Below are positions 1-64,000 of a stretch of DNA of 64,000 nt, one piece after another. The translations under genes and the position numbers were made by a program. The DNA comes from Rhizobium sp. BK602 (lineage in GTDB: Bacteria; Pseudomonadota; Alphaproteobacteria; Rhizobiales; Rhizobiaceae), in NCBI RefSeq assembly GCF_014195095.1, contig NZ_JACIBC010000001.1, forward strand, positions 496,001 to 560,000, given 5' to 3'. The notes below the pieces were generated by a model. The model saw nothing but the letters and a program-made list of their open reading frames with translations, did not search any database and was not told the DNA's origin. Within the stretch, counting starts at the first letter, position 1, and every line of letters begins with the position of its first letter.

Positions 1-24
1 TAGCCATGCTCATAGCGCGACAAG

Positions 25-59
25 ACAAGCAAAAGCCGCCGATGCGGGTGCATGGCGGC
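25..59 (-). terminator. Rho-independent terminator of the small minus-strand gene
   Basis: Read on the minus strand, GCCGCC-ATGC-ACCC-GCAT-C-GGCGGC forms a 10-bp stem with a single bulged C and a four-base loop, followed directly by TTTTGCTT. It lies about 28 bases downstream of the stop codon of the 47-residue ORF at 87-230 and is the natural end of that transcript. Confidence 0.75.
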
Positions 60-86
60 CTATCCATGTGCAGGCTTGACGGCCGG

Positions 87-230
87 TCAGCCGACGCTGT
101 AGGTCCGGATGAAGCGCACGAGGCTGGAGCGGGTATCCAGTTCCTGCAGGCGGCTGTCCGGGCGGCGCGAGGGCAGTTTCGAATTCCAGGCGATCTGAAT
201 GGAATTCTTGTTGTTGAAGATGAAGAGCAT
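87..230 (-). CDS. Small protein of unknown function (47 aa)
   Basis: This short minus-strand ORF starts MLFIFNNKNSIQ and ends RFIRTYSVG. It is supported by three direct signs: an ATG start with a good ribosome-binding site (GGAGG, eight bases upstream), a compact ORF with a single stop, and a strong intrinsic terminator just after it. The protein is basic in its second half (RR, R, R, R) with a hydrophobic start and no recognisable domain. No function can be assigned. The gene is oriented away from cobQ and has its own presumed promoter in 231-466. It could also be the tail of a longer transcript starting upstream, but the RBS argues for independent translation. Confidence 0.6.
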   Translation of the reverse strand: MLFIFNNKNSIQIAWNSKLPSRRPDSRLQELDTRSSLVRFIRTYSVG

Positions 231-466
231 CTGGGTATCCTCCGAGCCGGATCGACCGGCTTTTGTTGTTTGATTTGGCGGTGGAAATATTCCTCTTCGA
301 TACGGCGGGCAATGGATGGAGTCGTCATCCGATGTCGCAAATAGAGTAAGTTATGAAGCGTGGTTCGCTCGCCTCGGATTTCCGGTTTCCGGCCGCCTGC
401 AATGGTGGCGAAAACAAGGCAAACTCCAGATTTTACAGCGGCTACACCAGATTGAGGCAGTGACGG

Positions 467-1921
467 ATGACGAAAGCGATCATGCTGCAGGGAACCGGTT
501 CCGATGTCGGAAAAACGGTATTGGTCGCCGGCCTTTGCCGCCTGTTCGCCAATAGGGGCGTCCGGGTTCGTCCGTTCAAGCCGCAGAACATGTCGAACAA
601 TGCGGCGGTCGCCGAGGACGGCGGCGAGATCGGACGGGCGCAATGGCTGCAATCGCTGGCGGCGCGCGTGCCCTCGTCGGTGCATATGAACCCGGTGCTG
701 CTGAAGCCGCAATCGGAGACCGGCAGCCAGATCATCGTGCAGGGCAAGGTCTGGGGACAGGCGAAGGGCAGGGACTATCAGGCGCTGAAGCCGCAACTGC
801 TCGGCGCGGTGCTGGAAAGCTTTGCGACCATGCGGGCCGGAACCGATCTGGTGATCGTCGAGGGCGCCGGCTCACCCGCCGAGATCAATCTCAGGCAGGG
901 CGACATTGCCAATATGGGCTTTGCCACCCGCGCCAACGTGCCCGTGGTACTGGTCGGCGATATCGATCGCGGCGGGGTCATCGCCTCGCTGGTCGGCACC
1001 TATCATATCCTACCGGAGGATGACCGGCGGATGATCCGCGGCTATCTGATCAACAAGTTTCGCGGCGACGTCTCGCTGTTCGGCGAGGGGATCAAGGCCA
1101 TCGGTAGTTTCACGGGCTGGCCCTGCCACGGCGTCGTGCCATGGCTCAGGGCTGCCGGGCGATTGCCGCCGGAGGACTCGGTCGTTCTGGAGCGGCTGGT
1201 ACGAGGGTCGGGCGGCGCATTGAAGATCGCCGTGCCGGTTCTGTCACGCATCGCCAATTTCGACGATCTGGACCCGCTGCGCGCCGAGCCGGATGTCGAT
1301 CTGGTCTTCGTCCGCGCCGGCGAGCGCTTGCCCGCCGATGCGGCGCTCGTGGTGCTGCCGGGCTCGAAGTCCACCATCGGTGACTTGATGGACCTGCGGG
1401 CCGAGGGATGGGATCGGGATATCGCCGCCCATGTCCGGCGCGGCGGACGCGTCATCGGCATTTGCGGCGGCTACCAGATGCTCGGCCACACGGTCCGTGA
1501 TCCGCTCGGCGTCGAGGGATCGGTGAGGGAGACGCCGGGGCTAGGCCTGCTCGACATCGAGACGGAAATGGCGCCGGAAAAGACCGTGCGCAACAGCTCG
1601 GCATTCTCGACGGAATATGATGCGCCGCTCTCGGGGTATGAAATCCACCTTGGCGTGACGCGCGGCAAGGATTGCGACCGGCCTTCGACCATCATCGATG
1701 GCCGGCCGGATGGCGCGATCTCCGGCGACGGCCGCATCATGGGCACCTATCTGCACGGACTTTTCACCAGCGATGCCTATCGCTCGAAGCTGTTGGCCAG
1801 CTTCGGTCTGACGGAGGAGCGGCAAAGCTACCGCGCCGGCGTCGATACCGCGCTGGACGAGATCGCCGGAGAACTGGAAGCGGTGCTCGATCCGGCCTGG
1901 CTCGATAGTCTCATGGGCTAA
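467..1921 (+). CDS. cobQ: Cobyric acid synthase CobQ
   Basis: CobQ amidates side chains b, d, e and g of adenosylcobyrinic acid a,c-diamide with glutamine and ATP, giving adenosylcobyric acid in the late B12 pathway. The 484-residue length is normal. The N-terminal synthetase-type ATPase domain has the P-loop variant GTGSDVGKT (residues 9-17). The C-terminal class I glutamine amidotransferase domain carries the nucleophile Cys in GICGGYQMLG (near residue 330) and the His in GTYLHGLF (near 425). It starts with ATG about 240 bases after the divergent small gene. Its stop overlaps the stop of the convergent chloride-channel gene. It is separated from the riboswitch-led cobP operon by that gene. 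Confidence 0.96.
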   Translation: MTKAIMLQGTGSDVGKTVLVAGLCRLFANRGVRVRPFKPQNMSNNAAVAEDGGEIGRAQWLQSLAARVPSSVHMNPVLLKPQSETGSQIIVQGKVWGQAKGRDYQALKPQLLGAVLESFATMRAGTDLVIVEGAGSPAEINLRQGDIANMGFATRANVPVVLVGDIDRGGVIASLVGTYHILPEDDRRMIRGYLINKFRGDVSLFGEGIKAIGSFTGWPCHGVVPWLRAAGRLPPEDSVVLERLVRGSGGALKIAVPVLSRIANFDDLDPLRAEPDVDLVFVRAGERLPADAALVVLPGSKSTIGDLMDLRAEGWDRDIAAHVRRGGRVIGICGGYQMLGHTVRDPLGVEGSVRETPGLGLLDIETEMAPEKTVRNSSAFSTEYDAPLSGYEIHLGVTRGKDCDRPSTIIDGRPDGAISGDGRIMGTYLHGLFTSDAYRSKLLASFGLTEERQSYRAGVDTALDEIAGELEAVLDPAWLDSLMG

Positions 1922-3714
1922 AGCTCGCCGGAAACCTCGCGCCGCCGGCGGTCGAGTTCCTCGCTGTAGCGGCGCAAGGTGTAGCTCTCGGTGAGCAGGC
2001 CGATCACGCGACGCTCGATGAGGTCGTTGACGACGACCAGCGCTTCGCTTTCGGTCTGGTCGAACAGGGCGGCGGCCTGCTTGGCGTTCATCTGCGGCTG
2101 CAGGAAATCGTTGCGGTGGCGGATGAAATCGGCGAGGCCGTGCTCCTCGTCATCCTTCTCCACCGGGCTCGCATAGACATCCGGCATCAATACCATGCCG
2201 GCATATTTTTCGTCCTTGTCGAGCAGAATGACCCGCTGGGCCGAGCCGATCGGGAAATTGCGGCGAAATTCCTCGATGCTCATGTCGACGCGCGCCGTAT
2301 GCACGTCCGGACGCATCATGCGGGCGACGGTCAGATTGCGTATCCAGCCGACGTCATGGGCGCTACGGATGCTTTCGCCGCGCAGGTGGAAGCGCCATGT
2401 GGCGAAGGAGTAGCCGAAGGTGGTGCGCACCACCAGCGATGAGGTGATGACGGCGGCGAGCACCAGCGCCGTGATCGGGAAATCGCCGGTGATTTCCAGC
2501 GCCAGGAAGGTCATGGTCAGCGGCCCGCCGATGATGGCGACGGCAAGCGAGCTCATGCCGACGACGGCATAGATGACCGGCGTCAGCGTGGCGTGATCGA
2601 AATAGGGAGCGCAATAGGCGAAGATCTTGCCGAGCAGGGCGCCCATGAACAGCGAGGCGAAGAAGAGGCCACCCCTGAAACCGGAGCCGATCGACACCGC
2701 CGAAGCAAGCGATTTCAACAGGAAAAGACTGGCTAGTCCCCACAGGGTGACTTCGCTGCCAACATTCAGATGCAGGGCGCCATGGCCGGCGGAAAGAACC
2801 TGCGGCGAGATCAGCGCCAGAAGGCCGACGACAAGGCCGCCCAACGCCGGACGGAAGGGCGGCGCGATCGAGCTCTTGCGCGCCAGTTCCTCGACGAAGG
2901 CGACGCCCTGCATGATCAGGATGCCGATGCCGGCGCAGAAGGCACCGAGCAGAACGGCCGGCAGATAGTCGGCGGGGACGACGGCGCCGAACCGGCCGAC
3001 ATCGATGGCGAAATCATCACCGGCGAGTATGCGGGCGATGAAGGTCGAGATCAGTGCGGAGACAACGACCGGGGTCAGCGTCAGGATGGAATAGGTGCCG
3101 ATGATCAGCTCGAAAGCGTAGAAGGCGCCGGTGAGCGGCGCATTGAAGGCGGCGGCGATGGCGCCGGCAGCACCGCAGCCGACCAGCATGCGAAGATCGG
3201 CCCGGCGGAACTGCATCTTGTAGCCGAATTTCGAGGCGATGCCGGCGGCGAGCTGCGTATAGCCGGCTTCCAGCCCGACGGAGGCGCCGAAACCGTTGGA
3301 GATCAGGTTCTGCACGGCGACGAGGATGCTGTCGGTCAGCGACAGCCGGCCGCCATGCAGCGCATTGGCCTCGATCGGGTCGACCATCGGCTTCTTGCGG
3401 GTGCGCGACAGGATGAAGATCATCAGGCCGAGCAGAATGCCGCCGGCGATCGGCGCGATCAGCAGCAGGGATTTGTCGGTGATCTGGATGGCGGCGGAGC
3501 TCAGCCGGTCGTCGTCGGGGATACCGTAGACGAGGCTGTGCAGTTGCCGCGAGATCAGGCTCATTGCCGTGACGACGCAGCCGGAGGTGATGCCGACGAA
3601 GACGCCGGCAATGACGAGGCCGAGCTCTCCCCGACGGAAAAGCGCCCTTAGCCGGCTGGCGCTGAAAAAGACGGAAAGCAGGCCGAGATGGCGCGGTTGA
3701 AATTTCTGCAGCAT
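1918..3714 (-). CDS. ClC-family chloride channel/transporter with CBS domains
   Basis: A 598-residue ClC-type anion channel or H+/Cl- exchanger. About ten to twelve membrane segments fill residues 30-440. The GSGFRGGLFFASL stretch corresponds to the ClC GxFxP-type selectivity segment, and GASVGLEAGYTQ replaces the classical GKEGP motif, so this belongs to a divergent bacterial ClC subgroup whose ion selectivity cannot be deduced. After the membrane domain a cytoplasmic region of about 150 residues resembles a CBS pair (for example MMRPDVHTARVDMS and the final LIERRVIGLLTE). The gene is transcribed convergently to cobQ, the two stop codons overlapping, and has no visible functional link to B12 synthesis. 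Confidence 0.9.
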   Translation of the reverse strand: MLQKFQPRHLGLLSVFFSASRLRALFRRGELGLVIAGVFVGITSGCVVTAMSLISRQLHSLVYGIPDDDRLSSAAIQITDKSLLLIAPIAGGILLGLMIFILSRTRKKPMVDPIEANALHGGRLSLTDSILVAVQNLISNGFGASVGLEAGYTQLAAGIASKFGYKMQFRRADLRMLVGCGAAGAIAAAFNAPLTGAFYAFELIIGTYSILTLTPVVVSALISTFIARILAGDDFAIDVGRFGAVVPADYLPAVLLGAFCAGIGILIMQGVAFVEELARKSSIAPPFRPALGGLVVGLLALISPQVLSAGHGALHLNVGSEVTLWGLASLFLLKSLASAVSIGSGFRGGLFFASLFMGALLGKIFAYCAPYFDHATLTPVIYAVVGMSSLAVAIIGGPLTMTFLALEITGDFPITALVLAAVITSSLVVRTTFGYSFATWRFHLRGESIRSAHDVGWIRNLTVARMMRPDVHTARVDMSIEEFRRNFPIGSAQRVILLDKDEKYAGMVLMPDVYASPVEKDDEEHGLADFIRHRNDFLQPQMNAKQAAALFDQTESEALVVVNDLIERRVIGLLTESYTLRRYSEELDRRRREVSGEL

Positions 3715-3894
3715 TGGAGACAGACGATAGTTTTGTGCTCAGGTCCTTGTGCCTGGCTTCCATAAACTTCTAACATCAAATAATTACGGCAAAAAGATCG
3801 CTTAGTCAGCGGTTTTTAGATCGATTTCGCGGCTGGAACAGCTGGTGTCGCATCCCCCACCTTGATTGACTTGCCCAGGCCGAGAGCCTAATCA

Positions 3895-4275
3895 TGGCGC
3901 ATAACGAATGGTTCCCGGGCGGCGATCTGCCGCATGGGATGAAAAGGGAATGTGAAGGGGCGGACCCAATCCGGGCGCTCTCATCACAGCCGACCCCGCG
4001 ACTGTAGAGCGGTCAGGGTCTTCTGGCCGGTTTGAGGCAATTGCGTTGACGATCCGCATGGTGCGGGCCGGGCGTAACGGTCTTTCTCCGGAAAAGCCAC
4101 TGGCATGGCATCATGATCAACCGGGGCTGGACGCCTCTAAGTCTACGAATCGTCCGCCTTTTCATGATGATCCGCCGGGAAGGCGAGAAGATCCGCCGGC
4201 GCATGAGCGGGGGTGACCGGTCCTCGGTTCGCCCCCGCTTGCCGCGCCTTATCCGCGAGCCAGGAGACCTGCCAT
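3895..4275 (+). promoter_or_regulatory. Cobalamin (B12) riboswitch aptamer
   Basis: The plus-strand leader of cobP contains the ordered conserved blocks of the adenosylcobalamin aptamer: GGTTCCCGGG near 3910, AAAAGGGAATGTGAAGG near 3940, CCGACCCCGCGACTGTAGAG near 3990, AAAAGCCACTGGCATGG near 4092, CGGGAAGGCGAGAAGAT near 4177, and the rhizobial 3' signature GAGCCAGGAGACCTGCC ending at 4273. The segment between GCCACTGG and GGGAAGGC is expanded to about 70 bases, as is common in rhizobia. It is placed to repress the cobP-cobW operon when B12 is sufficient. Exact ends are approximate. Confidence 0.93.
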
Positions 4276-4280
4276 GCGTG

Positions 4281-4380
4281 CCGGGCACTAAGCCCATTCT
4301 TGGGACGGATGTCCCGCTGCCAGCACGGAGGTTGTCATGGCGCAAAACGAGTTTCAGGCGCGGAAGTGCCCGGTTTCTTA
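4281..4380 (+). terminator. Expression platform of the B12 riboswitch (terminator-like stem)
   Basis: CCGGGCACT at 4281-4289 is perfectly complementary to AGTGCCCGG at 4365-4373, and the second arm runs straight into TTTCTTATT. The long enclosed segment contains its own hairpin (GGGAC/GTCCC near 4311-4324). A 9-bp stem followed by a T-rich tract, right after the aptamer and about 50 bases before the cobP start, fits a transcription-terminating expression platform. Alternative pairing with aptamer bases was not worked out. Confidence 0.6.
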
Positions 4381-4431
4381 TTCTGTCAGCAATGCGCTGG
4401 TTTGCGCCCTGATCCGGGGCGGCTATCAATC

Positions 4432-4956
4432 ATGACCTCCTCGCCATCCGGCGCCGTCTTCGTTCTTGGCGGTGCGCGTTCCGGCAAATCCCGATTCGCC
4501 GAATCATTGATCTCCGATACCGGCCTGGCACGTCACTACATCGCGACCGGGCAGGCGTGGGACGATGAAATGCGCGATCGCATCGCGCAGCATCGCGCCG
4601 ATCGCGGCGAGCTGTGGACGACGCATGAGGAGCCGCTGGACCTCGTCGCGCGGCTGGCGGCGATCGATGGCCAGGGGAAGGCCATCTTGGTCGATTGCCT
4701 GACGCTCTGGGTCACCAACCTGATGATGGCCGAGCGCGCTATGGCGGCGGAATTTTCCGCTCTCACCGAATTCCTGCCGAAGGCAAAGTCGCGGCTCGTC
4801 CTCGTGTCCAACGAGGTCGGGCTCGGCATCGTGCCTGAAAACCGCATGGCGCGCGAGTTTCGCGACCATGCCGGCCGGCTGCACCAGATGATCGCGGCGG
4901 CAAGCGCCGAAGTCTATTTTGTCGCGGCGGGACTGCCGCTGAAAATGAAGGGTTGA
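4432..4956 (+). CDS. cobP: Bifunctional adenosylcobinamide kinase / guanylyltransferase CobP
   Basis: CobP phosphorylates adenosylcobinamide and then attaches GMP, making adenosylcobinamide-GDP for the last step of B12 assembly. The protein has 174 residues from the ATG at 4432, the normal size. The Walker A loop GGARSGKS is at residues 13-20, and [13 protein letters not shown] and [11 protein letters not shown] are family signatures. The reading frame is open upstream, but that stretch lies in the riboswitch expression platform, so the internal ATG is the right start. It is the first gene behind the B12 riboswitch, and cobW follows after five bases. Confidence 0.95.
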
Positions 4957-4961
4957 TCCGC

Positions 4962-6011
<1,050 letters not shown>

Positions 6012-6013
6012 TT

Positions 6014-6034
6014 ATGTATCGTCAAATGATACAT
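6014..6034. promoter_or_regulatory. Inverted repeat, likely operator of higBA
   Basis: ATGTATC and GATACAT form a perfect 7-bp inverted repeat separated by seven bases, lying between the cobW stop and the higB start. Type II antitoxins of the HigA family repress their own operon by binding such palindromes, so this is the probable HigA site. It also suggests that higBA has its own promoter, separate from the riboswitch-led transcript. Confidence 0.6.
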
Positions 6035-6063
6035 TGTTGACGGATTAAGGCATCGGGTTCGTG

Positions 6064-6345
6064 GTGATCGTTTCATACAAGGGGAAGTTCGCTGAAGCTG
6101 TTGCTCTCGGCAATGTACCAAAAGGCTTTCCGGCCGATCTCGTTCGTTCGGCGCAACGCAAGTTGACGATGTTGAACTATGCGGCTGCGCTGGATGATCT
6201 GCGATCGCCGCCCGGCAACCGTCTGGAGCGGTTGCACGGCGATCGTTCAGGTCAGCATTCGATCAGAATCAACGACCAATGGCGCATCTGCTTCCTATGG
6301 ACCGAGGCAGGGCCGCGTGATGTCGAGATCGTGGACTATCACTGA
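6064..6345 (+). CDS. higB: HigB-family toxin (RelE/ParE-like mRNA interferase)
   Basis: This 93-residue protein matches the plasmid-maintenance killer/HigB fold: a basic N-terminus, the LERLHGDRSGQHSIRIN stretch and the QWRICFLW core strand, ending in EIVDYH. HigB toxins cleave mRNA at the ribosome. There are two adjacent GTG codons (6061 and 6064), and the second gives the more usual MIVSYKGKF start. The toxin gene precedes the antitoxin, as is usual for higBA, and the stop TGA shares one base with the higA ATG. Its position between cobW and cobN is unusual. Confidence 0.88.
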   Translation: MIVSYKGKFAEAVALGNVPKGFPADLVRSAQRKLTMLNYAAALDDLRSPPGNRLERLHGDRSGQHSIRINDQWRICFLWTEAGPRDVEIVDYH

Positions 6346-6656
6346 TGGAGCGTAACATGACCGAGTCCAGACTTCCGCCGATCCATCCGGGCGAAATTTT
6401 GCGGGAGGAATATCTGAAGCCGCTGACGATGAGCGCCGGTGCTCTGGCGAAGCATCTTAATGTGCCGCGAACGCGCATTGAAAGACTGGTTTCGGAAGAG
6501 ACCGGCGTCACCCCGGATACGGCGCTGCGGCTTGCACGATTTTTCAGCACGACACCGGATTTTTGGATGGCAATGCAAACCGGCTATGATCTCGCGCTCG
6601 CTCAGGCAGAGAAAAGCGATGTTCTAGCCGCCATCAAGCCGCTCCAAGCTGCCTGA
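6345..6656 (+). CDS. higA: HigA-family antitoxin (XRE helix-turn-helix)
   Basis: The 103-residue antitoxin contains the HigA signature IHPGEILREEYLKPL followed by a helix-turn-helix (LAKHLNVPRTRIERLVSE) and the typical TPDTALRLARFFSTTPDFW segment. It neutralises HigB and should repress the operon through the palindrome at 6014-6034. The ATG at 6345 overlaps the higB stop, and a second ATG at 6357 would give a 99-residue form starting MTESRLPPIH. It ends 23 bases before cobN, so cobN may also be read from the toxin-antitoxin promoter. Confidence 0.9.
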   Translation: MERNMTESRLPPIHPGEILREEYLKPLTMSAGALAKHLNVPRTRIERLVSEETGVTPDTALRLARFFSTTPDFWMAMQTGYDLALAQAEKSDVLAAIKPLQAA

Positions 6657-6679
6657 TCAATGAAACGAGTTAACGCGGC

Positions 6680-9600
6680 ATGCATCTCCTCCTAGCGCAA
6701 AAGGGAACGATCAGCGACGGCGAGGAGGCGATCGATCTCGGCCAGTCCCCCGGCGATATTCTCTTCCTGTCCGCCGCCGACACCGAGTTGGCGGCGATCG
6801 CCGCTGCGCATGGGGAGGCTGGCTATTCGCTGCGGCTCGCCAGCCTGATGAGCCTCAAGCATCCGATGTCGGTCGATACCTATATCGAGCGGACGGCGCG
6901 GCATGCGAAGCTGATCATCGTGCGGGCGCTCGGTGGGGCCAGCTATTTTCACTATGCGCTGGAGGCGCTGCATGCCTGTGCCGCGCGCAGCGGTGCGTCG
7001 ATTGCGGTCCTGCCGGGGGATTCCAAGGCCGATCCCGGGCTGACGCCATTTTCCAATGTCGCGCTCGAGGACCTCAATGCGCTGTGGTCCTACTTGATCG
7101 AAGGCGGCGATGCCAATTCGCGGGCCTTTCTCGGCTATGCCGAGGCGATGCTGTCGGGGGCGGACAAGCCGGCTCCGGCGGCGCCGCTGATGAAGGCCGG
7201 GATCTGGTGGCCGGGCAGGGGTGTGATCGGGGTTGAGGAGTGGAGAGGAATCTCGGCGTCCTTGATGGTAGCCGGGGAGGGATTTGCCCCCCCGACCGTC
7301 GCGATTTCCTTTTACCGTGCCCTCGTTCAGAGCGGCGAAACCAAGCCCGTCGAAGCGATGATCGAAGCCCTCGTCGCCGAGGGCATGCGGCCGTTGCCGG
7401 TATTTGCCTATAGTCTCAAGGACCCTGTTTCCGTCGGCATTCTGGAAAGTGTCTTTGCCGAATTGAAGCCGGATGTCGTCGTCAATACCACGGGATTTGC
7501 CGTCTCGGCGCCGGGTGCGGATCGGCAGGCGACCGTATTGGAGGCAAGCGACGCCGTCGTGCTGCAGGCGATCTTCTCGGCGTCTTCCCGGGAGGCGTGG
7601 GAGGCATCGTCGCAAGGGCTTTCGGCGCGCGATCTCGGCATGAACGTGGCTTTGCCGGAAGTGGACGGACGTGTGCTTGCCCGCGCCGTCTCGTTCAAGG
7701 CGGCCGCCCGCTATGACGAGCGCGTCGAGGCCAATATCGTTGCCAGTGAGCCGGCCGAAGACCGGATGCGCTACACGGTGCGGCTTGCCGGCAACTGGGC
7801 GCGGCTGCGCCGGACGCCATCTGCGGAGCGGCGTGTGGCGTTGGTCATGGCGAACTATCCAAACCGCGATGGGCGACTTGGAAACGGGGTCGGATTGGAT
7901 ACGCCGGCGGGCACGATCGAAGTGCTGAAGGCGATGGCGGCGGCGGGCTATCCCGTTGCTGATCTGCCTGGTGACGGCGATGCGCTGATGCGGCACCTGA
8001 TGGACGGTCCGACCAATTCAGGACATGATGGAAAGATCGTCCGCGAGACGCTTTCCATCAGCGAATACAAATATTTCCTCTCGTCTCTTCCGATCCAGAT
8101 TCAAGAGGAGATACAGACACGCTGGGGCGAGCCTGAGGCTGATCCTTATGCCCGTGACGATATGTTCGCCTTGCCCTTTGCCCGTTTCGGCACGGTGCTG
8201 GTCGGCATCCAGCCGGCGCGCGGCTATAATATCGATCCCAAGGAAAGCTATCATTCGCCGGACCTCGTGCCGCCGCACGGGTATCTCGCCTTCTATGCCT
8301 TCCTGCGCCAATCCTTCGGCGCGCATGCCGTCATCCATATGGGCAAGCACGGCAATCTCGAATGGCTGCCGGGCAAGGCGCTGGCGTTGTCGGAGGCGTG
8401 CTATCCCGAAGCGATCCTCGGGCCGCTGCCGCATCTCTATCCTTTCATCGTCAATGATCCCGGCGAGGGCACGCAGGCCAAGCGCCGCACGAGTGCCGTC
8501 ATCATCGACCACCTGACGCCGCCTTTGACCCGTGCGGAGAGCTATGGCCCGCTGAAGGATCTCGAAGCGCTGGTGGACGAATATTACGAGGCTTCGGGCG
8601 GCGATCCCCGCCGCATCCGGCTGCTGCGCAAGCAGATCCTCGATCTCGTCGCCGACATCGGCCTCGATCAGGACGCCGGCATTGCCAAAGGGGAGGGCGA
8701 GGACGAGGCGCTGCGGAAGCTCGACGCCTATCTTTGTGATCTCAAGGAAATGCAGATCCGCGATGGGCTGCATGTCTTCGGCGTCTTGCCGGAAGGCCGG
8801 CTGCTCACGGATTTGACCGTGGCGCTGGCGCGCGTGCCGCGTGGTTTGGGCGAGGGCGGCGATCAGAGCCTGCAGCGGGCGATCGCGCGGGATGCTTTGA
8901 CCCCGGATGCGGATTTCGATCCTCTGGATTGCGATATGGCTGCCGAATGGACCGGCCAACGCCCCGAGATCCTTGTCAATATTTCCGACGATCCCTGGCG
9001 CACCCAGGGCGATACCGTCGAGCGTATCGAACGTCTGGCTGCGAAACTCGTCGCTGGCGATATCACATGCCCTGAAAGCTGGCCGCACACGCGCGCTGTC
9101 GTCGCGGAAATCGAAGCCCGGCTGAAGCCCTCGATCCTCGCCTGCGGCGAAGCGGAAATCTCGTCCTTGATGAAAGGTCTCGACGGCCGGTTCGTACCGC
9201 CCGGCCCCTCGGGCGCACCAACGCGTGGTAGGCCTGACGTCCTGCCGACCGGACGGAATTTCTATTCGGTCGACAGCCGCGCCGTGCCGACGCCGGCGGC
9301 TTACGAGCTTGGCAGGAAGTCGGCGGAGCTCCTGATCCGCCGCTATGTGCAGGATCACGGCGAGTGGCCGGTTTCCTTTGGGCTGACGGCCTGGGGCACG
9401 TCGAACATGCGCACCGGCGGCGACGATATCGCCCAAGCGCTGGCGCTGATCGGCGTCAAGCCGGTCTGGGACATGACCTCGCGCCGCGTCACCGGTTACG
9501 AGATCATTCCGCCGGCACTGCTCGGCCGGCCGCGCGTCGACGTCACGCTGCGTATTTCCGGCTTCTTCCGTGACGCCTTTCCGGAGCAGATCGCGCTGTT

Positions 9601-10447
9601 CGACAAGGCGATCCGGGCGGTCGGCGGCCTGGAGGAGGATGCGTCGGACAATCCGATCGCGGCGCGCATGCGCGGCGAAATCGCGCGGCTGCGGGCGGCC
9701 GGACTGGATGAGGCCGCGGCGGACCGACGCGCCGGCTATCGTATTTTCGGTTCCAAACCCGGTGCTTACGGCGCGGGCTTGCAGGCGCTGATCGATGAGA
9801 AGGGCTGGGAGCGGCGTGCCGATCTGGCCGAAGCCTATCTCGTCTGGGGCAGCTATGCCTATGGCGCCGGCGAGGAAGGCCGGGCAGAACGCGGCGTGTT
9901 CGAGGAGCGGCTGCGGTCGATCCAGGCTGTCGTGCAGAATCAGGACAATCGCGAACACGACCTGCTCGACAGCGACGATTATTATCAATTCGAGGGCGGC
10001 ATGGCGGCGGCGGCGGAACAGCTCGCCGGCGCGCGCCCGTCGATCTATCACAACGACCATTCCCGGCCGGAAAAGCCGGTGATCCGTTCGCTGGAGGAGG
10101 AGATCGGCCGGGTGGTGCGCGGCCGCGTCGTCAATCCGAAATGGATCGCCGGCGTCATGCGCCATGGCTACAAGGGCGCTTTCGAGATCGCCGCCACCGT
10201 CGATTATCTCTTTGCCTTCGCCGCGACCACGGGTGCGGTGCGCGATCATCATTTCGAAGCCGTCTATCAGGCGTTTATCATCGATCAGAACGTGCGCGAC
10301 TTCATGGCGAACAAGAATCCGGCCGCGCTGCGCGAGATGAGCGAGCGCTTGCTCGAAGCCATCGACCGCAGGCTCTGGTCGCCGCGCAGCAATTCCGCGC
10401 GCTTCGATCTGGAGGCTCTGGCAAGGAACAAGGACGCGGTCGCATGA
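6680..10447 (+). CDS. cobN: Cobaltochelatase subunit CobN
   Basis: CobN is the large catalytic subunit of the aerobic, ATP-dependent CobNST cobaltochelatase, which inserts Co(II) into hydrogenobyrinic acid a,c-diamide in the cytoplasm. The 1255-residue length is typical. The family is recognisable from HMGKHGNLEWLPGKALALS, the GYNIDPKESYHSPDLVPPHG block, PTGRNFYSVD, and the C-terminal GAFEIAATVDYLFAFAATT region. The partner AAA subunits CobS and CobT of the chelatase are not in the window. It precedes cobO, and a 21-codon ORF bridges the two genes. Confidence 0.96.
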   Translation: MHLLLAQKGTISDGEEAIDLGQSPGDILFLSAADTELAAIAAAHGEAGYSLRLASLMSLKHPMSVDTYIERTARHAKLIIVRALGGASYFHYALEALHACAARSGASIAVLPGDSKADPGLTPFSNVALEDLNALWSYLIEGGDANSRAFLGYAEAMLSGADKPAPAAPLMKAGIWWPGRGVIGVEEWRGISASLMVAGEGFAPPTVAISFYRALVQSGETKPVEAMIEALVAEGMRPLPVFAYSLKDPVSVGILESVFAELKPDVVVNTTGFAVSAPGADRQATVLEASDAVVLQAIFSASSREAWEASSQGLSARDLGMNVALPEVDGRVLARAVSFKAAARYDERVEANIVASEPAEDRMRYTVRLAGNWARLRRTPSAERRVALVMANYPNRDGRLGNGVGLDTPAGTIEVLKAMAAAGYPVADLPGDGDALMRHLMDGPTNSGHDGKIVRETLSISEYKYFLSSLPIQIQEEIQTRWGEPEADPYARDDMFALPFARFGTVLVGIQPARGYNIDPKESYHSPDLVPPHGYLAFYAFLRQSFGAHAVIHMGKHGNLEWLPGKALALSEACYPEAILGPLPHLYPFIVNDPGEGTQAKRRTSAVIIDHLTPPLTRAESYGPLKDLEALVDEYYEASGGDPRRIRLLRKQILDLVADIGLDQDAGIAKGEGEDEALRKLDAYLCDLKEMQIRDGLHVFGVLPEGRLLTDLTVALARVPRGLGEGGDQSLQRAIARDALTPDADFDPLDCDMAAEWTGQRPEILVNISDDPWRTQGDTVERIERLAAKLVAGDITCPESWPHTRAVVAEIEARLKPSILACGEAEISSLMKGLDGRFVPPGPSGAPTRGRPDVLPTGRNFYSVDSRAVPTPAAYELGRKSAELLIRRYVQDHGEWPVSFGLTAWGTSNMRTGGDDIAQALALIGVKPVWDMTSRRVTGYEIIPPALLGRPRVDVTLRISGFFRDAFPEQIALFDKAIRAVGGLEEDASDNPIAARMRGEIARLRAAGLDEAAADRRAGYRIFGSKPGAYGAGLQALIDEKGWERRADLAEAYLVWGSYAYGAGEEGRAERGVFEERLRSIQAVVQNQDNREHDLLDSDDYYQFEGGMAAAAEQLAGARPSIYHNDHSRPEKPVIRSLEEEIGRVVRGRVVNPKWIAGVMRHGYKGAFEIAATVDYLFAFAATTGAVRDHHFEAVYQAFIIDQNVRDFMANKNPAALREMSERLLEAIDRRLWSPRSNSARFDLEALARNKDAVA

Positions 10448-10509
10448 GCGCAGTCGTCGAATTCGGGCCGGCGGCGCGGAAATCCATCATTTCAGGGAGA
10501 AGACAATGA
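10444..10509 (+). CDS. Possible 21-codon ORF bridging cobN and cobO
   Basis: The ATG overlaps the cobN stop (ATGA), and the final TGA overlaps the cobO start (ATGA), so this ORF begins and ends with translational-coupling overlaps. The encoded peptide is MSAVVEFGPAARKSIISGRRQ without its first residue repeated elsewhere; no family is known to me. It may exist only to carry ribosomes from cobN to cobO, or be a chance ORF. cobO also has its own ribosome-binding site (GGGAGAAG). Confidence 0.25.
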   Translation: MSAVVEFGPAARKSIISGRRQ

Positions 10510-11150
10510 GCGAAGAAACGGTCGAAACGGGGAGCGAGGCGCCAAAGAGCGACGATGCCCGCCACTCCGAAAAGATGGCCAAGAAGAAGGTCGCCCGCGA
10601 CAAGATCATGGCGACGAAGACCGATGAGAAGGGGCTGATCATCGTCCATACCGGCAAGGGCAAGGGCAAGTCGTCTTCGGCCTTCGGCATGATCTTCCGC
10701 CATATCGCCCATAAGAAGCCCTGCGCCGTCGTGCAGTTCATCAAGGGGGCGATGTGGACCGGCGAGCGGGATCTGATCGAGACGCATTTCTCCGATATCT
10801 GCCAGTTCCACACGATGGGCGAGGGTTTTACCTGGGAAACGCAGGATCGCGCCCGCGATGTGGCAGCGGCGACGGCCGCCTGGGAGAAAGCCAAGGAGTT
10901 GATCCGCGACGAGCGCAACTCCATGGTCTTGCTGGACGAGATCAATATCGCCCTGCGCTACGATTATCTCGATATCAACGAGGTTCTGGAATTCCTGAAG
11001 ACCGAGAAGCCCTACATGACCCATGTCGTGCTGACCGGTCGCAACGCCAAGGATGAGCTGATCGAGATCGCCGATCTGGTCACCGAAATGGAGCTGATCA
11101 AGCATCCGTTCCGTTCCGGCATCAAGGGGCAGGCGGGAGTCGAGTTTTAG
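10506..11150 (+). CDS. cobO: Cob(I)yrinic acid a,c-diamide adenosyltransferase CobO
   Basis: CobO transfers the 5'-deoxyadenosyl group of ATP to the reduced corrinoid, forming the Co-C bond. The 214-residue protein has the CobA/CobO P-loop HTGKGKGKSSSAF (48-60), the WETQDRARD region, the Walker B-like VLLDEINIALRYDYL, and VLTGRNA near the end. A charged N-terminal extension of about 40 residues is normal in this family. The start is supported by GGGAGAAG five bases upstream. It lies directly after cobN and ends before the convergent parE gene. Confidence 0.96.
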   Translation: MSEETVETGSEAPKSDDARHSEKMAKKKVARDKIMATKTDEKGLIIVHTGKGKGKSSSAFGMIFRHIAHKKPCAVVQFIKGAMWTGERDLIETHFSDICQFHTMGEGFTWETQDRARDVAAATAAWEKAKELIRDERNSMVLLDEINIALRYDYLDINEVLEFLKTEKPYMTHVVLTGRNAKDELIEIADLVTEMELIKHPFRSGIKGQAGVEF

Positions 11151-11214
11151 TGGGAGGAACGGCCGGCGCTTCGGTCTGCGATGGCTGGAATTAGACCGAA
11201 GTGTTCGCGTTGGG

Positions 11215-11514
11215 TCAGCTATTGAAAAACTTGCCGATGCCCATGCTTTGATGCGGGATGCCGATGATATGAATTTCGTCTGCTGCGATCAGATAGAAAA
11301 TCAGATGTTGGCCTTCGGGAAAGCAGTAGTAGCCTGCGCGAATATCGCTTCGATTCCTGCCCAATTTCGGATTTTCGGCAAGAAATGCGCATCGCTGATC
11401 GAGTCTGCGGAGGTACTCGTTGCGCTTGGCTTTGCCCCGCGTCGATTCCGTATAGCGGCCAATACCAGCGAGATCCTGCTTGGCGCGAAGGGTCAAACGG
11501 TAGCGACGCTTCAT
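11215..11514 (-). CDS. parE: ParE-family toxin
   Basis: The 99-residue product starts MKRRYRLTLRAKQDL and contains the ParE/RelE fold landmarks: an early helix pair (GIGRYTESTRGKAKRNEYL), NPKLGRNRSDIR, the GYYCFPEGQHLIFYLI strand and a late HIIGIPHQSM segment. ParE toxins usually inhibit DNA gyrase. It overlaps the upstream parD stop by four bases. The pair faces cobO and separates it from the TSUP/cobE divergent pair. Confidence 0.9.
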   Translation of the reverse strand: MKRRYRLTLRAKQDLAGIGRYTESTRGKAKRNEYLRRLDQRCAFLAENPKLGRNRSDIRAGYYCFPEGQHLIFYLIAADEIHIIGIPHQSMGIGKFFNS

Positions 11515-11759
11515 TGTCCGTTGTCGAGTTCTCCGATCAGGGAGTCGATAGAGAAGTCATCGACGAATTCGCCTCTTTCCGCTTGGGCTGCTCCCTCCGC
11601 GAGATGCGCGCGCAGTGCGGCCAATCGTTCCATCCGTTCTTCCATACCGCGCAGGGCGTCTCGCACGACCTCACTGGCGGAGCCGTAGCGTCCGCTGGAG
11701 ATCTGCTCGCGGATGAAGCTTTCCCAATGCTCGCCGAGACTGAGGCTGGTCGTTGCCAT
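11511..11759 (-). CDS. parD: ParD-family antitoxin
   Basis: An antitoxin of the ParD/CopG ribbon-helix-helix type: MATTSLSLGEHWESFIREQ followed by SGRYGSASEVVRDALR, then an acidic C-terminal tail that would wrap around ParE. The start chosen here (82 residues) has GAGG five bases upstream. An ATG at 11777 in the same frame would add six residues, but it lies inside the left arm of the operator palindrome and has no ribosome-binding site. The stop overlaps the start of parE. Confidence 0.88.
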   Translation of the reverse strand: MATTSLSLGEHWESFIREQISSGRYGSASEVVRDALRGMEERMERLAALRAHLAEGAAQAERGEFVDDFSIDSLIGELDNGQ

Positions 11760-11769
11760 GGCATCCTCG

Positions 11770-11796
11770 ATATTCATTTAGAATAAATATGAATAT
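11770..11796. promoter_or_regulatory. Inverted repeat, likely ParD operator
   Basis: ATATTCAT (11770-11777) and ATGAATAT (11789-11796) are perfect 8-bp inverted arms separated by eleven AT-rich bases, immediately upstream of parD. Ribbon-helix-helix antitoxins typically bind such sites and repress their own operon. The AT-rich core probably also holds the promoter. Confidence 0.6.
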
Positions 11797-11858
11797 AGTC
11801 TGGGTTGCGGGGAAATAGAAGCGTTGCAGCGGATCTCAGCTTTTTTGGCCGGATGATA

Positions 11859-12644
11859 TCAGATCCCCAGCCACACACGGACGGGATTGCTGGGATCCGC
11901 CAGCAGCTTGACCGCGAAAGCGATGCAGACGATGACCAGCAGCGGCTTGATCAGTCTCGCGCCGATGCGCATGGCGAGGCGCGAACCGATTTGCGCGCCG
12001 AGAAACTGACCGAAGCCCATGATGAGGCCGACTTTCCAGAGGATGGCGCCGGAGACGCTGAAGACGATCAGTCCGCCGAGGTTGGAGCCGAAATTCAGCA
12101 GCTTGGTGTGCGCCGTCGCCTTCAGCAGGCCGAATCCGGCGAGTGTCACGAAGGCCAGCATCAGGAAAGAGCCCGTTCCAGGCCCGAAGGCGCCGTCGTA
12201 GAAGCCGATGAGCGGCACCAGGGTGATGCCGAAGAGGCCGGCGGTCATGCGACGATGCTTTTCAACATCGTTGAGATTGGGCTTGAAGGCGAAATAGAGC
12301 GCAATCGCGATCAGGAGGAAGGGCAGGATGATCCGCAGCACGTCGCCCGGCATGATCGTCGCCAGCGCCGCGCCCAGCATGCCGCCGATCATCGCCATCA
12401 ATGCCATTGGCAGTTGCTCGCGCAGGTGCACATGGCCCTGCCGGGCATAGGCAATGGTGGCGGAGGCCGCGCCGCAGATCGACTGCACCTTGTTGGTGCC
12501 GAGCGTCTGCAGCGGCGGAATGCCGGCCAGCAGCATGGCCGGCACGGTGATCAATCCGCCGCCGCCGGCGATCGAATCGACGAAGCCGGCAAACAGGGCG
12601 GCGAGGAAAAGCAGAAGCAGCAGATGAAGGGTAATGTCGTGCAA
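11859..12644 (-). CDS. TSUP-family membrane permease (TauE/SafE, YfcA-like)
   Basis: About 261 residues with eight hydrophobic segments. The signature FAGFVDSIAGGGGLITVPA near the N-terminus and GFYDGAFGPGTGSFLMLAF in the middle are the two related halves of the TauE/SafE (sulfite/organosulfonate exporter) family. The substrate cannot be predicted. The start is uncertain: the TTG at 12644 gives the usual short N-terminus, whereas an ATG at 12695 would add 17 residues (MQEGASISC...), with a poor ribosome-binding site in either case. It is divergent from cobE; a link to B12 (for example cobalt or sulfur) is only positional. Confidence 0.88.
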   Translation of the reverse strand: MHDITLHLLLLLFLAALFAGFVDSIAGGGGLITVPAMLLAGIPPLQTLGTNKVQSICGAASATIAYARQGHVHLREQLPMALMAMIGGMLGAALATIMPGDVLRIILPFLLIAIALYFAFKPNLNDVEKHRRMTAGLFGITLVPLIGFYDGAFGPGTGSFLMLAFVTLAGFGLLKATAHTKLLNFGSNLGGLIVFSVSGAILWKVGLIMGFGQFLGAQIGSRLAMRIGARLIKPLLVIVCIAFAVKLLADPSNPVRVWLGI

Positions 12645-12799
12645 GGCGGGGGACTCGGGAATTCGAAGGCATGAAATCGAGGCGCCTTCTTGCATCCCTG
12701 AGGTGACAAGACAATTGCCGTCAAGACACACAGGGCGAATTTGACGGGTGAGGGATGGGTGGGTACATGTGTGACCATCGCCGTCGCCAGGGAGTGAAC

Positions 12800-13204
12800 A
12801 TGACGACCTATGCCGATTCCCCCCGCCGCTATGTTCTGGGTCTCGGTTGCGAACGTGGCACCGACTGGAACGATGTGCGCCAGCTCGCCGAAAGGGCGTT
12901 GCAGGAGGCGGGCATCGAGGCTGGTCAGCTTCTGGCGGTCGTTTCGATCGATACGCGGATGAACGAACCGGCAATGCTCGAGGTGGCCACCCATTTCCGC
13001 CTGCCGCTGCGCTGCTTCAACGTCGCCGCACTTGAGCGCGAGACGCCGCGCCTCAAGAACCCGTCGGACCTCGTCTTTGCCCGTGTCGGCTGCCATGGCG
13101 TTGCCGAAGCGGCGGCCTTGGCCGCGGCCGGTCCCGATGCGGCGCTCGTGCTTCCGAAAATCAAATCCAGTTTTGCCACGGCCGCGATCGCCAGGATCGG
13201 CTGA
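12800..13204 (+). CDS. cobE: Cobalamin biosynthesis protein CobE (CbiG C-terminal-like)
   Basis: A 134-residue protein of the CobE/CbiG-C family, which occurs in aerobic B12 gene clusters; its biochemical role is not firmly settled. Recognisable features are the start RYVLGLGCERGTDW, the LLAVVSIDTRMNEPAM block, and GCHGVAEAAALAAAG near the end. The frame is open further upstream, but the ATG at 12800 has GGAG five bases in front and yields the family N-terminus. In many relatives cobE sits beside cobM and the ring-methylation genes; here a nucleoside hydrolase gene follows instead. Confidence 0.9.
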   Translation: MTTYADSPRRYVLGLGCERGTDWNDVRQLAERALQEAGIEAGQLLAVVSIDTRMNEPAMLEVATHFRLPLRCFNVAALERETPRLKNPSDLVFARVGCHGVAEAAALAAAGPDAALVLPKIKSSFATAAIARIG

Positions 13205-13367
13205 GCATCGAATCTCCCCCATCGAACAATCGTCATGTGGGGCATGCGTGGGGCATTTCGCCGGCGATATTTCTCATGTATTCCCATAAATCCAGAGCGG
13301 GATCTTCGGACGTGTGGCGCCGTTGGGGCGAGGTCGCGCTTGGTCAGAATGTTCGTAAGGAAAAATC

Positions 13368-14327
13368 ATGCATAAGGTCATCTACGATACGGACCCGGGC
13401 GTCGACGACGCCATGGCGCTGCTCTTCCTGCATCGTCATCCGGATATCGATCTTCTCGGCATCACCACCGTCTTCGGCAATGCCTCCGTCGACACCACGA
13501 CCCGCAACGCGCTGTTTCTGAAGCGCGAATGGGATATTCCGTGCCCGGTCGCCCGCGGTGCCAGCGTCACTTTCGACCCCACCCGGCAGGAGCGGGCCTG
13601 GCCGACCATGGTGCATGGCGAAAACGGTCTCGGCGACATCGAGGTGCCGGCGACGATCGATCTGCCGACCGATCCGCGTCCGGCCTATCAGTTCATCATC
13701 GACACCGTGCGCGCCCATCCGGGCGAGGTGAGGCTGGTCGCCGTCGGCCGCATGACCAATCTGGCCCTGGCGCTGAAGCACGATCCGGAGATTGCCGGGC
13801 TGGTCAAGGATGTCGTCATCATGGGCGGCAATTTTTATGTGCCGGGCAATGTGACGCCGGTGGCGGAAGCCAACATCCATGGCGATCCGGAAGCTGCCGA
13901 TGCCGTCCTGACGGCACCATGGAAGGTTGTCGTCGTCGGCCTGGACGTGACGTCGGTGACGACGATGAGCCGCTCCTATCTCGCCGATATGGCGAGGGAC
14001 GGCGGTTCGGCGGTTCGGCTGCTGTCGGACCTGTCGCAATCCTATATCGATTTCTACGGGCACATCGTAGACGACGGCATGATGGTGCATGACAGCTGCG
14101 CCAGCGTCTATGTCGTGGCGCCGGAGCTTTTCGATACGATCGAGGGCGCGGTGCGCGTCGTCTGCGGCGGCATTGCCGATGGCCAGACGATCGTCAAGCC
14201 GGACGGCCGGCATTTCCCGCCGAACGAATGGGACAATCTGCCGAGCCAAACGGTGTGCACCGGTATCCGCTCGCAGGCCGTCATCGACCTGATCCGTGAC
14301 GCGATTCTCGGTCAGGCAAAGCGCTGA
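13368..14327 (+). CDS. Inosine/uridine-preferring nucleoside hydrolase
   Basis: Residues 7-17 carry the calcium-binding fingerprint DTDPGVDDAMA of the IUNH family, which cleaves the N-glycosidic bond of ribonucleosides to give the free base and ribose. The NTTVFGN-like ITTVFGNASVDTTT, the VVIMGGNFYVPGNVTPVAEANIHG segment cut into its parts, and the GLDVTSVTTM stretch are all family blocks. At 319 residues it is normal in length. It stands alone between cobE and cobA; a role in nicotinate-riboside or base salvage is possible, but no B12 role is known. Confidence 0.92.
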   Translation: MHKVIYDTDPGVDDAMALLFLHRHPDIDLLGITTVFGNASVDTTTRNALFLKREWDIPCPVARGASVTFDPTRQERAWPTMVHGENGLGDIEVPATIDLPTDPRPAYQFIIDTVRAHPGEVRLVAVGRMTNLALALKHDPEIAGLVKDVVIMGGNFYVPGNVTPVAEANIHGDPEAADAVLTAPWKVVVVGLDVTSVTTMSRSYLADMARDGGSAVRLLSDLSQSYIDFYGHIVDDGMMVHDSCASVYVVAPELFDTIEGAVRVVCGGIADGQTIVKPDGRHFPPNEWDNLPSQTVCTGIRSQAVIDLIRDAILGQAKR

Positions 14328-14330
14328 CAT

Positions 14331-14633
14331 CGACGGGAGAGGGCGGAGATTTCGCTCTCTCCCGATCCGCCCGTCGCGGGTTGGCGTCTGTTTCGTAATG
14401 TTCTCAGATGTTTATGCTGCGAGATTTGATAATTTGAGTCAGGCGCTTGATGTGATGATTCAGCTTTTCCTCGGGCGTTCCGGGTCGCCTTCGGGAAAGT
14501 TTTTAGCGTAGCGCCGCTGCCGCGCGGGCTTGGTCTGGCCTATCATTCGATGATCGGACAAGAGGTGGGCCGCGGCCGGCTCATCCCGTTCTCAAGATTG
14601 CAATTTTAGCCGTCGGGGCATAGGACAGATGGC
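14331..14633. other. Intergenic region before cobA with an inverted repeat
   Basis: The gap of 306 bases after the nucleoside hydrolase begins with GGGAGAG (14335-14341) opposite CTCTCCC (14357-14363), nested in CGACGGG/CCCGTCG (14331-14337 and 14370-14376). The two stems compete for the same G residues and no T-run follows, so it is at best a weak terminator. The remaining 250 bases must hold the promoter of the cobA-D operon. I saw no B12 aptamer blocks, so this operon does not appear to have its own riboswitch. Confidence 0.45.
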
Positions 14634-15482
14634 ATGAACGATACCGCATTTTCCAATCTGCCGGCGCTGGAGCCGGGCTCCGTCTGGCTTGTTGGCGCGG
14701 GCCCCGGCGATCCCGGTTTGCTGACCCTGTTGGCGGCCAAGGGACTGGCCGAAGCGGATATCATCGTGCACGACGCTCTCGTCAACGAAGATTGCCTGAA
14801 GCTCGCCCGCCCCGGCGCGATACTCGAATATGCCGGCAAGCGTGGCGGAAAGCCGTCCGCCAGGCAGCGGGATATTTCGCTACGCCTGGTCGAGTTGGCA
14901 CGGGCGGGAAAGCGCGTGCTGCGGCTCAAGGGCGGCGATCCCTTCGTCTTCGGGCGGGGCGGCGAGGAAGCGCTGATGCTGGTGGAGCACGGCATCCCCT
15001 TCCGCATCGTGCCGGGCATTACCGCCGGTATCGGCGGTCTTGCCTATGCCGGCATTCCGGTCACCCATCGGGACGTCAATCATGCCGTCACCTTCCTGAC
15101 TGGCCATGATTCCTCCGGCCTGGTGCCGGATGCGATCAATTGGGAGGCGATCGGCAGGGGCTCGCCCGTCATCGTCATGTATATGGCGATGAAGCATATC
15201 GCCCAGATCAGCACCAATCTCATCGCCGCCGGCCGTTCCGCCGACGAGCCGGTTGCCTTCGTCTGCAATGCCGCGACTTCGGCGCAGCAGGTGCTGGAAA
15301 CGACGCTCGGCCGCGCCGAGGCGGATGTCGCCGCCTCCGGCCTGGAGCCGCCGGCGATCGTCGTGGTCGGCGATGTCGTGCGGCTGCGTCCCTCGCTCGA
15401 TTGGCTCGGCGCTCTTTCCGGCCGTACGCTCGTGCCCGCAGCGGACATAAGGACCGGCCTCGGCCACAAGGTGCCGGCATGA
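14634..15482 (+). CDS. cobA: Uroporphyrinogen-III C-methyltransferase CobA
   Basis: CobA methylates uroporphyrinogen III twice with S-adenosylmethionine to give precorrin-2, the entry step to B12 (and siroheme). The 282-residue protein has the SUMT signature VGAGPGDPGLLTLLAAKGL (from residue 20) and the second motif KGGDPFVFGRGGEE, with PGITAGIGGLAYAGIPVTHR following. It is the first gene of an operon in which each stop overlaps the next start (cobA-cobB-cobC-cobD). There is no fused uroporphyrinogen synthase or CysG domain. Confidence 0.96.
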   Translation: MNDTAFSNLPALEPGSVWLVGAGPGDPGLLTLLAAKGLAEADIIVHDALVNEDCLKLARPGAILEYAGKRGGKPSARQRDISLRLVELARAGKRVLRLKGGDPFVFGRGGEEALMLVEHGIPFRIVPGITAGIGGLAYAGIPVTHRDVNHAVTFLTGHDSSGLVPDAINWEAIGRGSPVIVMYMAMKHIAQISTNLIAAGRSADEPVAFVCNAATSAQQVLETTLGRAEADVAASGLEPPAIVVVGDVVRLRPSLDWLGALSGRTLVPAADIRTGLGHKVPA

Positions 15483-16786
15483 GCGGCCTATTGATCGCCG
15501 CGCCTGCTTCCGGCTCGGGCAAGACGACGATCACGCTTGGATTGCTGAGGGCGCTGCGAAAGAGGGGCGTTGCGATCGCGCCCGGCAAGGCCGGACCCGA
15601 TTATATCGATCCCGCCTTTCTTGCTGCCGCAAGCGGTTCCGCCTGCCTCAATTTCGATCCCTGGGCCATGCGTCGCGAGCTGATCTCCGCCAATTCGGCG
15701 CTGCATCGCTCCGGCGGCCGCATGCTGATCATCGAAGCCATGATGGGCCTGTTCGACGGTGCGGCCGATGGTTCCGGCACGCCGGCCGATCTTGCCGCCT
15801 TTCTCAGCCTTTCCGTGGTGCTGGTGGTCGATGCCTCACGCATGTCGCAATCGGTTGCCGCCCTGGTCAGCGGCTATGCCAATTTCCGTGCCGATGTCCG
15901 CATTGCCGGCGTGATCCTCAACAAGGTCGGCAGCGACCGGCACGAAGCGATGCTGCGGCAGGCGCTGGAGGCCGTGCGCATCCCCGTCGTCGCCGTCATC
16001 CGTGCAGACAAGGGGCTGACTTTGCCGGAGCGGCATCTCGGCCTGGTGCAGGCCGGCGAACATACGGGTCTGGAAAGCTTTATCGAGCACGCGGCGGAAA
16101 CGCTGTCCGAGGCCTGCGATTTCGGGCTGCTACTGCGCGCCGCGCAACAGAATGTCGTTCGGCCCTCGGTCGCCAATATCGCGCGGCTGATGCCGTTCGG
16201 GCAGCGCATCGCAGTGGCCCGCGACATCGCTTTCGCCTTCTGCTACGAGCACATGCTGCTCGGCTGGCGTCGGCGCGGGGCCGAGATTTCGTTTTTCTCG
16301 CCGCTTGCCGATGAGGCTCCGGCTGACGATGCGGATGCCATCTATCTGCCGGGTGGCTATCCCGAGCTGCATGCGGGCAAGCTCGCGGCGGCGGGGCGTT
16401 TTCACGAGGGAATCAAGGCTGCGGCCGCACGGGGTGCGCGGATCTATGGCGAATGCGGCGGCTATATGGTGCTGGGCGAGGGTCTGGTGGATGCGGGCGG
16501 CGCCCGCCATGGCATGCTTGGTCTGCTTCCCGTCGTCACCAGCTATGAGAAGCGCCAGCGCCATCTCGGCTACCGGCGGGTGATGCCGCTCGCCGGCTCC
16601 TTCTTCACCGGGCCGATGACCGCGCATGAGTTTCATTATTCGACCATCGTCTCGGAAGGGGCGGCGGACCGGCTGTTTTCGGTCACGGATGCGCTCGGAA
16701 CCGATTTGGGTGAGGCTGGTCTGCGGCGCGGCAACGTCGCCGGGTCCTACATGCACCTGATCGATCTTGCCGGTGACGCGGCGTGA
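15479..16786 (+). CDS. cobB: Cobyrinic/hydrogenobyrinic acid a,c-diamide synthase CobB
   Basis: CobB amidates the a and c carboxylates of (hydrogeno)byrinic acid using glutamine and ATP. The 435-residue protein carries the P-loop APASGSGKTT near the N-terminus, MMGLFDG, and a C-terminal class I amidotransferase domain with the catalytic Cys in GECGGYMVLG (about residue 325). The reading frame is open upstream through cobA, but the ATG at 15479 overlaps the cobA stop as ATGA and gives the correct N-terminus. Its own stop overlaps the GTG start of cobC. Confidence 0.95.
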   Translation: MSGLLIAAPASGSGKTTITLGLLRALRKRGVAIAPGKAGPDYIDPAFLAAASGSACLNFDPWAMRRELISANSALHRSGGRMLIIEAMMGLFDGAADGSGTPADLAAFLSLSVVLVVDASRMSQSVAALVSGYANFRADVRIAGVILNKVGSDRHEAMLRQALEAVRIPVVAVIRADKGLTLPERHLGLVQAGEHTGLESFIEHAAETLSEACDFGLLLRAAQQNVVRPSVANIARLMPFGQRIAVARDIAFAFCYEHMLLGWRRRGAEISFFSPLADEAPADDADAIYLPGGYPELHAGKLAAAGRFHEGIKAAAARGARIYGECGGYMVLGEGLVDAGGARHGMLGLLPVVTSYEKRQRHLGYRRVMPLAGSFFTGPMTAHEFHYSTIVSEGAADRLFSVTDALGTDLGEAGLRRGNVAGSYMHLIDLAGDAA

Positions 16787-17781
16787 CGGGCAGGATCGTG
16801 CATGGCGGCGGGATCACCGCGGCGGCGCGGCTCCATGGCGGTCGGCCCGAGGATTGGCTCGATCTGTCGACGGGCATCAATCCCAATCCCGTTGCCGTGC
16901 CAGACATTCCCGTTTCAGCCTGGCATCGTCTGCCGGATCAGCATCTGGCGGATCGGGCGAGAGAGGCGGCGCGCGCCTATTATCGCAGCGGCGCCATCCT
17001 GCCGCTGCCGGTTCCCGGCACGCAATCGGTGATCCAGCTTCTGCCGCGGCTTGTGTCCGGCGGCGGTGCCGCGATCCTGTCGCCGACCTATGGCGAATAT
17101 GCGCGTGCTTTCAGGCTCGCCGGCCTGTCCGTAACGGATGTTGCCGGGGTCGACGAGGTTGCGGCCGGCACCGAGCTGATCGTTGCGGTCAATCCCAACA
17201 ATCCCGACGGCCGCCGGCTGACCGTCGATCGCCTGCGGGAATTGCATGACCGGCAGCGGGCACATGGCGGGATACTGGTGGTCGACGAGGCATTCGGCGA
17301 CATGGAGCCGGAGGCGAGCCTGGCGCCCTATGCGTCTTCCATGCCGAACCTCATCCTCTTCCGTTCCTTCGGCAAGTTCTTCGGCCTGGCCGGTCTGCGC
17401 CTCGGTTTTGTCATCGCGGAAGCGTCCATCCTCGCACGCTTCGAGGACTGGCTCGGTCCCTGGGCGGTGTCCGGGCCGGCGCTGTCGCTGGCGGCGTCCC
17501 TGATGGCGGGCGACACAACCGCCGTCCGAAACCGCATTCTCGACCGCCGCGCGGCGCTCGACGCCGTTCTTCGCGGAGCCAAGCTCAATATCGCCGGTGG
17601 GACGGGGCTGTTCGCCCTCGTTGCCGATGGCCGTGCAAACGACCTATATTCGCATCTCTGCCGCCATCATATTCTTGTCCGCAAGTTCGATTATGCGCCG
17701 GATTGGCTGCGTTTCGGTCTTGCTCCGGACGAGGAGGCGGATCGCAGACTGGCCGGGGTGCTAGAGGACTATTCGACATGA
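16783..17781 (+). CDS. cobC: Threonine-phosphate decarboxylase CobC
   Basis: CobC is a PLP-dependent fold-type I enzyme that decarboxylates L-threonine phosphate to (R)-1-aminopropan-2-yl phosphate, the linker between the corrin ring and the nucleotide loop. The 332-residue protein has the family start VHGGGI and DLSTGINPNP (28-37), NPNNPDGR in the coenzyme region, and the Schiff-base lysine in RSFGKFFGLAGLRLG (about residue 197). The GTG start overlaps the cobB stop as GTGA, and the stop overlaps the cobD ATG. Confidence 0.94.
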   Translation: MTGRIVHGGGITAAARLHGGRPEDWLDLSTGINPNPVAVPDIPVSAWHRLPDQHLADRAREAARAYYRSGAILPLPVPGTQSVIQLLPRLVSGGGAAILSPTYGEYARAFRLAGLSVTDVAGVDEVAAGTELIVAVNPNNPDGRRLTVDRLRELHDRQRAHGGILVVDEAFGDMEPEASLAPYASSMPNLILFRSFGKFFGLAGLRLGFVIAEASILARFEDWLGPWAVSGPALSLAASLMAGDTTAVRNRILDRRAALDAVLRGAKLNIAGGTGLFALVADGRANDLYSHLCRHHILVRKFDYAPDWLRFGLAPDEEADRRLAGVLEDYST

Positions 17782-18758
17782 CGATCGACGAACATTTGCT
17801 CATCCTCATCCTGGCATTGCTGCTGGATCGCATCATCGGCGATCCGGAATGGCTGTGGCAGCGCCTACCGCACCCTGTCGTGCTGTTCGGCAAGGCAATC
17901 TCCGTCTTCGACCGCCATTTCAACGCGCGGCATCTGCCGGATCTGACGCGCCGCCGCAACGGAGTGATGTCGATCGCCGCACTGCTCTTTGGTGCCGCTA
18001 TTGCTGGCTGGCTCATTCATGGGCTGCTCGGCTTCTTCGGCTGGTTCGGCATTCTGGTCGAGGCTGGTCTGGTGGCGATATTCCTGGCGCAGAAGAGCCT
18101 GGCCGATCATGTCGGTGAGGTGTCGAATGCGCTGCGCAGCGAAGGGCTGGAGGGCGCGCGCCGCGCCGTGTCGCGTATTGTCGGACGCGATCCGGAAACG
18201 CTGGACGAACCGGGCATCTGCCGTGCTGCGATCGAAAGCCTTGCCGAGAATTTTTCCGACGGCGTCGTGGCGCCGGCGCTCTGGTATGCGGTCTTCGGGC
18301 TGCCGGGCCTGTTTGCCTACAAGATGCTGAACACTGCCGATTCGATGATCGGCCACAAGACCGAGGCCTATATCGATTTCGGCTGGGCCTCGGCACGGCT
18401 GGACGACCTCGCCAACTGGCCGGCGGCGCGGCTGTCGATCCTGCTGATCGCTGTGGGTGCGATGGTCAAGAAGGGGATGTCGGGGCTTGGCAATACGATC
18501 CGCGTCGCGGTGCGCGACGGCGGCCTGCACCGTTCACCCAATTCCGGCAGGCCGGAAGCGGCGATGGCCGGCGCTCTCGATATTCAGCTTGCCGGGCCGC
18601 GCGTCTATGCCGGCGAGGTCGTGCGCGAGCCGATGATCAATGGTGCCGGACGTGACACGGCAACCGTCAACGATGTCGAGACCGGCATTTCCATCTTCTA
18701 TTCGGCCTGCTCGGTTCTGACGCTTCTTGCCTTCCTGGCCTTCCTCTTGCTGCTCTGA
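17778..18758 (+). CDS. cobD: Adenosylcobinamide-phosphate synthase CobD (CbiB)
   Basis: CobD is an integral membrane protein that attaches the aminopropanol (phosphate) linker to adenosylcobyric acid. The 326-residue protein begins with LLDRIIGDPEWLWQRLPHPV, the CobD/CbiB signature region, has four to five hydrophobic segments, and contains ESLAENFSDGVVAPALWY and the conserved NTADSMIGHK. The ATG overlaps the cobC stop. It is the last gene of the cobABCD operon; no clear terminator was seen in the 120 bases before the L,D-transpeptidase gene. Confidence 0.94.
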   Translation: MTIDEHLLILILALLLDRIIGDPEWLWQRLPHPVVLFGKAISVFDRHFNARHLPDLTRRRNGVMSIAALLFGAAIAGWLIHGLLGFFGWFGILVEAGLVAIFLAQKSLADHVGEVSNALRSEGLEGARRAVSRIVGRDPETLDEPGICRAAIESLAENFSDGVVAPALWYAVFGLPGLFAYKMLNTADSMIGHKTEAYIDFGWASARLDDLANWPAARLSILLIAVGAMVKKGMSGLGNTIRVAVRDGGLHRSPNSGRPEAAMAGALDIQLAGPRVYAGEVVREPMINGAGRDTATVNDVETGISIFYSACSVLTLLAFLAFLLLL

Positions 18759-18880
18759 CAGGCCTCATCCACGTTAACGAATTGTTCGCCATACGTATTA
18801 ATTTAGTATAATCGGATATATAATAGTCTCCTCTTCATCGGAATTGTTTCGAAAAGAAGCAAACGATGGAAGGGGACAAG

Positions 18881-19309
18881 ATGAAAAGGGTCGTGATAGC
18901 CGCATCCGTATGTCTATGCCTGCAATTTCATGTCGCTTCGGCTCAGGCCGAGAGCGTTCTCGCCAGAATTGACCTTCGCTCGCAGACGATGACCGTTTCC
19001 GAAGACGGCGTGTTGAAGTATCGCTGGAAAGTATCGACCGCGCGCAAGGGCTATGTGACGCCGATCGGTTCCTATACGGCCAAATGGCTGTCCCGCGATC
19101 ACCGCTCCAAAAAATATGATGATGCGCCGATGCCTTACGCGGTATTCTTCAACGGCGGCTATGCCATCCACGGCACCTATGAGCTGAAGCGCCTGGGGCG
19201 GCCGGCATCGCATGGCTGCGTGCGCCTGGAGCCGCGCAATGCCGCGACCTTCTTTTCGATGACCTCGGAAGTCGGGCTCAAGAATACACGTATCATCATC
19301 ACCGACTGA
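18881..19309 (+). CDS. Secreted L,D-transpeptidase (YkuD domain)
   Basis: A 142-residue exported protein. A signal peptide (MKRVVIAASVCLCLQFHVAS, then AQAE) is followed by one YkuD domain with the catalytic motif: HGTY with His97 and SHGCVRL with Cys113. Such enzymes form 3-3 cross-links in peptidoglycan or attach outer-membrane proteins to it, in the periplasm. An ATG at 18866 lies in frame, but the sequence between the two ATGs contains the ribosome-binding site (AAGGGGACAAG), so 18881 is preferred. It is short, with only the catalytic domain. Confidence 0.92.
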   Translation: MKRVVIAASVCLCLQFHVASAQAESVLARIDLRSQTMTVSEDGVLKYRWKVSTARKGYVTPIGSYTAKWLSRDHRSKKYDDAPMPYAVFFNGGYAIHGTYELKRLGRPASHGCVRLEPRNAATFFSMTSEVGLKNTRIIITD

Positions 19310-19521
19310 TCTTTGTTTGGCGGGATGCTCATAGCGCGTGGTGCAGCCGCAATGCTGCCGTATCTTGGCGGCATGCCGGCGTCTCGGGCAATCGCGCGCC
19401 AGAAGCCGCGTTGCTGTTTCCGCAACAGTCCTTCGGCAAATTGCCGGGGTCTCCGGTGGAAACCATTGGCTTTTGGAATGGATTTCCCTATGAGGGGGAT
19501 TGAATTATCATTTCAAGAGGT

Positions 19522-19806
19522 ATGGGCGTGACTGCTACATTCGACAAAGTTGCCGACATCATCGCTGAGACAAGCGAAATCGACCGTGAGACGATCACTC
19601 CAGAGAGCCACACGATCGACGACCTCGGCATCGACAGCCTCGACTTCCTGGACATCGTTTTTGCCATCGACAAGGAATTCGGCATCAAGATTCCGCTGGA
19701 ACAGTGGACCCAGGAAGTCAACGAAGGCAAGGTTTCGACCGAGGAATATTTCGTCCTCAAGAATCTCTGCGCCAAGATCGACGAACTGCGCGCCGCCAAG
19801 GGCTGA
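19522..19806 (+). CDS. acpXL: Special acyl carrier protein AcpXL
   Basis: AcpXL carries the very-long-chain (C28) 27-hydroxy fatty acid that rhizobia add to lipid A. The 94-residue protein has the phosphopantetheine site DSLDFLD with Ser39, and the overall sequence ([19 protein letters not shown]) matches AcpXL rather than the housekeeping AcpP. AAGAGG precedes the start. It heads the conserved cluster acpXL, fabZ-like, two ketosynthases, alcohol dehydrogenase, lpxXL. An intrinsic terminator directly after it suggests that much of its transcript is monocistronic. Confidence 0.96.
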
Positions 19807-19828
19807 GCAACGTCTTCACTTTTTTGAC

Positions 19829-19865
19829 GCCCAGCCGCTCCTGACTATAGCGGCCGGGCGGTTTT
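19829..19865 (+). terminator. Rho-independent terminator after acpXL
   Basis: GCCC-A-GCCGCT and AGCGGC-C-GGGC pair around the loop CCTGACTAT (19829-19859), then GGTTTTATT follows. Placement 22 bases after the acpXL stop fits partial termination, leaving acpXL mRNA in excess over the downstream fatty-acid genes. Confidence 0.75.
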
Positions 19866-19927
19866 ATTCTTAACTATCGTATCCTGCCCGGACCGCCATG
19901 GATCGGCGGGTGGGATCGGAGGCGTTC

Positions 19928-20401
19928 ATGCTGCTGGAATATTTCCAGATGATCGACCGGGTCGAATCCGTCGATCTGTCCAAGGGCCTTTTGAAGGCGC
20001 ATTCGGTCGTTCCGGCCAAAAGCCCGGTTTTCGAAGGCCATTTTCCCGGCATGCCGCTCGTTCCCGGCGTTCTCCTGATCGAAACCATGGCGCAGGCCTC
20101 GGGCATGCTGGTGCTGGCGGCGACCAACTTCGCCTATATGCCGTTCCTCATGTCGGTCGATGGCGCCAAGATGCGCACCTTCGTCGAGCCCGAGGCGGAA
20201 CTCGACATCGAGGCCGAACTGGAGCATGACGGTTCCGGTTTCGCGGTGACCAAGGCGCGGATCACCATTGCCGGCAAGAAGATCTGCGATGCGCAGTTGA
20301 AGCTGCGCACCATGCCGTTTAATGAGGTGCCGCTCGCCGACATCGTGCGCAAGCGGGCCGGCGAGGTCGGGCTCCTCGACGCTATCGCCGCCAATGGCTG
20401 A
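19928..20401 (+). CDS. fabZXL: FabZ-like 3-hydroxyacyl-ACP dehydratase of the VLCFA cluster
   Basis: A 157-residue hot-dog-fold dehydratase. GHFPGMPLVPGVLLIETMAQ is the FabZ active-site helix region, with His in GHFPG and Glu in IET. It should dehydrate the 3-hydroxyacyl-AcpXL intermediate during elongation to C28. The frame is open upstream, but the ATG at 19928 has GGAGG five bases in front. The start and neighbours match the rhizobial acpXL-lpxXL locus. It is followed by a palindromic repeat and then the first ketosynthase gene. Confidence 0.92.
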   Translation: MLLEYFQMIDRVESVDLSKGLLKAHSVVPAKSPVFEGHFPGMPLVPGVLLIETMAQASGMLVLAATNFAYMPFLMSVDGAKMRTFVEPEAELDIEAELEHDGSGFAVTKARITIAGKKICDAQLKLRTMPFNEVPLADIVRKRAGEVGLLDAIAANG

Positions 20402-20438
20402 CGCCACCGGCTTGCATGGCGCCGCATTCTTAGAGTTG

Positions 20439-20494
20439 TTTTGACGCAATTCCGGACGGAAAACCGCTACGCACTTTTCCTGGAATTGCTCTAG
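20439..20494. repeat. Rhizobial palindromic intergenic repeat (RIME-like), copy A
   Basis: The stretch TTTTGACGCAATTCCGGACG ... CTTTTCCTGGAATTGCTCTAG is nearly identical to a second copy at 58727-58780. Its ends form an imperfect palindrome (GCAATTCC/GGAATTGC). It resembles the RIME-type elements known from Rhizobium intergenic regions; the family name is from memory. It fills most of the gap between the dehydratase and ketosynthase genes, so it will be present in the operon mRNA as a hairpin. Confidence 0.75.
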
Positions 20495-20505
20495 AGGATT
20501 GATGA

Positions 20506-21711
20506 ATGAGCAAGGCTCAGAATGATGTGGTGATCACGGGTATCGGCATCGTCACCTGTCAGGGTGTCGGCAAGGACGCGCATGTCGCCCTGCTGACCGC
20601 CGACAAGACGCCGGCAACCATCGTCGAAACCGAGAAGTTCAAGCCCTATCCGGTGCATCCGTTGCCGGAAATCGACTGGTCGCAGCAGATTCCGAAGCGT
20701 GGCGATCAGCGGCAGATGGAAAACTGGCAGCGCATCGGCGTCTTTACCGCCGGTCTGGCGCTTGATGATGCCGGCTTGAAGGACGATCTTGAGGCCTGCG
20801 GCAGTATGGACATGATCGTCGCGGCCGGCGGCGGCGAGCGCGATCTCAATGTCGATACGTTGATCGTCGATGAAGGCCTGAAGCGCAACGATCGCGAGCT
20901 GCTGCTGAACGAGAAGCTGACGACCGAACTGCGCCCGACGCTGTTCCTCGCCCAGCTCTCCAATCTGCTCGCCGGCAACATCTCCATCGTTCATAAGGTG
21001 ACGGGTTCGTCGCGCACCTTCATGGGCGAGGAGGCCGCCGGTATTTCGGCCGTCGAAACCGCGTTCCATCGTATCAAGTCCGGCGAATCGAGCCATGCCT
21101 TGGTTGGCGGCGCGTTTTCGGCCGAGCGGCAGGACATGATGCTGCTGATCGAATCGGTGAACGCGCATGCGATTGGCGACTGGCATCCGCTCTGGTCCCG
21201 CAAGCCGGAAAACGGCGGCGGCATGATCATGGGTTCGCTCGGTGCCTTCCTCGTGCTGGAATCGCGCGCCTATGCGGAAGCGCGGGGCGCGCGCATCTAT
21301 GCGACGATCGACGCGATCGAAGGTGATCGCGGCAGCCGCGATGGCGGCAAGTTCGAGGCGCGACTGGAGCGCCTGCTGGCGCCCGCCAAGGACACACAGG
21401 ATGACGACACGGTGATCTTCTGCGGCACGACGGCGATCACCGATCTGGCAACACGAGAAAAGGCCGTGCTGGAAGCGCAGCTCCCGGCGTCCGCCATTCG
21501 CGCCTATGCCGGCGTTTCCGGCCATGGGCTGGAAAGCCAGTTCCCGCTCGGGCTTGCTTTCGCGGCGCTTGCGGTTGCCAACAAGGCCAAGGTGCCGGCT
21601 TTCGACGCCAGCCATGAAAAGCCGATGAAGGCAGGCGCCCGCAAGGCGATCGTGACGACCGTCGGCCATGCGCGCGGCGAGGGTGTCGCCGTCCTGTCCG
21701 GCGAAGCGTGA
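20506..21711 (+). CDS. fabF2XL: Ketosynthase-like protein lacking the catalytic Cys (FabF2XL)
   Basis: A 401-residue thiolase-fold protein of the KAS II family in the VLCFA cluster. The position of the nucleophile is altered: where active enzymes read TACxSG this one reads TGSSR (residues 166-170), so Cys is Ser. The first catalytic His (HGTST in active enzymes) is also missing, CGTTAITD standing in its place. It should therefore be unable to condense acyl chains alone. It is followed after 12 bases by a complete KAS II (C178/H318/H355), which suggests a heterodimer similar to the alpha and beta ketosynthases of type II polyketide systems, where the beta subunit sets chain length. Confidence 0.9.
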   Translation: MSKAQNDVVITGIGIVTCQGVGKDAHVALLTADKTPATIVETEKFKPYPVHPLPEIDWSQQIPKRGDQRQMENWQRIGVFTAGLALDDAGLKDDLEACGSMDMIVAAGGGERDLNVDTLIVDEGLKRNDRELLLNEKLTTELRPTLFLAQLSNLLAGNISIVHKVTGSSRTFMGEEAAGISAVETAFHRIKSGESSHALVGGAFSAERQDMMLLIESVNAHAIGDWHPLWSRKPENGGGMIMGSLGAFLVLESRAYAEARGARIYATIDAIEGDRGSRDGGKFEARLERLLAPAKDTQDDDTVIFCGTTAITDLATREKAVLEAQLPASAIRAYAGVSGHGLESQFPLGLAFAALAVANKAKVPAFDASHEKPMKAGARKAIVTTVGHARGEGVAVLSGEA

Positions 21712-21723
21712 GGAGTTAGGATC

Positions 21724-23010
21724 ATGACCGCATCCGCCTACAAGGATCATCTCGGCCGCCCGATCGTCGCCGTTACCGGCATGGGCATCATCACCTCGCT
21801 CGGCCAGGGGCTGCAGGACAATTGGAACGCGCTGTCTTCCGGCACGTCGGGTATTCACGGCATTACCCGCTTTCCGACCGACGGGCTTTCGACGCGCATT
21901 GCCGGCACCGTGGATTTCATCGATATCCCCGCGCCGAACGCCGTCGAGCGCTCCTATGCCTTTGCCCGCGAGACGACGATCGAGGCGCTGGCCCAGGCCG
22001 GGATTTCCGGCGATTTCAATGCGCCGCTCTTCCTGGCGGCACCGCCGATCGAGCCGGAGTGGAGCGCGCGCTTCGAACTTGCCGACCGTTCGCCGCCGGC
22101 CGATCATGCCGGCGATGCCTATGAGCGCTTCCTGGCCGCCATGCGCCAGCGCCCCGATCCGGCCTTCCATGAGGCGGCCCTGTTCGGTGCCATCTCCGAG
22201 CGTCTTGCCGATCGTTTCGGCACGCGCGGCCTGCCGGTCACGTTGTCGACGGCCTGTGCGTCGGGCGTCACCGCGATCCAGCTCGGCATCGAAGCGATCC
22301 GCCAGGGCCGCACAAACCGGGCGCTGACGGTTGCGACCGACGGTTCGCTGAGTGCCGAGGCCCTGATCCGTTTCTCGCTGCTGTCGGCTCTTTCGACCCA
22401 GAACGATCCACCGACCAAGGCCTCCAAGCCCTTCAGCAAGGACCGCGACGGCTTTGTCATCGCTGAAGGCGCTGCGACGCTGGTGCTGGAATCGCTCGAG
22501 GCGGCGGTTGCCCGCGGCGCGAAGATCCTCGGCATCATGAAGGGCGCCGGCGACAAGGCCGATTCCTTCCATCGCACCCGGTCTTCGCCCGATGGCGGCC
22601 CGGCGATCGCGACGATCCGGGCAGCGCTTGCCGATGCCGGCATGGCCGAGACCGATATCGGCTATATCAATGCCCATGGCACCTCGACGCCGGAAAACGA
22701 CAAGATGGAATATGGTGCCATGTCCGCCGTCTTCGGCGAGCGGCTGCCGACCATTCCGGTCTCGTCGAACAAGTCGATGATCGGCCATACGCTGACGGCG
22801 GCCGGCGCGGTCGAGGCGGTGTTCTCGCTGCAGACGATGCTCACCGGCACGCTGCCGCCGACCATCAACTACAACAATCCCGATCCGTCGATCATCCTCG
22901 ACGTCGTGCCGAACGAGAAGCGCGAGAAGCAGGTGAATGCCATCCTTTCGAACTCCTTCGGGTTCGGCGGGCAGAACGCCAGCCTTGTCATGGCGCTCGA
23001 ACCGGCCTAA
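21724..23010 (+). CDS. fabF1XL: 3-oxoacyl-ACP synthase of the VLCFA cluster (FabF1XL)
   Basis: A 428-residue beta-ketoacyl-ACP synthase II with an intact triad: Cys178 in STACASG, His318 in NAHGTSTPEND and His355 in SMIGHTLTAAGAVE. It should condense malonyl-ACP with the growing chain on AcpXL, leading to the C28 acyl chain of lipid A. The gene follows the Cys-less partner after 12 bases (TAGGATC ATG) and precedes the alcohol dehydrogenase, in the order conserved in rhizobia. Confidence 0.95.
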   Translation: MTASAYKDHLGRPIVAVTGMGIITSLGQGLQDNWNALSSGTSGIHGITRFPTDGLSTRIAGTVDFIDIPAPNAVERSYAFARETTIEALAQAGISGDFNAPLFLAAPPIEPEWSARFELADRSPPADHAGDAYERFLAAMRQRPDPAFHEAALFGAISERLADRFGTRGLPVTLSTACASGVTAIQLGIEAIRQGRTNRALTVATDGSLSAEALIRFSLLSALSTQNDPPTKASKPFSKDRDGFVIAEGAATLVLESLEAAVARGAKILGIMKGAGDKADSFHRTRSSPDGGPAIATIRAALADAGMAETDIGYINAHGTSTPENDKMEYGAMSAVFGERLPTIPVSSNKSMIGHTLTAAGAVEAVFSLQTMLTGTLPPTINYNNPDPSIILDVVPNEKREKQVNAILSNSFGFGGQNASLVMALEPA

Positions 23011-23065
23011 TCGGGCTTTTGAAGAACAAGACATAACTGCGCCCAAGGGGCGAAGGATTTTTGAC

Positions 23066-24094
23066 ATGCGTGCTTTGCAACTGATCGACGACCGCAAACT
23101 GGAGATCACCGATCTGCCGGAGCCGGAGGCACCTGGCGCCGGTGAAGTGACCTTGCGGGTCAAGGCCGTCGCTCTCAACCACATCGACGTCTGGGGCTGG
23201 CGCGGCATGGCCTTTGCCAAGCGCAAGATGCCGCTGGTGATCGGTGCCGAAGCGGCCGGTGTCGTCGAGGCGATCGGGCCGGGCGTCGCCAATGTGCTGC
23301 CGGGCCAGCTCGTGTCGATCTATGGCGCGCGCACCTGCGGTCTCTGCCGCCATTGCCGCGAGGGCCGAGACAATCTCTGCGAACATGTCGGCGGCGTGCA
23401 TGGCTTCCATCTCGACGGTTTCGCGCAGGAGAAGGTCAATCTGCCGGCGCGCCTGCTGGTTCCGGCTCCTCCCGGTGTCGATGCCATCGGCGCGGCGCTG
23501 GCGCCCGTTACCTTCGGCACGGTGGAGCACATGCTGTTCGACAATGCCAAGCTGGAGCCGGGCGAGACGATCCTCGTTCATGCCGGTGGCTCGGGCATCG
23601 GTACGGCCGCCATCCAGCTCGCCAAGAAGATCGGCTGCACGGTCATCACCACCGTCGGCTCCGACGACAAGATCGAGAAGGCGAAGGCACTCGGCGCCGA
23701 TCACGTCATCAATTATCGCACCGACCGTTTTGAGGGCGTGGTGCGCAAGCTGACCAAGAAGAAGGGCGTCGACGTCGTCTTCGAACATGTCGGCAAGGAT
23801 ACCTGGGCCGGCTCCATGCTGTGCATGAAGCGCGGCGGCCGTCTCGTGACCTGCGGCTCCACGTCGGGCGTCTCCACCGAGATGAACCTGATGATGCTGT
23901 TCCAGCAGCAGCTGAAGCTGCTCGGCTCCTTCGGCTGCCGCATGGAGAACATGGCCAATGCCATGCAGAAGATGGCGCGGGGCCTGGTGCATCCGGTCAT
24001 CGATACCGAAGTCGGCTTCGACGATATCGACCGGGCGCTGGAGCGGATGGAATCGCGCCAGATCTTCGGCAAGATCATTCTCAAGATGGACTGA
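23066..24094 (+). CDS. Zinc-type alcohol dehydrogenase of the VLCFA cluster
   Basis: A 342-residue MDR-superfamily oxidoreductase. The structural zinc loop is visible (CGLCRHCREGRDNLC, four cysteines), and the Rossmann motif GGSGIGTAA with a preceding VHA marks NAD(P) binding. The ATG at 23066 gives the family N-terminus MRALQLIDDRKLEITDLPEP; the open frame upstream overlaps the ketosynthase. In related clusters an enzyme of this kind is assumed to act on the acyl chain (for example an enoyl or omega-1 oxidation step), but the reaction is not settled. lpxXL starts six bases after its stop. Confidence 0.9.
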   Translation: MRALQLIDDRKLEITDLPEPEAPGAGEVTLRVKAVALNHIDVWGWRGMAFAKRKMPLVIGAEAAGVVEAIGPGVANVLPGQLVSIYGARTCGLCRHCREGRDNLCEHVGGVHGFHLDGFAQEKVNLPARLLVPAPPGVDAIGAALAPVTFGTVEHMLFDNAKLEPGETILVHAGGSGIGTAAIQLAKKIGCTVITTVGSDDKIEKAKALGADHVINYRTDRFEGVVRKLTKKKGVDVVFEHVGKDTWAGSMLCMKRGGRLVTCGSTSGVSTEMNLMMLFQQQLKLLGSFGCRMENMANAMQKMARGLVHPVIDTEVGFDDIDRALERMESRQIFGKIILKMD

Positions 24095-24099
24095 TCGGC

Positions 24100-25032
24100 G
24101 TGAAGCTCTTCATTACCCGGATCGTGCTTGCGCTGAGAAACTTCCAGCAATGGCTGGTGGCGCAGGTCATCTTCGGATTCCTGAATTTCCTGAAGCTGTT
24201 TCCAGCCGATGGCGGCATCAATTTCGCCGACTGGCTGACCCGGAAGATCGGTCCGCGCACGCGCCGGCATCAACTGATGCTGACCAATCTGCGCAACGCC
24301 TTTCCCGACAAGAGCGAGACGGAAATCGGCGAGATCGCGCTGGCGAGCTGGGGCAATATGGGACGGCTGGCGGCGGAATATGTCTTCCTCGACCGGCTAT
24401 TCGATTTCGATCCAGCGCGTGAGGAGCCCGGCCGCGTCGAGGTCTCCGGCATACCGATCTTTCTCGACCTGAGGGAGAATCGCCGTCCGTTCATCGTCTT
24501 TACCGGGCATACTGGCAACTTTGAGTTGTTGCCGGTGGCCGGTGCGGCGTTCGGACTGAAGGTTACGGTGCTTTTTCGGCCGCCGAACAATCCCTATGTG
24601 GCACAGAAGGTCTTCGACTTCCGCGCCAAGCGCATGGGTAATCTCGTGCCTTCGCATGCGGGATCGTCCTTCACGCTGGCGCGGCAGCTGGAGAATGGCG
24701 GTGGGGTCGGCGTGCTGGTCGATCAAAAGTTTCGCAAGGGGCTGAAGACGCTGTTTTTCGGCCGCGACGTCAAGACGAACCCGCTGCTGCCCAAGCTTGT
24801 AAGGCAGTTCAATTGCGAGGTTTACCCGGCTCGCTGCATCCGTTTGCCCGGAAATCGCTATCGTCTGGAGATAGAGCCGAAGCTTGAGATGCCGCGCGAC
24901 GAGCGTGGAAATCTGGATTTGCCGGCGACGGCGCAGCTTCTCAACGACAAGGTCGAAAGCTGGGTCCGGGAGCATCCGGAGCAGTGGCTGTGGTATCACG
25001 ACCGCTGGAATATCAAGAAAACTGTTTTCTGA
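24100..25032 (+). CDS. lpxXL: Lipid A acyltransferase LpxXL
   Basis: LpxXL transfers the 27-hydroxyoctacosanoyl chain from AcpXL to the lipid A precursor at the inner membrane. The 310-residue protein is a member of the LpxL/HtrB lysophospholipid acyltransferase group: an N-terminal hydrophobic anchor (QVIFGFLNFLKLF), the HTGNFELLP (HxxxxE) catalytic motif, and RNAFPDKSETEI. The GTG start at 24100 follows the dehydrogenase stop by five bases; the frame is open much further upstream, but only as overlap. It ends the cluster. Confidence 0.94.
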   Translation: MKLFITRIVLALRNFQQWLVAQVIFGFLNFLKLFPADGGINFADWLTRKIGPRTRRHQLMLTNLRNAFPDKSETEIGEIALASWGNMGRLAAEYVFLDRLFDFDPAREEPGRVEVSGIPIFLDLRENRRPFIVFTGHTGNFELLPVAGAAFGLKVTVLFRPPNNPYVAQKVFDFRAKRMGNLVPSHAGSSFTLARQLENGGGVGVLVDQKFRKGLKTLFFGRDVKTNPLLPKLVRQFNCEVYPARCIRLPGNRYRLEIEPKLEMPRDERGNLDLPATAQLLNDKVESWVREHPEQWLWYHDRWNIKKTVF

Positions 25033-25302
25033 AATATTGCTGAGATTCAGGCAATTGTACCGCAATGGAGCAGTTTTGACGCCATTGGCGCAGAGCCTTT
25101 GGTGTTGAGTAAGCCTGTGCTTTCGAAAAATTCGCCTTTCCCGTGAACTTCCCTGCGCCAGCATTGAAAGTGAGGGTAAGTCATGTTATTTGCATTCGAA
25201 GAAAGTTTGGTGAGATTGCGGACACCAAGCTGATATCCTTGTTCATGACAGTTTCGGGAATGAGGCCCGAGGCTCAATCATGTGCGAGGGCAGGAGGGCA
25301 AT

Positions 25303-26037
25303 TTGCTGGCACTCTTTCATGCCTTCTCCACGAAATGTGCCCAGATACAACGTGCGATCAAGCTGGGTGATGATGAACTGGTTGGTTCTCTGGATCGCGA
25401 ATTGGAACCGCTCATTGCGGCGATCATGGCCTACAAGGCCAGTAGTCTCCTTGAAATGTACATGCAGCTCCAATTCATGAGCAATCTCATTCGCGAGGAA
25501 TCGGACGATCGCTCGCGGGTGCTGCGTAATTCTGCATCGTTGTCCTTGTTGATCGACCGCTATTTCGGCGGTGCCAGCGAGGCGGCCGCGGAAGTGTTGA
25601 TGGCCTTCTCCACGGAGAAGAGCGAACACGAGAGCGAAATGCCGAGCTTCGACGAGGACAATGTTCTCAACGATGTCATTCTCGACAGCCTGCCGGATCG
25701 CGTTGCCGTCATCACGCGCGACTATCGCTATCTCTACAGCAATGCGGCCAATTCCTCCTTTCTGAAGTCGAAGCCGATCGAGCTCGTTGGCCGGCATCTC
25801 GCGGAATTCATTGGCGCCGAATGCTTCGAGACCAGCTTCCGAAGCAAGCTCGATGCCTGCTTTGCCGGTGAGACGGTGGATTGCCTCTACCCGGCTACAC
25901 GCCCGGCGGATGCCGGCAAGCCGCTGCATTGCCGCATGACGCCACTGCGCGCCACCAAGCCAAGAGGCGAGGTAATCGGTGCACTGCTGGTGGTGCATGA
26001 GGTCAGCGTCGTGCCGGCGAATATGCTGGTGGCCTGA
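25303..26037 (+). CDS. PAS-domain protein of unknown role
   Basis: About 244 residues. Residues 1-110 are helical and hydrophilic, with no known domain. The second half is a PAS domain (DSLPDRVAVITRDYRYLYSN ... LVGRHLAEFIG ... CRMTPLRA ... GALLVVHEVS). There is no kinase, GGDEF or output domain, so it may act by protein contact. The TTG at 25303 is chosen because AGGAGGG lies four bases upstream; a GTG at 25282 is an alternative that adds seven residues. It is monocistronic and converges with the zinc GTPase group. Confidence 0.75.
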   Translation: MLALFHAFSTKCAQIQRAIKLGDDELVGSLDRELEPLIAAIMAYKASSLLEMYMQLQFMSNLIREESDDRSRVLRNSASLSLLIDRYFGGASEAAAEVLMAFSTEKSEHESEMPSFDEDNVLNDVILDSLPDRVAVITRDYRYLYSNAANSSFLKSKPIELVGRHLAEFIGAECFETSFRSKLDACFAGETVDCLYPATRPADAGKPLHCRMTPLRATKPRGEVIGALLVVHEVSVVPANMLVA

Positions 26038-26238
26038 TCAGCCATTTCGGCTGCCGAACAGCAAGCGCTCGATAGCGCCCGCAATCCTGCGGACGCCTCC
26101 TTTGTTGCCCTCTTCATCGTCGTATTCGCGGGCTGGCGAGCTGGTCTCTTCGCCGGCCTGAATGGGTTCGCCCTTACCGTCTATTGTTTCGCATTCGAAG
26201 CAGAAGCAGCGAAATCGAATGGTTTTTGCCTTCGTCAT
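26038..26238 (-). CDS. Small CxCxxC protein coupled to the zinc GTPase
   Basis: A 66-residue protein whose ATG overlaps the stop of the COG0523 GTPase as ATGA, a strong sign of translation. The N-terminal 16 residues are [16 protein letters not shown], placing Cys11, Cys13 and Cys16 in a CxCxxC arrangement that could bind zinc. The middle is acidic (REYDDEEGN), and the end, [14 protein letters not shown], could form an amphipathic helix. I know no family. Location at the end of a probable Zur-controlled unit suggests a small metal-binding partner or cargo of the GTPase; this is inference. Confidence 0.65.
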
Positions 26239-27440
26239 GCTGCCGGTCTGTTCCAGCTCGCAAAGGGATCGGGCAGGTTTCTCCAACGCTCGGGCGTGAA
26301 TGTGTCGGCTGTGACCAGACAGGCGTCCAGTTCGGCGGTGATCCTTTGCCGATCCATCGGTGCTGCGCCGATGAAAACGAGTTCCTGGCGGCGATCGCCC
26401 CAGATCGGGTCGAGATAGGGGGCAAGTGCGCGCTTGAAGGCGGGGTCGCGGGGCCATTGCTCCTGCGGCACGGCGGCCCACCAGAGGCCCATCTTGCCGG
26501 TGCGGACCAGCGCGCCAGCCTGGCTCATTTCACCCACGTAATGCGGACGGGTGGCGAGCCAGAAGAAGCCCTTGGCACGCACGACACCAGGCCAGGGGCG
26601 ATTGAGAAAGGCCTGGAATTTCGTTGGGTCGAACGGTTTCTTCGCGCGATAGACGAAGGAGCTGATCCCATATTCCTCGGTTTCCGGGACATGATCCCTG
26701 AAGCCGTGCAGCTCCTTGTACCAGAGCGGATGCGTCTCGGCGCGGTCGATGTCGAAGCGACCCGTCCCCAGCACCTCCGCCGGCTCCACCGCGCCGAAAT
26801 CGGTCTCGATCAGCCGTGCGTCGGGATTGAGGCCGACGATGATCTTGCGGGCGGCGTCACGTTCATCGGCGCTCGCAGCGCCGACCTTGTTGAGGATCAC
26901 GACGTCGGCGAATTCGATCTGTTCGACAAGCAGGTCCACAAGGGTCCTGTTATCGCCGTCTCCGGCGGTCTCGCCGCGATCGGCGAGGAAATCGGTCGAG
27001 CCGTAGTCGGCGAGCAGATTGGCGGCATCGACGACGGTGACCATGGTATCGAGCTTGGCGATGTCGGAAAGGCTGTTGCCGTCCTCGTCGCGGAATTCGA
27101 AAGTGGTGGCGACCGGCAGCGGTTCGGCGATGCCGGTGGATTCGATCAGCAAATAGTCGAAGCGGTCCTGTTCGGCGAGCTGGCGCACCTCCTTCAGGAG
27201 GTCGTCGCGCAGCGTGCAGCAGATGCAGCCATTGGTCATTTCGACCAGTTGCTCCTGTGTGCGCGAGAGATTGGCGCCGCCGTCGCGCACCAGCGCGGCA
27301 TCGATATTCACCTCGCTCATATCGTTGACGATGACCGCGACCCGCAGGCCCTGGCGGTTGTTGAGGATATGATTGAGCAGTGTCGTCTTGCCGGCGCCGA
27401 GAAAGCCGGAGAGGACGGTGACCGGGAGTTTTCTGTTCAT
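26235..27440 (-). CDS. Zinc-starvation COG0523 GTPase (ZagA/YciC/ZigA-like metallochaperone)
   Basis: A 401-residue CobW-family GTPase: Walker [16 protein letters not shown], the metal site [12 protein letters not shown], the guanine motif NKVG, and a long C-terminal CobW domain with GFFWLATRP and RRQELVFIG. This long form is the YciC/ZigA type, which is induced by zinc shortage and is thought to supply zinc to priority enzymes. A candidate Zur box lies 18 bases upstream of the start. It is divided from znuA by a terminator, and a small Cys-containing gene is coupled to its end. Confidence 0.92.
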
Positions 27441-27457
27441 GACAACCTCTTTTGTAA

Positions 27458-27472
27458 TGTAATATCATCACA
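27458..27472. promoter_or_regulatory. Candidate Zur box upstream of the COG0523 GTPase
   Basis: On the minus strand TGTGAT-GAT-ATTACA is an imperfect palindrome with 5 of 6 arm bases paired. It resembles the two boxes between znuA and znuC (TGTTAT-GTT-ATTACA and CGTTAT-GCT-ATAACG). Its position just before the GTPase start fits repression by zinc-loaded Zur. Confidence 0.6.
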
Positions 27473-27484
27473 TATCGGGATCTG

Positions 27485-27507
27485 AAAAAAGCGAGCGGAA
27501 AGCTCGC
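27485..27507 (-). terminator. Rho-independent terminator of znuA
   Basis: On the minus strand GCGAGC-TTTCC-GCTCGC is followed by TTTTTT. It lies 25 bases after the znuA stop, so znuA is transcribed as a single gene and transcription is separated from the GTPase gene. Confidence 0.85.
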
Positions 27508-27532
27508 TCCTTTCGGCGATATGACGCCTGTC

Positions 27533-28498
27533 TCAGGAGAGGCAGGTCTTCAGGGAACTGGCGATGCCGCGCATCAGGTCGAAATAGAGGTCCGGGCCTT
27601 GCGGCAGGGTCGCCGCTTCCGGATCGAGAACGCCGGATTTCGCCGAAGTGCCCTCGATCACGACATTGACCAGCTTGGGCTCGAATTGCGGTTCGGCGAA
27701 GACGCAGGTGGCGCCGAGGTCTGCGAGCTTGCCGTGGATTTCCGAGACCCGTTCCGCGCCGGGAATGGTTTCCGGGCTGACCGTGATGGAGCCAGCGACG
27801 TGCACGCCATAGCGGCGTTCGAAATATTGATAGGCGTCGTGGAAGACGATGAATGGCTTGTCTTTGACCGGGGCGACGGTTGCGACGATCTCGGCGTCGA
27901 GCGCATCCAGCCGGTCGTCCAGCGCCTTTTGGTTGGCTTCGTAGGTCAGGGCATTGGCAGGGTCGGCCGCGACCAATGTCGTGGTGATCTCCGCAGCCAT
28001 TGCCTTGGCATTGTGCGGGTCGAGCCAGAGATGCGTGTCGAATTCCTCATGGCCGTGGTCATGATCATCGTGATCGTGTCCGGCGCTTTCGGCGTGCTCG
28101 TCGCCATCGTCATGTGCTTCGAAGGGGCCGCCTTCGCGGAATTTCAGCTTGGCGATGCCGGGCGCCTTGTCGAGCTCGACGACAAGCGCATTCGCGCCGA
28201 GGGCGGATAGCGGTTTTTCGAGGAAGGCTTCCATGCCGGGGCCGACCCAGAAAACCACCTTGGCCCCCTGGAGAGCTCGCGCATTCGAAGGCTTCAATGC
28301 GTAGGTGTGCGGTGAGGCGGCGCCATCGACGATCAGATCGGGCGTACCGACGCCCTCCATGATCGCGGCGACGAGCGAATGGATCGGCTTGATCGACACC
28401 ACCACGTTTGGAGGATCGGCGGCCAGCGCGGTGCCGGAAAAAAGTCCGGAGAACAGCAGCGAGGCGGCGAGGGGGAGGATGGTTTTTACCATGGTCAT
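27533..28498 (-). CDS. znuA: Zinc ABC transporter substrate-binding protein ZnuA
   Basis: The 321-residue periplasmic zinc receptor of ZnuABC. It has a signal peptide ending in SGTALA-ADPP, the cluster A-I start VVVSIKPIHSLVAAIM with a metal-binding His, SPHTYALKPS, a His/Asp-rich loop near 130-155 (HDDGDEHAES... HDHDDHDHGHEE), and HLWLDPHNAK and VFHDAYQYFERRYG further on. There are ATG codons at 28498 and 28492. It is divergent from znuC, and two candidate Zur boxes lie between them. A terminator follows the gene. Confidence 0.95.
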   Translation of the reverse strand: MTMVKTILPLAASLLFSGLFSGTALAADPPNVVVSIKPIHSLVAAIMEGVGTPDLIVDGAASPHTYALKPSNARALQGAKVVFWVGPGMEAFLEKPLSALGANALVVELDKAPGIAKLKFREGGPFEAHDDGDEHAESAGHDHDDHDHGHEEFDTHLWLDPHNAKAMAAEITTTLVAADPANALTYEANQKALDDRLDALDAEIVATVAPVKDKPFIVFHDAYQYFERRYGVHVAGSITVSPETIPGAERVSEIHGKLADLGATCVFAEPQFEPKLVNVVIEGTSAKSGVLDPEAATLPQGPDLYFDLMRGIASSLKTCLS

Positions 28499-28521
28499 AG
28501 AGGATCGCCCTTGAATGGGTC

Positions 28522-28536
28522 TGTTATGTTATTACA
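28522..28536. promoter_or_regulatory. Candidate Zur box, znuA side
   Basis: TGTTAT-GTT-ATTACA is an imperfect palindrome (5 of 6 arm pairs) 24 bases upstream of the znuA start. It matches the Zur-type pattern found in alphaproteobacteria (AT-rich arms of about six bases around a 3-base centre). Confidence 0.65.
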
Positions 28537-28543
28537 TCAATTG

Positions 28544-28558
28544 CGTTATGCTATAACG
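28544..28558. promoter_or_regulatory. Candidate Zur box, znuC side
   Basis: CGTTAT-GCT-ATAACG is a perfect 15-base palindrome about 40 bases upstream of znuC. Together with the box seven bases away it gives each of the divergent znuA and znuCB-zur units a site for Zur. Confidence 0.75.
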
Positions 28559-28597
28559 TGTGCGATAGCAGGGCGCAACAGCGCAAGTGGAAATTTC

Positions 28598-29494
28598 ATG
28601 CTTTCTTCCGTGGACAATCAGAGCCGGCCACTGGTGTCGCTCCAGGATGTCGGCGTCCGCCGCGACGGACGCTGGCTGGTGCGCGGCGTCGACTTTTCGG
28701 TGAGCCGCGGCGAGATCGTCACGCTGATCGGCCCGAACGGCTCTGGCAAATCCACCAGCGCCAAGGCGGCGATTGGCGTGCTGAAGCCGGACGAAGGCCG
28801 CGTCGAGCGCGTGACCGGTCTCAAGGTCGGTTATGTCCCGCAGAAGCTTGCAGTCGATTGGACGTTGCCACTCAGCGTCCACCGCCTGATGACACTAACC
28901 GGGCCGTTATCCCAATCTGAATTGACGGCGGCGCTGGAGGCGGTGGGGATTGCCCATCTTGCCAAGGCCGAGGTACAGCACCTGTCCGGCGGCGAATTCC
29001 AGCGGGCGCTGCTGGCGCGCGCCATCGCCCGCAAGCCGGATCTGCTGGTGCTGGACGAGCCGGTGCAAGGCGTCGATTTCAACGGCGAGATCGCCCTTTA
29101 CGACCTCATCAAGTCGATCCGCAATTCTGAGGGCTGCGGCATCCTGCTGATCTCGCACGATCTGCATGTCGTCATGGCGGCGACGGATACGGTCGTTTGC
29201 CTGAACGGTCATGTCTGCTGCCGTGGCACGCCGCAGACCGTCAGCCAGAGTCCGGAATATGTCCGGCTGTTCGGCACGCGGGCGGCGCAGTCGCTGGCGA
29301 TCTACAGCCACCATCACGACCATACGCATCTGCCTGACGGGCGCGTGCAGCATGCCGACGGCACGATCACGGATCACTGCCATTCGGGCGACGGTCATCA
29401 CGAGCACGATCATCAAGATCATGACCATGCGGACCATGAGCATGATCACCACGATCACGGCCACCATCATGCGGAGGGGACGCGCCATGTTTGA
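28598..29494 (+). CDS. znuC: Zinc ABC transporter ATPase ZnuC
   Basis: The 298-residue ATPase has Walker A GPNGSGKST, the signature LSGGEFQRALLARAI, Walker B LLVLDEPVQGVD and switch His in ISHDLH. The C-terminus extends by about 50 residues rich in His and Asp (for example HHEHDHQDHDHADHEHDHH), a likely zinc-binding or sensing tail, also seen in other rhizobial ZnuC proteins. The ATG at 28598 gives the family start; the frame runs open into the intergenic region. The stop overlaps znuB by eight bases. Confidence 0.95.
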   Translation: MLSSVDNQSRPLVSLQDVGVRRDGRWLVRGVDFSVSRGEIVTLIGPNGSGKSTSAKAAIGVLKPDEGRVERVTGLKVGYVPQKLAVDWTLPLSVHRLMTLTGPLSQSELTAALEAVGIAHLAKAEVQHLSGGEFQRALLARAIARKPDLLVLDEPVQGVDFNGEIALYDLIKSIRNSEGCGILLISHDLHVVMAATDTVVCLNGHVCCRGTPQTVSQSPEYVRLFGTRAAQSLAIYSHHHDHTHLPDGRVQHADGTITDHCHSGDGHHEHDHQDHDHADHEHDHHDHGHHHAEGTRHV

Positions 29495-30314
29495 CGATTT
29501 CTTCCTGCGCGCCATCCTGGCCGGCGTCGGACTGGCCTTGACCACCGGACCGCTCGGCTGCTTCATCATCTGGCGGCGCATGGCCTATTTCGGCGACACC
29601 ATCTCGCATTCGGCACTGCTCGGCGTGGCGTTGTCGCTGCTGTTCCAGCTTAACCTGACGCTCTCCGTCTTCGCGGTGGCGGCACTCGTCTCGATCCTGC
29701 TTCTGTTCCTGCAGCGCAGGCAGGCGCTGTCGGCCGATGCGCTGCTCGGCATTCTCTCGCATGCGACGCTGGCGATCGGCCTTGTCATCGTCGCCTTCAT
29801 GAGCTGGGTCAGGATCGATCTCATCGCCTTCCTGTTCGGCGATATTCTTGCGGTCAGCCGTTCGGATGTCGCGATGATCTGGGGCGGGGGCATCCTCGTC
29901 TTGGCGGCGATCGCCTGGCTTTGGCGGTCGCTGCTGGCATCGACCGTCAACCCCGAACTGGCGGAGGCCGAGGGGCTGAACCCCGAGCGAGCCAAGCTGT
30001 TCTTCATGCTGCTGATGGCGGTCGTCATCGCCATCGCCATGAAGATCGTCGGCATTTTGCTGATCACGGCGCTGCTGATCATTCCCGCCGCCACCGCCCG
30101 CCGCTTCGCGGCGACGCCGGAGATGATGGCGGTCTTCGCCTCGCTGGTCGGCGCGGTCGCCGTCGTCGGCGGGCTGTTCGGCTCGCTGCATTATGACACG
30201 CCATCCGGCCCGTCGATCGTCGTCGCGGCGCTCGGTCTGTTTATCATCAGCCTGCTGCCCCTTGCCCGCAGGGGTAGCGCGCCGGCGGCGCAACAGAGAG
30301 GACAGGAATCATGA
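29487..30314 (+). CDS. znuB: Zinc ABC transporter permease ZnuB
   Basis: A 275-residue inner-membrane permease of the ABC-3 family with about eight hydrophobic segments: GPLGCFIIWRRMAYFGDTIS is the cytoplasmic family signature near the N-terminus, and ITALLIIPAATARRFA the second. It forms the zinc channel with ZnuC and ZnuA. The start lies inside the end of znuC (eight shared bases), and zur starts inside its stop (ATGA), so znuC-znuB-zur is a single translationally coupled operon. Confidence 0.95.
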   Translation: MFDDFFLRAILAGVGLALTTGPLGCFIIWRRMAYFGDTISHSALLGVALSLLFQLNLTLSVFAVAALVSILLLFLQRRQALSADALLGILSHATLAIGLVIVAFMSWVRIDLIAFLFGDILAVSRSDVAMIWGGGILVLAAIAWLWRSLLASTVNPELAEAEGLNPERAKLFFMLLMAVVIAIAMKIVGILLITALLIIPAATARRFAATPEMMAVFASLVGAVAVVGGLFGSLHYDTPSGPSIVVAALGLFIISLLPLARRGSAPAAQQRGQES

Positions 30315-30709
30315 CCACTCCGATGCTCACCAAGAACCAGTCGCTCGTCTTCGACGTGCTGACCAAGGCGGAGGGGCCGCTCAGCGCCTATACCATCCTC
30401 GACAAGCTGCGCGACCACGGTTTTCGCGCGCCGCTGCAGGTCTATCGTGCTTTGGACAAGCTCTTGGAATATGGCGTGGTGCACCGGCTGGAGAGCATCA
30501 ATTCCTTCGTCGTCTGCGCCCATCCGAACGAGGATTGCCACAGCCACGGCCTCGTCGCCTTCGCCATCTGCGAAAGCTGCGGCCAGGTGATCGAATTCCA
30601 CGACCATGAGGTTGACCACCGGCTGATGGACTGGCTGAAATCGCAGAAATTCAAGGCCGAGAAGTCGACCATCGAAATCCGCGGTCATTGCGCTGGATGC
30701 GCGGCCTAA
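30311..30709 (+). CDS. zur: Zinc uptake regulator Zur (Fur family)
   Basis: The 132-residue repressor has a winged-helix N-terminal half (GPLSAYTILDKLRDHGFRAPLQVYRALDKLLEYG) and a metal-binding half with ICESCGQVIEFHDHEVD and the C-terminal CAGC; the two CxxC pairs should hold structural zinc. It should bind the palindromes near znuA/znuC and the GTPase gene. It is the last gene of znuC-znuB-zur, so it also represses itself. Its stop overlaps the stop of the convergent carbonic-anhydrase-like gene. Confidence 0.95.
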   Translation: MTTPMLTKNQSLVFDVLTKAEGPLSAYTILDKLRDHGFRAPLQVYRALDKLLEYGVVHRLESINSFVVCAHPNEDCHSHGLVAFAICESCGQVIEFHDHEVDHRLMDWLKSQKFKAEKSTIEIRGHCAGCAA

Positions 30710-31236
30710 TCGAGCCTTTTCAAGTCGCGGGCGAAACGCTGCCAGTTGGCGACATAGTTGCGAGCCGAGCGGCGCAGGCCCTCGATGGCGGCCTCGTCCA
30801 AGGTGCGGATGGCTCTTGCCGGGGCGCCGACGATCAGCGAGCCGTCGGGAAATTCCTTGCCCTCGGTCACCAGCGCATTGGCGCCGACAAGGCAGTTGTT
30901 GCCGATCTTCGCGCCATTCAGCACGGTGGCGCCCATGCCGATCAGTGAATTATTGCCGATGGTGCAGCCATGGATGATGGCGTGATGGCCGATGGTGCAG
31001 CCTTCGCCGATCGTCGTGGGGTAGGCGGGGTCGGTGTGCACCATCACGCCTTCCTGGATATTCGTGTCCTTGCCGACGGTGATCGGTTCATTGTCGCCGC
31101 GCAGCACCGCGCCGAACCAGATGCCGACATTCTCGCCGAGTTCGACCTTGCCGATGACGGTGGCATCCGGCGCGATCCAGTAGAGACCGGCTTCCGGCGT
31201 CTTCGGAACAAGACCGGACAGGGCGTAGAGCGGCAT
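30706..31236 (-). CDS. Gamma-carbonic-anhydrase-like hexapeptide-repeat protein
   Basis: A 176-residue left-handed beta-helix protein of the YrdA/CaiE/PaaY group. Hexapeptide steps are visible throughout (IGKVELGENVGIWFGAVLRG, NSLIGMGATVLNGAKIGNNC), and HxxxxH metal ligands in HTDP, GHHAIIHG match gamma-carbonic anhydrases. Activity is unproven in most of this group. It is probably in one operon with the FAH-family gene 15 bases upstream. Confidence 0.88.
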   Translation of the reverse strand: MPLYALSGLVPKTPEAGLYWIAPDATVIGKVELGENVGIWFGAVLRGDNEPITVGKDTNIQEGVMVHTDPAYPTTIGEGCTIGHHAIIHGCTIGNNSLIGMGATVLNGAKIGNNCLVGANALVTEGKEFPDGSLIVGAPARAIRTLDEAAIEGLRRSARNYVANWQRFARDLKRLD

Positions 31237-31251
31237 TGCTGTTCTCCTCGG

Positions 31252-31947
31252 TCAAACCACCTTCAATACCAGCGTCGCCACGCCGTCGACGGCGCAGGTG
31301 ATCCGGTCGCCGCGCGCGACCGGGCCGACGCCGGCTGGTGTGCCGGTCATGATGATGTCGCCCGGCGCCAGCGTGAAGAGCTTCGACAGTTCGGCGATGA
31401 TTTCCGGCACCTTCCAGATCATTTGCTGAAGGTCGCCGCGCTGCGCCGTCTCACCATTGCGCATCAGCCAGATGCCGCCCTTGTCCGGATGGCCGACTCG
31501 GGTTGCCGGCATCAGCGCCGAGATCGGGGCGGAATGTTCAAAAGCCTTGGCGATCTCCCAGGGGCGGCCGAGCTTCTTGGCCTCGCCCTGCAGGTCGCGG
31601 CGGGTGAAGTCGATGCCGACGCCGTAGCCGTAGACGCAGTCCAGCGCCCGCTCGGCGGGAATATCGGCGCCGCCGCTTCGAAGCGCGATCACCAGCTCGA
31701 CCTCGTGATGCACGTCCGACGACAGCGGCGGGTAGGGGAAGTCGTCGCCAACCAGCAGATTGTCCGGATTCTTCTGGAAGAAGAAGGGCGGCTCGCGGCT
31801 GGGGTCGTGGCCCATCTCGATCGCATGGTCGGCATAGTTGCGGCCGACGCAATAGACCCGGCGCACGGGAAAGGACTCGGCTTCACCGTCGATCGGCAGC
31901 AGGACGGGGGCGGGCTGGGGAATGACGGTGGCAAGCGATGCGGTCAT
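31252..31947 (-). CDS. Fumarylacetoacetate hydrolase (FAH) family protein
   Basis: A 231-residue single-domain FAH protein similar to fumarylpyruvate hydrolases: VYCVGRNYADHAIEMGHD at the N-terminus, the metal ligands in HHEVELVIAL (E-x-E), GYGVGIDFTRRDLQ, and GDIIMTGTPAGVGPV near the C-terminus. It probably cleaves a C-C bond in a diketo acid or acts as oxaloacetate decarboxylase, as FAHD1-like proteins do. The substrate is not defined by the context. It forms a two-gene unit with the hexapeptide protein. Confidence 0.9.
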   Translation of the reverse strand: MTASLATVIPQPAPVLLPIDGEAESFPVRRVYCVGRNYADHAIEMGHDPSREPPFFFQKNPDNLLVGDDFPYPPLSSDVHHEVELVIALRSGGADIPAERALDCVYGYGVGIDFTRRDLQGEAKKLGRPWEIAKAFEHSAPISALMPATRVGHPDKGGIWLMRNGETAQRGDLQQMIWKVPEIIAELSKLFTLAPGDIIMTGTPAGVGPVARGDRITCAVDGVATLVLKVV

Positions 31948-32284
31948 GGCAACTCTTCAAATGTTCAATCTGTATCTGGAAGACCTATGGCCCTCCGACT
32001 CCGTTGATCAACCTAGCATCATTGTTGCCGCCGGGAAAACCGGTCTTGGAGAAGGTTTTGATGTGGAGCACGGATAGAAAGGTTTCCCGTCCAGGCCGAT
32101 GAACCGCTCTCGGTTTTTCCGCATCGCCGTATCGCACTATCGTCGCCCAAGAGATCCCATAGTCATCGAGAGAAGCTTTTGTCATCGCGTATCGCGGATG
32201 CTATGGTGGGCCGTTAGTACGGCAATACCATGTTAGCTGACCTATTCTCGTTTATCTGATTTCACACCCGCAGAGGAGAATTGC
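31948..32284. other. Intergenic region upstream of the repeat-peptide gene
   Basis: The gap of 337 bases separates the divergent FAH gene from the repeat-peptide gene. Base composition is lower in GC than the flanks. A minus-strand 66-codon ORF (31985-32185) is present, but it has no ribosome-binding site that I can identify and no recognisable family. A plausible sigma-70-like promoter for the repeat-peptide gene lies at 32179-32207. The gene itself has a strong ribosome-binding site (AGAGGAG, six bases before ATG). Confidence 0.6.
32179..32207 (+). promoter_or_regulatory. Putative sigma-70-type promoter of the RiPP-like operon
   Basis: TTGTCA (32179-32184) and TATGGT (32202-32207) are separated by 17 bases, a good -35/-10 pair placed about 75 bases upstream of the repeat-peptide start. 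This is a pattern match only. Confidence 0.35.
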
Positions 32285-32824
32285 ATGTCTAAAATGATGA
32301 TTCTAGGCGTAAAGGGTGAAGCCGGTCTATGGCTCGTTGACTTTGATGCAGGCACCGTCACCGCGATGGACGGCAGTCGTGAAGACTTTATCTCTGGTGA
32401 CGACAGCGACGATAAATTCGAAACCGACCTTGATGTTGCGGTCGGCTTCGAGACGAAGGAAGTAGCATTCTCTGGTCAGTTCTTTCAGTCCAAGGCAGCG
32501 GATGTCGCCGTTGGCTTCGAACCGAAAGAGGCAGCTTTTTCCGGTCACGTCTTCAGAAGCCCGGGGGCAGATGTTGCCGTTGCCTTTGAGCCGAAGGAAG
32601 CGGCGTTCTCCGGGTTGCTCTTTCAGTCCAAGGCAGCGGATGTCGCGGTTGGCTTCGAACCGAAGGAATCAGCTTTTTCCGGTTTGTACTTTCAGTCCAA
32701 GGCAGCAGACATTGCGGTTGCCTTCGAACCGAAGGAAACAGCCTTCTCTGGTCACTACTACAAAACCCCGGACACAGACGTCGACGTTGCGGTCAAGGCC
32801 AAGGAGGCGGCGTTCTCCGAATGA
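32285..32824 (+). CDS. Tandem-repeat peptide, probable multi-core RiPP precursor
   Basis: A 179-residue acidic protein. Residues 1-49 are unique and could serve as leader (MSKMMILGVKGEAGLWLVDF, then an Asp-rich linker GDDSDDKF). Residues 50-164 are five uninterrupted repeats of exactly 23 residues, consensus DVAV[GA]FEPKEAAFSG followed by three variable positions ending in an aromatic residue. Residues 165-179 are a shortened sixth copy ending AKEAAFSE. There is no cysteine. The gene has a strong ribosome-binding site and is followed by a YcaO gene and a TfuA gene on the same strand, so it is best read as the substrate of these two enzymes. I do not recognise the family; a repetitive structural or secreted protein is the alternative. 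Confidence 0.8.
   Translation: MSKMMILGVKGEAGLWLVDFDAGTVTAMDGSREDFISGDDSDDKFETDLDVAVGFETKEVAFSGQFFQSKAADVAVGFEPKEAAFSGHVFRSPGADVAVAFEPKEAAFSGLLFQSKAADVAVGFEPKESAFSGLYFQSKAADIAVAFEPKETAFSGHYYKTPDTDVDVAVKAKEAAFSE
32432..32821 (+). repeat. 69-bp in-frame tandem repeat array in the precursor gene
   Basis: Five direct repeats of 69 bases start at 32432, 32501, 32570, 32639 and 32708, and a shortened sixth starts at about 32783. Sequence between copies is largely conserved at DNA level (for example GGCTTCGAACCGAAGGAA and TTTCAGTCCAAGGCAGC recur), while the codons for repeat positions 16-18 vary. The protein variants at 16-18 are QFF, HVF, LLF, LYF and HYY. This points to amplification by slippage or recombination with diversification at one site. 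Confidence 0.92.
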
Positions 32825-32881
32825 TCGACCGATAGCCGGTTGCGAAATGTTCGGAGTTCCGTCCGCTCTGCTCTCGGTCGA
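32825..32881 (+). promoter_or_regulatory. Inverted repeat between precursor and YcaO genes
   Basis: TCGACCGA (32825-32832) starts at the base after the precursor stop codon, and its perfect complement TCGGTCGA (32874-32881) ends six bases before the YcaO start. The 41-base loop lacks a T-run at its end, so it is not a classical terminator. Such a stem could stabilise the precursor mRNA or limit translation of the enzyme genes. Confidence 0.45.
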
Positions 32882-32886
32882 ATAGC

Positions 32887-34086
32887 ATGATTTCCGACGC
32901 GCCATTGACTTCTTATTCCGATCGCAGTTGCTCTCCGAATGAGACAATGGCGCGTATCATGCCATCGCTGAGAAAGCATGGAATAACCCGGCTTGCCCGA
33001 TTGACCGATCTGGACAGGATCGGCATTCCCGTCTGGAATGCCATCACGCCCAATTCACGCTCCATCGTCATCAACCAGGGCAAGGGGATCGAAGACATAG
33101 ACGCGAAGGTGTCGGCGGCGATGGAAGCGCTGGAGCGCTCTGTTGCCGGAAATCCACAAATCGAGAGCCGGCTGACAAGCTTCCGACAGCTGGAATCCGA
33201 AGGGTCTTTCGGCGATCCGCTGCATTGTCTGATTTCGGTCGGGCGAAGCGAAATACAGGCCGAGGAAGCGGTAGCCTGGACGCTGGGACATGACATTATT
33301 GCCGAACGCGATGTGTGGGTCCCTCGTGACGCCGTCCTGCTCGACGACACACAAGCGAACAGATTCTGGCAATCTTCGGATGGTCTTGCGTCCGGCAACA
33401 CGCTCCTCGAAGCGACGTTTCATGGCTTGCTGGAACGCATCGAACGCGATGCGGAAGTGATCTCGCAGTTCGGTTCCACGGAAGAGAGAAGACGACGCTG
33501 TATCGACGTGGCTTCGTTGTGCGACCCTGTTCTCAGCGGTCTCGCGCAGCGGGTTTGGGATGCGGGGTTTCGACTGCAGATGTTCGACACGACAAGCGAC
33601 GTCGGCATTCCTTGCTTCGAAGCCTTCATGGCGCCGGTCGTGCCGTCCGAAATTGCGTTGCGCTACATTGAGGTGACCTACGGCGCCGGGGCTCATCCGA
33701 ATCCGGTTCGTGCCGCGATCAGGGCCGTTACCGAAGCAGCCCAGTCAAGACTGACATATATCAGCGGTGCCCGTGACGACATCCATCCCGACACCTTCGC
33801 GCGGCCGCTTCCAGACCACTTGCGTGATGCACTGTTCATGCAGCCGAATAATTATGCTCCGCTACCGAATACGGTCATGCGAGCGACGCTCGGTGACATG
33901 CTCCAGGGCGTTGTCGGCAAGCTCAAGGCGGTGGGAGTGAAGTCCGCAATCGTCGTGCACCTAAACCCGGCAGAGGATGATTTCAGCGTGGCGAAGGTTC
34001 TTGTCCCCGAATTGGAAAACCCGGATGGGAAACGAAAGCGAAGGTTTGGGTCTCGTGCGCTGAAGAGGATCATGAAGTCGAGATGA
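32887..34086 (+). CDS. YcaO-domain peptide-backbone-modifying enzyme (TfuA-associated type)
   Basis: A 399-residue YcaO protein. The ATP/Mg-binding signatures are intact: NQGKGIEDIDAKVSAAMEAL with following ER (63-84), SDGLASGNTLLEATFHG and ERIERD (164-188), and GAGAHPNPVRAAIRAVTEAA followed by QSRLTYISGARDD (266-298). The C-terminus ends KRIMKSR, without the Pro-rich PxPxP tail of azoline-forming YcaOs. YcaO enzymes activate a peptide amide oxygen by phosphorylation; with TfuA the known outcome is backbone thioamidation. The next gene is TfuA, joined by an ATGA overlap. The ribosome-binding site is weak, and a second ATG at 32947 is a possible start. Confidence 0.93.
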   Translation: MISDAPLTSYSDRSCSPNETMARIMPSLRKHGITRLARLTDLDRIGIPVWNAITPNSRSIVINQGKGIEDIDAKVSAAMEALERSVAGNPQIESRLTSFRQLESEGSFGDPLHCLISVGRSEIQAEEAVAWTLGHDIIAERDVWVPRDAVLLDDTQANRFWQSSDGLASGNTLLEATFHGLLERIERDAEVISQFGSTEERRRRCIDVASLCDPVLSGLAQRVWDAGFRLQMFDTTSDVGIPCFEAFMAPVVPSEIALRYIEVTYGAGAHPNPVRAAIRAVTEAAQSRLTYISGARDDIHPDTFARPLPDHLRDALFMQPNNYAPLPNTVMRATLGDMLQGVVGKLKAVGVKSAIVVHLNPAEDDFSVAKVLVPELENPDGKRKRRFGSRALKRIMKSR

Positions 34087-34793
34087 AGGTGATTTTCGCA
34101 GGCCCCACGCTTTACGGTGCAAATTTGCCGTCAAACGCCGGCTACCAGCTGCGCCCGCCCGCCAGACAGGGAGATTTCCACAAAGCCATTCAGGACGGTG
34201 CCACGGTCATCGGGCTCATTGACGGGGTTTATGAGTATGTCCCCGCCATCTGGCACAAGGAGATTCTGTTCGGACTTGCGCAAGGGGTTCATATCTTCGG
34301 GGCTGCGAGCATGGGCGCCCTGAGAGCCGCGGAATGTGCCGCATTCGGTATGATGGGGATTGGCGAAATCTTTGACGGCTACATGAGCGGTGCATTGGAA
34401 GACGATTCCGATGTTGCGCAATCTCATGCCCCCACCGAGGTGGGCTTCCTTCCTCTCAGCGAGCCCCTCGTCAATGTCCGCGCGACGATTTCGAGATGCT
34501 TGCAACTTTCGTACATCACAGCTGCCGAGCATGATCAACTCTTGGCGGCCGCGAAAGCGATTTTCTTCAAGGAGCGTACCTATAAGCGCCTGGTGCTGTC
34601 AGCTATTCCGGATGGAACCCGAGCATCCGAGGTGTTGGCGATATTGCGTGCAAATAGTGTCAATCAGAAGCTTCATGACGCGCAACTCCTTGTCGAAGCG
34701 GTCATGAGAACACCCGATCGACGCGTTGCTCCTCAAATCAATTGGACATTTGAGGCAACAAATTTTTGGAAAGCCACGTTTCCGGTCTGCTAG
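34083..34793 (+). CDS. TfuA-domain protein, partner of YcaO
   Basis: A 236-residue protein with the TfuA core: IFAGPTL (4-10), RPPARQGDFHKA, IGLIDGVYEYVPAIWHKEI (43-61) and IFGAASMGALRAAE (71-84). TfuA proteins accompany a subset of YcaOs (first named in the trifolitoxin locus) and in methanogen McrA modification and thioviridamide-type pathways are needed for thioamide formation, probably by handling sulfide. The ATG overlaps the YcaO stop, so the two should be made in fixed ratio. Residues 110-236 are less conserved and end with WTFEATNFWKATFPVC. No further biosynthetic, protease or transport gene follows. Confidence 0.92.
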   Translation: MKVIFAGPTLYGANLPSNAGYQLRPPARQGDFHKAIQDGATVIGLIDGVYEYVPAIWHKEILFGLAQGVHIFGAASMGALRAAECAAFGMMGIGEIFDGYMSGALEDDSDVAQSHAPTEVGFLPLSEPLVNVRATISRCLQLSYITAAEHDQLLAAAKAIFFKERTYKRLVLSAIPDGTRASEVLAILRANSVNQKLHDAQLLVEAVMRTPDRRVAPQINWTFEATNFWKATFPVC

Positions 34794-34900
34794 TCGACAT
34801 CATACCGGATCTCGTAAAGACATGGCTTGAGCATTGAGTGCAACGGGCCAAAGCAGGGCTGACAGGTCGCGAAAGCGTTCAGGCTTCATTTTTATACGTG

Positions 34901-34931
34901 AAAGTGTTATCTCGGCGCGAACAGACACTTT
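34901..34931 (+). terminator. Possible terminator after the YcaO-TfuA operon
   Basis: AAAGTGT and ACACTTT pair across a loop of 17 bases, with the descending arm ending in TTTT. It lies about 110 bases after the tfuA stop and before dusA. The stem is AT-rich and weak. Confidence 0.35.
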
Positions 34932-34974
34932 TGGCTTGACGAGTATCGATTGAGCACTGATTGGATGGAATGAA

Positions 34975-35979
34975 GTGCTAAGTCACTATAAAAACAAGGT
35001 TTTTTCCGTTGCCCCAATGATCGACTGGACCGATCGCCATTGCAGGTATCTGCACCGGCAGATCAGCCGGCATGCGCTGCTCTATACCGAGATGGTGGTG
35101 GCGGATGCGATCATTCATGGGCCGCGTGACCGGCTGCTGGGGCATGATGCGAGCGAGCATCCCGTCGCCCTGCAGCTCGGCGGCTCCGATCCGGCCAAGC
35201 TTGCCGAGGCGCTGCGGATCGCCGAAGCCTATGATTACGACGAGATCAATCTCAATGTCGGCTGCCCCTCCGACCGCGTGCAGTCCGGCACGTTTGGCGC
35301 CTGCCTGATGCTGACGCCGGAGACGGTGGCGGCCTGTATTGCGGCGATGAAGGCTGTCTCGAAGGCGCCGGTGACGGTGAAATGTCGGATCGGCGTCGAC
35401 GAGCAGGAGCCGGAACAGGCGCTGCCGGAGTTGATCAGCCGCGTGCTCGACGCCGGCGCGGACGCCATCTGGATTCACGCCCGCAAGGCTTGGCTGAAGG
35501 GCCTGTCGCCAAAGGAGAACCGCGAAATCCCGCCGCTGGACTACGATATCGTCTACCGGATGAAGAGTCGCTGGCCGGATGTCTTCATCGGCATCAATGG
35601 CGGCATCCAGACGCTGGATCAGGCAGAGGCGCATCTCGCCCATGTCGACGGTGTCATGCTCGGCCGCACCGCCTATCAGAATGCCGCCATCCTCGCCGAT
35701 GTCGACCATCGTTTCTTCGGCGAAGCGGCGGTCGAGCCGGACTGGAACGGGCTGCGCGACCGGATGATGGCCTATGCCGAACGCCACATCGCCAATGGCG
35801 GCCGCCTGCAGCATATCGCCCGCCACATGGTTGGCCTGTTCACCGGCGTGGCCGGCTCGCGCCGCTACCGGCAAATCCTGTCGACCGATGCCAACAAGCC
35901 GGGGGCAGGGCCGGAGGTGATCGCGGCGGCGTTTGCGGCCGTAGAATTTGGCGCGGATGCGGAACGGGTCAGCGCGTAA
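34975..35979 (+). CDS. dusA: tRNA-dihydrouridine synthase A (DusA)
   Basis: DusA reduces uridines 20/20a in the D-loop of tRNAs with FMN and NADPH. The 334-residue protein has VAPMIDWTDRHCRYLHRQIS at the N-terminus (FMN barrel start), the catalytic Cys in NVGCPSDRVQSGTFGACLM, KCRIGVDE, WIHARKAWLKGLSPKENREI, and INGGIQT. The start is GTG at 34975 with a poor ribosome-binding site; no better in-frame start lies nearby. It is a monocistronic housekeeping gene next to the RiPP-like operon. Confidence 0.95.
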   Translation: MLSHYKNKVFSVAPMIDWTDRHCRYLHRQISRHALLYTEMVVADAIIHGPRDRLLGHDASEHPVALQLGGSDPAKLAEALRIAEAYDYDEINLNVGCPSDRVQSGTFGACLMLTPETVAACIAAMKAVSKAPVTVKCRIGVDEQEPEQALPELISRVLDAGADAIWIHARKAWLKGLSPKENREIPPLDYDIVYRMKSRWPDVFIGINGGIQTLDQAEAHLAHVDGVMLGRTAYQNAAILADVDHRFFGEAAVEPDWNGLRDRMMAYAERHIANGGRLQHIARHMVGLFTGVAGSRRYRQILSTDANKPGAGPEVIAAAFAAVEFGADAERVSA

Positions 35980-35984
35980 AACCC

Positions 35985-36112
35985 TCGCCCGAGCGGGGAG
36001 AGGGGGCGTTACCGGGATATTGCCTTTCGCTTACCGCTCAAGGCCTGCATCGCTACGCTCCGCACCCCTCATCCGCCCTTTGGGCACCGTCTACCCGCTG
36101 GGGAGAAGGAGA
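35985..36112. repeat. Rhizobial intergenic repeat after dusA
   Basis: The stretch CCCGAGCGGGGAGAGGG near 35985 and CCTCATCCGCCCTTTGGGCA ... CCCGCTGGGGAGAAGG near 36068-36110 are the two ends of a common palindromic rhizobial intergenic repeat (known to me from sequence pattern). It fills the space between dusA and the convergent cspA terminator. Confidence 0.55.
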
Positions 36113-36116
36113 TAAG

Positions 36117-36144
36117 AAAAACGGCGCGGTTTGCACCGCGCCGT
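36117..36144 (-). terminator. Rho-independent terminator of the cold-shock gene
   Basis: On the minus strand ACGGCGCGG-TGCAAA-CCGCGCCGT forms a 9-bp GC-rich stem, followed by TTTTCTTATC. It lies 31 bases after the cspA-type stop. Confidence 0.9.
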
Positions 36145-36175
36145 TCGAAACCTTGATCGGTCCGTCAGCAGAGGC

Positions 36176-36388
36176 TTAGTTAGCCTGGATGTTGACAGCC
36201 TTCGGGCCCTTGCCCATGCGATCCGGCTCGGTGTCGAAGGTGACCTGCTGGCCTTCGCGCAGCGACTGGATGCCGGAAGCCTGGAGAGCGGAGATGTGGA
36301 CGAACACGTCCTTAGCGCCGCCTTCCGGGGTGATGAAACCAAAACCCTTGTCCTGGTTGAAGAATTTTACAGTGCCCTTGGTGGCCAT
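36176..36388 (-). CDS. cspA: Cold-shock protein (CspA family)
   Basis: A 70-residue single cold-shock domain: [20 protein letters not shown] (RNP1 region) and DVFVHISAL (RNP2), ending KAVNIQAN. It binds single-stranded nucleic acids as RNA chaperone. Start ATG with AAGGACTATCCCG upstream. The untranslated leader is probably long, as in other csp genes. Rhizobia have several copies, so the exact paralogue cannot be named. A strong terminator follows. Confidence 0.95.
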
Positions 36389-36798
36389 CGGGATAGTCCT
36401 TTTCCCATCAGTCTAAGTTTGTCCGGAAACCCGAACGGTTTCGCCTCCGCGCCATGCGAAAGCAGTCGAGAAGTTCACGTACGGGGAAAGAACGTCTGCG
36501 CAGGTCGGGGCGAAACCCGGCCGCGCTGCCTCACGCAGGCGGCATTGCCAAATCAGTCCAGTCACCGGCATGCAAATGCCCGAGCGGTTGTATGGGTGAC
36601 AGGGTTCGAGGGAAAAGGCAAGGGGTAATATTAGGGCGGACCGAGAAAAGGGGGCGATAGGGAGGGAGAATCAAGGGGTTGGAGGTAATGCTCTGCTCAA
36701 TGCGTTCCGTCTTGATTGTATATACGATCCGCTTTTCAACCTTGTGGTTACGATGTAGCATTTAAATAGAGTCGCGCACCAACTATCGAACTTTCGCA
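36389..36798. other. Intergenic region between cspA and the AT-rich island
   Basis: 410 bases without a gene. The left 200 bases (on the minus strand) must hold the promoter and long 5' leader of the cold-shock gene. GC content falls sharply after about 36690 (TTGATTGTATATACGATCC and CATTTAAATAG), which marks the left boundary of the AT-rich island. I saw no tRNA, integrase remnant or clear direct repeat at this junction. Confidence 0.6.
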
Positions 36799-37254
36799 AT
36801 GAAGATGCCCAGCCGCAAACATACTGAAATAAGAAGGGTTGCTATATTGAGCGATAGTGGTGATATTTTCGGTTCATTTGCCTGCGGAATGTTACTAGGT
36901 TCGATATTGTCGCTTTTTATTTTTGCTGAGCAAGTTAGAGGTAACGTACTTACAGAAGGTACACCCATGCAGTATGCGGATGTAGTCACAATAGTCTTAA
37001 CATGTGTGACCGTTGTTATTACCTGTGTCAGTATTGTTCTTGCGATATTGGGTGTCTTCGGCTTCCAACAATTAAAACAAAATGCGGTCGAAGCCGCCAT
37101 TCGGCATGTCGAAAAAGAGCTTTCTACCGGAGGTAACTTAAGGTCGCTTCTGGAAAATAGGGTTGATGCGATGGTCGCAAGCTATGCCAAGCAAGAAGTC
37201 AAGTCAGACGACTGGGGCGATGAAAACGATGAGTACGGTGAGGCAGCATCATGA
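36799..37254 (+). CDS. Two-TM membrane protein of an AT-rich accessory module
   Basis: A 151-residue protein with two hydrophobic segments, about residues 23-45 (FGSFACGMLLGSILSLFIFA) and 61-88 (VVTIVLTCVTVVITCVSIVL). A helical, partly charged cytoplasmic region follows (QQLKQNAVEAAIRHVEKELS) and ends in an acidic tail. No family recognised. Codon usage is AT-rich compared with the surrounding core genes. Its stop overlaps the start of the metallopeptidase gene (ATGA), so the two should act together; this pairing recalls membrane effector plus regulator protease modules, but that is inference. Confidence 0.75.
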   Translation: MKMPSRKHTEIRRVAILSDSGDIFGSFACGMLLGSILSLFIFAEQVRGNVLTEGTPMQYADVVTIVLTCVTVVITCVSIVLAILGVFGFQQLKQNAVEAAIRHVEKELSTGGNLRSLLENRVDAMVASYAKQEVKSDDWGDENDEYGEAAS

Positions 37255-37748
37255 GCGCGGAATGGCAAAGACTAGCGCCTGAGATACGTGTGCTATTAGA
37301 GAAATACCATCAGACTATACCGGTTAAACTAGGTGAACTCGCCAAAGAGTTGGGGCTTGCCGTAAAAGCTGCAACGTTGGACGTTGGCATCTCGGGCGAG
37401 ATTGCTCCTGATCCTGATATTGTCGGAGCTTTCAAAATTCGCATAAATAGACATGAAGTTAAGACCAGGCAGAGATTCACCCTAGCTCACGAGATTGCGC
37501 ATTTTTTGCTGCATAAGGATCGCATAGGTAACGGAATCGTTGACAATATTCTCTATCGTTCAACGCTCTCGGACAAATACGAAGCGGAGGCGAATAGACT
37601 TGCGGCTGATATCTTGATGCCGGAAGCCGTGATTTTAGATTGGCGGAAGCAAAGAAAAGGGCTGGCTAAAAGAGAGTGTGTTCATCCTTTGGCTGAGCTT
37701 TTTGGTGTTTCCGAAGATGCGATGTCGATTAGGCTAGGGCTTAAATAA
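37251..37748 (+). CDS. ImmA/IrrE-family metallo-endopeptidase
   Basis: A 165-residue zinc peptidase of the DUF955/COG2856 family. The active site HEIAH lies in RFTLAHEIAHFLLHKD, and the third-ligand region is EAEANRLAADILMPEAV. ImmA-type peptidases cleave phage or ICE repressors, and IrrE switches stress genes, so this one may cleave a regulator within the island. No helix-turn-helix domain is fused, and no cognate repressor gene is nearby. It overlaps the membrane-protein gene and is followed directly (TAAATG) by the beta-family gene. Confidence 0.9.
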   Translation: MSAEWQRLAPEIRVLLEKYHQTIPVKLGELAKELGLAVKAATLDVGISGEIAPDPDIVGAFKIRINRHEVKTRQRFTLAHEIAHFLLHKDRIGNGIVDNILYRSTLSDKYEAEANRLAADILMPEAVILDWRKQRKGLAKRECVHPLAELFGVSEDAMSIRLGLK

Positions 37749-38855
37749 ATGCTTAGAAGTCCTGTGGAACTCACGTACATTCCTATTCTAACCGTACGTC
37801 CCGCCGAGATGGTGGCTTTGCGCGAGCTTCCTGATCTAGCCAAAGATCGCATGCTCCCTCATATTATCCTGCGACCATGGCTCAATTCAAATGAGCTGAG
37901 AAAATCTATCGATAAGATTCAACATGCGTATGGCAAACGACCATGGATTGTCGAACTAGATGATGACATCGACTACGCAAGCGAGAGCCCAGCGTGGCAA
38001 CAGATGCAATCGCTTCAAAATCCGGAAAAGGGATTCGCGAACTGGATCAATTTTGTTGCGCGCATAGACTATGCCATTCCGGTTTTACAGATAAGTGAAG
38101 ACAGTGAAGCAGTCGAGAAACAGATTGCTGCTGTGAAGGAGCTTGGTCGCGGAGCAGTGGTTCGGTTCCCAGCGCAAGTATTTCATGTGGTGCCGAAGTT
38201 CGTGGATTTCCTACAGCGGTCAAATTACAATGATGTGCTGTTTATACTTGATTTTGGCCAAGCGGATCAGCGGATATTGACGCGGTACATAACGGCTAAG
38301 GCCCAATGCGATGCTATTATTTCACGTTTCCCAGATGCAAGCATAGCTATATCAGCGACGACGTTTCCTTTCGAATTCTCTGAAATCAACAAGCAGGCGA
38401 TTTTTGAGCGCGAGTTCTATTTGGAATTGGCCAATCAGAATCCTCAACTAAAGCTAATTTACAGTGACCGTGGGAGTGCTCGCGCCGAGAGGTTGGGCGG
38501 GGGAGGAACTCCTATGCCGAGAATAGACCTTCCTGGCTCAACGGTTTGGCGCTTTTTTCGCGAAGAGGTTGGACAAATTGTTTTTGGAAAACGTGTGATC
38601 ACGGCAGAAGAGAGAGAAAGCGGCTATCGATCGGCAGCGGCGAGGGCTATCAATGATCCGGCATGGGATCATAATTTGAATATCTGGGGTACCCAGTTGA
38701 TTAAGCTAACGCAGATCGGTGCAGACTACTCAATCAACGCCCCGGTTAGAGCAACTGCCGCCAGAATAAACATCCACTTATTTCGGCAATCCACCTTTGG
38801 TTACGCCGGTGATATTAGTAATCTAACTGAAGATGATTGGTCTGACGATTTGTAA
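37749..38855 (+). CDS. Beta-family protein (T4 beta protein-like)
   Basis: A 368-residue protein whose start YIPILTVRPAEMVALRELP and repeated blocks (PHIILRPWL, VLFILDFGQ, AISATTFPFEFSE, LIYSDRGSARAERLGGGG) match the 'beta protein' family found in phages and mobile bacterial islands. The biochemical function is unknown. It belongs to the three-gene AT-rich unit with the membrane protein and IrrE-like peptidase; there is no spacing between the preceding stop and this ATG. Its 3' end overlaps the convergent sce7726-like gene by 41 bases. Confidence 0.8.
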   Translation: MLRSPVELTYIPILTVRPAEMVALRELPDLAKDRMLPHIILRPWLNSNELRKSIDKIQHAYGKRPWIVELDDDIDYASESPAWQQMQSLQNPEKGFANWINFVARIDYAIPVLQISEDSEAVEKQIAAVKELGRGAVVRFPAQVFHVVPKFVDFLQRSNYNDVLFILDFGQADQRILTRYITAKAQCDAIISRFPDASIAISATTFPFEFSEINKQAIFEREFYLELANQNPQLKLIYSDRGSARAERLGGGGTPMPRIDLPGSTVWRFFREEVGQIVFGKRVITAEERESGYRSAAARAINDPAWDHNLNIWGTQLIKLTQIGADYSINAPVRATAARINIHLFRQSTFGYAGDISNLTEDDWSDDL

Positions 38856-39489
38856 TATCCTGGGCAAATAGGTTCCACTTATTTTCTCTAATTTCAGACA
38901 GCTTTTTTCTTTCTTCTCTGTTTGCAAAATGAGGATTTAGATACAGTAGCTCTTCGCGAGTTATTTCCTTTCTTTCGAAAGCTCTTGCTGTCAATTCGAT
39001 GTTTTGGTGGTATTTTTTATTAATAATTTTATTGAGTATAATTCTTGCGCTATTTCCATTATTCTTAATATTTTCTCTCTCAGATATCATATATCTTTCG
39101 ATGAAGCTGTTAGGTATTCTTTTTGTTCTGCCTTTTATTTCTGTTGTGATCCTTCTTTTTTGATATCGTAGTAGAGTTACCTCATTCATTTTGCATATTT
39201 CTGCCGCATTATTAATGTGTATCTCATCTGCAACAATGACGACGTGATCAAAATAACTCTTGTATATCTCTATTTGTTTATCTAGGCGACGGAGCGAGTC
39301 TTTTGCACTTTTAACTTCGAAGGCATACAATAAGTTGTTGCTACGCAAAGCTATATCTGCACGCGCTCCGCATTTTCCATTACTGAACTCGTGTATGAGA
39401 ATTGTATCGTGGAGAAAGTGATACTTTCTCACGATATGGTTGATAGTGGAAATTTTAAGTTCAAATTCAGCAGATACCATCTGGCCCAT
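38815..39489 (-). CDS. sce7726-family protein, PD-(D/E)XK nuclease-like
   Basis: A 224-residue protein with a compact nuclease-like motif: RADIALRSNNLLYAFEVKSAKD places Asp46, Glu59 and Lys61 in a D-(x)12-E-x-K order, preceded by a possible Glu35. The next stretch RRLDKQIEIYKSYFDHVVIVAD is typical of the sce7726 family, which often accompanies beta-family or sce7725 proteins. The C-terminal half is Lys/Asn/Ile-rich, and the DNA is very AT-rich, clearly different from uvrB next to it. It is convergent with and overlaps the beta-family gene. A restriction-like or defence role is plausible but not shown. Confidence 0.8.
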   Translation of the reverse strand: MGQMVSAEFELKISTINHIVRKYHFLHDTILIHEFSNGKCGARADIALRSNNLLYAFEVKSAKDSLRRLDKQIEIYKSYFDHVVIVADEIHINNAAEICKMNEVTLLRYQKRRITTEIKGRTKRIPNSFIERYMISERENIKNNGNSARIILNKIINKKYHQNIELTARAFERKEITREELLYLNPHFANREERKKLSEIRENKWNLFAQDITNRQTNHLQLDY

Positions 39490-39557
39490 CACGATAGAGT
39501 CGACGCTATGATGAGGGAATTATTCTAAGGATTCCTTGGCGGCAAACGAAAATTTGC

Positions 39558-42371
<2,814 letters not shown>

Positions 42372-42655
42372 GGGCGGAATATGGCGAGAGTCAATGCCGA
42401 TGTGAAGAGGCAAAGAGTACAAAAGGGAAACAGGTGGCGGTTTTTTTAGTTCGGCGACCTTATCGAATATGCTACAACCCACATGCGACTGGTGCGTTGC
42501 GCGGACTCGAAAGCCCGCCCGGCGCGATCCTCATAAGGCGCCAGGGGAGGAACCGGCCGCGACGTCGACATGCCCGGCCAAGGCCGGGTTCCCCCCAGCT
42601 TCGACGGCATCCGGACTTGCCCGCCTCGCCGCCGCCATCCGGTCGGAGGATCATG

Positions 42656-43906
42656 ATGACCGCATTGGATAGCTTACGTTCTCTGTCCCCCCAGCAGCGA
42701 AACACCGTCATAGCCGCCTATCTCGGCTGGACGCTCGATGCTTTCGATTTCTTCATATTGGTCTTTGTTCTCAAGCATATAGCCGAGGAATTTCACACCG
42801 ATGTTCCGGCGGTTGCCGTAGCGATCTTCCTGACGCTGGCCATGCGGCCGCTCGGCGCGCTGATCTTCGGGCTCGCGGCCGACCGTTTCGGCCGACGGGT
42901 GACGCTGATGGCGGACGTGTTGCTTTATTCGCTGTTCGAATTTCTTACCGGCTTCTCGACCGGGCTGACGATGTTCCTGGTTCTGCGGGCGCTTTACGGC
43001 ATCGCCATGGGCGGCGAATGGGGCGTCGGCGCCTCGCTGACGATGGAAACCGTGCCTGAGGAGTCACGCGGCATCGTGTCCGGCATTCTGCAGGCGGGCT
43101 ATCCCTCCGGCTATCTGCTGGCCTCGATCGTATTCTTCCTGCTCTTCCCGGCTATCGGCTGGCGCGGCATGTTCTTCGTCGGGGCGCTGCCGGCGCTGCT
43201 GGTGCTCTATATCCGGCGCAACGTGCAGGAGTCACCGGCTTTCGTGCAGCGCCAGGCGAAGCCGCAGCGGCCGTTTCTGACGGTATTGCGCGAGAATATC
43301 CCGCTGTTCCTGTGGGCGGTGCTGCTGATGACCGCGTTCAATTTCTTCAGCCACGGCACGCAGGATCTTTACCCGACCTTCCTCGAAACCCAGCGGCAAT
43401 ATGACAACCACACCGTCGGGGCCATCGCTATCGCCTATAATATCGGCGCGATGATCGGCGGCCTGACCTTCGGGGCACTGTCGCAGCGCATCGGCCGGCG
43501 GCGCGGGATCGTCATCGCCGCCTTGCTGGCAATCCCGGTGGCGCCGCTCTGGGTCTATGCGCACGGGCCCGTCATGCTCGCCGTCGGCGCTTTCCTCATG
43601 CAATTCTTCGTGCAGGGTGCCTGGGGCATCGTGCCGGTGCATCTCAACGAGCTGTCGCCGGAGGAGGTGCGCGGCACATTCCCGGGCTTTGCCTATCAGC
43701 TCGGCAACCTGCTTGCCTCCGGCAATGCATCGATCCAGGCGGGCCTCGCGGCACACTGGAACGGCGATTATGCCTTCGCGCTGCTGATCGTTGCGGCCAT
43801 CGTCGCGCTCCTGGTGGCGCTGCTGGCCGGCTTCGGTTTCGAGAAGAAGGATGTCCGTTTCGGCAGGGAAAATGTGGAGGAGGCGAGCGGCGCGCTGCCG
43901 TCCTAG
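42656..43906 (+). CDS. MFS transporter, SHS (sialate/lactate:H+ symporter) type
   Basis: A 416-residue permease with twelve membrane segments. The N-terminus LSPQQRNTVIAAYLGWTLDA followed by FDFFILVFVLKHIAEEF, and RPLGALIFGLAADRFGRR, GIAMGGEWGVGASLTME are characteristic of the SHS family, whose members import lactate, pyruvate or other monocarboxylates. The second of two ATG codons (42656) has the better spacing (six bases) from GGAGG. The 284 bases before it contain no further gene. The gene is monocistronic. Confidence 0.88.
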   Translation: MTALDSLRSLSPQQRNTVIAAYLGWTLDAFDFFILVFVLKHIAEEFHTDVPAVAVAIFLTLAMRPLGALIFGLAADRFGRRVTLMADVLLYSLFEFLTGFSTGLTMFLVLRALYGIAMGGEWGVGASLTMETVPEESRGIVSGILQAGYPSGYLLASIVFFLLFPAIGWRGMFFVGALPALLVLYIRRNVQESPAFVQRQAKPQRPFLTVLRENIPLFLWAVLLMTAFNFFSHGTQDLYPTFLETQRQYDNHTVGAIAIAYNIGAMIGGLTFGALSQRIGRRRGIVIAALLAIPVAPLWVYAHGPVMLAVGAFLMQFFVQGAWGIVPVHLNELSPEEVRGTFPGFAYQLGNLLASGNASIQAGLAAHWNGDYAFALLIVAAIVALLVALLAGFGFEKKDVRFGRENVEEASGALPS

Positions 43907-43956
43907 CCGCGTTCTCGCAAGGAGGAACCGGCGGCAGCACGTCGTCGGCTTTCCGC

Positions 43957-44517
43957 CTATTTACCGCAAATCTCTGAGATCTTCGCCTGCGCGAAACCGC
44001 GGGCGAGTTCCTGCATGCCGCCGACCGAGGATATTAGCTCGCCGATCGGGCCGCTGACGCCGACATGAGAATCGGTGATGCGGCAAGCGCCGACATCGAC
44101 CGTTACCGACGCCTCCAACTGCCCTTTCACCGTTGCCTGCAGTACGCCATGCGATTTGCAGGCGAGATCGGCGTGGGCATTGATCTGCACGCCGCCCGGC
44201 GCGCTGCAGACATCGAGCGATTTGACTTCGAACTTTTCCTTGTGATCGACGCCCGGCAGCTTCTTGCACGGGTCGGCTTCGTTCACCGACTTTTCGATCT
44301 GCGGTCCAAATTTGCTCTGCAGTAGCGACCAGCAGGAGCCAGGTGCCGCCTGCGCCTGCGTCGCGGCTATGGGCAATGGCGACAGCGGCAGGACGACGGC
44401 GGCTGCCAGCAATCCCATGCGGAGCGGCGCAAGAAGCGAGAAGGACAGTGCGGCGGAGATTTTGGTCACGGAGATCGATCCCTTGGCAAGTGGGAGGATG
44501 TTTGCGGTATTCTTCAT
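43957..44517 (-). CDS. Secreted protein of unknown function
   Basis: A 186-residue protein with an export signal (MGLLAAAVVLPLSPLPIAAT, ending TQAQA), which would be typical if translation starts at the in-frame ATG at 44418 rather than at 44517. The mature part has six cysteines (GSCWSLL, EADPCKK, LDVCSAP, ADLACKS, GACRITD, SEICGK), so disulfides are likely in the periplasm. No family is recognised with certainty. It is separated from the RDD-family gene by 54 bases on the same strand. Confidence 0.75.
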   Translation of the reverse strand: MKNTANILPLAKGSISVTKISAALSFSLLAPLRMGLLAAAVVLPLSPLPIAATQAQAAPGSCWSLLQSKFGPQIEKSVNEADPCKKLPGVDHKEKFEVKSLDVCSAPGGVQINAHADLACKSHGVLQATVKGQLEASVTVDVGACRITDSHVGVSGPIGELISSVGGMQELARGFAQAKISEICGK

Positions 44518-44571
44518 GGCTTGAGTGAATGTAGCAAGGCCGCATCTGAGGCAAAGATGAGGCGCTCAGTG

Positions 44572-45411
44572 TCAAGCCTTGAGAACTTTGCAGTTGCTAA
44601 AGCGGTCGTAGAAGGTTTGTCCACGCCAAATGATCAGTGGGTATATCCACCAGATTAGGCCAAGAGTGAGGACAATTGGGGGTAATAAAATAGAAGTTGT
44701 AGCGCTATCGGTTGAGAGGAGGTTGCCGTCCCGTGCCGTTTGAATTCCCCGCTCGATGAGGAGATCAAAATCGAGGCCTCCGGGCTTTGTCACGAAGAAA
44801 TTGATGAAGCTGAGGAGGGAAAGGATAATCAACGGCAGGAATTTCAACGCTTCGCGTTTAAGTTCTGTCCTAAATCCTGGCGGACTATCTTCAACCGTAG
44901 CGACATGGAGCGACAGTAGCCGTTTTCCAGGCGTGCGGCGGCCATTCGCCGACCCATAAGCGAGGGCTAGCGGTATGATGAGGAGTACGACGTCGGACAT
45001 CAGCGCGTTGCTGTTTGTACCTGGATCGATGGGGTTACCGTTTTTGTCGACTGCGGCCGAAAACGATCGCGCGTAGGTCGTTGCGCCGTCTTTCGACGAG
45101 ACGGATGAAAGGAACAGATAGTAGCCGTCGCTGCCAAGCCATGACACATGGCAGAGTTCATTGACACGTGTTTCCCCCGGTTTGAGCGGCCATTGGGCTT
45201 CGATCTTTTCGATGAGAGGACCGGATGCTGTTGGCGAGCATTGACTGCTTTGAAAGAGCGGGACGCTCAGGTTCCACGATGTCACTATCGACAGGATCAG
45301 AAAGAAGAGAATCAGCGCGACTTCAATGATGATGAGGTCGATGAGATACGCAGCCACACGTCGCCAGAAATACCGTGGCGGCAAGCTACTTAATTGTTGG
45401 ATCGTACTCAT
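44572..45411 (-). CDS. RDD-family membrane protein
   Basis: A 279-residue integral membrane protein. RRVAAYLIDLIIIEVALILF is the first membrane segment with the R-x-x-A-xx-x-D pattern of the RDD domain; a periplasmic loop of about 90 residues follows, then NGRRTPGKRLLSLHV, the second RDD signature, and two more segments. The role is unknown in general (some RDD proteins are implicated in ion transport). The gene has lower GC than neighbours but no other sign of transfer. Confidence 0.85.
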   Translation of the reverse strand: MSTIQQLSSLPPRYFWRRVAAYLIDLIIIEVALILFFLILSIVTSWNLSVPLFQSSQCSPTASGPLIEKIEAQWPLKPGETRVNELCHVSWLGSDGYYLFLSSVSSKDGATTYARSFSAAVDKNGNPIDPGTNSNALMSDVVLLIIPLALAYGSANGRRTPGKRLLSLHVATVEDSPPGFRTELKREALKFLPLIILSLLSFINFFVTKPGGLDFDLLIERGIQTARDGNLLSTDSATTSILLPPIVLTLGLIWWIYPLIIWRGQTFYDRFSNCKVLKA

Positions 45412-45600
45412 GAGGCCCTCGATTCTGATCTAGCTGCTAGCGTACGCCGCTCCAGCAGCCGATCAACCTTTGAGCGTGACTGTCCCGTGATCAATTCGCT
45501 TTATATTGGTGGAGCAATTCAGCGCGGCACTCCACCCTTGAAATTCCGGAGATTTGCGGGGCATGGTGCGGACGATTCTCGACAAATATAGGATTTCATC

Positions 45601-45954
45601 ATGCCCTTTTCACTCAGCCCGGCCGCCATCTGGCCGGTGATCATGCTGTTTGCCTCCAACATTTTCATGACCTTCGCCTGGTATGGGCATCTGAAGCATA
45701 AGGGCAGCGCCATCTTCATCGCCATTATCGCGAGTTGGGGCATTGCCTTCTTCGAATATTGCCTGGCCGTGCCGGCCAATCGCCTGGGGTCGGCCGTTTA
45801 TACGACGGCGCAGTTGAAGACCATGCAGGAAGTCATCACGTTGATCGTCTTTTCCGGCTTCTCGGTCTTCTGGCTCGGCGAGAACCTGACCTGGAACCAT
45901 GCCATCGGCTTTGCCCTGATCGCCATCGGCGCATCCTTCATTTTCCGGGGATGA
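45601..45954 (+). CDS. DMT-superfamily small membrane protein (DUF486)
   Basis: A 117-residue protein with four hydrophobic segments. FASNIFMTFAWYGHLKHK, SWGIAFFEYCLAVPANRLG and TLIVFSGFSVFWLGE are the hallmark of DUF486, a single-repeat relative of the DMT permeases. Length and topology match the family. Substrate is unknown. It stands alone between convergent and unrelated genes. Confidence 0.9.
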   Translation: MPFSLSPAAIWPVIMLFASNIFMTFAWYGHLKHKGSAIFIAIIASWGIAFFEYCLAVPANRLGSAVYTTAQLKTMQEVITLIVFSGFSVFWLGENLTWNHAIGFALIAIGASFIFRG

Positions 45955-46066
45955 GGCGAGGGCGAGCTGCTAGGCAGCGGCGGTCGTTCGTCCTATGATT
46001 CGAAGGTAAGGTCGGCAAAGCTTTTGAGGAAAAGCTGCCGGCGGATCGGTATTACGGGAGGATGGC

Positions 46067-47002
46067 ATGGCGGGGTTGTTGCAGCCGGCATCGCATGCGG
46101 CGGTCGCGGGGCTAGCGCCGCTCGAGGCGAACGGCAAGAACCTGTCGATGGCACCGCATCGTTTCGGCTACCTCGAACCCACGGACGCGGCAACCGGTAT
46201 CGCCGCCTTGCGCGGGCGATACGAGGAGCACGGCTATCTCTGGCTCAAGGGCTTTCTCAAGCGCCAGGATGTGCTCGATTTCCGCGCCTGGGTGTTTTCG
46301 CACCTGATGGAGACCGGGCTTCTGAAGCCCGGTTCCGATCCGATGATCGGGCTAGCCGGCCAAGGCGAGTTCGACAAGGTGCTGGCCGACCGGCGGCTGA
46401 TGTCGCTGGTGCGCTCGGTCGCCTATGAGGGCTTTTGCGCGCAGCCGCGGCTTGCCGCCTTCATGGACGAATTCCTGCAGGGCATTTCCTATCTTCACAA
46501 GCGCAAGATCATGCGTTTCACCCGGCCGAACACCAATGCGGTTACACCGGCGCATTACGATCTCGTCTATCTGCGCGGCGGTACCAGCCGCATCGTCACG
46601 GCGTGGATTCCGATCGGTGACATTCCTGCTGACATGGGCGGTCTGGTCTATCTCGAGGGATCGCATCGGATCGGCGCCGACATGGAGCGTGAGTTTGCGG
46701 CCAAGAGCGTGTCGCTGACGCCGGAGGAGCGTATCAGCGCCTTCAACAAAAACATGACGGAGGGAGGCTGGGTCTCCAAGGACCTGCCCGACATGGCCGA
46801 GCGCTTCGATACGCGCTGGCTGGCTGCCGATTACGAGGCCGGCGATGTCGTGCTGCACAGCCCCTATATGATTCATGCCTCGACGACCAACCGCGATCCG
46901 CTCGGCCGCCTGCGTCTGTCGACCGATATTCGCTACCAGAATGTCGAGGACGAGATCGATGTCCGATGGAACAACCATTGGAGCCTCGGAGACATGCTCT
47001 GA
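46067..47002 (+). CDS. Phytanoyl-CoA dioxygenase (PhyH)-family protein
   Basis: A 311-residue Fe(II)/2-oxoglutarate dioxygenase-fold protein. The iron ligands are HYD in TPAHYDLVYLRGG and His in SPYMIHASTTN, with the 2-oxoglutarate-binding Arg in RLRLSTDIRYQ. GGLVYLEGSHR is the typical PhyH turn. Natural substrate unknown. The ATG at 46067 is preceded by GGGAGG. It is followed convergently by the Sel1-repeat genes. Confidence 0.85.
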   Translation: MAGLLQPASHAAVAGLAPLEANGKNLSMAPHRFGYLEPTDAATGIAALRGRYEEHGYLWLKGFLKRQDVLDFRAWVFSHLMETGLLKPGSDPMIGLAGQGEFDKVLADRRLMSLVRSVAYEGFCAQPRLAAFMDEFLQGISYLHKRKIMRFTRPNTNAVTPAHYDLVYLRGGTSRIVTAWIPIGDIPADMGGLVYLEGSHRIGADMEREFAAKSVSLTPEERISAFNKNMTEGGWVSKDLPDMAERFDTRWLAADYEAGDVVLHSPYMIHASTTNRDPLGRLRLSTDIRYQNVEDEIDVRWNNHWSLGDML

Positions 47003-47017
47003 GAGCAGCCTTCCCGC

Positions 47018-47425
47018 TCAATTCATCTGGTCGAGAATCTGCTGTGCCGGCGCGTAGCCTTGGGCGGCGGCCTTTTTGAACCAGATGATCGCCGTGTTGC
47101 GATCCCTAGCGACGCCGTCGCCGCGCAGATAGGCAAAGCCGAGATGGAATTGTGCCTTGGGCAGGCCCTGATCGGCCGCCTTGATGAACCAGGAAACGGC
47201 CTGGCCGTAATCCTGCGGCACGCCTTTGCCGAGTGCGTAGAGGCTGCCGACGCCGTCCTGCGCGGCAGGCTCGCCTTTGTCGGCGAGCGGCTGCCAATGG
47301 ACGAGGGCGCCGGCATAATCGCCCTTGTCATAGGCGGCCTGTCCATCATCGGCGGCATGTGCCTGGAAGGCAACCGCAAGCGCCAGCTTCAGTCCGAAGC
47401 CCATCTGCTTGAGCCGCATCGGCAT
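47018..47425 (-). CDS. Small secreted Sel1-repeat protein
   Basis: A 135-residue protein with a signal peptide (GLKLALAVAFQAHA-ADDGQ) and three Sel1 (TPR-like) units, of which QAVSWFIKAADQGLPKAQFH is typical. It resembles the N-terminal part of the larger neighbour at 47501-48682 (AYDKGDYAGALVHWQPLADKG versus AYDRGDYRTALDYWRPLADKG), so the two arose by duplication. Sel1 proteins serve as adaptors in envelope or signalling processes; partner unknown. Confidence 0.88.
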   Translation of the reverse strand: MPMRLKQMGFGLKLALAVAFQAHAADDGQAAYDKGDYAGALVHWQPLADKGEPAAQDGVGSLYALGKGVPQDYGQAVSWFIKAADQGLPKAQFHLGFAYLRGDGVARDRNTAIIWFKKAAAQGYAPAQQILDQMN

Positions 47426-47500
47426 ACTCCTTGTCCCTGGTTCCCGTCCGGCCGGAGTTCGGCGCGGTGGGATATTGGTGCAAACCTGAAAGCGCCCGCC

Positions 47501-48682
47501 TCAGATCGGAATGGTCTTGCGCTGCAGCGGCTTGTTCTCGTCCATGCCCGGTTCATTGTCGTTGCCGCTCAATGCCTTGGCTCTCTGGAACCATTGGAAG
47601 GACTTCGCCCAATCCGCGGGCACGCCGTCGCCATCGCGATACATCACGCCGAGATTGATGGCCGCGTCGACATAGTCCTGCGCCGCCGCTTTTTCGAACC
47701 ACTCGACCGCCTCGGGTCCGTTCTTCGCAACACCTTCGCCGTCGCGGTACATCACGCCGAGATTATAGGCGGATTCGACATCGCCCTGATCCGCCGCCTT
47801 GCGGAACCATGAGATGGCGGCGGTGTCGTCTTCGGCAATGCCGTCGCCGTCGGCATACATGGTGCCGAGATTATACTGGGCGTCCGCGTCGCCCTGTTCG
47901 GCAGCCTTGAGGAACCAGAAAAGGGCCTGCTTGCCATCCTTGGCCACGCCCTGGCCGTCGCGATACAGGATGGCCAGGTTGTATTGCGCCTCGATCTTGC
48001 CCTGGTCGGCGGCCTTTCGATACCAGTCAAGCGCCTGGCCATCGTCCTTCGGCACGCCTTCGCCCTCGCTGTACATGATGGCGAGATTATATTGCGCGTC
48101 GGCGTTTCCCTGGTCGGCAGCCTTGCGATACCAGATGGCGGCCGCGCTCTTGTCCTGTTTCACGCCGTCGCCATTGTCATACATGACAGCGACGTTGAAC
48201 TGGGCGTCGGCATTGTCCTGTGCCGCGGCCTTGCTGTACCAGGCAAAGGCCTGCGCCCTGTCCTTGGGGACGCCGTCGCCCTCGTCATACATGGCGCCGA
48301 GATTGTATTGCGCATCGGCATAGCCTTGCTCGGCCGCCTTGCGATACCAGGCGGCCGCCTGGGCGTAGTCCTTGGCGATGCCTTCGCCCTTGTCGTACAT
48401 GCTGCCGACGTTGAATTCGCCTTCGGCATTCCCCTGGCCGGCGGCCTTGCGATACCAATTCAGCGCCTGGACGAGGTTCTTTTTGACGCCATTGCCGGCT
48501 TCGTACATCGCCCCAAGCTTCAGCTGCGCCTGGACATCGCCCTTGTCCGCAAGCGGCCGCCAATAGTCCAGCGCCGTCCTGTAGTCGCCCCGGTCATAGG
48601 CATTCTGCCCGGTGTCGGCATGCGCAACGCCATTGAACGCCAGTGCGAAAAGCAGTCCGATGGCCGCTCGCTTGAAATGCAC
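47501..48682 (-). CDS. Secreted protein with nine Sel1 repeats
   Basis: A 393-residue exported protein: signal peptide (AAIGLLFALAFNGVAHA), a short N-terminal TPR-like unit, then nine 36-residue Sel1 repeats (consensus DAQYNLGxMYxxGxGVxKDxxQAxxWYxKAAxQG in shorter pieces), and a C-terminal tail ending QRKTIPI. The repeats are strongly regular, which suggests recent internal expansion. It should form a superhelical protein-binding scaffold in the periplasm. It sits 75 bases upstream of the smaller paralogue on the same strand. Confidence 0.92.
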   Translation of the reverse strand: MHFKRAAIGLLFALAFNGVAHADTGQNAYDRGDYRTALDYWRPLADKGDVQAQLKLGAMYEAGNGVKKNLVQALNWYRKAAGQGNAEGEFNVGSMYDKGEGIAKDYAQAAAWYRKAAEQGYADAQYNLGAMYDEGDGVPKDRAQAFAWYSKAAAQDNADAQFNVAVMYDNGDGVKQDKSAAAIWYRKAADQGNADAQYNLAIMYSEGEGVPKDDGQALDWYRKAADQGKIEAQYNLAILYRDGQGVAKDGKQALFWFLKAAEQGDADAQYNLGTMYADGDGIAEDDTAAISWFRKAADQGDVESAYNLGVMYRDGEGVAKNGPEAVEWFEKAAAQDYVDAAINLGVMYRDGDGVPADWAKSFQWFQRAKALSGNDNEPGMDENKPLQRKTIPI

Positions 48683-48980
48683 GATATCTTCCTCAATTCA
48701 CGGTTTGTGGGACGACTAGACAATGGGCGGGGTGGGGACGCAAGGCGCCTTTCGCACCTGGGTCAACATCGTCAACAGCCTGCGAATACCCCGCCGGCGC
48801 ATCCGTCGCGGGCGCGAGGGTTCGCGTTGAAGCAGATACCGGTCTTCCAATGTCCAAGCTGTCTCTCCCCGCCCGCAAGCTGAAGGGCTATCGATCCGAA
48901 CAATATGGCGATGTCTTGGCCGACGACTGCGGCAGCTGTGGATGACGTCGGTTTTCCGCCATCCGGCGGCGATATCGCCT
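48683..48980. other. Intergenic region without a recognised gene
   Basis: 298 bases between the Sel1 gene and the next membrane-protein gene. It should include the promoter of the Sel1 gene. Short ORFs occur on both strands, but none has a good ribosome-binding site or recognisable product. No clear terminator was seen. Confidence 0.5.
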
Positions 48981-49571
48981 TCACCCCGGCAATACGTCAT
49001 AAAGCCGGAAGATCCAGGTGATCTGATAGATCAGGCCGATGGTCACGAAAGCGGCCTGGAACCGGCGATTGGCGGTGATGGCGGCGATGATGCAGAGCAC
49101 GATATAGATCACGTTGCGCATCGGGTATTCCCAGCCGAGCGAGCGGAAATAGGTTTCGCCCTTCAGCAGCGTGTCGATGAGGTCGACGGCATAGGTAACG
49201 GCGAGAAGGCCGAAAAACCAGCGTCGTCGGGAAATGAAATATTCCTCGAAGCCGCCATAGTCCTCGATCGATGGAGGATTGAGCAGCACGCAGAGAAAAT
49301 AGAACAGGCAGCAGAAGCAGATGAGGAAGAGATAGACGCCGAAACTGATCTCGGCGACGGATTGCAGCCGATATTCCCACCACCAGAAATGGATGATGAA
49401 CAGGAACATCGACAATACCCAGCCGAGATGTACGAAATAGACGCGATGCTTGCCCGGCGCTTGTACGAAGCCGGCCAATCGGGTCAGGAGCTGGGCCAGC
49501 GAAAGGCCGATGACCATACTCATGACCGTCCTGATATAGACGTAGACTTCCGGCGACCGTGCGGCTTCCAT
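48981..49571 (-). CDS. Membrane protein of unknown function
   Basis: A 196-residue integral membrane protein with about six hydrophobic segments (TVMSMVIGLSLAQLLTRLAG, LGWVLSMFLFIIHFWWWEY, FGVYLFLICFCCLFYFLCVL and others). Aromatic-rich, with WWWEYR as a notable motif. No family is recognised with confidence. Only four bases separate its start from the thioesterase stop, so the two form one operon. Confidence 0.8.
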   Translation of the reverse strand: MEAARSPEVYVYIRTVMSMVIGLSLAQLLTRLAGFVQAPGKHRVYFVHLGWVLSMFLFIIHFWWWEYRLQSVAEISFGVYLFLICFCCLFYFLCVLLNPPSIEDYGGFEEYFISRRRWFFGLLAVTYAVDLIDTLLKGETYFRSLGWEYPMRNVIYIVLCIIAAITANRRFQAAFVTIGLIYQITWIFRLYDVLPG

Positions 49572-49575
49572 CCCG

Positions 49576-49965
49576 TCAGCTCTCCGTGGGGACCGCCTTC
49601 GGCGCGCCGTTCTCGTCGAGCGCGACCATGATGAACGTCCCGGCCGTCACCTTCTCCATCTTGTTGTAGCGCGAGCGGTGCGCCCAGGCTTCGACGATGA
49701 GGGTGATCGAGGTGCGGCCGACGCGTTCGATATCGGTGAAGACGCTCAGCGTATCACCAATCTTCACGGGCAGTTCGAACGCCATTTCCTTGACGGCGGC
49801 GGTGACGACGCGGCCGCGCGCGCGCTCGGCGGCGCGAATGCCGCTTGCCAAGTCCATCTGCGCCATGACCCAGCCGCCGAAGATGTCGCCGGCGGGATTG
49901 GCGTCGGCGGGCATGGCCAGCGTGCGCAGGGTCAGTTCGCCTCGCGGCTTGGGGCTGTCGTTCAT
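49576..49965 (-). CDS. Acyl-CoA thioesterase (YciA-like hot-dog fold)
   Basis: A 129-residue hot-dog thioesterase. The catalytic region is ANPAGDIFGGWVMAQMDLAS (Asp in GDIFGGW), followed by VVTAAVKEMAFELPVKIGD and VEAWAHRSR, which match YciA. Members hydrolyse a range of acyl-CoAs in the cytoplasm. It is the first gene of a two-gene unit with the membrane protein downstream. Confidence 0.92.
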   Translation of the reverse strand: MNDSPKPRGELTLRTLAMPADANPAGDIFGGWVMAQMDLASGIRAAERARGRVVTAAVKEMAFELPVKIGDTLSVFTDIERVGRTSITLIVEAWAHRSRYNKMEKVTAGTFIMVALDENGAPKAVPTES

Positions 49966-50216
49966 TCATCGGCTCCTATCGAACAGGCATGATTCCGGCC
50001 TTCAGCCTACGCAATCAGGCCCGAATGGGAAAGGTATCGCTTGTGTGCCGTCACCAGGCATTTGCAATCGGCGGTGGATCGTTCCGACCTGCGCTCGGAG
50101 CGCTGTCCGTTTCGATAGAGGACAGCCGGCAGGCGGTAAGCATTCATTCACCGTTTCTGTTTAGCATTTGTAACCGTTGTCGACCGGGGCCGGGACAGCA
50201 AGAGCGGATCTGGAGT

Positions 50217-51470
50217 ATGGCGTATTTATCCCTTCTGCGGCGGGCGGCGCTGCCATTGCTGCTGTCGTCGGCGCTGGTCGCCTGCACGGCCGATAGCCTC
50301 GTGCCGCCATCGAACATCGACAACAGTGCCCGCGTGAGCTCGATCAAGCCGCATCGCAGCGTGCCGTCTAGGCAGTTCAGCTACCAGGGCAGCCAGGCGC
50401 CGTTGAACTCGGCTTCCGCCAATTACGCCAATGGCGACGGTTCCTTCGTCAATCGGCAAAGTGCGGCGGCGCTGCCGCCTTCCGCCGCCGCAAAGCAGGG
50501 CCGCCTTCCGATGAACGGCGGTGACGAGGCCGTGACGACGACGGACGTCGAACAGGGGCTGGCGCCGCAATCGAGCATACCCTCCGAAGGCGTCAACATG
50601 GATGCCGAACTCGGCGTCGGGCCGAGCGAGGAGGCGCAGTCCGGCTCGGTGGTCGGGCTGGCGCAGGAGGAAGAGCAGAATATCGCCGAGGGCCAGACGG
50701 ATCAGCCGGTTGTCGATGGCATCGGCTCCGATACGCCAATGCAGACCAACCGCTCGATCATCCAGCGTCCCGCCGCGCAGGCCGAGCTCAACCAGTCGCC
50801 GATCCGGCGGCAACAGGGAACGCAGGTGGCGATGCTTCCCCGCGTCGACAATCCGATGCCGCGCATCGACCAGGAGCCCGAGGTGCCGCAGTCGGCGCCG
50901 GGCGCCATGCCGGCATCGGAAATCGCCTGCCGGCAGGAATTGCAGCGGATGGGCGTCGTCTATGTCGACAAGCCCGCGATTTCCAACGGTCCGTCCTGCC
51001 AGGTTCCCTATCCGATCTCGCTCAGCGGCCTTTCCGGCAACATCGCCGTCCGGCCGGCAGTGACGCTGAATTGCCAGGTGACGCTGGCCTTCGCGAAATG
51101 GGTGAAGAATGAATTGGCGCCGGCGGCGCGCACGCGCTACTGGTCGGGCATCGGGACCATCGTGCCGATGGGCGGCTATTCCTGCCGCCGGATGAACAAT
51201 AGCCGGCAGCGCTACAATCCGATGTCGGAGCACGCGCATGGCAACGCCATCGATATCGGTACTTTCGTGCTGAAGAACGGCCATGTCATCGACGTGCGCA
51301 AGAAGGGGCTGTTCTCCTTCCGCGAGGGGCGTCTGCTGAAGGCGGTGCGCAGCGACAGCTGCCGCTATTTCGATACCGTGCTCGGTCCCGGCAGCAATCC
51401 CGAACATTGGAATCATTTCCATTTCGACCTCAGGGACCGCAAGGGCGGGCGGCGATACTGCAGCCTCTGA
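50217..51470 (+). CDS. Lipoprotein with extensin-like C-terminal domain
   Basis: A 417-residue probable outer-membrane or periplasmic lipoprotein: signal peptide with lipobox LVAC (Cys23). Residues 30-300 are low-complexity, rich in Gln, Pro and Ser. The C-terminal 180 residues are the extensin-like domain (PF06904): CRQELQRMGVVYVDKP, GGYSCRRMNN, SEHAHGNAIDIGTFVL and NPEHWNHFHFDLR. The H-x-x-x-x-x-D and HxH pattern suggests a zinc peptidase-like (D,D-carboxypeptidase/VanY-type) fold, so action on peptidoglycan is plausible. The ATG at 50217 is preceded by GGAG; longer frames upstream lack a signal peptide. Confidence 0.88.
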   Translation: MAYLSLLRRAALPLLLSSALVACTADSLVPPSNIDNSARVSSIKPHRSVPSRQFSYQGSQAPLNSASANYANGDGSFVNRQSAAALPPSAAAKQGRLPMNGGDEAVTTTDVEQGLAPQSSIPSEGVNMDAELGVGPSEEAQSGSVVGLAQEEEQNIAEGQTDQPVVDGIGSDTPMQTNRSIIQRPAAQAELNQSPIRRQQGTQVAMLPRVDNPMPRIDQEPEVPQSAPGAMPASEIACRQELQRMGVVYVDKPAISNGPSCQVPYPISLSGLSGNIAVRPAVTLNCQVTLAFAKWVKNELAPAARTRYWSGIGTIVPMGGYSCRRMNNSRQRYNPMSEHAHGNAIDIGTFVLKNGHVIDVRKKGLFSFREGRLLKAVRSDSCRYFDTVLGPGSNPEHWNHFHFDLRDRKGGRRYCSL

Positions 51471-51538
51471 TATCGATCGCCGGGGTTTACCCGCGATCGG
51501 AATCGCGGTTAACTGCGCTGGGATTGAGGAGCCGTTCA

Positions 51539-51793
51539 ATGGAAAATCCGCCGAGAAGGAAAGGCAGCCTGGGAAAGGCCGTCGCCGCTGCGCTCGTTGC
51601 GATCATTCTCGTGATCGGCGGTCGCTGGTATGCCTATGTCGCCTATGCCGAGGATCCTTTCGATGAGGTCGGCATCGGTCTCAACACGATGATGCCAGGC
51701 CCGATCCGTGAAAAGGGCTGCGACATGTTGAAGGCTCGCTTCGAGAACAGGACGCTGCCGCCGGCCGGTTGCGGCGTCAACGGCAACTGGTGA
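51539..51793 (+). CDS. Small single-TM protein of unknown function
   Basis: An 84-residue protein starting at the ATG with GAGGAG nine bases upstream. The start is basic (MENPPRRKGSLGK), followed by one hydrophobic segment (AVAAALVAIILVIGGRWYAY), then a periplasmic C-terminal part with two Cys (EKGCDMLKARF and PAGCGVNGNW) that may form a disulfide. No family recognised. It lies 68 bases after the extensin-like gene and may be co-transcribed. Confidence 0.75.
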   Translation: MENPPRRKGSLGKAVAAALVAIILVIGGRWYAYVAYAEDPFDEVGIGLNTMMPGPIREKGCDMLKARFENRTLPPAGCGVNGNW

Positions 51794-51812
51794 TCACAAG
51801 CCCTTAGCCGGC

Positions 51813-51843
51813 AAAAAAGAAAAAGCCGGCGAGGGGCCGGCTT
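51813..51843 (-). terminator. Strong minus-strand terminator without an assigned gene
   Basis: On the minus strand AAGCCGGC-CCCTC-GCCGGCTT is a perfect 8-bp stem followed by TTTCTTTTTT. On the plus strand no T-run follows. No minus-strand gene was recognised in the 325 bases upstream on that strand (51844-52168), so it may end a small RNA transcript. Confidence 0.75.
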
Positions 51844-52168
51844 GAGTGGTGCTCAGCAATGACAGGGGATCTTTGCTGGCTCCGAAAAAGAACTTTATGG
51901 CACAATGACGCATGAATAATGGATGCGAAGGCAATCAGTCTTCGAATATTCAGGCGCTGACGTTGTCGCCAAGAGGCGTTGGGCGGAGTTGCGACAAACC
52001 GTTGCTCACCTAAGGAGCTATATGCCCGACGAAGGTCACGATTTAATGACAGCTTGTTCCTTTTGGCGAACGCACTGTTCTGCTAGCGCGGGATGGTAAA
52101 AGCCATTTGCCGATTATATAGCGGGCAAACGCCGCGAAATTAATCATCGAACCGGACTTGCCTGCATC
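51844..52168. other. Intergenic region, candidate sRNA locus on the minus strand
   Basis: With 51794-51843 this is a 375-base gap. It contains the minus-strand terminator described above, a promoter-like TATATAATC on the minus strand near 52121-52113, and a plus-strand 25-codon ORF at 52022 with a good ribosome-binding site. The region should also hold the promoter of the ABC transporter operon. Confidence 0.4.
52022..52099 (+). CDS. Possible 25-aa small ORF upstream of the ABC transporter
   Basis: ATG with AAGGAG four bases upstream; the peptide begins MPDEGHDLMTACSFW and has two Cys and two Trp. The spacing is a little short. It ends 69 bases before the ABC ATPase gene. It could be a leader peptide or chance; no family known. 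Confidence 0.3.
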   Translation: MPDEGHDLMTACSFWRTHCSASAGW

Positions 52169-53095
52169 ATGGCCCCGATCATTTCCATCCGTAATCTTAC
52201 CAAGACCTATGCGAACGGGTTCCAGGCGCTGAAAGGCATCGATCTCGATATCGACAAAGGCGAGATCCTGGCCCTGCTGGGCCCGAACGGCGCCGGCAAG
52301 ACGACGATGATCTCCATCGTCTGCGGCATCGCCAATCCAAGCGGCGGCACGGTGACGGTCGGCGGGCATGACGTGGTGAAGGAGTTTCGCGCGACGCGCA
52401 CAATGATCGGTCTGGTGCCGCAGGAGCTGACCACCGATCAGTTCGAAACCGTATGGAACACGGTAAGCTTTTCACGCGGATTGCATGGCAAGAAGCCCGA
52501 TCCGGCCCATATCGAGCGTGTGCTGCGCGATTTGTCGCTCTGGGACAAGAAGGACAACATGCTCCGCCAGCTTTCCGGCGGCATGAAGCGGCGCGTGCTG
52601 ATCGCGAAGGCCCTGTCGCACGAACCGCAGATCCTTTTCCTCGACGAACCGACGGCGGGCGTGGATGTGACGCTGCGCAAGGATATGTGGCACGTCGTCG
52701 AGCGGCTGCGCGCTTCCGGCGTCACCATCATCCTGACGACCCACTATATCGAAGAGGCCGAGGAAATCGCCGACCGCGTCGGCGTCATCAATGGCGGCAA
52801 GCTGCTGCTGGTGGAGGAAAAGAACACGCTGATGGCCAAGCTCGGCCGCAAGCAGCTCATCCTCGACCTGGCGGAGCCTCTGGACGCCGTTCCGCGTTCT
52901 CTCGACGGCAACGGCCTGTCGCTTGGACCGAACGGCATGACGCTGATCTACGATTTCGATGCCGAGCATGAGCAATCGAGCATTGCCGTGCTGCTGTCGC
53001 GGCTGGCAACCGAGGGCATTCACTTCAAGGACCTCTCGACACGGCAAAGCTCGCTTGAGGACATTTTCGTATCGCTGGTGGGAGAAGGCCAATGA
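52169..53095 (+). CDS. ABC exporter ATPase (YadG-like)
   Basis: A 308-residue ABC ATPase: Walker [10 protein letters not shown], signature [15 protein letters not shown], Walker [13 protein letters not shown] and the switch His in [15 protein letters not shown]. The C-terminal 80 residues are a typical DrrA/YadG extension. With the next gene it forms an ABC-2 exporter whose substrate is unknown in most bacteria. The permease start overlaps its stop (ATGA). Confidence 0.92.
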
Positions 53096-53853
53096 ACTTC
53101 GAGGCGGTCAAATCCATCTATGCCTTCGAGATGGCGCGCACGCGCCGCACGCTGCTGCAGAGCGTCGTCTCGCCGGTCATTTCCACCTCGCTCTATTTCA
53201 TCGTCTTCGGGGCCGCGATCGGCTCGCGCATCCAGCTGGTGGAAGGGGTCTCCTATGGCGCCTTCATCACACCGGGGCTGATCATGCTGACGCTGCTCGG
53301 CCAGTGCATCAGCAACGGTTCCTTCGGCATCTATTTCCCGAAGTTCACCGGCACGATCTACGAGGTTCTGTCGGCGCCAGTCGCCATGACCGAGATCGTC
53401 CTCGGCTATGTCGGCGCGGCGGCGACCAAGGGCATGCTGATCGGGCTGATCATCCTGCTGACGGCGAATTTCTTCGTCGATATCACCATCCAGCACCCGG
53501 TCATGATGGTGCTGTTCTTCGTGCTGACAGCGATGACCTTCAGCCTGTTCGGCTTCATGATCGGTATCTGGGCCGGGAATTTCGAGCAGTTGAACCTGAT
53601 CCCCATGCTGGTCGTGCCGCCGCTGACCTTCCTTGGCGGCAGCTTCTACTCCATCAACATGCTGCCGCCCTTCTGGCAGGCGGTCAGTCACCTCAATCCG
53701 GTACTCTACCTCGTCAGCGGTTTCCGCTGGAGCTTCTACGGCATCGCCGACGTCAATCCGGTGCTGAGCCTTGCGATGATCACGCTGTTTCTCTTCCTCT
53801 GCCTTGCGACCCTCTGGTGGATCTTCAGGACAGGGTATCGGCTGCGGAACTGA
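53092..53853 (+). CDS. ABC-2-type permease (YadH-like)
   Basis: A 253-residue inner-membrane protein with six hydrophobic segments: [40 protein letters not shown] and the ABC-2 signature region [20 protein letters not shown] with [14 protein letters not shown]. It pairs with the preceding ATPase. There is no periplasmic or outer-membrane partner nearby. Confidence 0.92.
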
Positions 53854-53961
53854 TCGCGGGGAGGCGCGCCGAACAATCGGTTGCCAGCGAAAGCTTCGCG
53901 GTCCATACATCCGATGCTGATGCCGGTCGCGAGGCCGGCGCAAATCCTATCGTAGGCAACC

Positions 53962-55290
53962 ATGTCGCAAATTCCCCACGCCTCTTCATTGCCCGATGTT
54001 CTCTCGCGTCTCGACCGGCTGACCAACTGGGAGAAAAAGCCACGAAACGAGATGCGCGTCGGGCTCGAGCCGATGTTCGACCTGATGCAACGGCTGGGCG
54101 ATCCTCACCGGAGTTTCCGCGCCATCCATGTCGCCGGCACCAAGGGCAAGGGCTCCGTTTGCGCGCTCATTGAAGCGAGCCTGTTGCGGGCGGGATTGCG
54201 GGTTGGGCGCTATGCCTCGCCGCATGTGGACCATGTCAACGAGCGCATCAACGTGGCCGGCCGTCCGGTTGAGGATGCGCGGCTGGCACGCGCCATCGAA
54301 CGCGTGCTGGATTGCTATGAAGCGGCGAAGCGCGAGGCGACGGCTGGCGAGGATGCCACCTGGTTCGACGTCATCACGGCTGCCGGCTTTCTGATCTTCA
54401 AGGAAGAAGGACTGGAGTGGGCCGTCGTCGAGGTCGGGCTTGGCGGTCGGCTGGATTCCACCAATGTGGTGTTCGGCGAAGTCGCTGTCGTGACCAATAT
54501 CGAGCTGGAGCACACGGAAATCCTCGGCAATACGCGCGAGGCGATCGCCGGCGAGAAGGTCGGTATCTTGAAACCCGGCGCGGTCCTTGCCACGACGCTC
54601 GCTGTCACCGATGCCGCGGGACGCATCCTGCAACGGCGCGCCGATGAGCTTGGTTGCCGTGTATTGCGCACGGATTTTTCCGAGGATGCGACGATCGCCG
54701 ACAGGAATGCCGTTCTGGTCGGCCTCGTTCTCGACCATCTGGGGGAGGTGGGCGAGCAGGTGCGCGGGACAGCCGGAACGAGCAGGCCGATCGGCGCGTG
54801 GTTGCTCGATCGGACCGTCAGGGACAGTGCGCGTCTGCCGGGGCGAATGGAGCGGGTGAGTTTCCGGCCGCAGCCTGCTGGACCAGCCGCGCAGCCGGTG
54901 CCGATTATCATGGACGGCGCGCATGTTCCCTTCAATATCGAAGCGGTGCTGCGCGATATCACCCGTTCTAGCGAAGTCTCGGGCGATTGCGTGGCGGTCG
55001 TGGCTCTGGCCTCCGACAAGGATGCACGCGGGTTTCTGACTGTCCTGTCCCGATATGTTGCCTATGCCGTCTTCACGGAGGCCTCGGGAACCGGCCGCGC
55101 CCATCCGGCCGGTGAACTGGAGGCGCTGGCCAGGTCCATGGGAATGGCCTGTATCTCCGAACCCGATCCGCACAGGGCCTTCGGCCGTGCGGTGGCGGCG
55201 GTCTCGGAGCGCGGCGGCTGGATGCTCGTCACCGGCTCGCTCTATCTCGTCGGTGCCGTGAGACGCATCGTGTTGAAAGGGGCCGATTGA
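53962..55290 (+). CDS. Divergent FolC-type folylpolyglutamate/dihydrofolate synthase
   Basis: A 442-residue Mur-ligase-superfamily protein of the FolC type. The P-loop reads VAGTKGKGSVCALIE (residues 57-71), with Lys61 where most bacterial FolC proteins have Asn (GTNGKGS). ASPHVDHVNERI, VEVGLGGRLDSTNVV and TNIELEHTEILG are FolC blocks. It lies outside the usual accD-folC context of rhizobia, so it may be a second paralogue. It may add glutamate to folate or to another acid. It is followed after one base by a GNAT gene, probably co-transcribed. Confidence 0.88.
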   Translation: MSQIPHASSLPDVLSRLDRLTNWEKKPRNEMRVGLEPMFDLMQRLGDPHRSFRAIHVAGTKGKGSVCALIEASLLRAGLRVGRYASPHVDHVNERINVAGRPVEDARLARAIERVLDCYEAAKREATAGEDATWFDVITAAGFLIFKEEGLEWAVVEVGLGGRLDSTNVVFGEVAVVTNIELEHTEILGNTREAIAGEKVGILKPGAVLATTLAVTDAAGRILQRRADELGCRVLRTDFSEDATIADRNAVLVGLVLDHLGEVGEQVRGTAGTSRPIGAWLLDRTVRDSARLPGRMERVSFRPQPAGPAAQPVPIIMDGAHVPFNIEAVLRDITRSSEVSGDCVAVVALASDKDARGFLTVLSRYVAYAVFTEASGTGRAHPAGELEALARSMGMACISEPDPHRAFGRAVAAVSERGGWMLVTGSLYLVGAVRRIVLKGAD

Positions 55291-55291
55291 G

Positions 55292-55816
55292 ATGGACATC
55301 AGTATTCGGCCGGCACGTCCCGGCGACGCGGCAGCCATAGCCCGCCTGCATCTTGCGGTCTGGCGGCAGACCTATCGGGATCTGGCTTCCGACGAAGCAT
55401 TTCGCATCATGGACGAACCCTTCCGCGCGGCGCGCTGGACGAAGACCTTGGCCGAGCCCGGCCGCGATCAGCTCGTGCTTCTTGCCGAGCAGGGCGAGCG
55501 CCTGGTCGGGATCGGTGCGGCTGGCGCGCCGTCCCTGCCTCTTTTCGAGGGGCGAGGCGAAATCAGGTCGCTCTACATCGATCCCACCATAAAACGCCAG
55601 GGTATCGGTCGCCGGCTGATGCGGGAGCTGGCGTTGCATCTGGCGGCTCGAGATTATCCGGGGGCCGGGCTCGGTGTCGTCGTCGGCAACGATCCGGCGA
55701 TAGCCTTCTATCGGTCGTTGGGCGGACGAGTGGCCGGAGACTATATCGATCCCGGCCCGATCTGGCGTTCCGACAACATCCTCATCCTCTGGGATGATTT
55801 CTCGTCGCTGATATAG
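55292..55816 (+). CDS. GNAT-family N-acetyltransferase
   Basis: A 174-residue single GNAT domain: ISIRPARPGDAAAIARLHLA at the start, IRSLYIDPTIKRQGIGRRLM (acetyl-CoA-binding motif A, Q/RxxGxG/A), and GVVVGNDPAIAFYRSLGGRV near the end. Substrate unknown. It begins one base after the FolC-like stop with GAAAGGGGCC upstream, so the two genes are expressed together. Confidence 0.9.
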   Translation: MDISIRPARPGDAAAIARLHLAVWRQTYRDLASDEAFRIMDEPFRAARWTKTLAEPGRDQLVLLAEQGERLVGIGAAGAPSLPLFEGRGEIRSLYIDPTIKRQGIGRRLMRELALHLAARDYPGAGLGVVVGNDPAIAFYRSLGGRVAGDYIDPGPIWRSDNILILWDDFSSLI

Positions 55817-55831
55817 TCCGACCGGACGTCT

Positions 55832-56737
55832 CTATCCGTTGGCCGTCTTCCTCCGCGGCGCCATCGTCATGGCTATCACGCCGATGATGACGCAGACGAG
55901 ACCGGTTCCCGCCGTCGGGGTCAGGGGCTCGCCGAGGAACATGACGCCGATCGCGACGCCGATGGGGACGCGCAGATAAGCTTGCGCGGTGGTTCCGACG
56001 GAGCCGAGGGTCTGGATCAGCCGGAAATAGATCGTAAAGGCGAGGGCCGTCGAGAGGATTGCCAGCGCGAGAAGCGCAAGCATCGATGCCGCCGAGGGCA
56101 CAAGCGTCCATGGTCTATCGACGACGAGGCTGACGGGGATGAGGATGGCCGCACCGCAGAGCAGGGAGCCGACGGCCGGCATCATCGGATCGAGACCTTT
56201 GAAATTGCGGCCGAACAGGGCAGCTCCAGCATAGCAGATCGAGGCTGCAACGACGGCAAGCTGTGCGGGCAATTGCCGGCCGAAGCCGTTTAATGCGTCG
56301 AGGCCGATGATCAGGCATATGCCGGCCAGGCCGATGGCGATGCCGAAGAGCTTGCGTGCCGTTAGCGCCTCGTTGCGCAGCACCACGGCGGCCAGAAGGA
56401 AGGTGAAAATTGGCGTCGTCGAGTTCAAGATGGTTGCGAGGCCAGCATCCACCGTCTGCTCGGCCCAGGCGATCAGCGTGAAGGGGATGACGCTGTTCAG
56501 GCCTGCCTGAATAAGGAAGCGGCGCCATACCGCCGGATCCTTCGGCAGCGAGAGACGGCGCCAGCGGACGATTGCGAAGAGCAATCCGCCAGCGATCAGT
56601 GTGCGCGCCGCAATCAGGGTGATCGGCGGGATCGTCTCCACGCCAACCCGGATGAAGCTATAGGAGGCGCCCCACAGGGTTGCGAGCACCAGCAGGAGCA
56701 TCAGCTCCGTCAGCGTGTTGGGGGCTTTTGTCGGCAT
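55832..56737 (-). CDS. EamA-family (DMT) permease
   Basis: A 301-residue protein of ten membrane segments in two EamA repeats: LMLLLVLATLWGASYSFIRV opens the first, and the second half starts near AVVAASICYAGAALFGRNFK. Proteins of this family export amino acids or other metabolites; substrate undefined. It is convergent with the GNAT gene, and the two genes end 15 bases apart. Confidence 0.9.
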   Translation of the reverse strand: MPTKAPNTLTELMLLLVLATLWGASYSFIRVGVETIPPITLIAARTLIAGGLLFAIVRWRRLSLPKDPAVWRRFLIQAGLNSVIPFTLIAWAEQTVDAGLATILNSTTPIFTFLLAAVVLRNEALTARKLFGIAIGLAGICLIIGLDALNGFGRQLPAQLAVVAASICYAGAALFGRNFKGLDPMMPAVGSLLCGAAILIPVSLVVDRPWTLVPSAASMLALLALAILSTALAFTIYFRLIQTLGSVGTTAQAYLRVPIGVAIGVMFLGEPLTPTAGTGLVCVIIGVIAMTMAPRRKTANG

Positions 56738-56829
56738 GATGGCTGAACTTTCAAAATCGATGAGCGGTGTCCGCCTGCTTTTCTATGCCGGTCCGGCACA
56801 TGATGCTTCGGGTCTCATCGAAGTATGCT

Positions 56830-56934
56830 AAGCATGTCGCGCAAAAGTGTGCATCGGTTTTGCGAGACCGACATGCGCAACATCAAAGATCTAAAGCGCG
56901 GGAAGCGGATCTGAAGGATCGCGATGCGCTTTAG
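56830..56934. repeat. Rhizobial palindromic repeat abutting the retropepsin gene
   Basis: Two palindromes: GCATGTCG ... CCGACATGC with inner CGCAAAA/TTTTGCG (56832-56876), and TAAAGCGCG ... GCGATGCGCTTTA (56892-56934). This combination is a familiar high-copy intergenic element of rhizobial genomes (recognised from pattern). It ends exactly at the base before the stop codon of the retropepsin-like gene and may serve as its transcription end or mRNA stabiliser. Confidence 0.8.
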
Positions 56935-57636
56935 TCAGTCTCTCAGCCTCAATTCGTCCGTCTGCATCTGCATCGAGCCCAGCGTTTCCAGGAAGCTCAT
57001 GCCGAGCAGGCTCTGATCGAGCTTGCCGTCTTCGGCAACGGTGGCGTCGATGTCGCGGCGCTTGATCGGGCCGATGGCGACGGTGCCGAGCTCGACGGGG
57101 GCGGCTCTCGCCCGTCCGTTCGCGGTGATCATCGTTAGGGAATAGGTGAGGTTTTCCGGAATGATGCCGACGCGTTCGGCGTCCTCCCGCGACAGCGCGA
57201 TGGTGCTGGCGCCGGTATCGACCAGCATGTCGATCGGCTGGCCGTTGATCATCACCTCCGCCTCGAAATGGCCGTTGGAAAGCTTGTGAAGGATGACCTC
57301 CTGTCCGCCCTCGCTCGTCGTCACGACGACGGCATGCCCCGGCACCAGGCCGGCGAACAGCCGGTTGCCGACCGCCTCGGCGTCGCGGCGGTAGATATAG
57401 ACGGTCGACAGGGCCAGGATGATCACCAGCCAAATCAGCAGGTTGCGCAGCGACTGGCTGACGGTCTGGCGGCTCGCCCAGATGCCGGCGGCCATCATCA
57501 AGGCAAGTGGCAGGAGATAGACGACGCGCGCGAAATCGTCGTTGGGCATACCCAGCGTCGTGCCGTTACTGTTGTTGAACAGCAGGAGCGCGAGACCGAT
57601 GCCAATGATGGCGAGGGCGATGTTCAGGCGGTTCAT
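56935..57636 (-). CDS. Retropepsin-like membrane-anchored aspartic protease (TIGR02281 type)
   Basis: A 233-residue protein with three hydrophobic segments at the N-terminus (for example NIALAIIGIGLALLLF and VVYLLPLALMMAAGIWA). The C-terminal 120 residues are a single retropepsin-type lobe with the active-site motif MLVDTGASTIAL and the second hydrophobic block LLGMSFL. It should work as a dimer, with the active site facing the periplasm; substrates unknown. The ATG overlaps the stop of the upstream DUF1289 gene. Confidence 0.9.
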   Translation of the reverse strand: MNRLNIALAIIGIGLALLLFNNSNGTTLGMPNDDFARVVYLLPLALMMAAGIWASRQTVSQSLRNLLIWLVIILALSTVYIYRRDAEAVGNRLFAGLVPGHAVVVTTSEGGQEVILHKLSNGHFEAEVMINGQPIDMLVDTGASTIALSREDAERVGIIPENLTYSLTMITANGRARAAPVELGTVAIGPIKRRDIDATVAEDGKLDQSLLGMSFLETLGSMQMQTDELRLRD

Positions 57637-57854
57637 ACGGTGCTGCGCTCCCGCGCCAGCCGTTGGCGGCGGGTTTCCCGGCGCGGCTTGCGCTCGACGG
57701 TTGCCAGGCGTTCCGGCAGCACCTGCATGATGTCGCGGCGCTCCTCGTCGCTATAGCTCATCCATGCGCCGATTTCCTCGCGCGTGCGTCCGCAGCCGAA
57801 GCAATAGCCGGTGTTCATGTCGATGGAGCAAACGAGGATGCAGGGTGTTAGCAT
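57633..57854 (-). CDS. DUF1289 small Cys-rich protein
   Basis: A 73-residue protein with the family motif TPCILVCSIDMNTGYCFGCG then RTREEIGAWMSYSDEERR. The four cysteines in C-x3-C-x8-C-x2-C spacing are likely to bind zinc or an Fe-S cluster. The C-terminal tail is basic. The ATG at 57854 is preferred over the longer frame. It is coupled to the protease gene (ATGA) and lies 19 bases after the cobS stop, so cobS-DUF1289-protease may be one operon. Confidence 0.88.
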   Translation of the reverse strand: MLTPCILVCSIDMNTGYCFGCGRTREEIGAWMSYSDEERRDIMQVLPERLATVERKPRRETRRQRLARERSTV

Positions 57855-57873
57855 AAGAGCATATATCAACGCT

Positions 57874-58656
57874 TCAAAGGTACATGGCAAGGGCGCAGAA
57901 AGCGGCGATTTCGCAAATCTGCTGCGTCGCGCCGATGGTGTCGCCAGTATGGCCGGAGAGCCGCTGGCGCACGCGGCCGGTAAAGAGAAATGCCGCCGCC
58001 GCGGTGATGAAAAGACAGAGGATGAAGGGCATGAGCCTGAGGCTCGGCCAGAGCAGAAACGCCGACAGCACCAACGCCGAAATCAGCGCGATCTGCGTGG
58101 CGCCGTAGTCCGGCTTGCCGGCCGAGGCGGCGACCCCGTCGGGCTTGGCCGGCGGCAGGGCATACCAGTGCCAGACCATGGCGCCACGGCTGAGAACGGC
58201 GGCGGCCGGCAGTGTCAGGGCGGCGTCGAGGGGCGGAAGCCCGCGGCCGATGGCGGCAATGGCGGCGGCGCGCAGCCCGAAGGAGAGGATCAGCGCCACG
58301 GCACCATACGTACCGATCCGGCTGTCCTTCATGATGGCAAGCGCCCGGTCGCGATCCTTGCCGCCACCGAGGCCATCGGCGGTGTCGCTGAGACCATCCT
58401 CATGCAGCGCGCCCGTCGTCACCGTCTGGATAGCGAGCGCCAGCAGCGCTGCCATCAACGGATCGCTCCCCAAAGCGAGCAATGCGCCGAAGACAATGGC
58501 CGCGGGCAGGGCGATCAGCAGGCCGGCGACGGGAAAGGCGCGCGCGGTATCGCCAAGCTTGCCGTCGTGGCCCTCGAAAAAGGAAGAGGGAACGGGAATG
58601 CGGCTCAGGAAGGCAAGGGAGCGCGCGATGTCGCCGCTATAGTCGCGAATATCCAT
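57874..58656 (-). CDS. cobS: Adenosylcobinamide-GDP ribazoletransferase (cobalamin synthase) CobS/CobV
   Basis: The membrane enzyme joins adenosylcobinamide-GDP and alpha-ribazole to make adenosylcobalamin, the last step with CobT. The 260-residue protein has the N-terminal [11 protein letters not shown] signature, [20 protein letters not shown] with conserved Asp residues, [17 protein letters not shown], and [12 protein letters not shown] at the end. It uses the product of CobP (4.4 kb in this window). In Pseudomonas denitrificans naming it is cobV. The ATG at 58656 is chosen over an upstream in-frame ATG at 58689. It is divergent from cobT. Confidence 0.95.
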
Positions 58657-58678
58657 CCTCGTCCCGTCATTCCTTCCA

Positions 58679-58842
58679 GAGCAGTTCAATGTTCCACGGA
58701 ATCGCTGAACTGCTCCATCTTTTGTTTTGACGCAATTCCCGACGGAAAACCGCTCCGCGCTTTTCCTGGAAGTGCTCTACTTCTTTGATTCTAGAGCGGA
58801 TTCAGATTTTAGGTCGAACAGACCTAAAATCATCCGGCTCCA
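58679..58842. repeat. Composite palindromic repeat in the cobS-cobT intergenic region (RIME-like copy B)
   Basis: Three parts in a row: GAGCAGTTCA/TGAACTGCTC (58679-58715), the unit TTGACGCAATTCCCGACGG ... CTTTTCCTGGAAGTGCTCTA (58727-58780) that repeats the element at 20439-20494, and a perfect 11-bp stem GATTTTAGGTC-GAACA-GACCTAAAATC (58805-58831), bracketed by GAGCGGAT/ATCCGGCTC. This is a mosaic mobile element; it occupies most of the space between the divergent cobS and cobT promoters. Confidence 0.8.
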
Positions 58843-58960
58843 GAGCATGGGCCTGCGACAGCATAGGGCGCTTTTTGCTGTTGTTCGCGCCTTTGCCGGC
58901 GACTAATAGAGTCGCACGCAAAGAACCTGATTTGACACCAAAAGACAAGGAACGGCTTTC

Positions 58961-59977
58961 ATGAGCGTTACCGGCCTGCCATTCGACGATTTCCGCACGC
59001 TGCTGCGCGACCTTCCGGGTCCGGATTCCCGGGCGCTGGTTGCGGCGCGTGAGCGCGACGCGCAGCTCACCAAGCCGCCGGGCGCGCTTGGCCGCCTCGA
59101 GGAAATCGCCTTCTGGCTCGCGGCCTGGACCGGACGACCGCCGGCCGTCACCCGGCCGCTCGTTGCGATTTTCGCCGGCAATCACGGTGTCGCCAAGCAG
59201 GGCATCACGCCGTTTCCGCCATCGGTGACACAGCAGATGGTGGAGAATTTTGCCGCCGGTGGCGCGGCCATCAACCAGATCTGTGTCGCCTATGATCTCG
59301 GTCTCAAGGTGTTCGATCTGGCGCTCGATTTCCCGACCGGCGACATCACCGAGGAGCCGGCGCTGTCCGAGCGGGATTGCGCCGCGACCATGGCCTTCGG
59401 CATGGAAGCGATCGCCGGTGGCACGGACCTGCTTTGCATCGGCGAAATGGGGATCGGCAACACCACGATCGCCGCCGCCATCCATTATGCGCTTTATGGC
59501 GGCACCGCCGAGGAATGGGTCGGTCCGGGCACGGGGTCGGAGGGCGAGATGCTGAAGCGCAAGATCGCCGCCGTCGAAAAGGCCGTGGCGCTGCATCGCG
59601 ATCATCTGTCCGATCCGCTGGAAGTGCTGCGCCGGCTCGGCGGCCGCGAGATCGCCGCCATGGCGGGTGCCATCCTCGCGGCGCGCATGGAGCGAATCCC
59701 GGTCATCATCGACGGCTATGTCGCAACCGCGGCCGCCTCGATCCTGAAGGCTGCCAATCCCGCCGCCCTCGATCACTGCCTGATCGGCCATGTCTCGGCG
59801 GAGCCCGGTCACCTGAAGGCGATCGACAAGCTCGGCAAGACACCGCTTTTGGCGCTTGGCATGCGGCTTGGCGAAGGCACGGGCGCAGCCCTTGCTGCCG
59901 GTATCGTCAAGGCCGCCGCCGCCTGCCATTCCGGCATGGCGACATTCGCAAGCGCCGGCGTCAGCAACAAGGATTGA
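58961..59977 (+). CDS. cobT: Nicotinate-nucleotide:dimethylbenzimidazole phosphoribosyltransferase CobT/CobU
   Basis: Makes alpha-ribazole phosphate from dimethylbenzimidazole and nicotinate mononucleotide, for attachment by CobS. The 338-residue protein has RDAQLTKPPGALGRLEEIAF, FAGNHGVAKQGITPFPPSVT, the MGIGNTTIAAAI loop, the VGPGTGSEGE segment and the catalytic Glu region GHVSAEPGH. In P. denitrificans naming it is cobU; it is not the cobaltochelatase CobT. It is divergent from cobS and alone on its strand. Confidence 0.95.
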   Translation: MSVTGLPFDDFRTLLRDLPGPDSRALVAARERDAQLTKPPGALGRLEEIAFWLAAWTGRPPAVTRPLVAIFAGNHGVAKQGITPFPPSVTQQMVENFAAGGAAINQICVAYDLGLKVFDLALDFPTGDITEEPALSERDCAATMAFGMEAIAGGTDLLCIGEMGIGNTTIAAAIHYALYGGTAEEWVGPGTGSEGEMLKRKIAAVEKAVALHRDHLSDPLEVLRRLGGREIAAMAGAILAARMERIPVIIDGYVATAAASILKAANPAALDHCLIGHVSAEPGHLKAIDKLGKTPLLALGMRLGEGTGAALAAGIVKAAAACHSGMATFASAGVSNKD

Positions 59978-60016
59978 CGGAGCAAACCACGGGTCCCGAT
60001 CGCCTCCTGTGCGCCG

Positions 60017-60913
60017 TCAGGCGTCTGCTTTGCGGAAACCGGGCACTTCAAGGCGCAGTTGATGCCTGATCCAGCGTGAAACCGTGACGATCGCCTGGTC
60101 GTCGCGCGTTCTCTTGGGGACGACGAGGTAGTATCCCAGGTCCGTCTTCACCACGTCGTTCACCACCTGCACCAGTCGGCCGGTCTTCAATGCGTCGGCC
60201 AGAAAGATAGGGTTCGCCATAGCGAGCCCCTGGCCGGACGCAGCGGCGTCGATCGCAAGTGCAGCCTGGTTGATATGAAGTTCCGCGCGTGCGGCATGTC
60301 CACCAAGCAGCGGTGCCCAATTGGCCTGGCCGTCGTTGAGCAAGCTGAACCGGGCAATGTCCTCGGCCGCAAGCGGCAGCGAAAAATTCGTGACTAGGTC
60401 GGGGCTGGCCACCACGATCATGTCCGAGAACAGAAACTCCGTCGCTAATCCCAACGGAAAAGGCGGCCTGGTGAGCCTTACGGCCAAATCGACGCCATCC
60501 CGATCAAAGTCGGAGATTGCATCGGTCGCCATCACACGCAGTTCGATATCGGGATGTTCGGTAGCGAAGCGGGGAAGGTTCGGAATCAAGCATTTAGACG
60601 CGAAGGTTGGGGTAACGCTGACCGTTACGACCCGCTTGCGCGATAATGCTACGTCGGTTGCTTCTATCAGCTGCACGAAGGCACGATGAACCTCCGCGAA
60701 GTAGGCATGGCCACGATCGGTCAACAGTACGCCGCGCCGCTGACGCAAGAACAGCGCAAAACCAAGCCTGTCTTCCAATGCGCGCACCTGCTGGGCGACG
60801 GCACCTTGCGTCACACCGAGCTCATCCGCCGCTGCCTTGAAACTCAACCGCCGTCCCGCGGCCTCGAAGGCGCGCAGGGCATTCAGCGGAGGGAGGGTTC
60901 GATTGGCGAGCAT
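60017..60913 (-). CDS. LysR-family transcriptional regulator (GcvA-like)
   Basis: A 298-residue LysR regulator. The N-terminal helix-turn-helix is LPPLNALRAFEAAGRRLSFK and AAADELGVTQGAVAQQVRAL; the effector-binding domain follows from residue 90 (VSVTPTFASKCLIPNLPRF). The overall look is that of the GcvA subgroup. It is divergent from the EamA permease gene at 61077 (164 bases apart), a typical regulator-target arrangement, so the permease is the probable target. Confidence 0.92.
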   Translation of the reverse strand: MLANRTLPPLNALRAFEAAGRRLSFKAAADELGVTQGAVAQQVRALEDRLGFALFLRQRRGVLLTDRGHAYFAEVHRAFVQLIEATDVALSRKRVVTVSVTPTFASKCLIPNLPRFATEHPDIELRVMATDAISDFDRDGVDLAVRLTRPPFPLGLATEFLFSDMIVVASPDLVTNFSLPLAAEDIARFSLLNDGQANWAPLLGGHAARAELHINQAALAIDAAASGQGLAMANPIFLADALKTGRLVQVVNDVVKTDLGYYLVVPKRTRDDQAIVTVSRWIRHQLRLEVPGFRKADA

Positions 60914-61076
60914 TGGAATAAGACTGTAGATTTTCTAATGTCACGTTTCAATCGATCTGATGCCAGAGCCGCGAAGAATTGCGATAAAGATTATTTTGCA
61001 GAAAGGGTTAGCGTTGCTCTGGAAGAGCTGAATTTAACCCTTGGATGATATTCTTGCTTGTGCGAGGGCCTGGCTC

Positions 61077-62000
61077 ATGCGGCTGACGTATCTGGTGTTC
61101 GGGTTGCTCGGTCTCTTCTGGGGATCAAACTTCATCTACATGAAATGGTCGGCGGAACTGATCACGCCGGCGCAAATCACGCTCCTGCGGGTGTTCTTCG
61201 GTTTCCTGCCATTGGCCATCGTCGCGTGGCGAAAAGGCGTGATCGACCGTGAACAAGTGCGCCATCTGCCGCATTTCCTCGTCATGGCAGTTCTCGCGAC
61301 GGCCTTCTACTACTTCGCCATCGCAGAGGGCACCGCATTGCTGCCCTCTGGAATTGCCGGGATTTTGGGTGGTTCGATTTCACTCTTCACGACCATCGCA
61401 ACCGTTCTGTTTCTCCGCTCGGAGAAGCCCAACGCCCTGATGGTCGCCGGGGTGCTCGTGGGCTTTGCCGGCATCATCCTGATCGCGCGCCCTTGGGAGG
61501 GATCTGGCAGAACAATCGATATCCACGGCGTTTTCTGGATGTTGGCCGCCACTGCGGTCCTCGGCCTTTCCTATGTCTATGTTCGTCGCTTCCTGTCGCC
61601 CTTCAACCTGCCGCCACTGGCTCTGGCCACCTGGCAGACCGGGCTTGCGTTGCTGGTGCTTCTGGTGCTTGTCGACCGGACGGGGATGGCAAACATCCTG
61701 CACGATTGGCATGCCGCCGCCGGCGCTGCGATCGGGCTCGGCGTTCTGGGAACCGGAATGGCGTTCCTGATCTATTACTACCTGCTGCAAGAGCTGGGCG
61801 CGGTCGCCGCCTCGGGTGCAACCTATATTACGCCCAACGTCGCACTGCTGATCGGCTGGTTCGTTGGCGAAGAAATCGGCATATTGGAAATCTCGGCGAT
61901 CATCCTCGTGCTTGCTGGCATTGCAATGTTGCAGATCGGTCGTCAACGCGTCGTACGGCAGGTGGAGCAACTCAATCCCGTAACGACCAAATCACAGTAG
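61077..62000 (+). CDS. EamA-family (DMT) permease, next to LysR regulator
   Basis: A 307-residue ten-segment permease: MRLTYLVFGLLGLFWGSNFI begins repeat one, and FWMLAATAVLGLSYVYVRRF repeat two. The ATG at 61077 has GAGGGC upstream; a TTG at 61041 in frame would add twelve residues. Function as an exporter of small metabolites is probable but the substrate is unknown. It is divergent from the LysR gene. Confidence 0.9.
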   Translation: MRLTYLVFGLLGLFWGSNFIYMKWSAELITPAQITLLRVFFGFLPLAIVAWRKGVIDREQVRHLPHFLVMAVLATAFYYFAIAEGTALLPSGIAGILGGSISLFTTIATVLFLRSEKPNALMVAGVLVGFAGIILIARPWEGSGRTIDIHGVFWMLAATAVLGLSYVYVRRFLSPFNLPPLALATWQTGLALLVLLVLVDRTGMANILHDWHAAAGAAIGLGVLGTGMAFLIYYYLLQELGAVAASGATYITPNVALLIGWFVGEEIGILEISAIILVLAGIAMLQIGRQRVVRQVEQLNPVTTKSQ

Positions 62001-62080
62001 CTCGATGGATCATTCTTGGAGCCGCGGAGCGCGTGACAATCGCGCGTTCCATGTCCAAAATTTCGGCCGACTTTCGATTT

Positions 62081-62098
62081 ACGTCATAAAGCTGTAAC
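62081..62098 (+). promoter_or_regulatory. Candidate PHO box upstream of dgkA
   Basis: ACGTCAT-AAAG-CTGTAAC matches the PhoB pattern of two 7-base direct repeats (consensus CTGTCAT) with a 4-base spacer, with 5 of 7 bases in each half. It lies 100 bases before the dgkA start. An imperfect hairpin (CCGTC, TTGCCT / AGGCAA, GACGG, 62118-62148) follows it. Phosphate control of dgkA would fit the lipid turnover that rhizobia perform in phosphate starvation. Confidence 0.5.
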
Positions 62099-62198
62099 AA
62101 GCTCCCGCGCGACTCAGCCGTCGGCTTGCCTTGAGAGAGGCAAGACGGTATTCGCAGAGCAGCTAAAGTGCAGCCGGGACATCGCAAGCGGGGCAGGA

Positions 62199-62591
62199 AT
62201 GGCCGAATTTTCGAAATCGACGGTAACCAAGGAAACGGGCATCCGGCATTTCTTTGCCGCGGCCGGTTATTCCTGGGGCGGCTTTCAGCGTCTGTTGCGG
62301 GAATCGGCGTTCCGGCAGGAGCTTCTGTTCGCCGCCGTTGCCCTGATCCTGCTCATTGCGGTTGGTGCGACGCTTGGCGAAATCGTCATTGCCCTCGTGC
62401 TGTTTCTCGGCGTTTTTGCGATCGAGGCGATGAATACTGCGGTTGAGGAGGTCATCGACCGGATTTCACCGGAGATCTCCAACGTCGGCAAGCATGCCAA
62501 GGATCTCGGCTCCTTTGCCGTTCTGTGCATGCTGGCCGCGTCCGGCCTTTATCTTCTCTATATTATCGGCAGCCACCTGTTCTTCTCCTGA
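62199..62591 (+). CDS. dgkA: Diacylglycerol kinase DgkA
   Basis: A 130-residue inner-membrane enzyme that phosphorylates diacylglycerol to phosphatidic acid. Three membrane helices are visible, and EAMNTAVEEVIDR (76-88) is the catalytic signature with the key Glu and Asn residues. The start is ATG with GGGGCAGG upstream. A candidate PHO box and a hairpin lie in the leader. It converges with the histidine kinase gene, whose stop is 16 bases away. Confidence 0.93.
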   Translation: MAEFSKSTVTKETGIRHFFAAAGYSWGGFQRLLRESAFRQELLFAAVALILLIAVGATLGEIVIALVLFLGVFAIEAMNTAVEEVIDRISPEISNVGKHAKDLGSFAVLCMLAASGLYLLYIIGSHLFFS

Positions 62592-62607
62592 GCGACGGCG
62601 CCGGACG

Positions 62608-63993
62608 TCAGGCGAAGCTCTTCTTGCGGCGCTCGACAAGCGGCGCATCTTCGATGGCCGGCAGGCTTTGCAGGACGCGTCTGGCTGGCAGGATGGCGAT
62701 GACTTCGGTGCCTTCGCGCAGTTTGGATTTCAGCAGGAACTGACCGTCATGCTTGGCGAGGATCGCCTGAACGATCGGCAATCCGAGGCCGGTGCCCTGT
62801 TCGGCGCTCTTGATGGCGATGGACCCCTGGCCGAAGGCGGAGAGAACCACGGGAATTTCCTCTTCGGGAATACCCGGACCATTGTCCTTGATCGCCACAT
62901 ATTGACCGCCGCCGGAGGTCCAGCCGACCTTGACGGTGATCTCGCCGCCCTGCGGCGTGAATTTCACGGCATTGGAAAGCAGGTTGAGGATGACCTGCCG
63001 GATGGATTTCTCGTCGGCCCAGACGGAGGGAAGCTGTGGCTCGAATTGCGGCGCAATGGAAATGTTCTTGCCGCGGGCGCGCAGCTGCACCATGCCGATG
63101 CAATCCTCGGCCACATCCAGCAGCGAGATCGCTTCCTCGTTCAGCTCGTATTTGCCGGCCTCGATACGCGAGAGATCGAGGATCTCGTTGATCAGATTGA
63201 GCAGATGCTGGCCGGAACGGTGGATATCCGTGGTGTATTCGCGATAGGTGGCATTGTTGAGCGGCCCCATGACCTCCGCCGACATGACTTCGGAGAAGCC
63301 GAGAATGGCATTGAGCGGCGTTCTCAGCTCATGCGACATCGAGGCGAGGAAGCGCGACTTGGCGAGGTTCGCCTCCTCGGCGCGGCGGCGCGCCTCATCC
63401 GACATCGACTTGGCGACCTCGAGTTCGGCGATGAGATCGTCCTTTTCCGACTGGAAGGACAGGATCTTCAGGTTGGATTGAAACATCCGGTTGGTGATGA
63501 AGCTGAAGAAGACCACGGCGACAGCGATGGCAGCGGCAAGCGTGATGTCGTACGGGTTGCGGGTCAGCGCCGCCGTGACGGCAAGGACGACCATGGCAGG
63601 CGCAAAGGCAAAGGCCACGGCGCGGGGCAGCATGAAATTCGCCATCGTGGTGATGCAGATGGCCACCAGCAGCGTCGCGCCCTTATAGAGGGCAAAGCCG
63701 TCCCCGCCGCAGGTCGAACAGTTCTGCATCGCGAAGAAGGCCCAGCAGAATCCGATGAGCAACTGGCCGAGCAGCAGGATATTGCGCCATTTCCTGGCGC
63801 GCTCGGCAGTCATTTCCGATTTCCTCGCACGGCGGCCGAGCAGCATGTTGACGGCATGTGCCGTCAGGGTCGGGATAGCCCAGACGAAGATTTGCACGTC
63901 GCGCGTCAGATAGACGCCGAGCGCCGCAACGATGATGGCGAAGATCGGCATGATCGACGCGCCCTGCAGCAGCGTGTCGATATGCATCATCAT
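62608..63993 (-). CDS. Membrane-bound sensor histidine kinase, possibly 5'-truncated by the window edge
   Basis: At least 461 residues. The N-terminal 170 residues contain about six hydrophobic segments, with an unusual NCSTCGGDG motif in a loop near 91-98. A coiled coil (about 183-213) leads to HisKA with phospho-acceptor His221 in SMSHELRTPLNAILGFSE, then HATPase_c with N-box NLLSNAVKF and DNGPGIP and GTGLGLPI. No receiver domain. No response regulator is visible. The ATG at 63993 is the first seen, but the frame stays open to the window end, so the true start may lie outside. Confidence 0.88.
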   Translation of the reverse strand: MMMHIDTLLQGASIMPIFAIIVAALGVYLTRDVQIFVWAIPTLTAHAVNMLLGRRARKSEMTAERARKWRNILLLGQLLIGFCWAFFAMQNCSTCGGDGFALYKGATLLVAICITTMANFMLPRAVAFAFAPAMVVLAVTAALTRNPYDITLAAAIAVAVVFFSFITNRMFQSNLKILSFQSEKDDLIAELEVAKSMSDEARRRAEEANLAKSRFLASMSHELRTPLNAILGFSEVMSAEVMGPLNNATYREYTTDIHRSGQHLLNLINEILDLSRIEAGKYELNEEAISLLDVAEDCIGMVQLRARGKNISIAPQFEPQLPSVWADEKSIRQVILNLLSNAVKFTPQGGEITVKVGWTSGGGQYVAIKDNGPGIPEEEIPVVLSAFGQGSIAIKSAEQGTGLGLPIVQAILAKHDGQFLLKSKLREGTEVIAILPARRVLQSLPAIEDAPLVERRKKSFA

Positions 63994-64000
63994 CAGTTCA

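Follow-up and report, generated by a model that had tools for sequence, protein, structure and literature searches.

A Rhizobium YcaO-TfuA locus with a putative multi-core precursor, the longest found in a family of candidate thioamide peptides

The window, which is the whole 64,000-nucleotide stretch of Rhizobium sp. BK602 DNA analyzed here, carries a compact cassette of three genes encoding a repeat protein, a YcaO, and a TfuA. Judged by comparison with its relatives, the repeat protein is a RiPP-type precursor, the expanded form of a family whose members mostly have a single core and 70-72 amino acids. It would consist of a head and five 23-residue cores, and the YcaO and TfuA are predicted to thioamidate each repeat, after which cellular peptidases would release short thioamide peptides; we consider this reading probable. 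We also hold, with moderate confidence, that the window contains the longest member found of an unnamed rhizobial thioamide-peptide family, a Gram-negative counterpart of the thiovarsolins with a folded head, in which the core was amplified about six separate times and in which precursor, YcaO, and TfuA were repeatedly unlinked yet retained together, so that one set of enzymes probably serves several precursors in trans.

The initial annotation had described a 179-aa repetitive protein with a ribosome-binding site, a complete YcaO downstream on the same strand, and a TfuA gene overlapping the latter at an ATGA, and all of this was borne out by the following features.

32273..32278, + strand: GAGGAG, the ribosome-binding-like site of the precursor gene, read from the sequence.
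32285..32824, + strand: multi-core precursor gene (179 aa), an open reading frame matching profile A2, which was built including it (9e-44).
32887..34086, + strand: YcaO of the TfuA-associated type (399 aa; Pfam YcaO, 2.8e-63).
34083..34793, + strand: TfuA (236 aa; PF07812, 1.3e-42), whose start shares an ATGA with the YcaO stop.

The trio is flanked by an FAA hydrolase gene and a dihydrouridine synthase gene. Upstream of the precursor gene, the window and locus L173 were similar over about 100 bases. AGGAG was present in all eight aligned upstream regions of loci with repeat units of 23-25 residues, and beyond this ribosome-binding site no motif was common to the eight.

The ten ATP-site residues of the YcaO (S76, E80, E83, R84, E175, E183, E186, R279, E283, and Q286) were all present and were invariant across 17 aligned sequences, the window included. 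The best model for this protein was the McrA-type methan_mark_1 (TIGR03266; 9.6e-61), with the SagD azoline model at 1.6e-28, and the best model for the TfuA was ThioGly_TfuA_rel (NF033432; 1.6e-51); both enzymes thus matched thioamidation models best, at scores below the NCBIfam McrA-type equivalog cut-offs (205.8 of 365 bits for YcaO and 174.7 of 235.2 bits for TfuA). The nearest solved relative of the YcaO by sequence was MJ1094 (6pe3; 1.3e-33), and 6xp8 was the only solved TfuA relative listed (8.1e-33). In five aligned TfuA proteins, the window included, S76 within ASMG was invariant.

The repeat array of the precursor has a period of exactly 23 residues, with AFS at positions 61, 84, 107, 130, 153, and 176; a G follows at the first five (AFSG), and the sixth reads AFSE at the stop. 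Self-identity at a shift of 23 was 67% over residues 47-179, and the repeats are not due to chance, because this value was reached in 0 of 10000 residue shuffles, the best of which gave 24%. Tandem Repeats Finder reported a 69-bp unit in 4.7 copies at 32432-32756. Pairwise identity among the five complete AFSG units, which have the form AFSG[HLQ], was 48-83%. The parts of the precursor are as follows.

32285..32392, + strand: leader head, residues 1-36, predicted b-b-b-a (AlphaFold2, conservation).
32432..32500, + strand: core unit 1, residues 50-72 (period analysis, Tandem Repeats Finder).
32501..32569, + strand: core unit 2, residues 73-95 (period analysis, Tandem Repeats Finder).
32570..32638, + strand: core unit 3, residues 96-118 (period analysis, Tandem Repeats Finder).
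32639..32707, + strand: core unit 4, residues 119-141 (period analysis, Tandem Repeats Finder).
32708..32776, + strand: core unit 5, residues 142-164 (period analysis).
32777..32821, + strand: sixth unit, degenerate and truncated, residues 165-179, in which AFSE replaces AFSG (period analysis).

The structure of the head was predicted by AlphaFold2, with a mean pLDDT of 88 for residues 1-10, 93 for residues 11-20, 94 for residues 21-30, and 67 for residues 31-40, and the pLDDT of residues 44-179 was mostly below 50. A single-core relative gave a mean pLDDT of 82 and the same three strands and helix. The head, compared also with RRE-type (PqqD-like) domains, is not assigned to any known fold. 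Among 46 precursors, D19 was invariant and G8, G11, L15, G23, T24, and V25 were each found in at least 90%, and dN/dS over codons 1-50 was 0.084 and 0.087 against two relatives. The head of this precursor family is under constraint. A well conserved head that is predicted to fold might also be expected if these small proteins were partners or regulators and the YcaO-TfuA pair acted on a protein of the cell, the way uL16 is modified by YcaO in E. coli (PMC13063428). However, the C-terminal unit alone was amplified in several lineages, which is typical of multi-core substrates and would bring an adaptor no obvious gain, and this type of YcaO tracks the precursor; we regard a partner or regulator as very unlikely.

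The data for the family showed that its members share the conserved head, followed by a short C-terminal core, A-F-S-G-x-phi-D/E. Most relatives have a single core, about 70-72 amino acids, and a C-terminal end like VDLAVAVSSAQVALSGHVDG. The loci yielded 108 distinct precursors, leaving aside the truncated L019, the weak matches L149-L151, and database proteins (P ids), and 89 of them had at most 78 amino acids while 19 were longer. The repeats, which the initial annotation had treated as the defining trait of the system, are thus a feature of the expanded form. A profile search of proteins gave 114 clusters. Apart from one stray label, the names shown read "hypothetical" or "uncharacterized", and none of the clusters had a listed Pfam domain; in the scans made, no Pfam or NCBIfam model matched the precursor family above its cut-off.

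With the window protein as query, 41 of 100 genomes matched, every one from the same genus, and 24 of the 30 loci fetched had a YcaO within the 1.5-kb flanks. The precursor family was present in 24 of 151 Rhizobiaceae genomes, the genome of the window included, and among 289 genomes drawn from the class it was found in that genome alone. Further carriers were Phyllobacterium, Pleomorphomonas, Mesorhizobium, and Rhodobium genomes, and a precursor-YcaO relative sits on Sinorhizobium meliloti pSymB. The same genome as the window has a second YcaO-TfuA pair (L002/L125), whose YcaO is 55% identical to that of the window and is preceded by a protein with a similar head and another repeat, AASGRFDE-PASTRFDE-AASGRFDN. 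Many rhizobia appear able to make peptides of this family.

We also analyzed the coupling of precursor, YcaO, and TfuA in 80 loci, the best 80 of 230 YcaO relatives from named records. In 68 of the 80 the precursor gene immediately preceded YcaO. This is not an unbiased rate, because the YcaO query alignment was built from YcaOs with a neighboring precursor and these same loci supplied several of the precursor seeds. All 12 genomes with the remaining loci, one of them at a contig edge, carried a precursor elsewhere, and conversely this YcaO type was encoded in 12 of 12 genomes whose precursor has no neighboring YcaO. In the 151 Rhizobiaceae genomes, a YcaO with E <= 1e-101, a threshold chosen after the gap was seen, was present in 24/24 genomes with the precursor versus 1/127 without (Fisher, 5e-27); at the looser cut of E <= 1e-30 the counts were 24/24 and 14/127. 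The proposal that the repeat gene belongs with the YcaO-TfuA pair is upheld by both the adjacency and the genome counts. The initial annotation had suggested testing whether homologous YcaO-TfuA pairs ever co-occur with a repeat gene, and here the usual companion of such pairs was a member of the same precursor family that is not a repeat protein.

In 57 of the 80 loci a TfuA followed YcaO at a distance of up to about 1.5 kb; in the other 23 none was found downstream, and in L051 it lay directly upstream. Fourteen loci had precursor and YcaO and no TfuA downstream. Testing covered 13 of them, all except the short contig L075, and a TfuA was present elsewhere in all 13 genomes; the best TfuA had no YcaO in its 1.5-kb flanks in 12 of them. 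Where further TfuA genes of these genomes were fetched, they adjoined YcaOs, several of them distant. With the parts unlinked yet kept in the genome, one set probably serves several precursors in trans. Side-by-side loci, one single-core and one of the 23-25-residue type, were found on the R. rhizogenes plasmids pC5.7c and pColt5.8a, with a YcaO of the window type (88% identical); the first TfuA is broken and the second is complete.

Amplification affected the C-terminal stretch in several lineages, where the unit is between 5 and 25 residues long, and the repeats behave as the cores that the initial annotation took them for. The 23-25-residue type was found in the window and in Rhizobium, Ensifer, and R. 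rhizogenes plasmids, where full-length relatives have two to five AFSG units. Other types were PASGRMDE (about nine residues), AFSGKLE (four copies), SGGFMDV (three), VASGLHE (three), GGLHE (three to four), and AFSGRLS/AYSGRLN. Most units share S/G/A-G-x-phi, followed by D/E in the short types, whereas the window type has phi-K/R/Q-T/S at this place. A quick YcaO tree with 96 rows placed all eight of the 23-25-residue type in one clade (SH-aLRT 100). The distribution of single and multiple cores needed at least eight changes in this tree, which has SH-aLRT support only, omits L067, and includes long branches (L149, L147, L148, L137, L129, and others). The nine-residue type was intermixed with single-core rows, which accounts for three changes, and the GGLHE-type proteins P0103 and P0110 were absent. 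Because of these limits, the count of separate amplifications depends in part on the unit sequences being distinct.

The core Gly was invariant in the aligned sets (G64 in 46 precursors and G67 in 35), but it was missing in internal units of the nine-residue type (ASTRFDE, ASIRLDD, and ASARLDE) and in the sixth unit of the window. A count of 73/73 Gly in unique single cores was discarded as support for invariance, because the matching pattern requires a Gly and the count is no independent evidence. In these 73 cores the residue before the Gly was Ser in 50, as might be expected if the YcaO converted the core Ser/Thr to azolines, a known YcaO product class, or to a different backbone heterocycle instead of making thioamides, and the SagD model match is in keeping with this. 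However, that position was Ala or Gly in 22 of the 73, residues 47-179 of the window precursor contain no Cys, TfuA recurs downstream (57/80 loci), and the ORFs scanned in the 26.2-39.5 kb interval, which included part of the small ORFs, yielded no recognizable E1-like or ocin-ThiF partner. Heterocycle formation is therefore quite unlikely.

For thioamidation, the favored chemistry, the following course is proposed. The head (residues 1-36) would dock the precursor on YcaO, and TfuA would free sulfide from a thiocarboxylated carrier (PMC13185837, PMC13063428). YcaO and ATP would then activate a core backbone amide, for which a position next to the S-G of AFSG is most likely, and each repeat would be thioamidated by YcaO. 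General peptidases may set the units free as short peptides, by analogy with the thiovarsolins (PMC6511847).

The neighboring genes were also examined. The ORFs scanned beside the trio included no recognizable gene for a peptidase, an exporter, or immunity apart from zinc-uptake genes and a more distant IrrE-like peptidase. The zinc-uptake operon, znuABC-zur, is located 1.5 kb left of the trio; it was rejected as part of the system because a ZnuB-like ORF was the sole one of the compared zinc genes to recur, with a relative at one other locus (L043) of 80. The same observations bear on the idea that the repeats stay joined in a single long polythioamide chain, kept inside the cell and serving, for instance, to bind metal or sulfur. 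This would fit a trio that has neither peptidase nor exporter, repeats that are predicted to be disordered, and a zinc operon close by, but it sits poorly with a family that is mostly single-core (89/108 at or below 78 aa), with the poor recurrence of the zinc genes, and with an array that lacks Cys and has His right after AFSG in just two of five units. A joined chain is unlikely, and nothing was found to favor the polythioamide chain that the initial annotation had offered as a possible product. Three proteins recurred in the surroundings of 81 loci: one containing TPRs and about 620 aa long (annotated "adenylate cyclase" in CP090106) at 64, an XRE protein at 39, and a small protein at 21; none of them is in the window and all three are at the second locus of the genome. 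All 12 loci lacking an adjacent precursor also lacked the TPR protein, which therefore seems to accompany the precursor. No Pfam match to a heme-oxygenase-like VarO was obtained among the neighboring ORFs scanned. A heme-oxygenase-like gene was observed near the related plasmid trio in L173.

If the proposal is true, a compact three-gene cassette of root bacteria, with its relative on S. meliloti pSymB, would allow Gram-negative thioamide peptides and what they do for rhizobia to be studied directly in genetically tractable strains. Even before any product is available, the amplified unit of 5 to 25 residues points to the core, and the genomes in which precursor, YcaO, and TfuA occur unlinked lend themselves to testing which component recognizes which.

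Several known systems are comparable. Phazolicin and other rhizobial linear azole peptides are, in the descriptions consulted, also YcaO-dependent, but they are azole-modified, unlike the product proposed here. The phazolicin gene set needs a partner protein and is not known to include a TfuA. Trifolitoxin, a Rhizobium product, presumably has a precursor that differs from the one in the window. TfuA has been implicated in its production (PMC4603692). The McrA-glycine thioamidation proteins (TIGR03266, NF033432) provide the best enzyme models, whereas the substrate proposed here is a small repeat protein. Malit et al. (2021) reported more than 500 Rhizobium TfuA-YcaO clusters, with the same enzyme pair in the same genus, at a time when all known thioamidated RiPPs of this type were actinobacterial (PMC8120280). 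For Rhizobium, the accessible text mentions berninamycin-like and Nif11-like precursors and describes no shared head or core amplification; no description of the present family was recognized in the literature consulted, and it may be included, unnamed, in their 797 precursor networks (PMC8120280). The shared head, recurrent amplification, and unlinked gene sets were likewise not found described in the parts of the literature searched. Rhizobium TfuA-YcaO clusters (PMC8120280) and a minimal set of repeat precursor, YcaO, and TfuA (PMC6511847) are already known. The latter is that of the thiovarsolins (varAYT, Streptomyces varsoviensis), which like the window combine an imperfect-repeat precursor with YcaO and TfuA; a 3.7-kb fragment with varA, varY, and varT alone led to thioamidated peptides, the precursor family ranges from non-repeating to five repeats, the cluster is without a specific protease, and endogenous peptidases were proposed for release (PMC6511847). 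By their description, the thiovarsolins differ in having a heme-oxygenase-like varO, which was not found beside the window trio, in being actinobacterial, and in having an APR/GPR core whose thioamide sits between Pro and Arg, where the window has AFSG[HLQ] units.

Some loci held more than one precursor. In locus L033, an additional single-core precursor was positioned behind the divergent TPR protein, and on this arrangement a single YcaO-TfuA pair may serve two precursors. Such an additional single-core precursor was present at about 4.1-4.4 kb in L033, L034, L039, and L067, on the opposite strand, ~2.1 kb upstream of the multi-core precursor.

Separation of the genes was also seen. In L121, L123, and L124, a precursor was located close to a TfuA strongly matching the window's TfuA (E 4e-104 or better); no YcaO was present within the fetched stretch, and the same genomes encode YcaO elsewhere. 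In seven loci, L057, L061, L063, L070, L082, L095, and L097, an XRE-like ORF lay immediately 5' of YcaO (~6250-7001). The precursor and the TPR protein were absent from these loci, and a precursor was present elsewhere in the same genomes.

In 21 of the 81 loci, among them L125, the second locus of the window's own genome, TfuA or YcaO was followed by a small protein, and none of the members scanned gave an above-cut-off Pfam or NCBIfam match. Examples are:
L037, 9015-9287: small protein
L175, 7295-7525: small protein
L125, 3095-3454: small protein

Genes in the surroundings of the trios included:
window, 27533-30709: genes for zinc uptake resembling znuA, znuC, and znuB, with a Zur-like regulator; the trio lies 1.5 kb to the right
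window, 37251-39492: adjoining IrrE/M78 peptidase-like, Beta_protein family (3.6e-49), and sce7726-family (1.6e-21) proteins
L173 (Rhizobium rhizogenes plasmid locus), 17550-22131: on the downstream side of the plasmid trio, genes for LysR, a heme-oxygenase-like protein, a methyltransferase, and an EamA transporter, plus cysE

Among the zinc genes compared, the ZnuB-like ORF alone had a relative elsewhere, in a single locus (L043). On both R. rhizogenes plasmids, the TfuA behind the single-core YcaO (L173 12735-13400) was broken, and the neighbouring TfuA was complete. The genes downstream of the plasmid trio are possible tailoring genes, and the IrrE/M78-like, Beta_protein, and sce7726 group in the window is a possible defence-type cassette.
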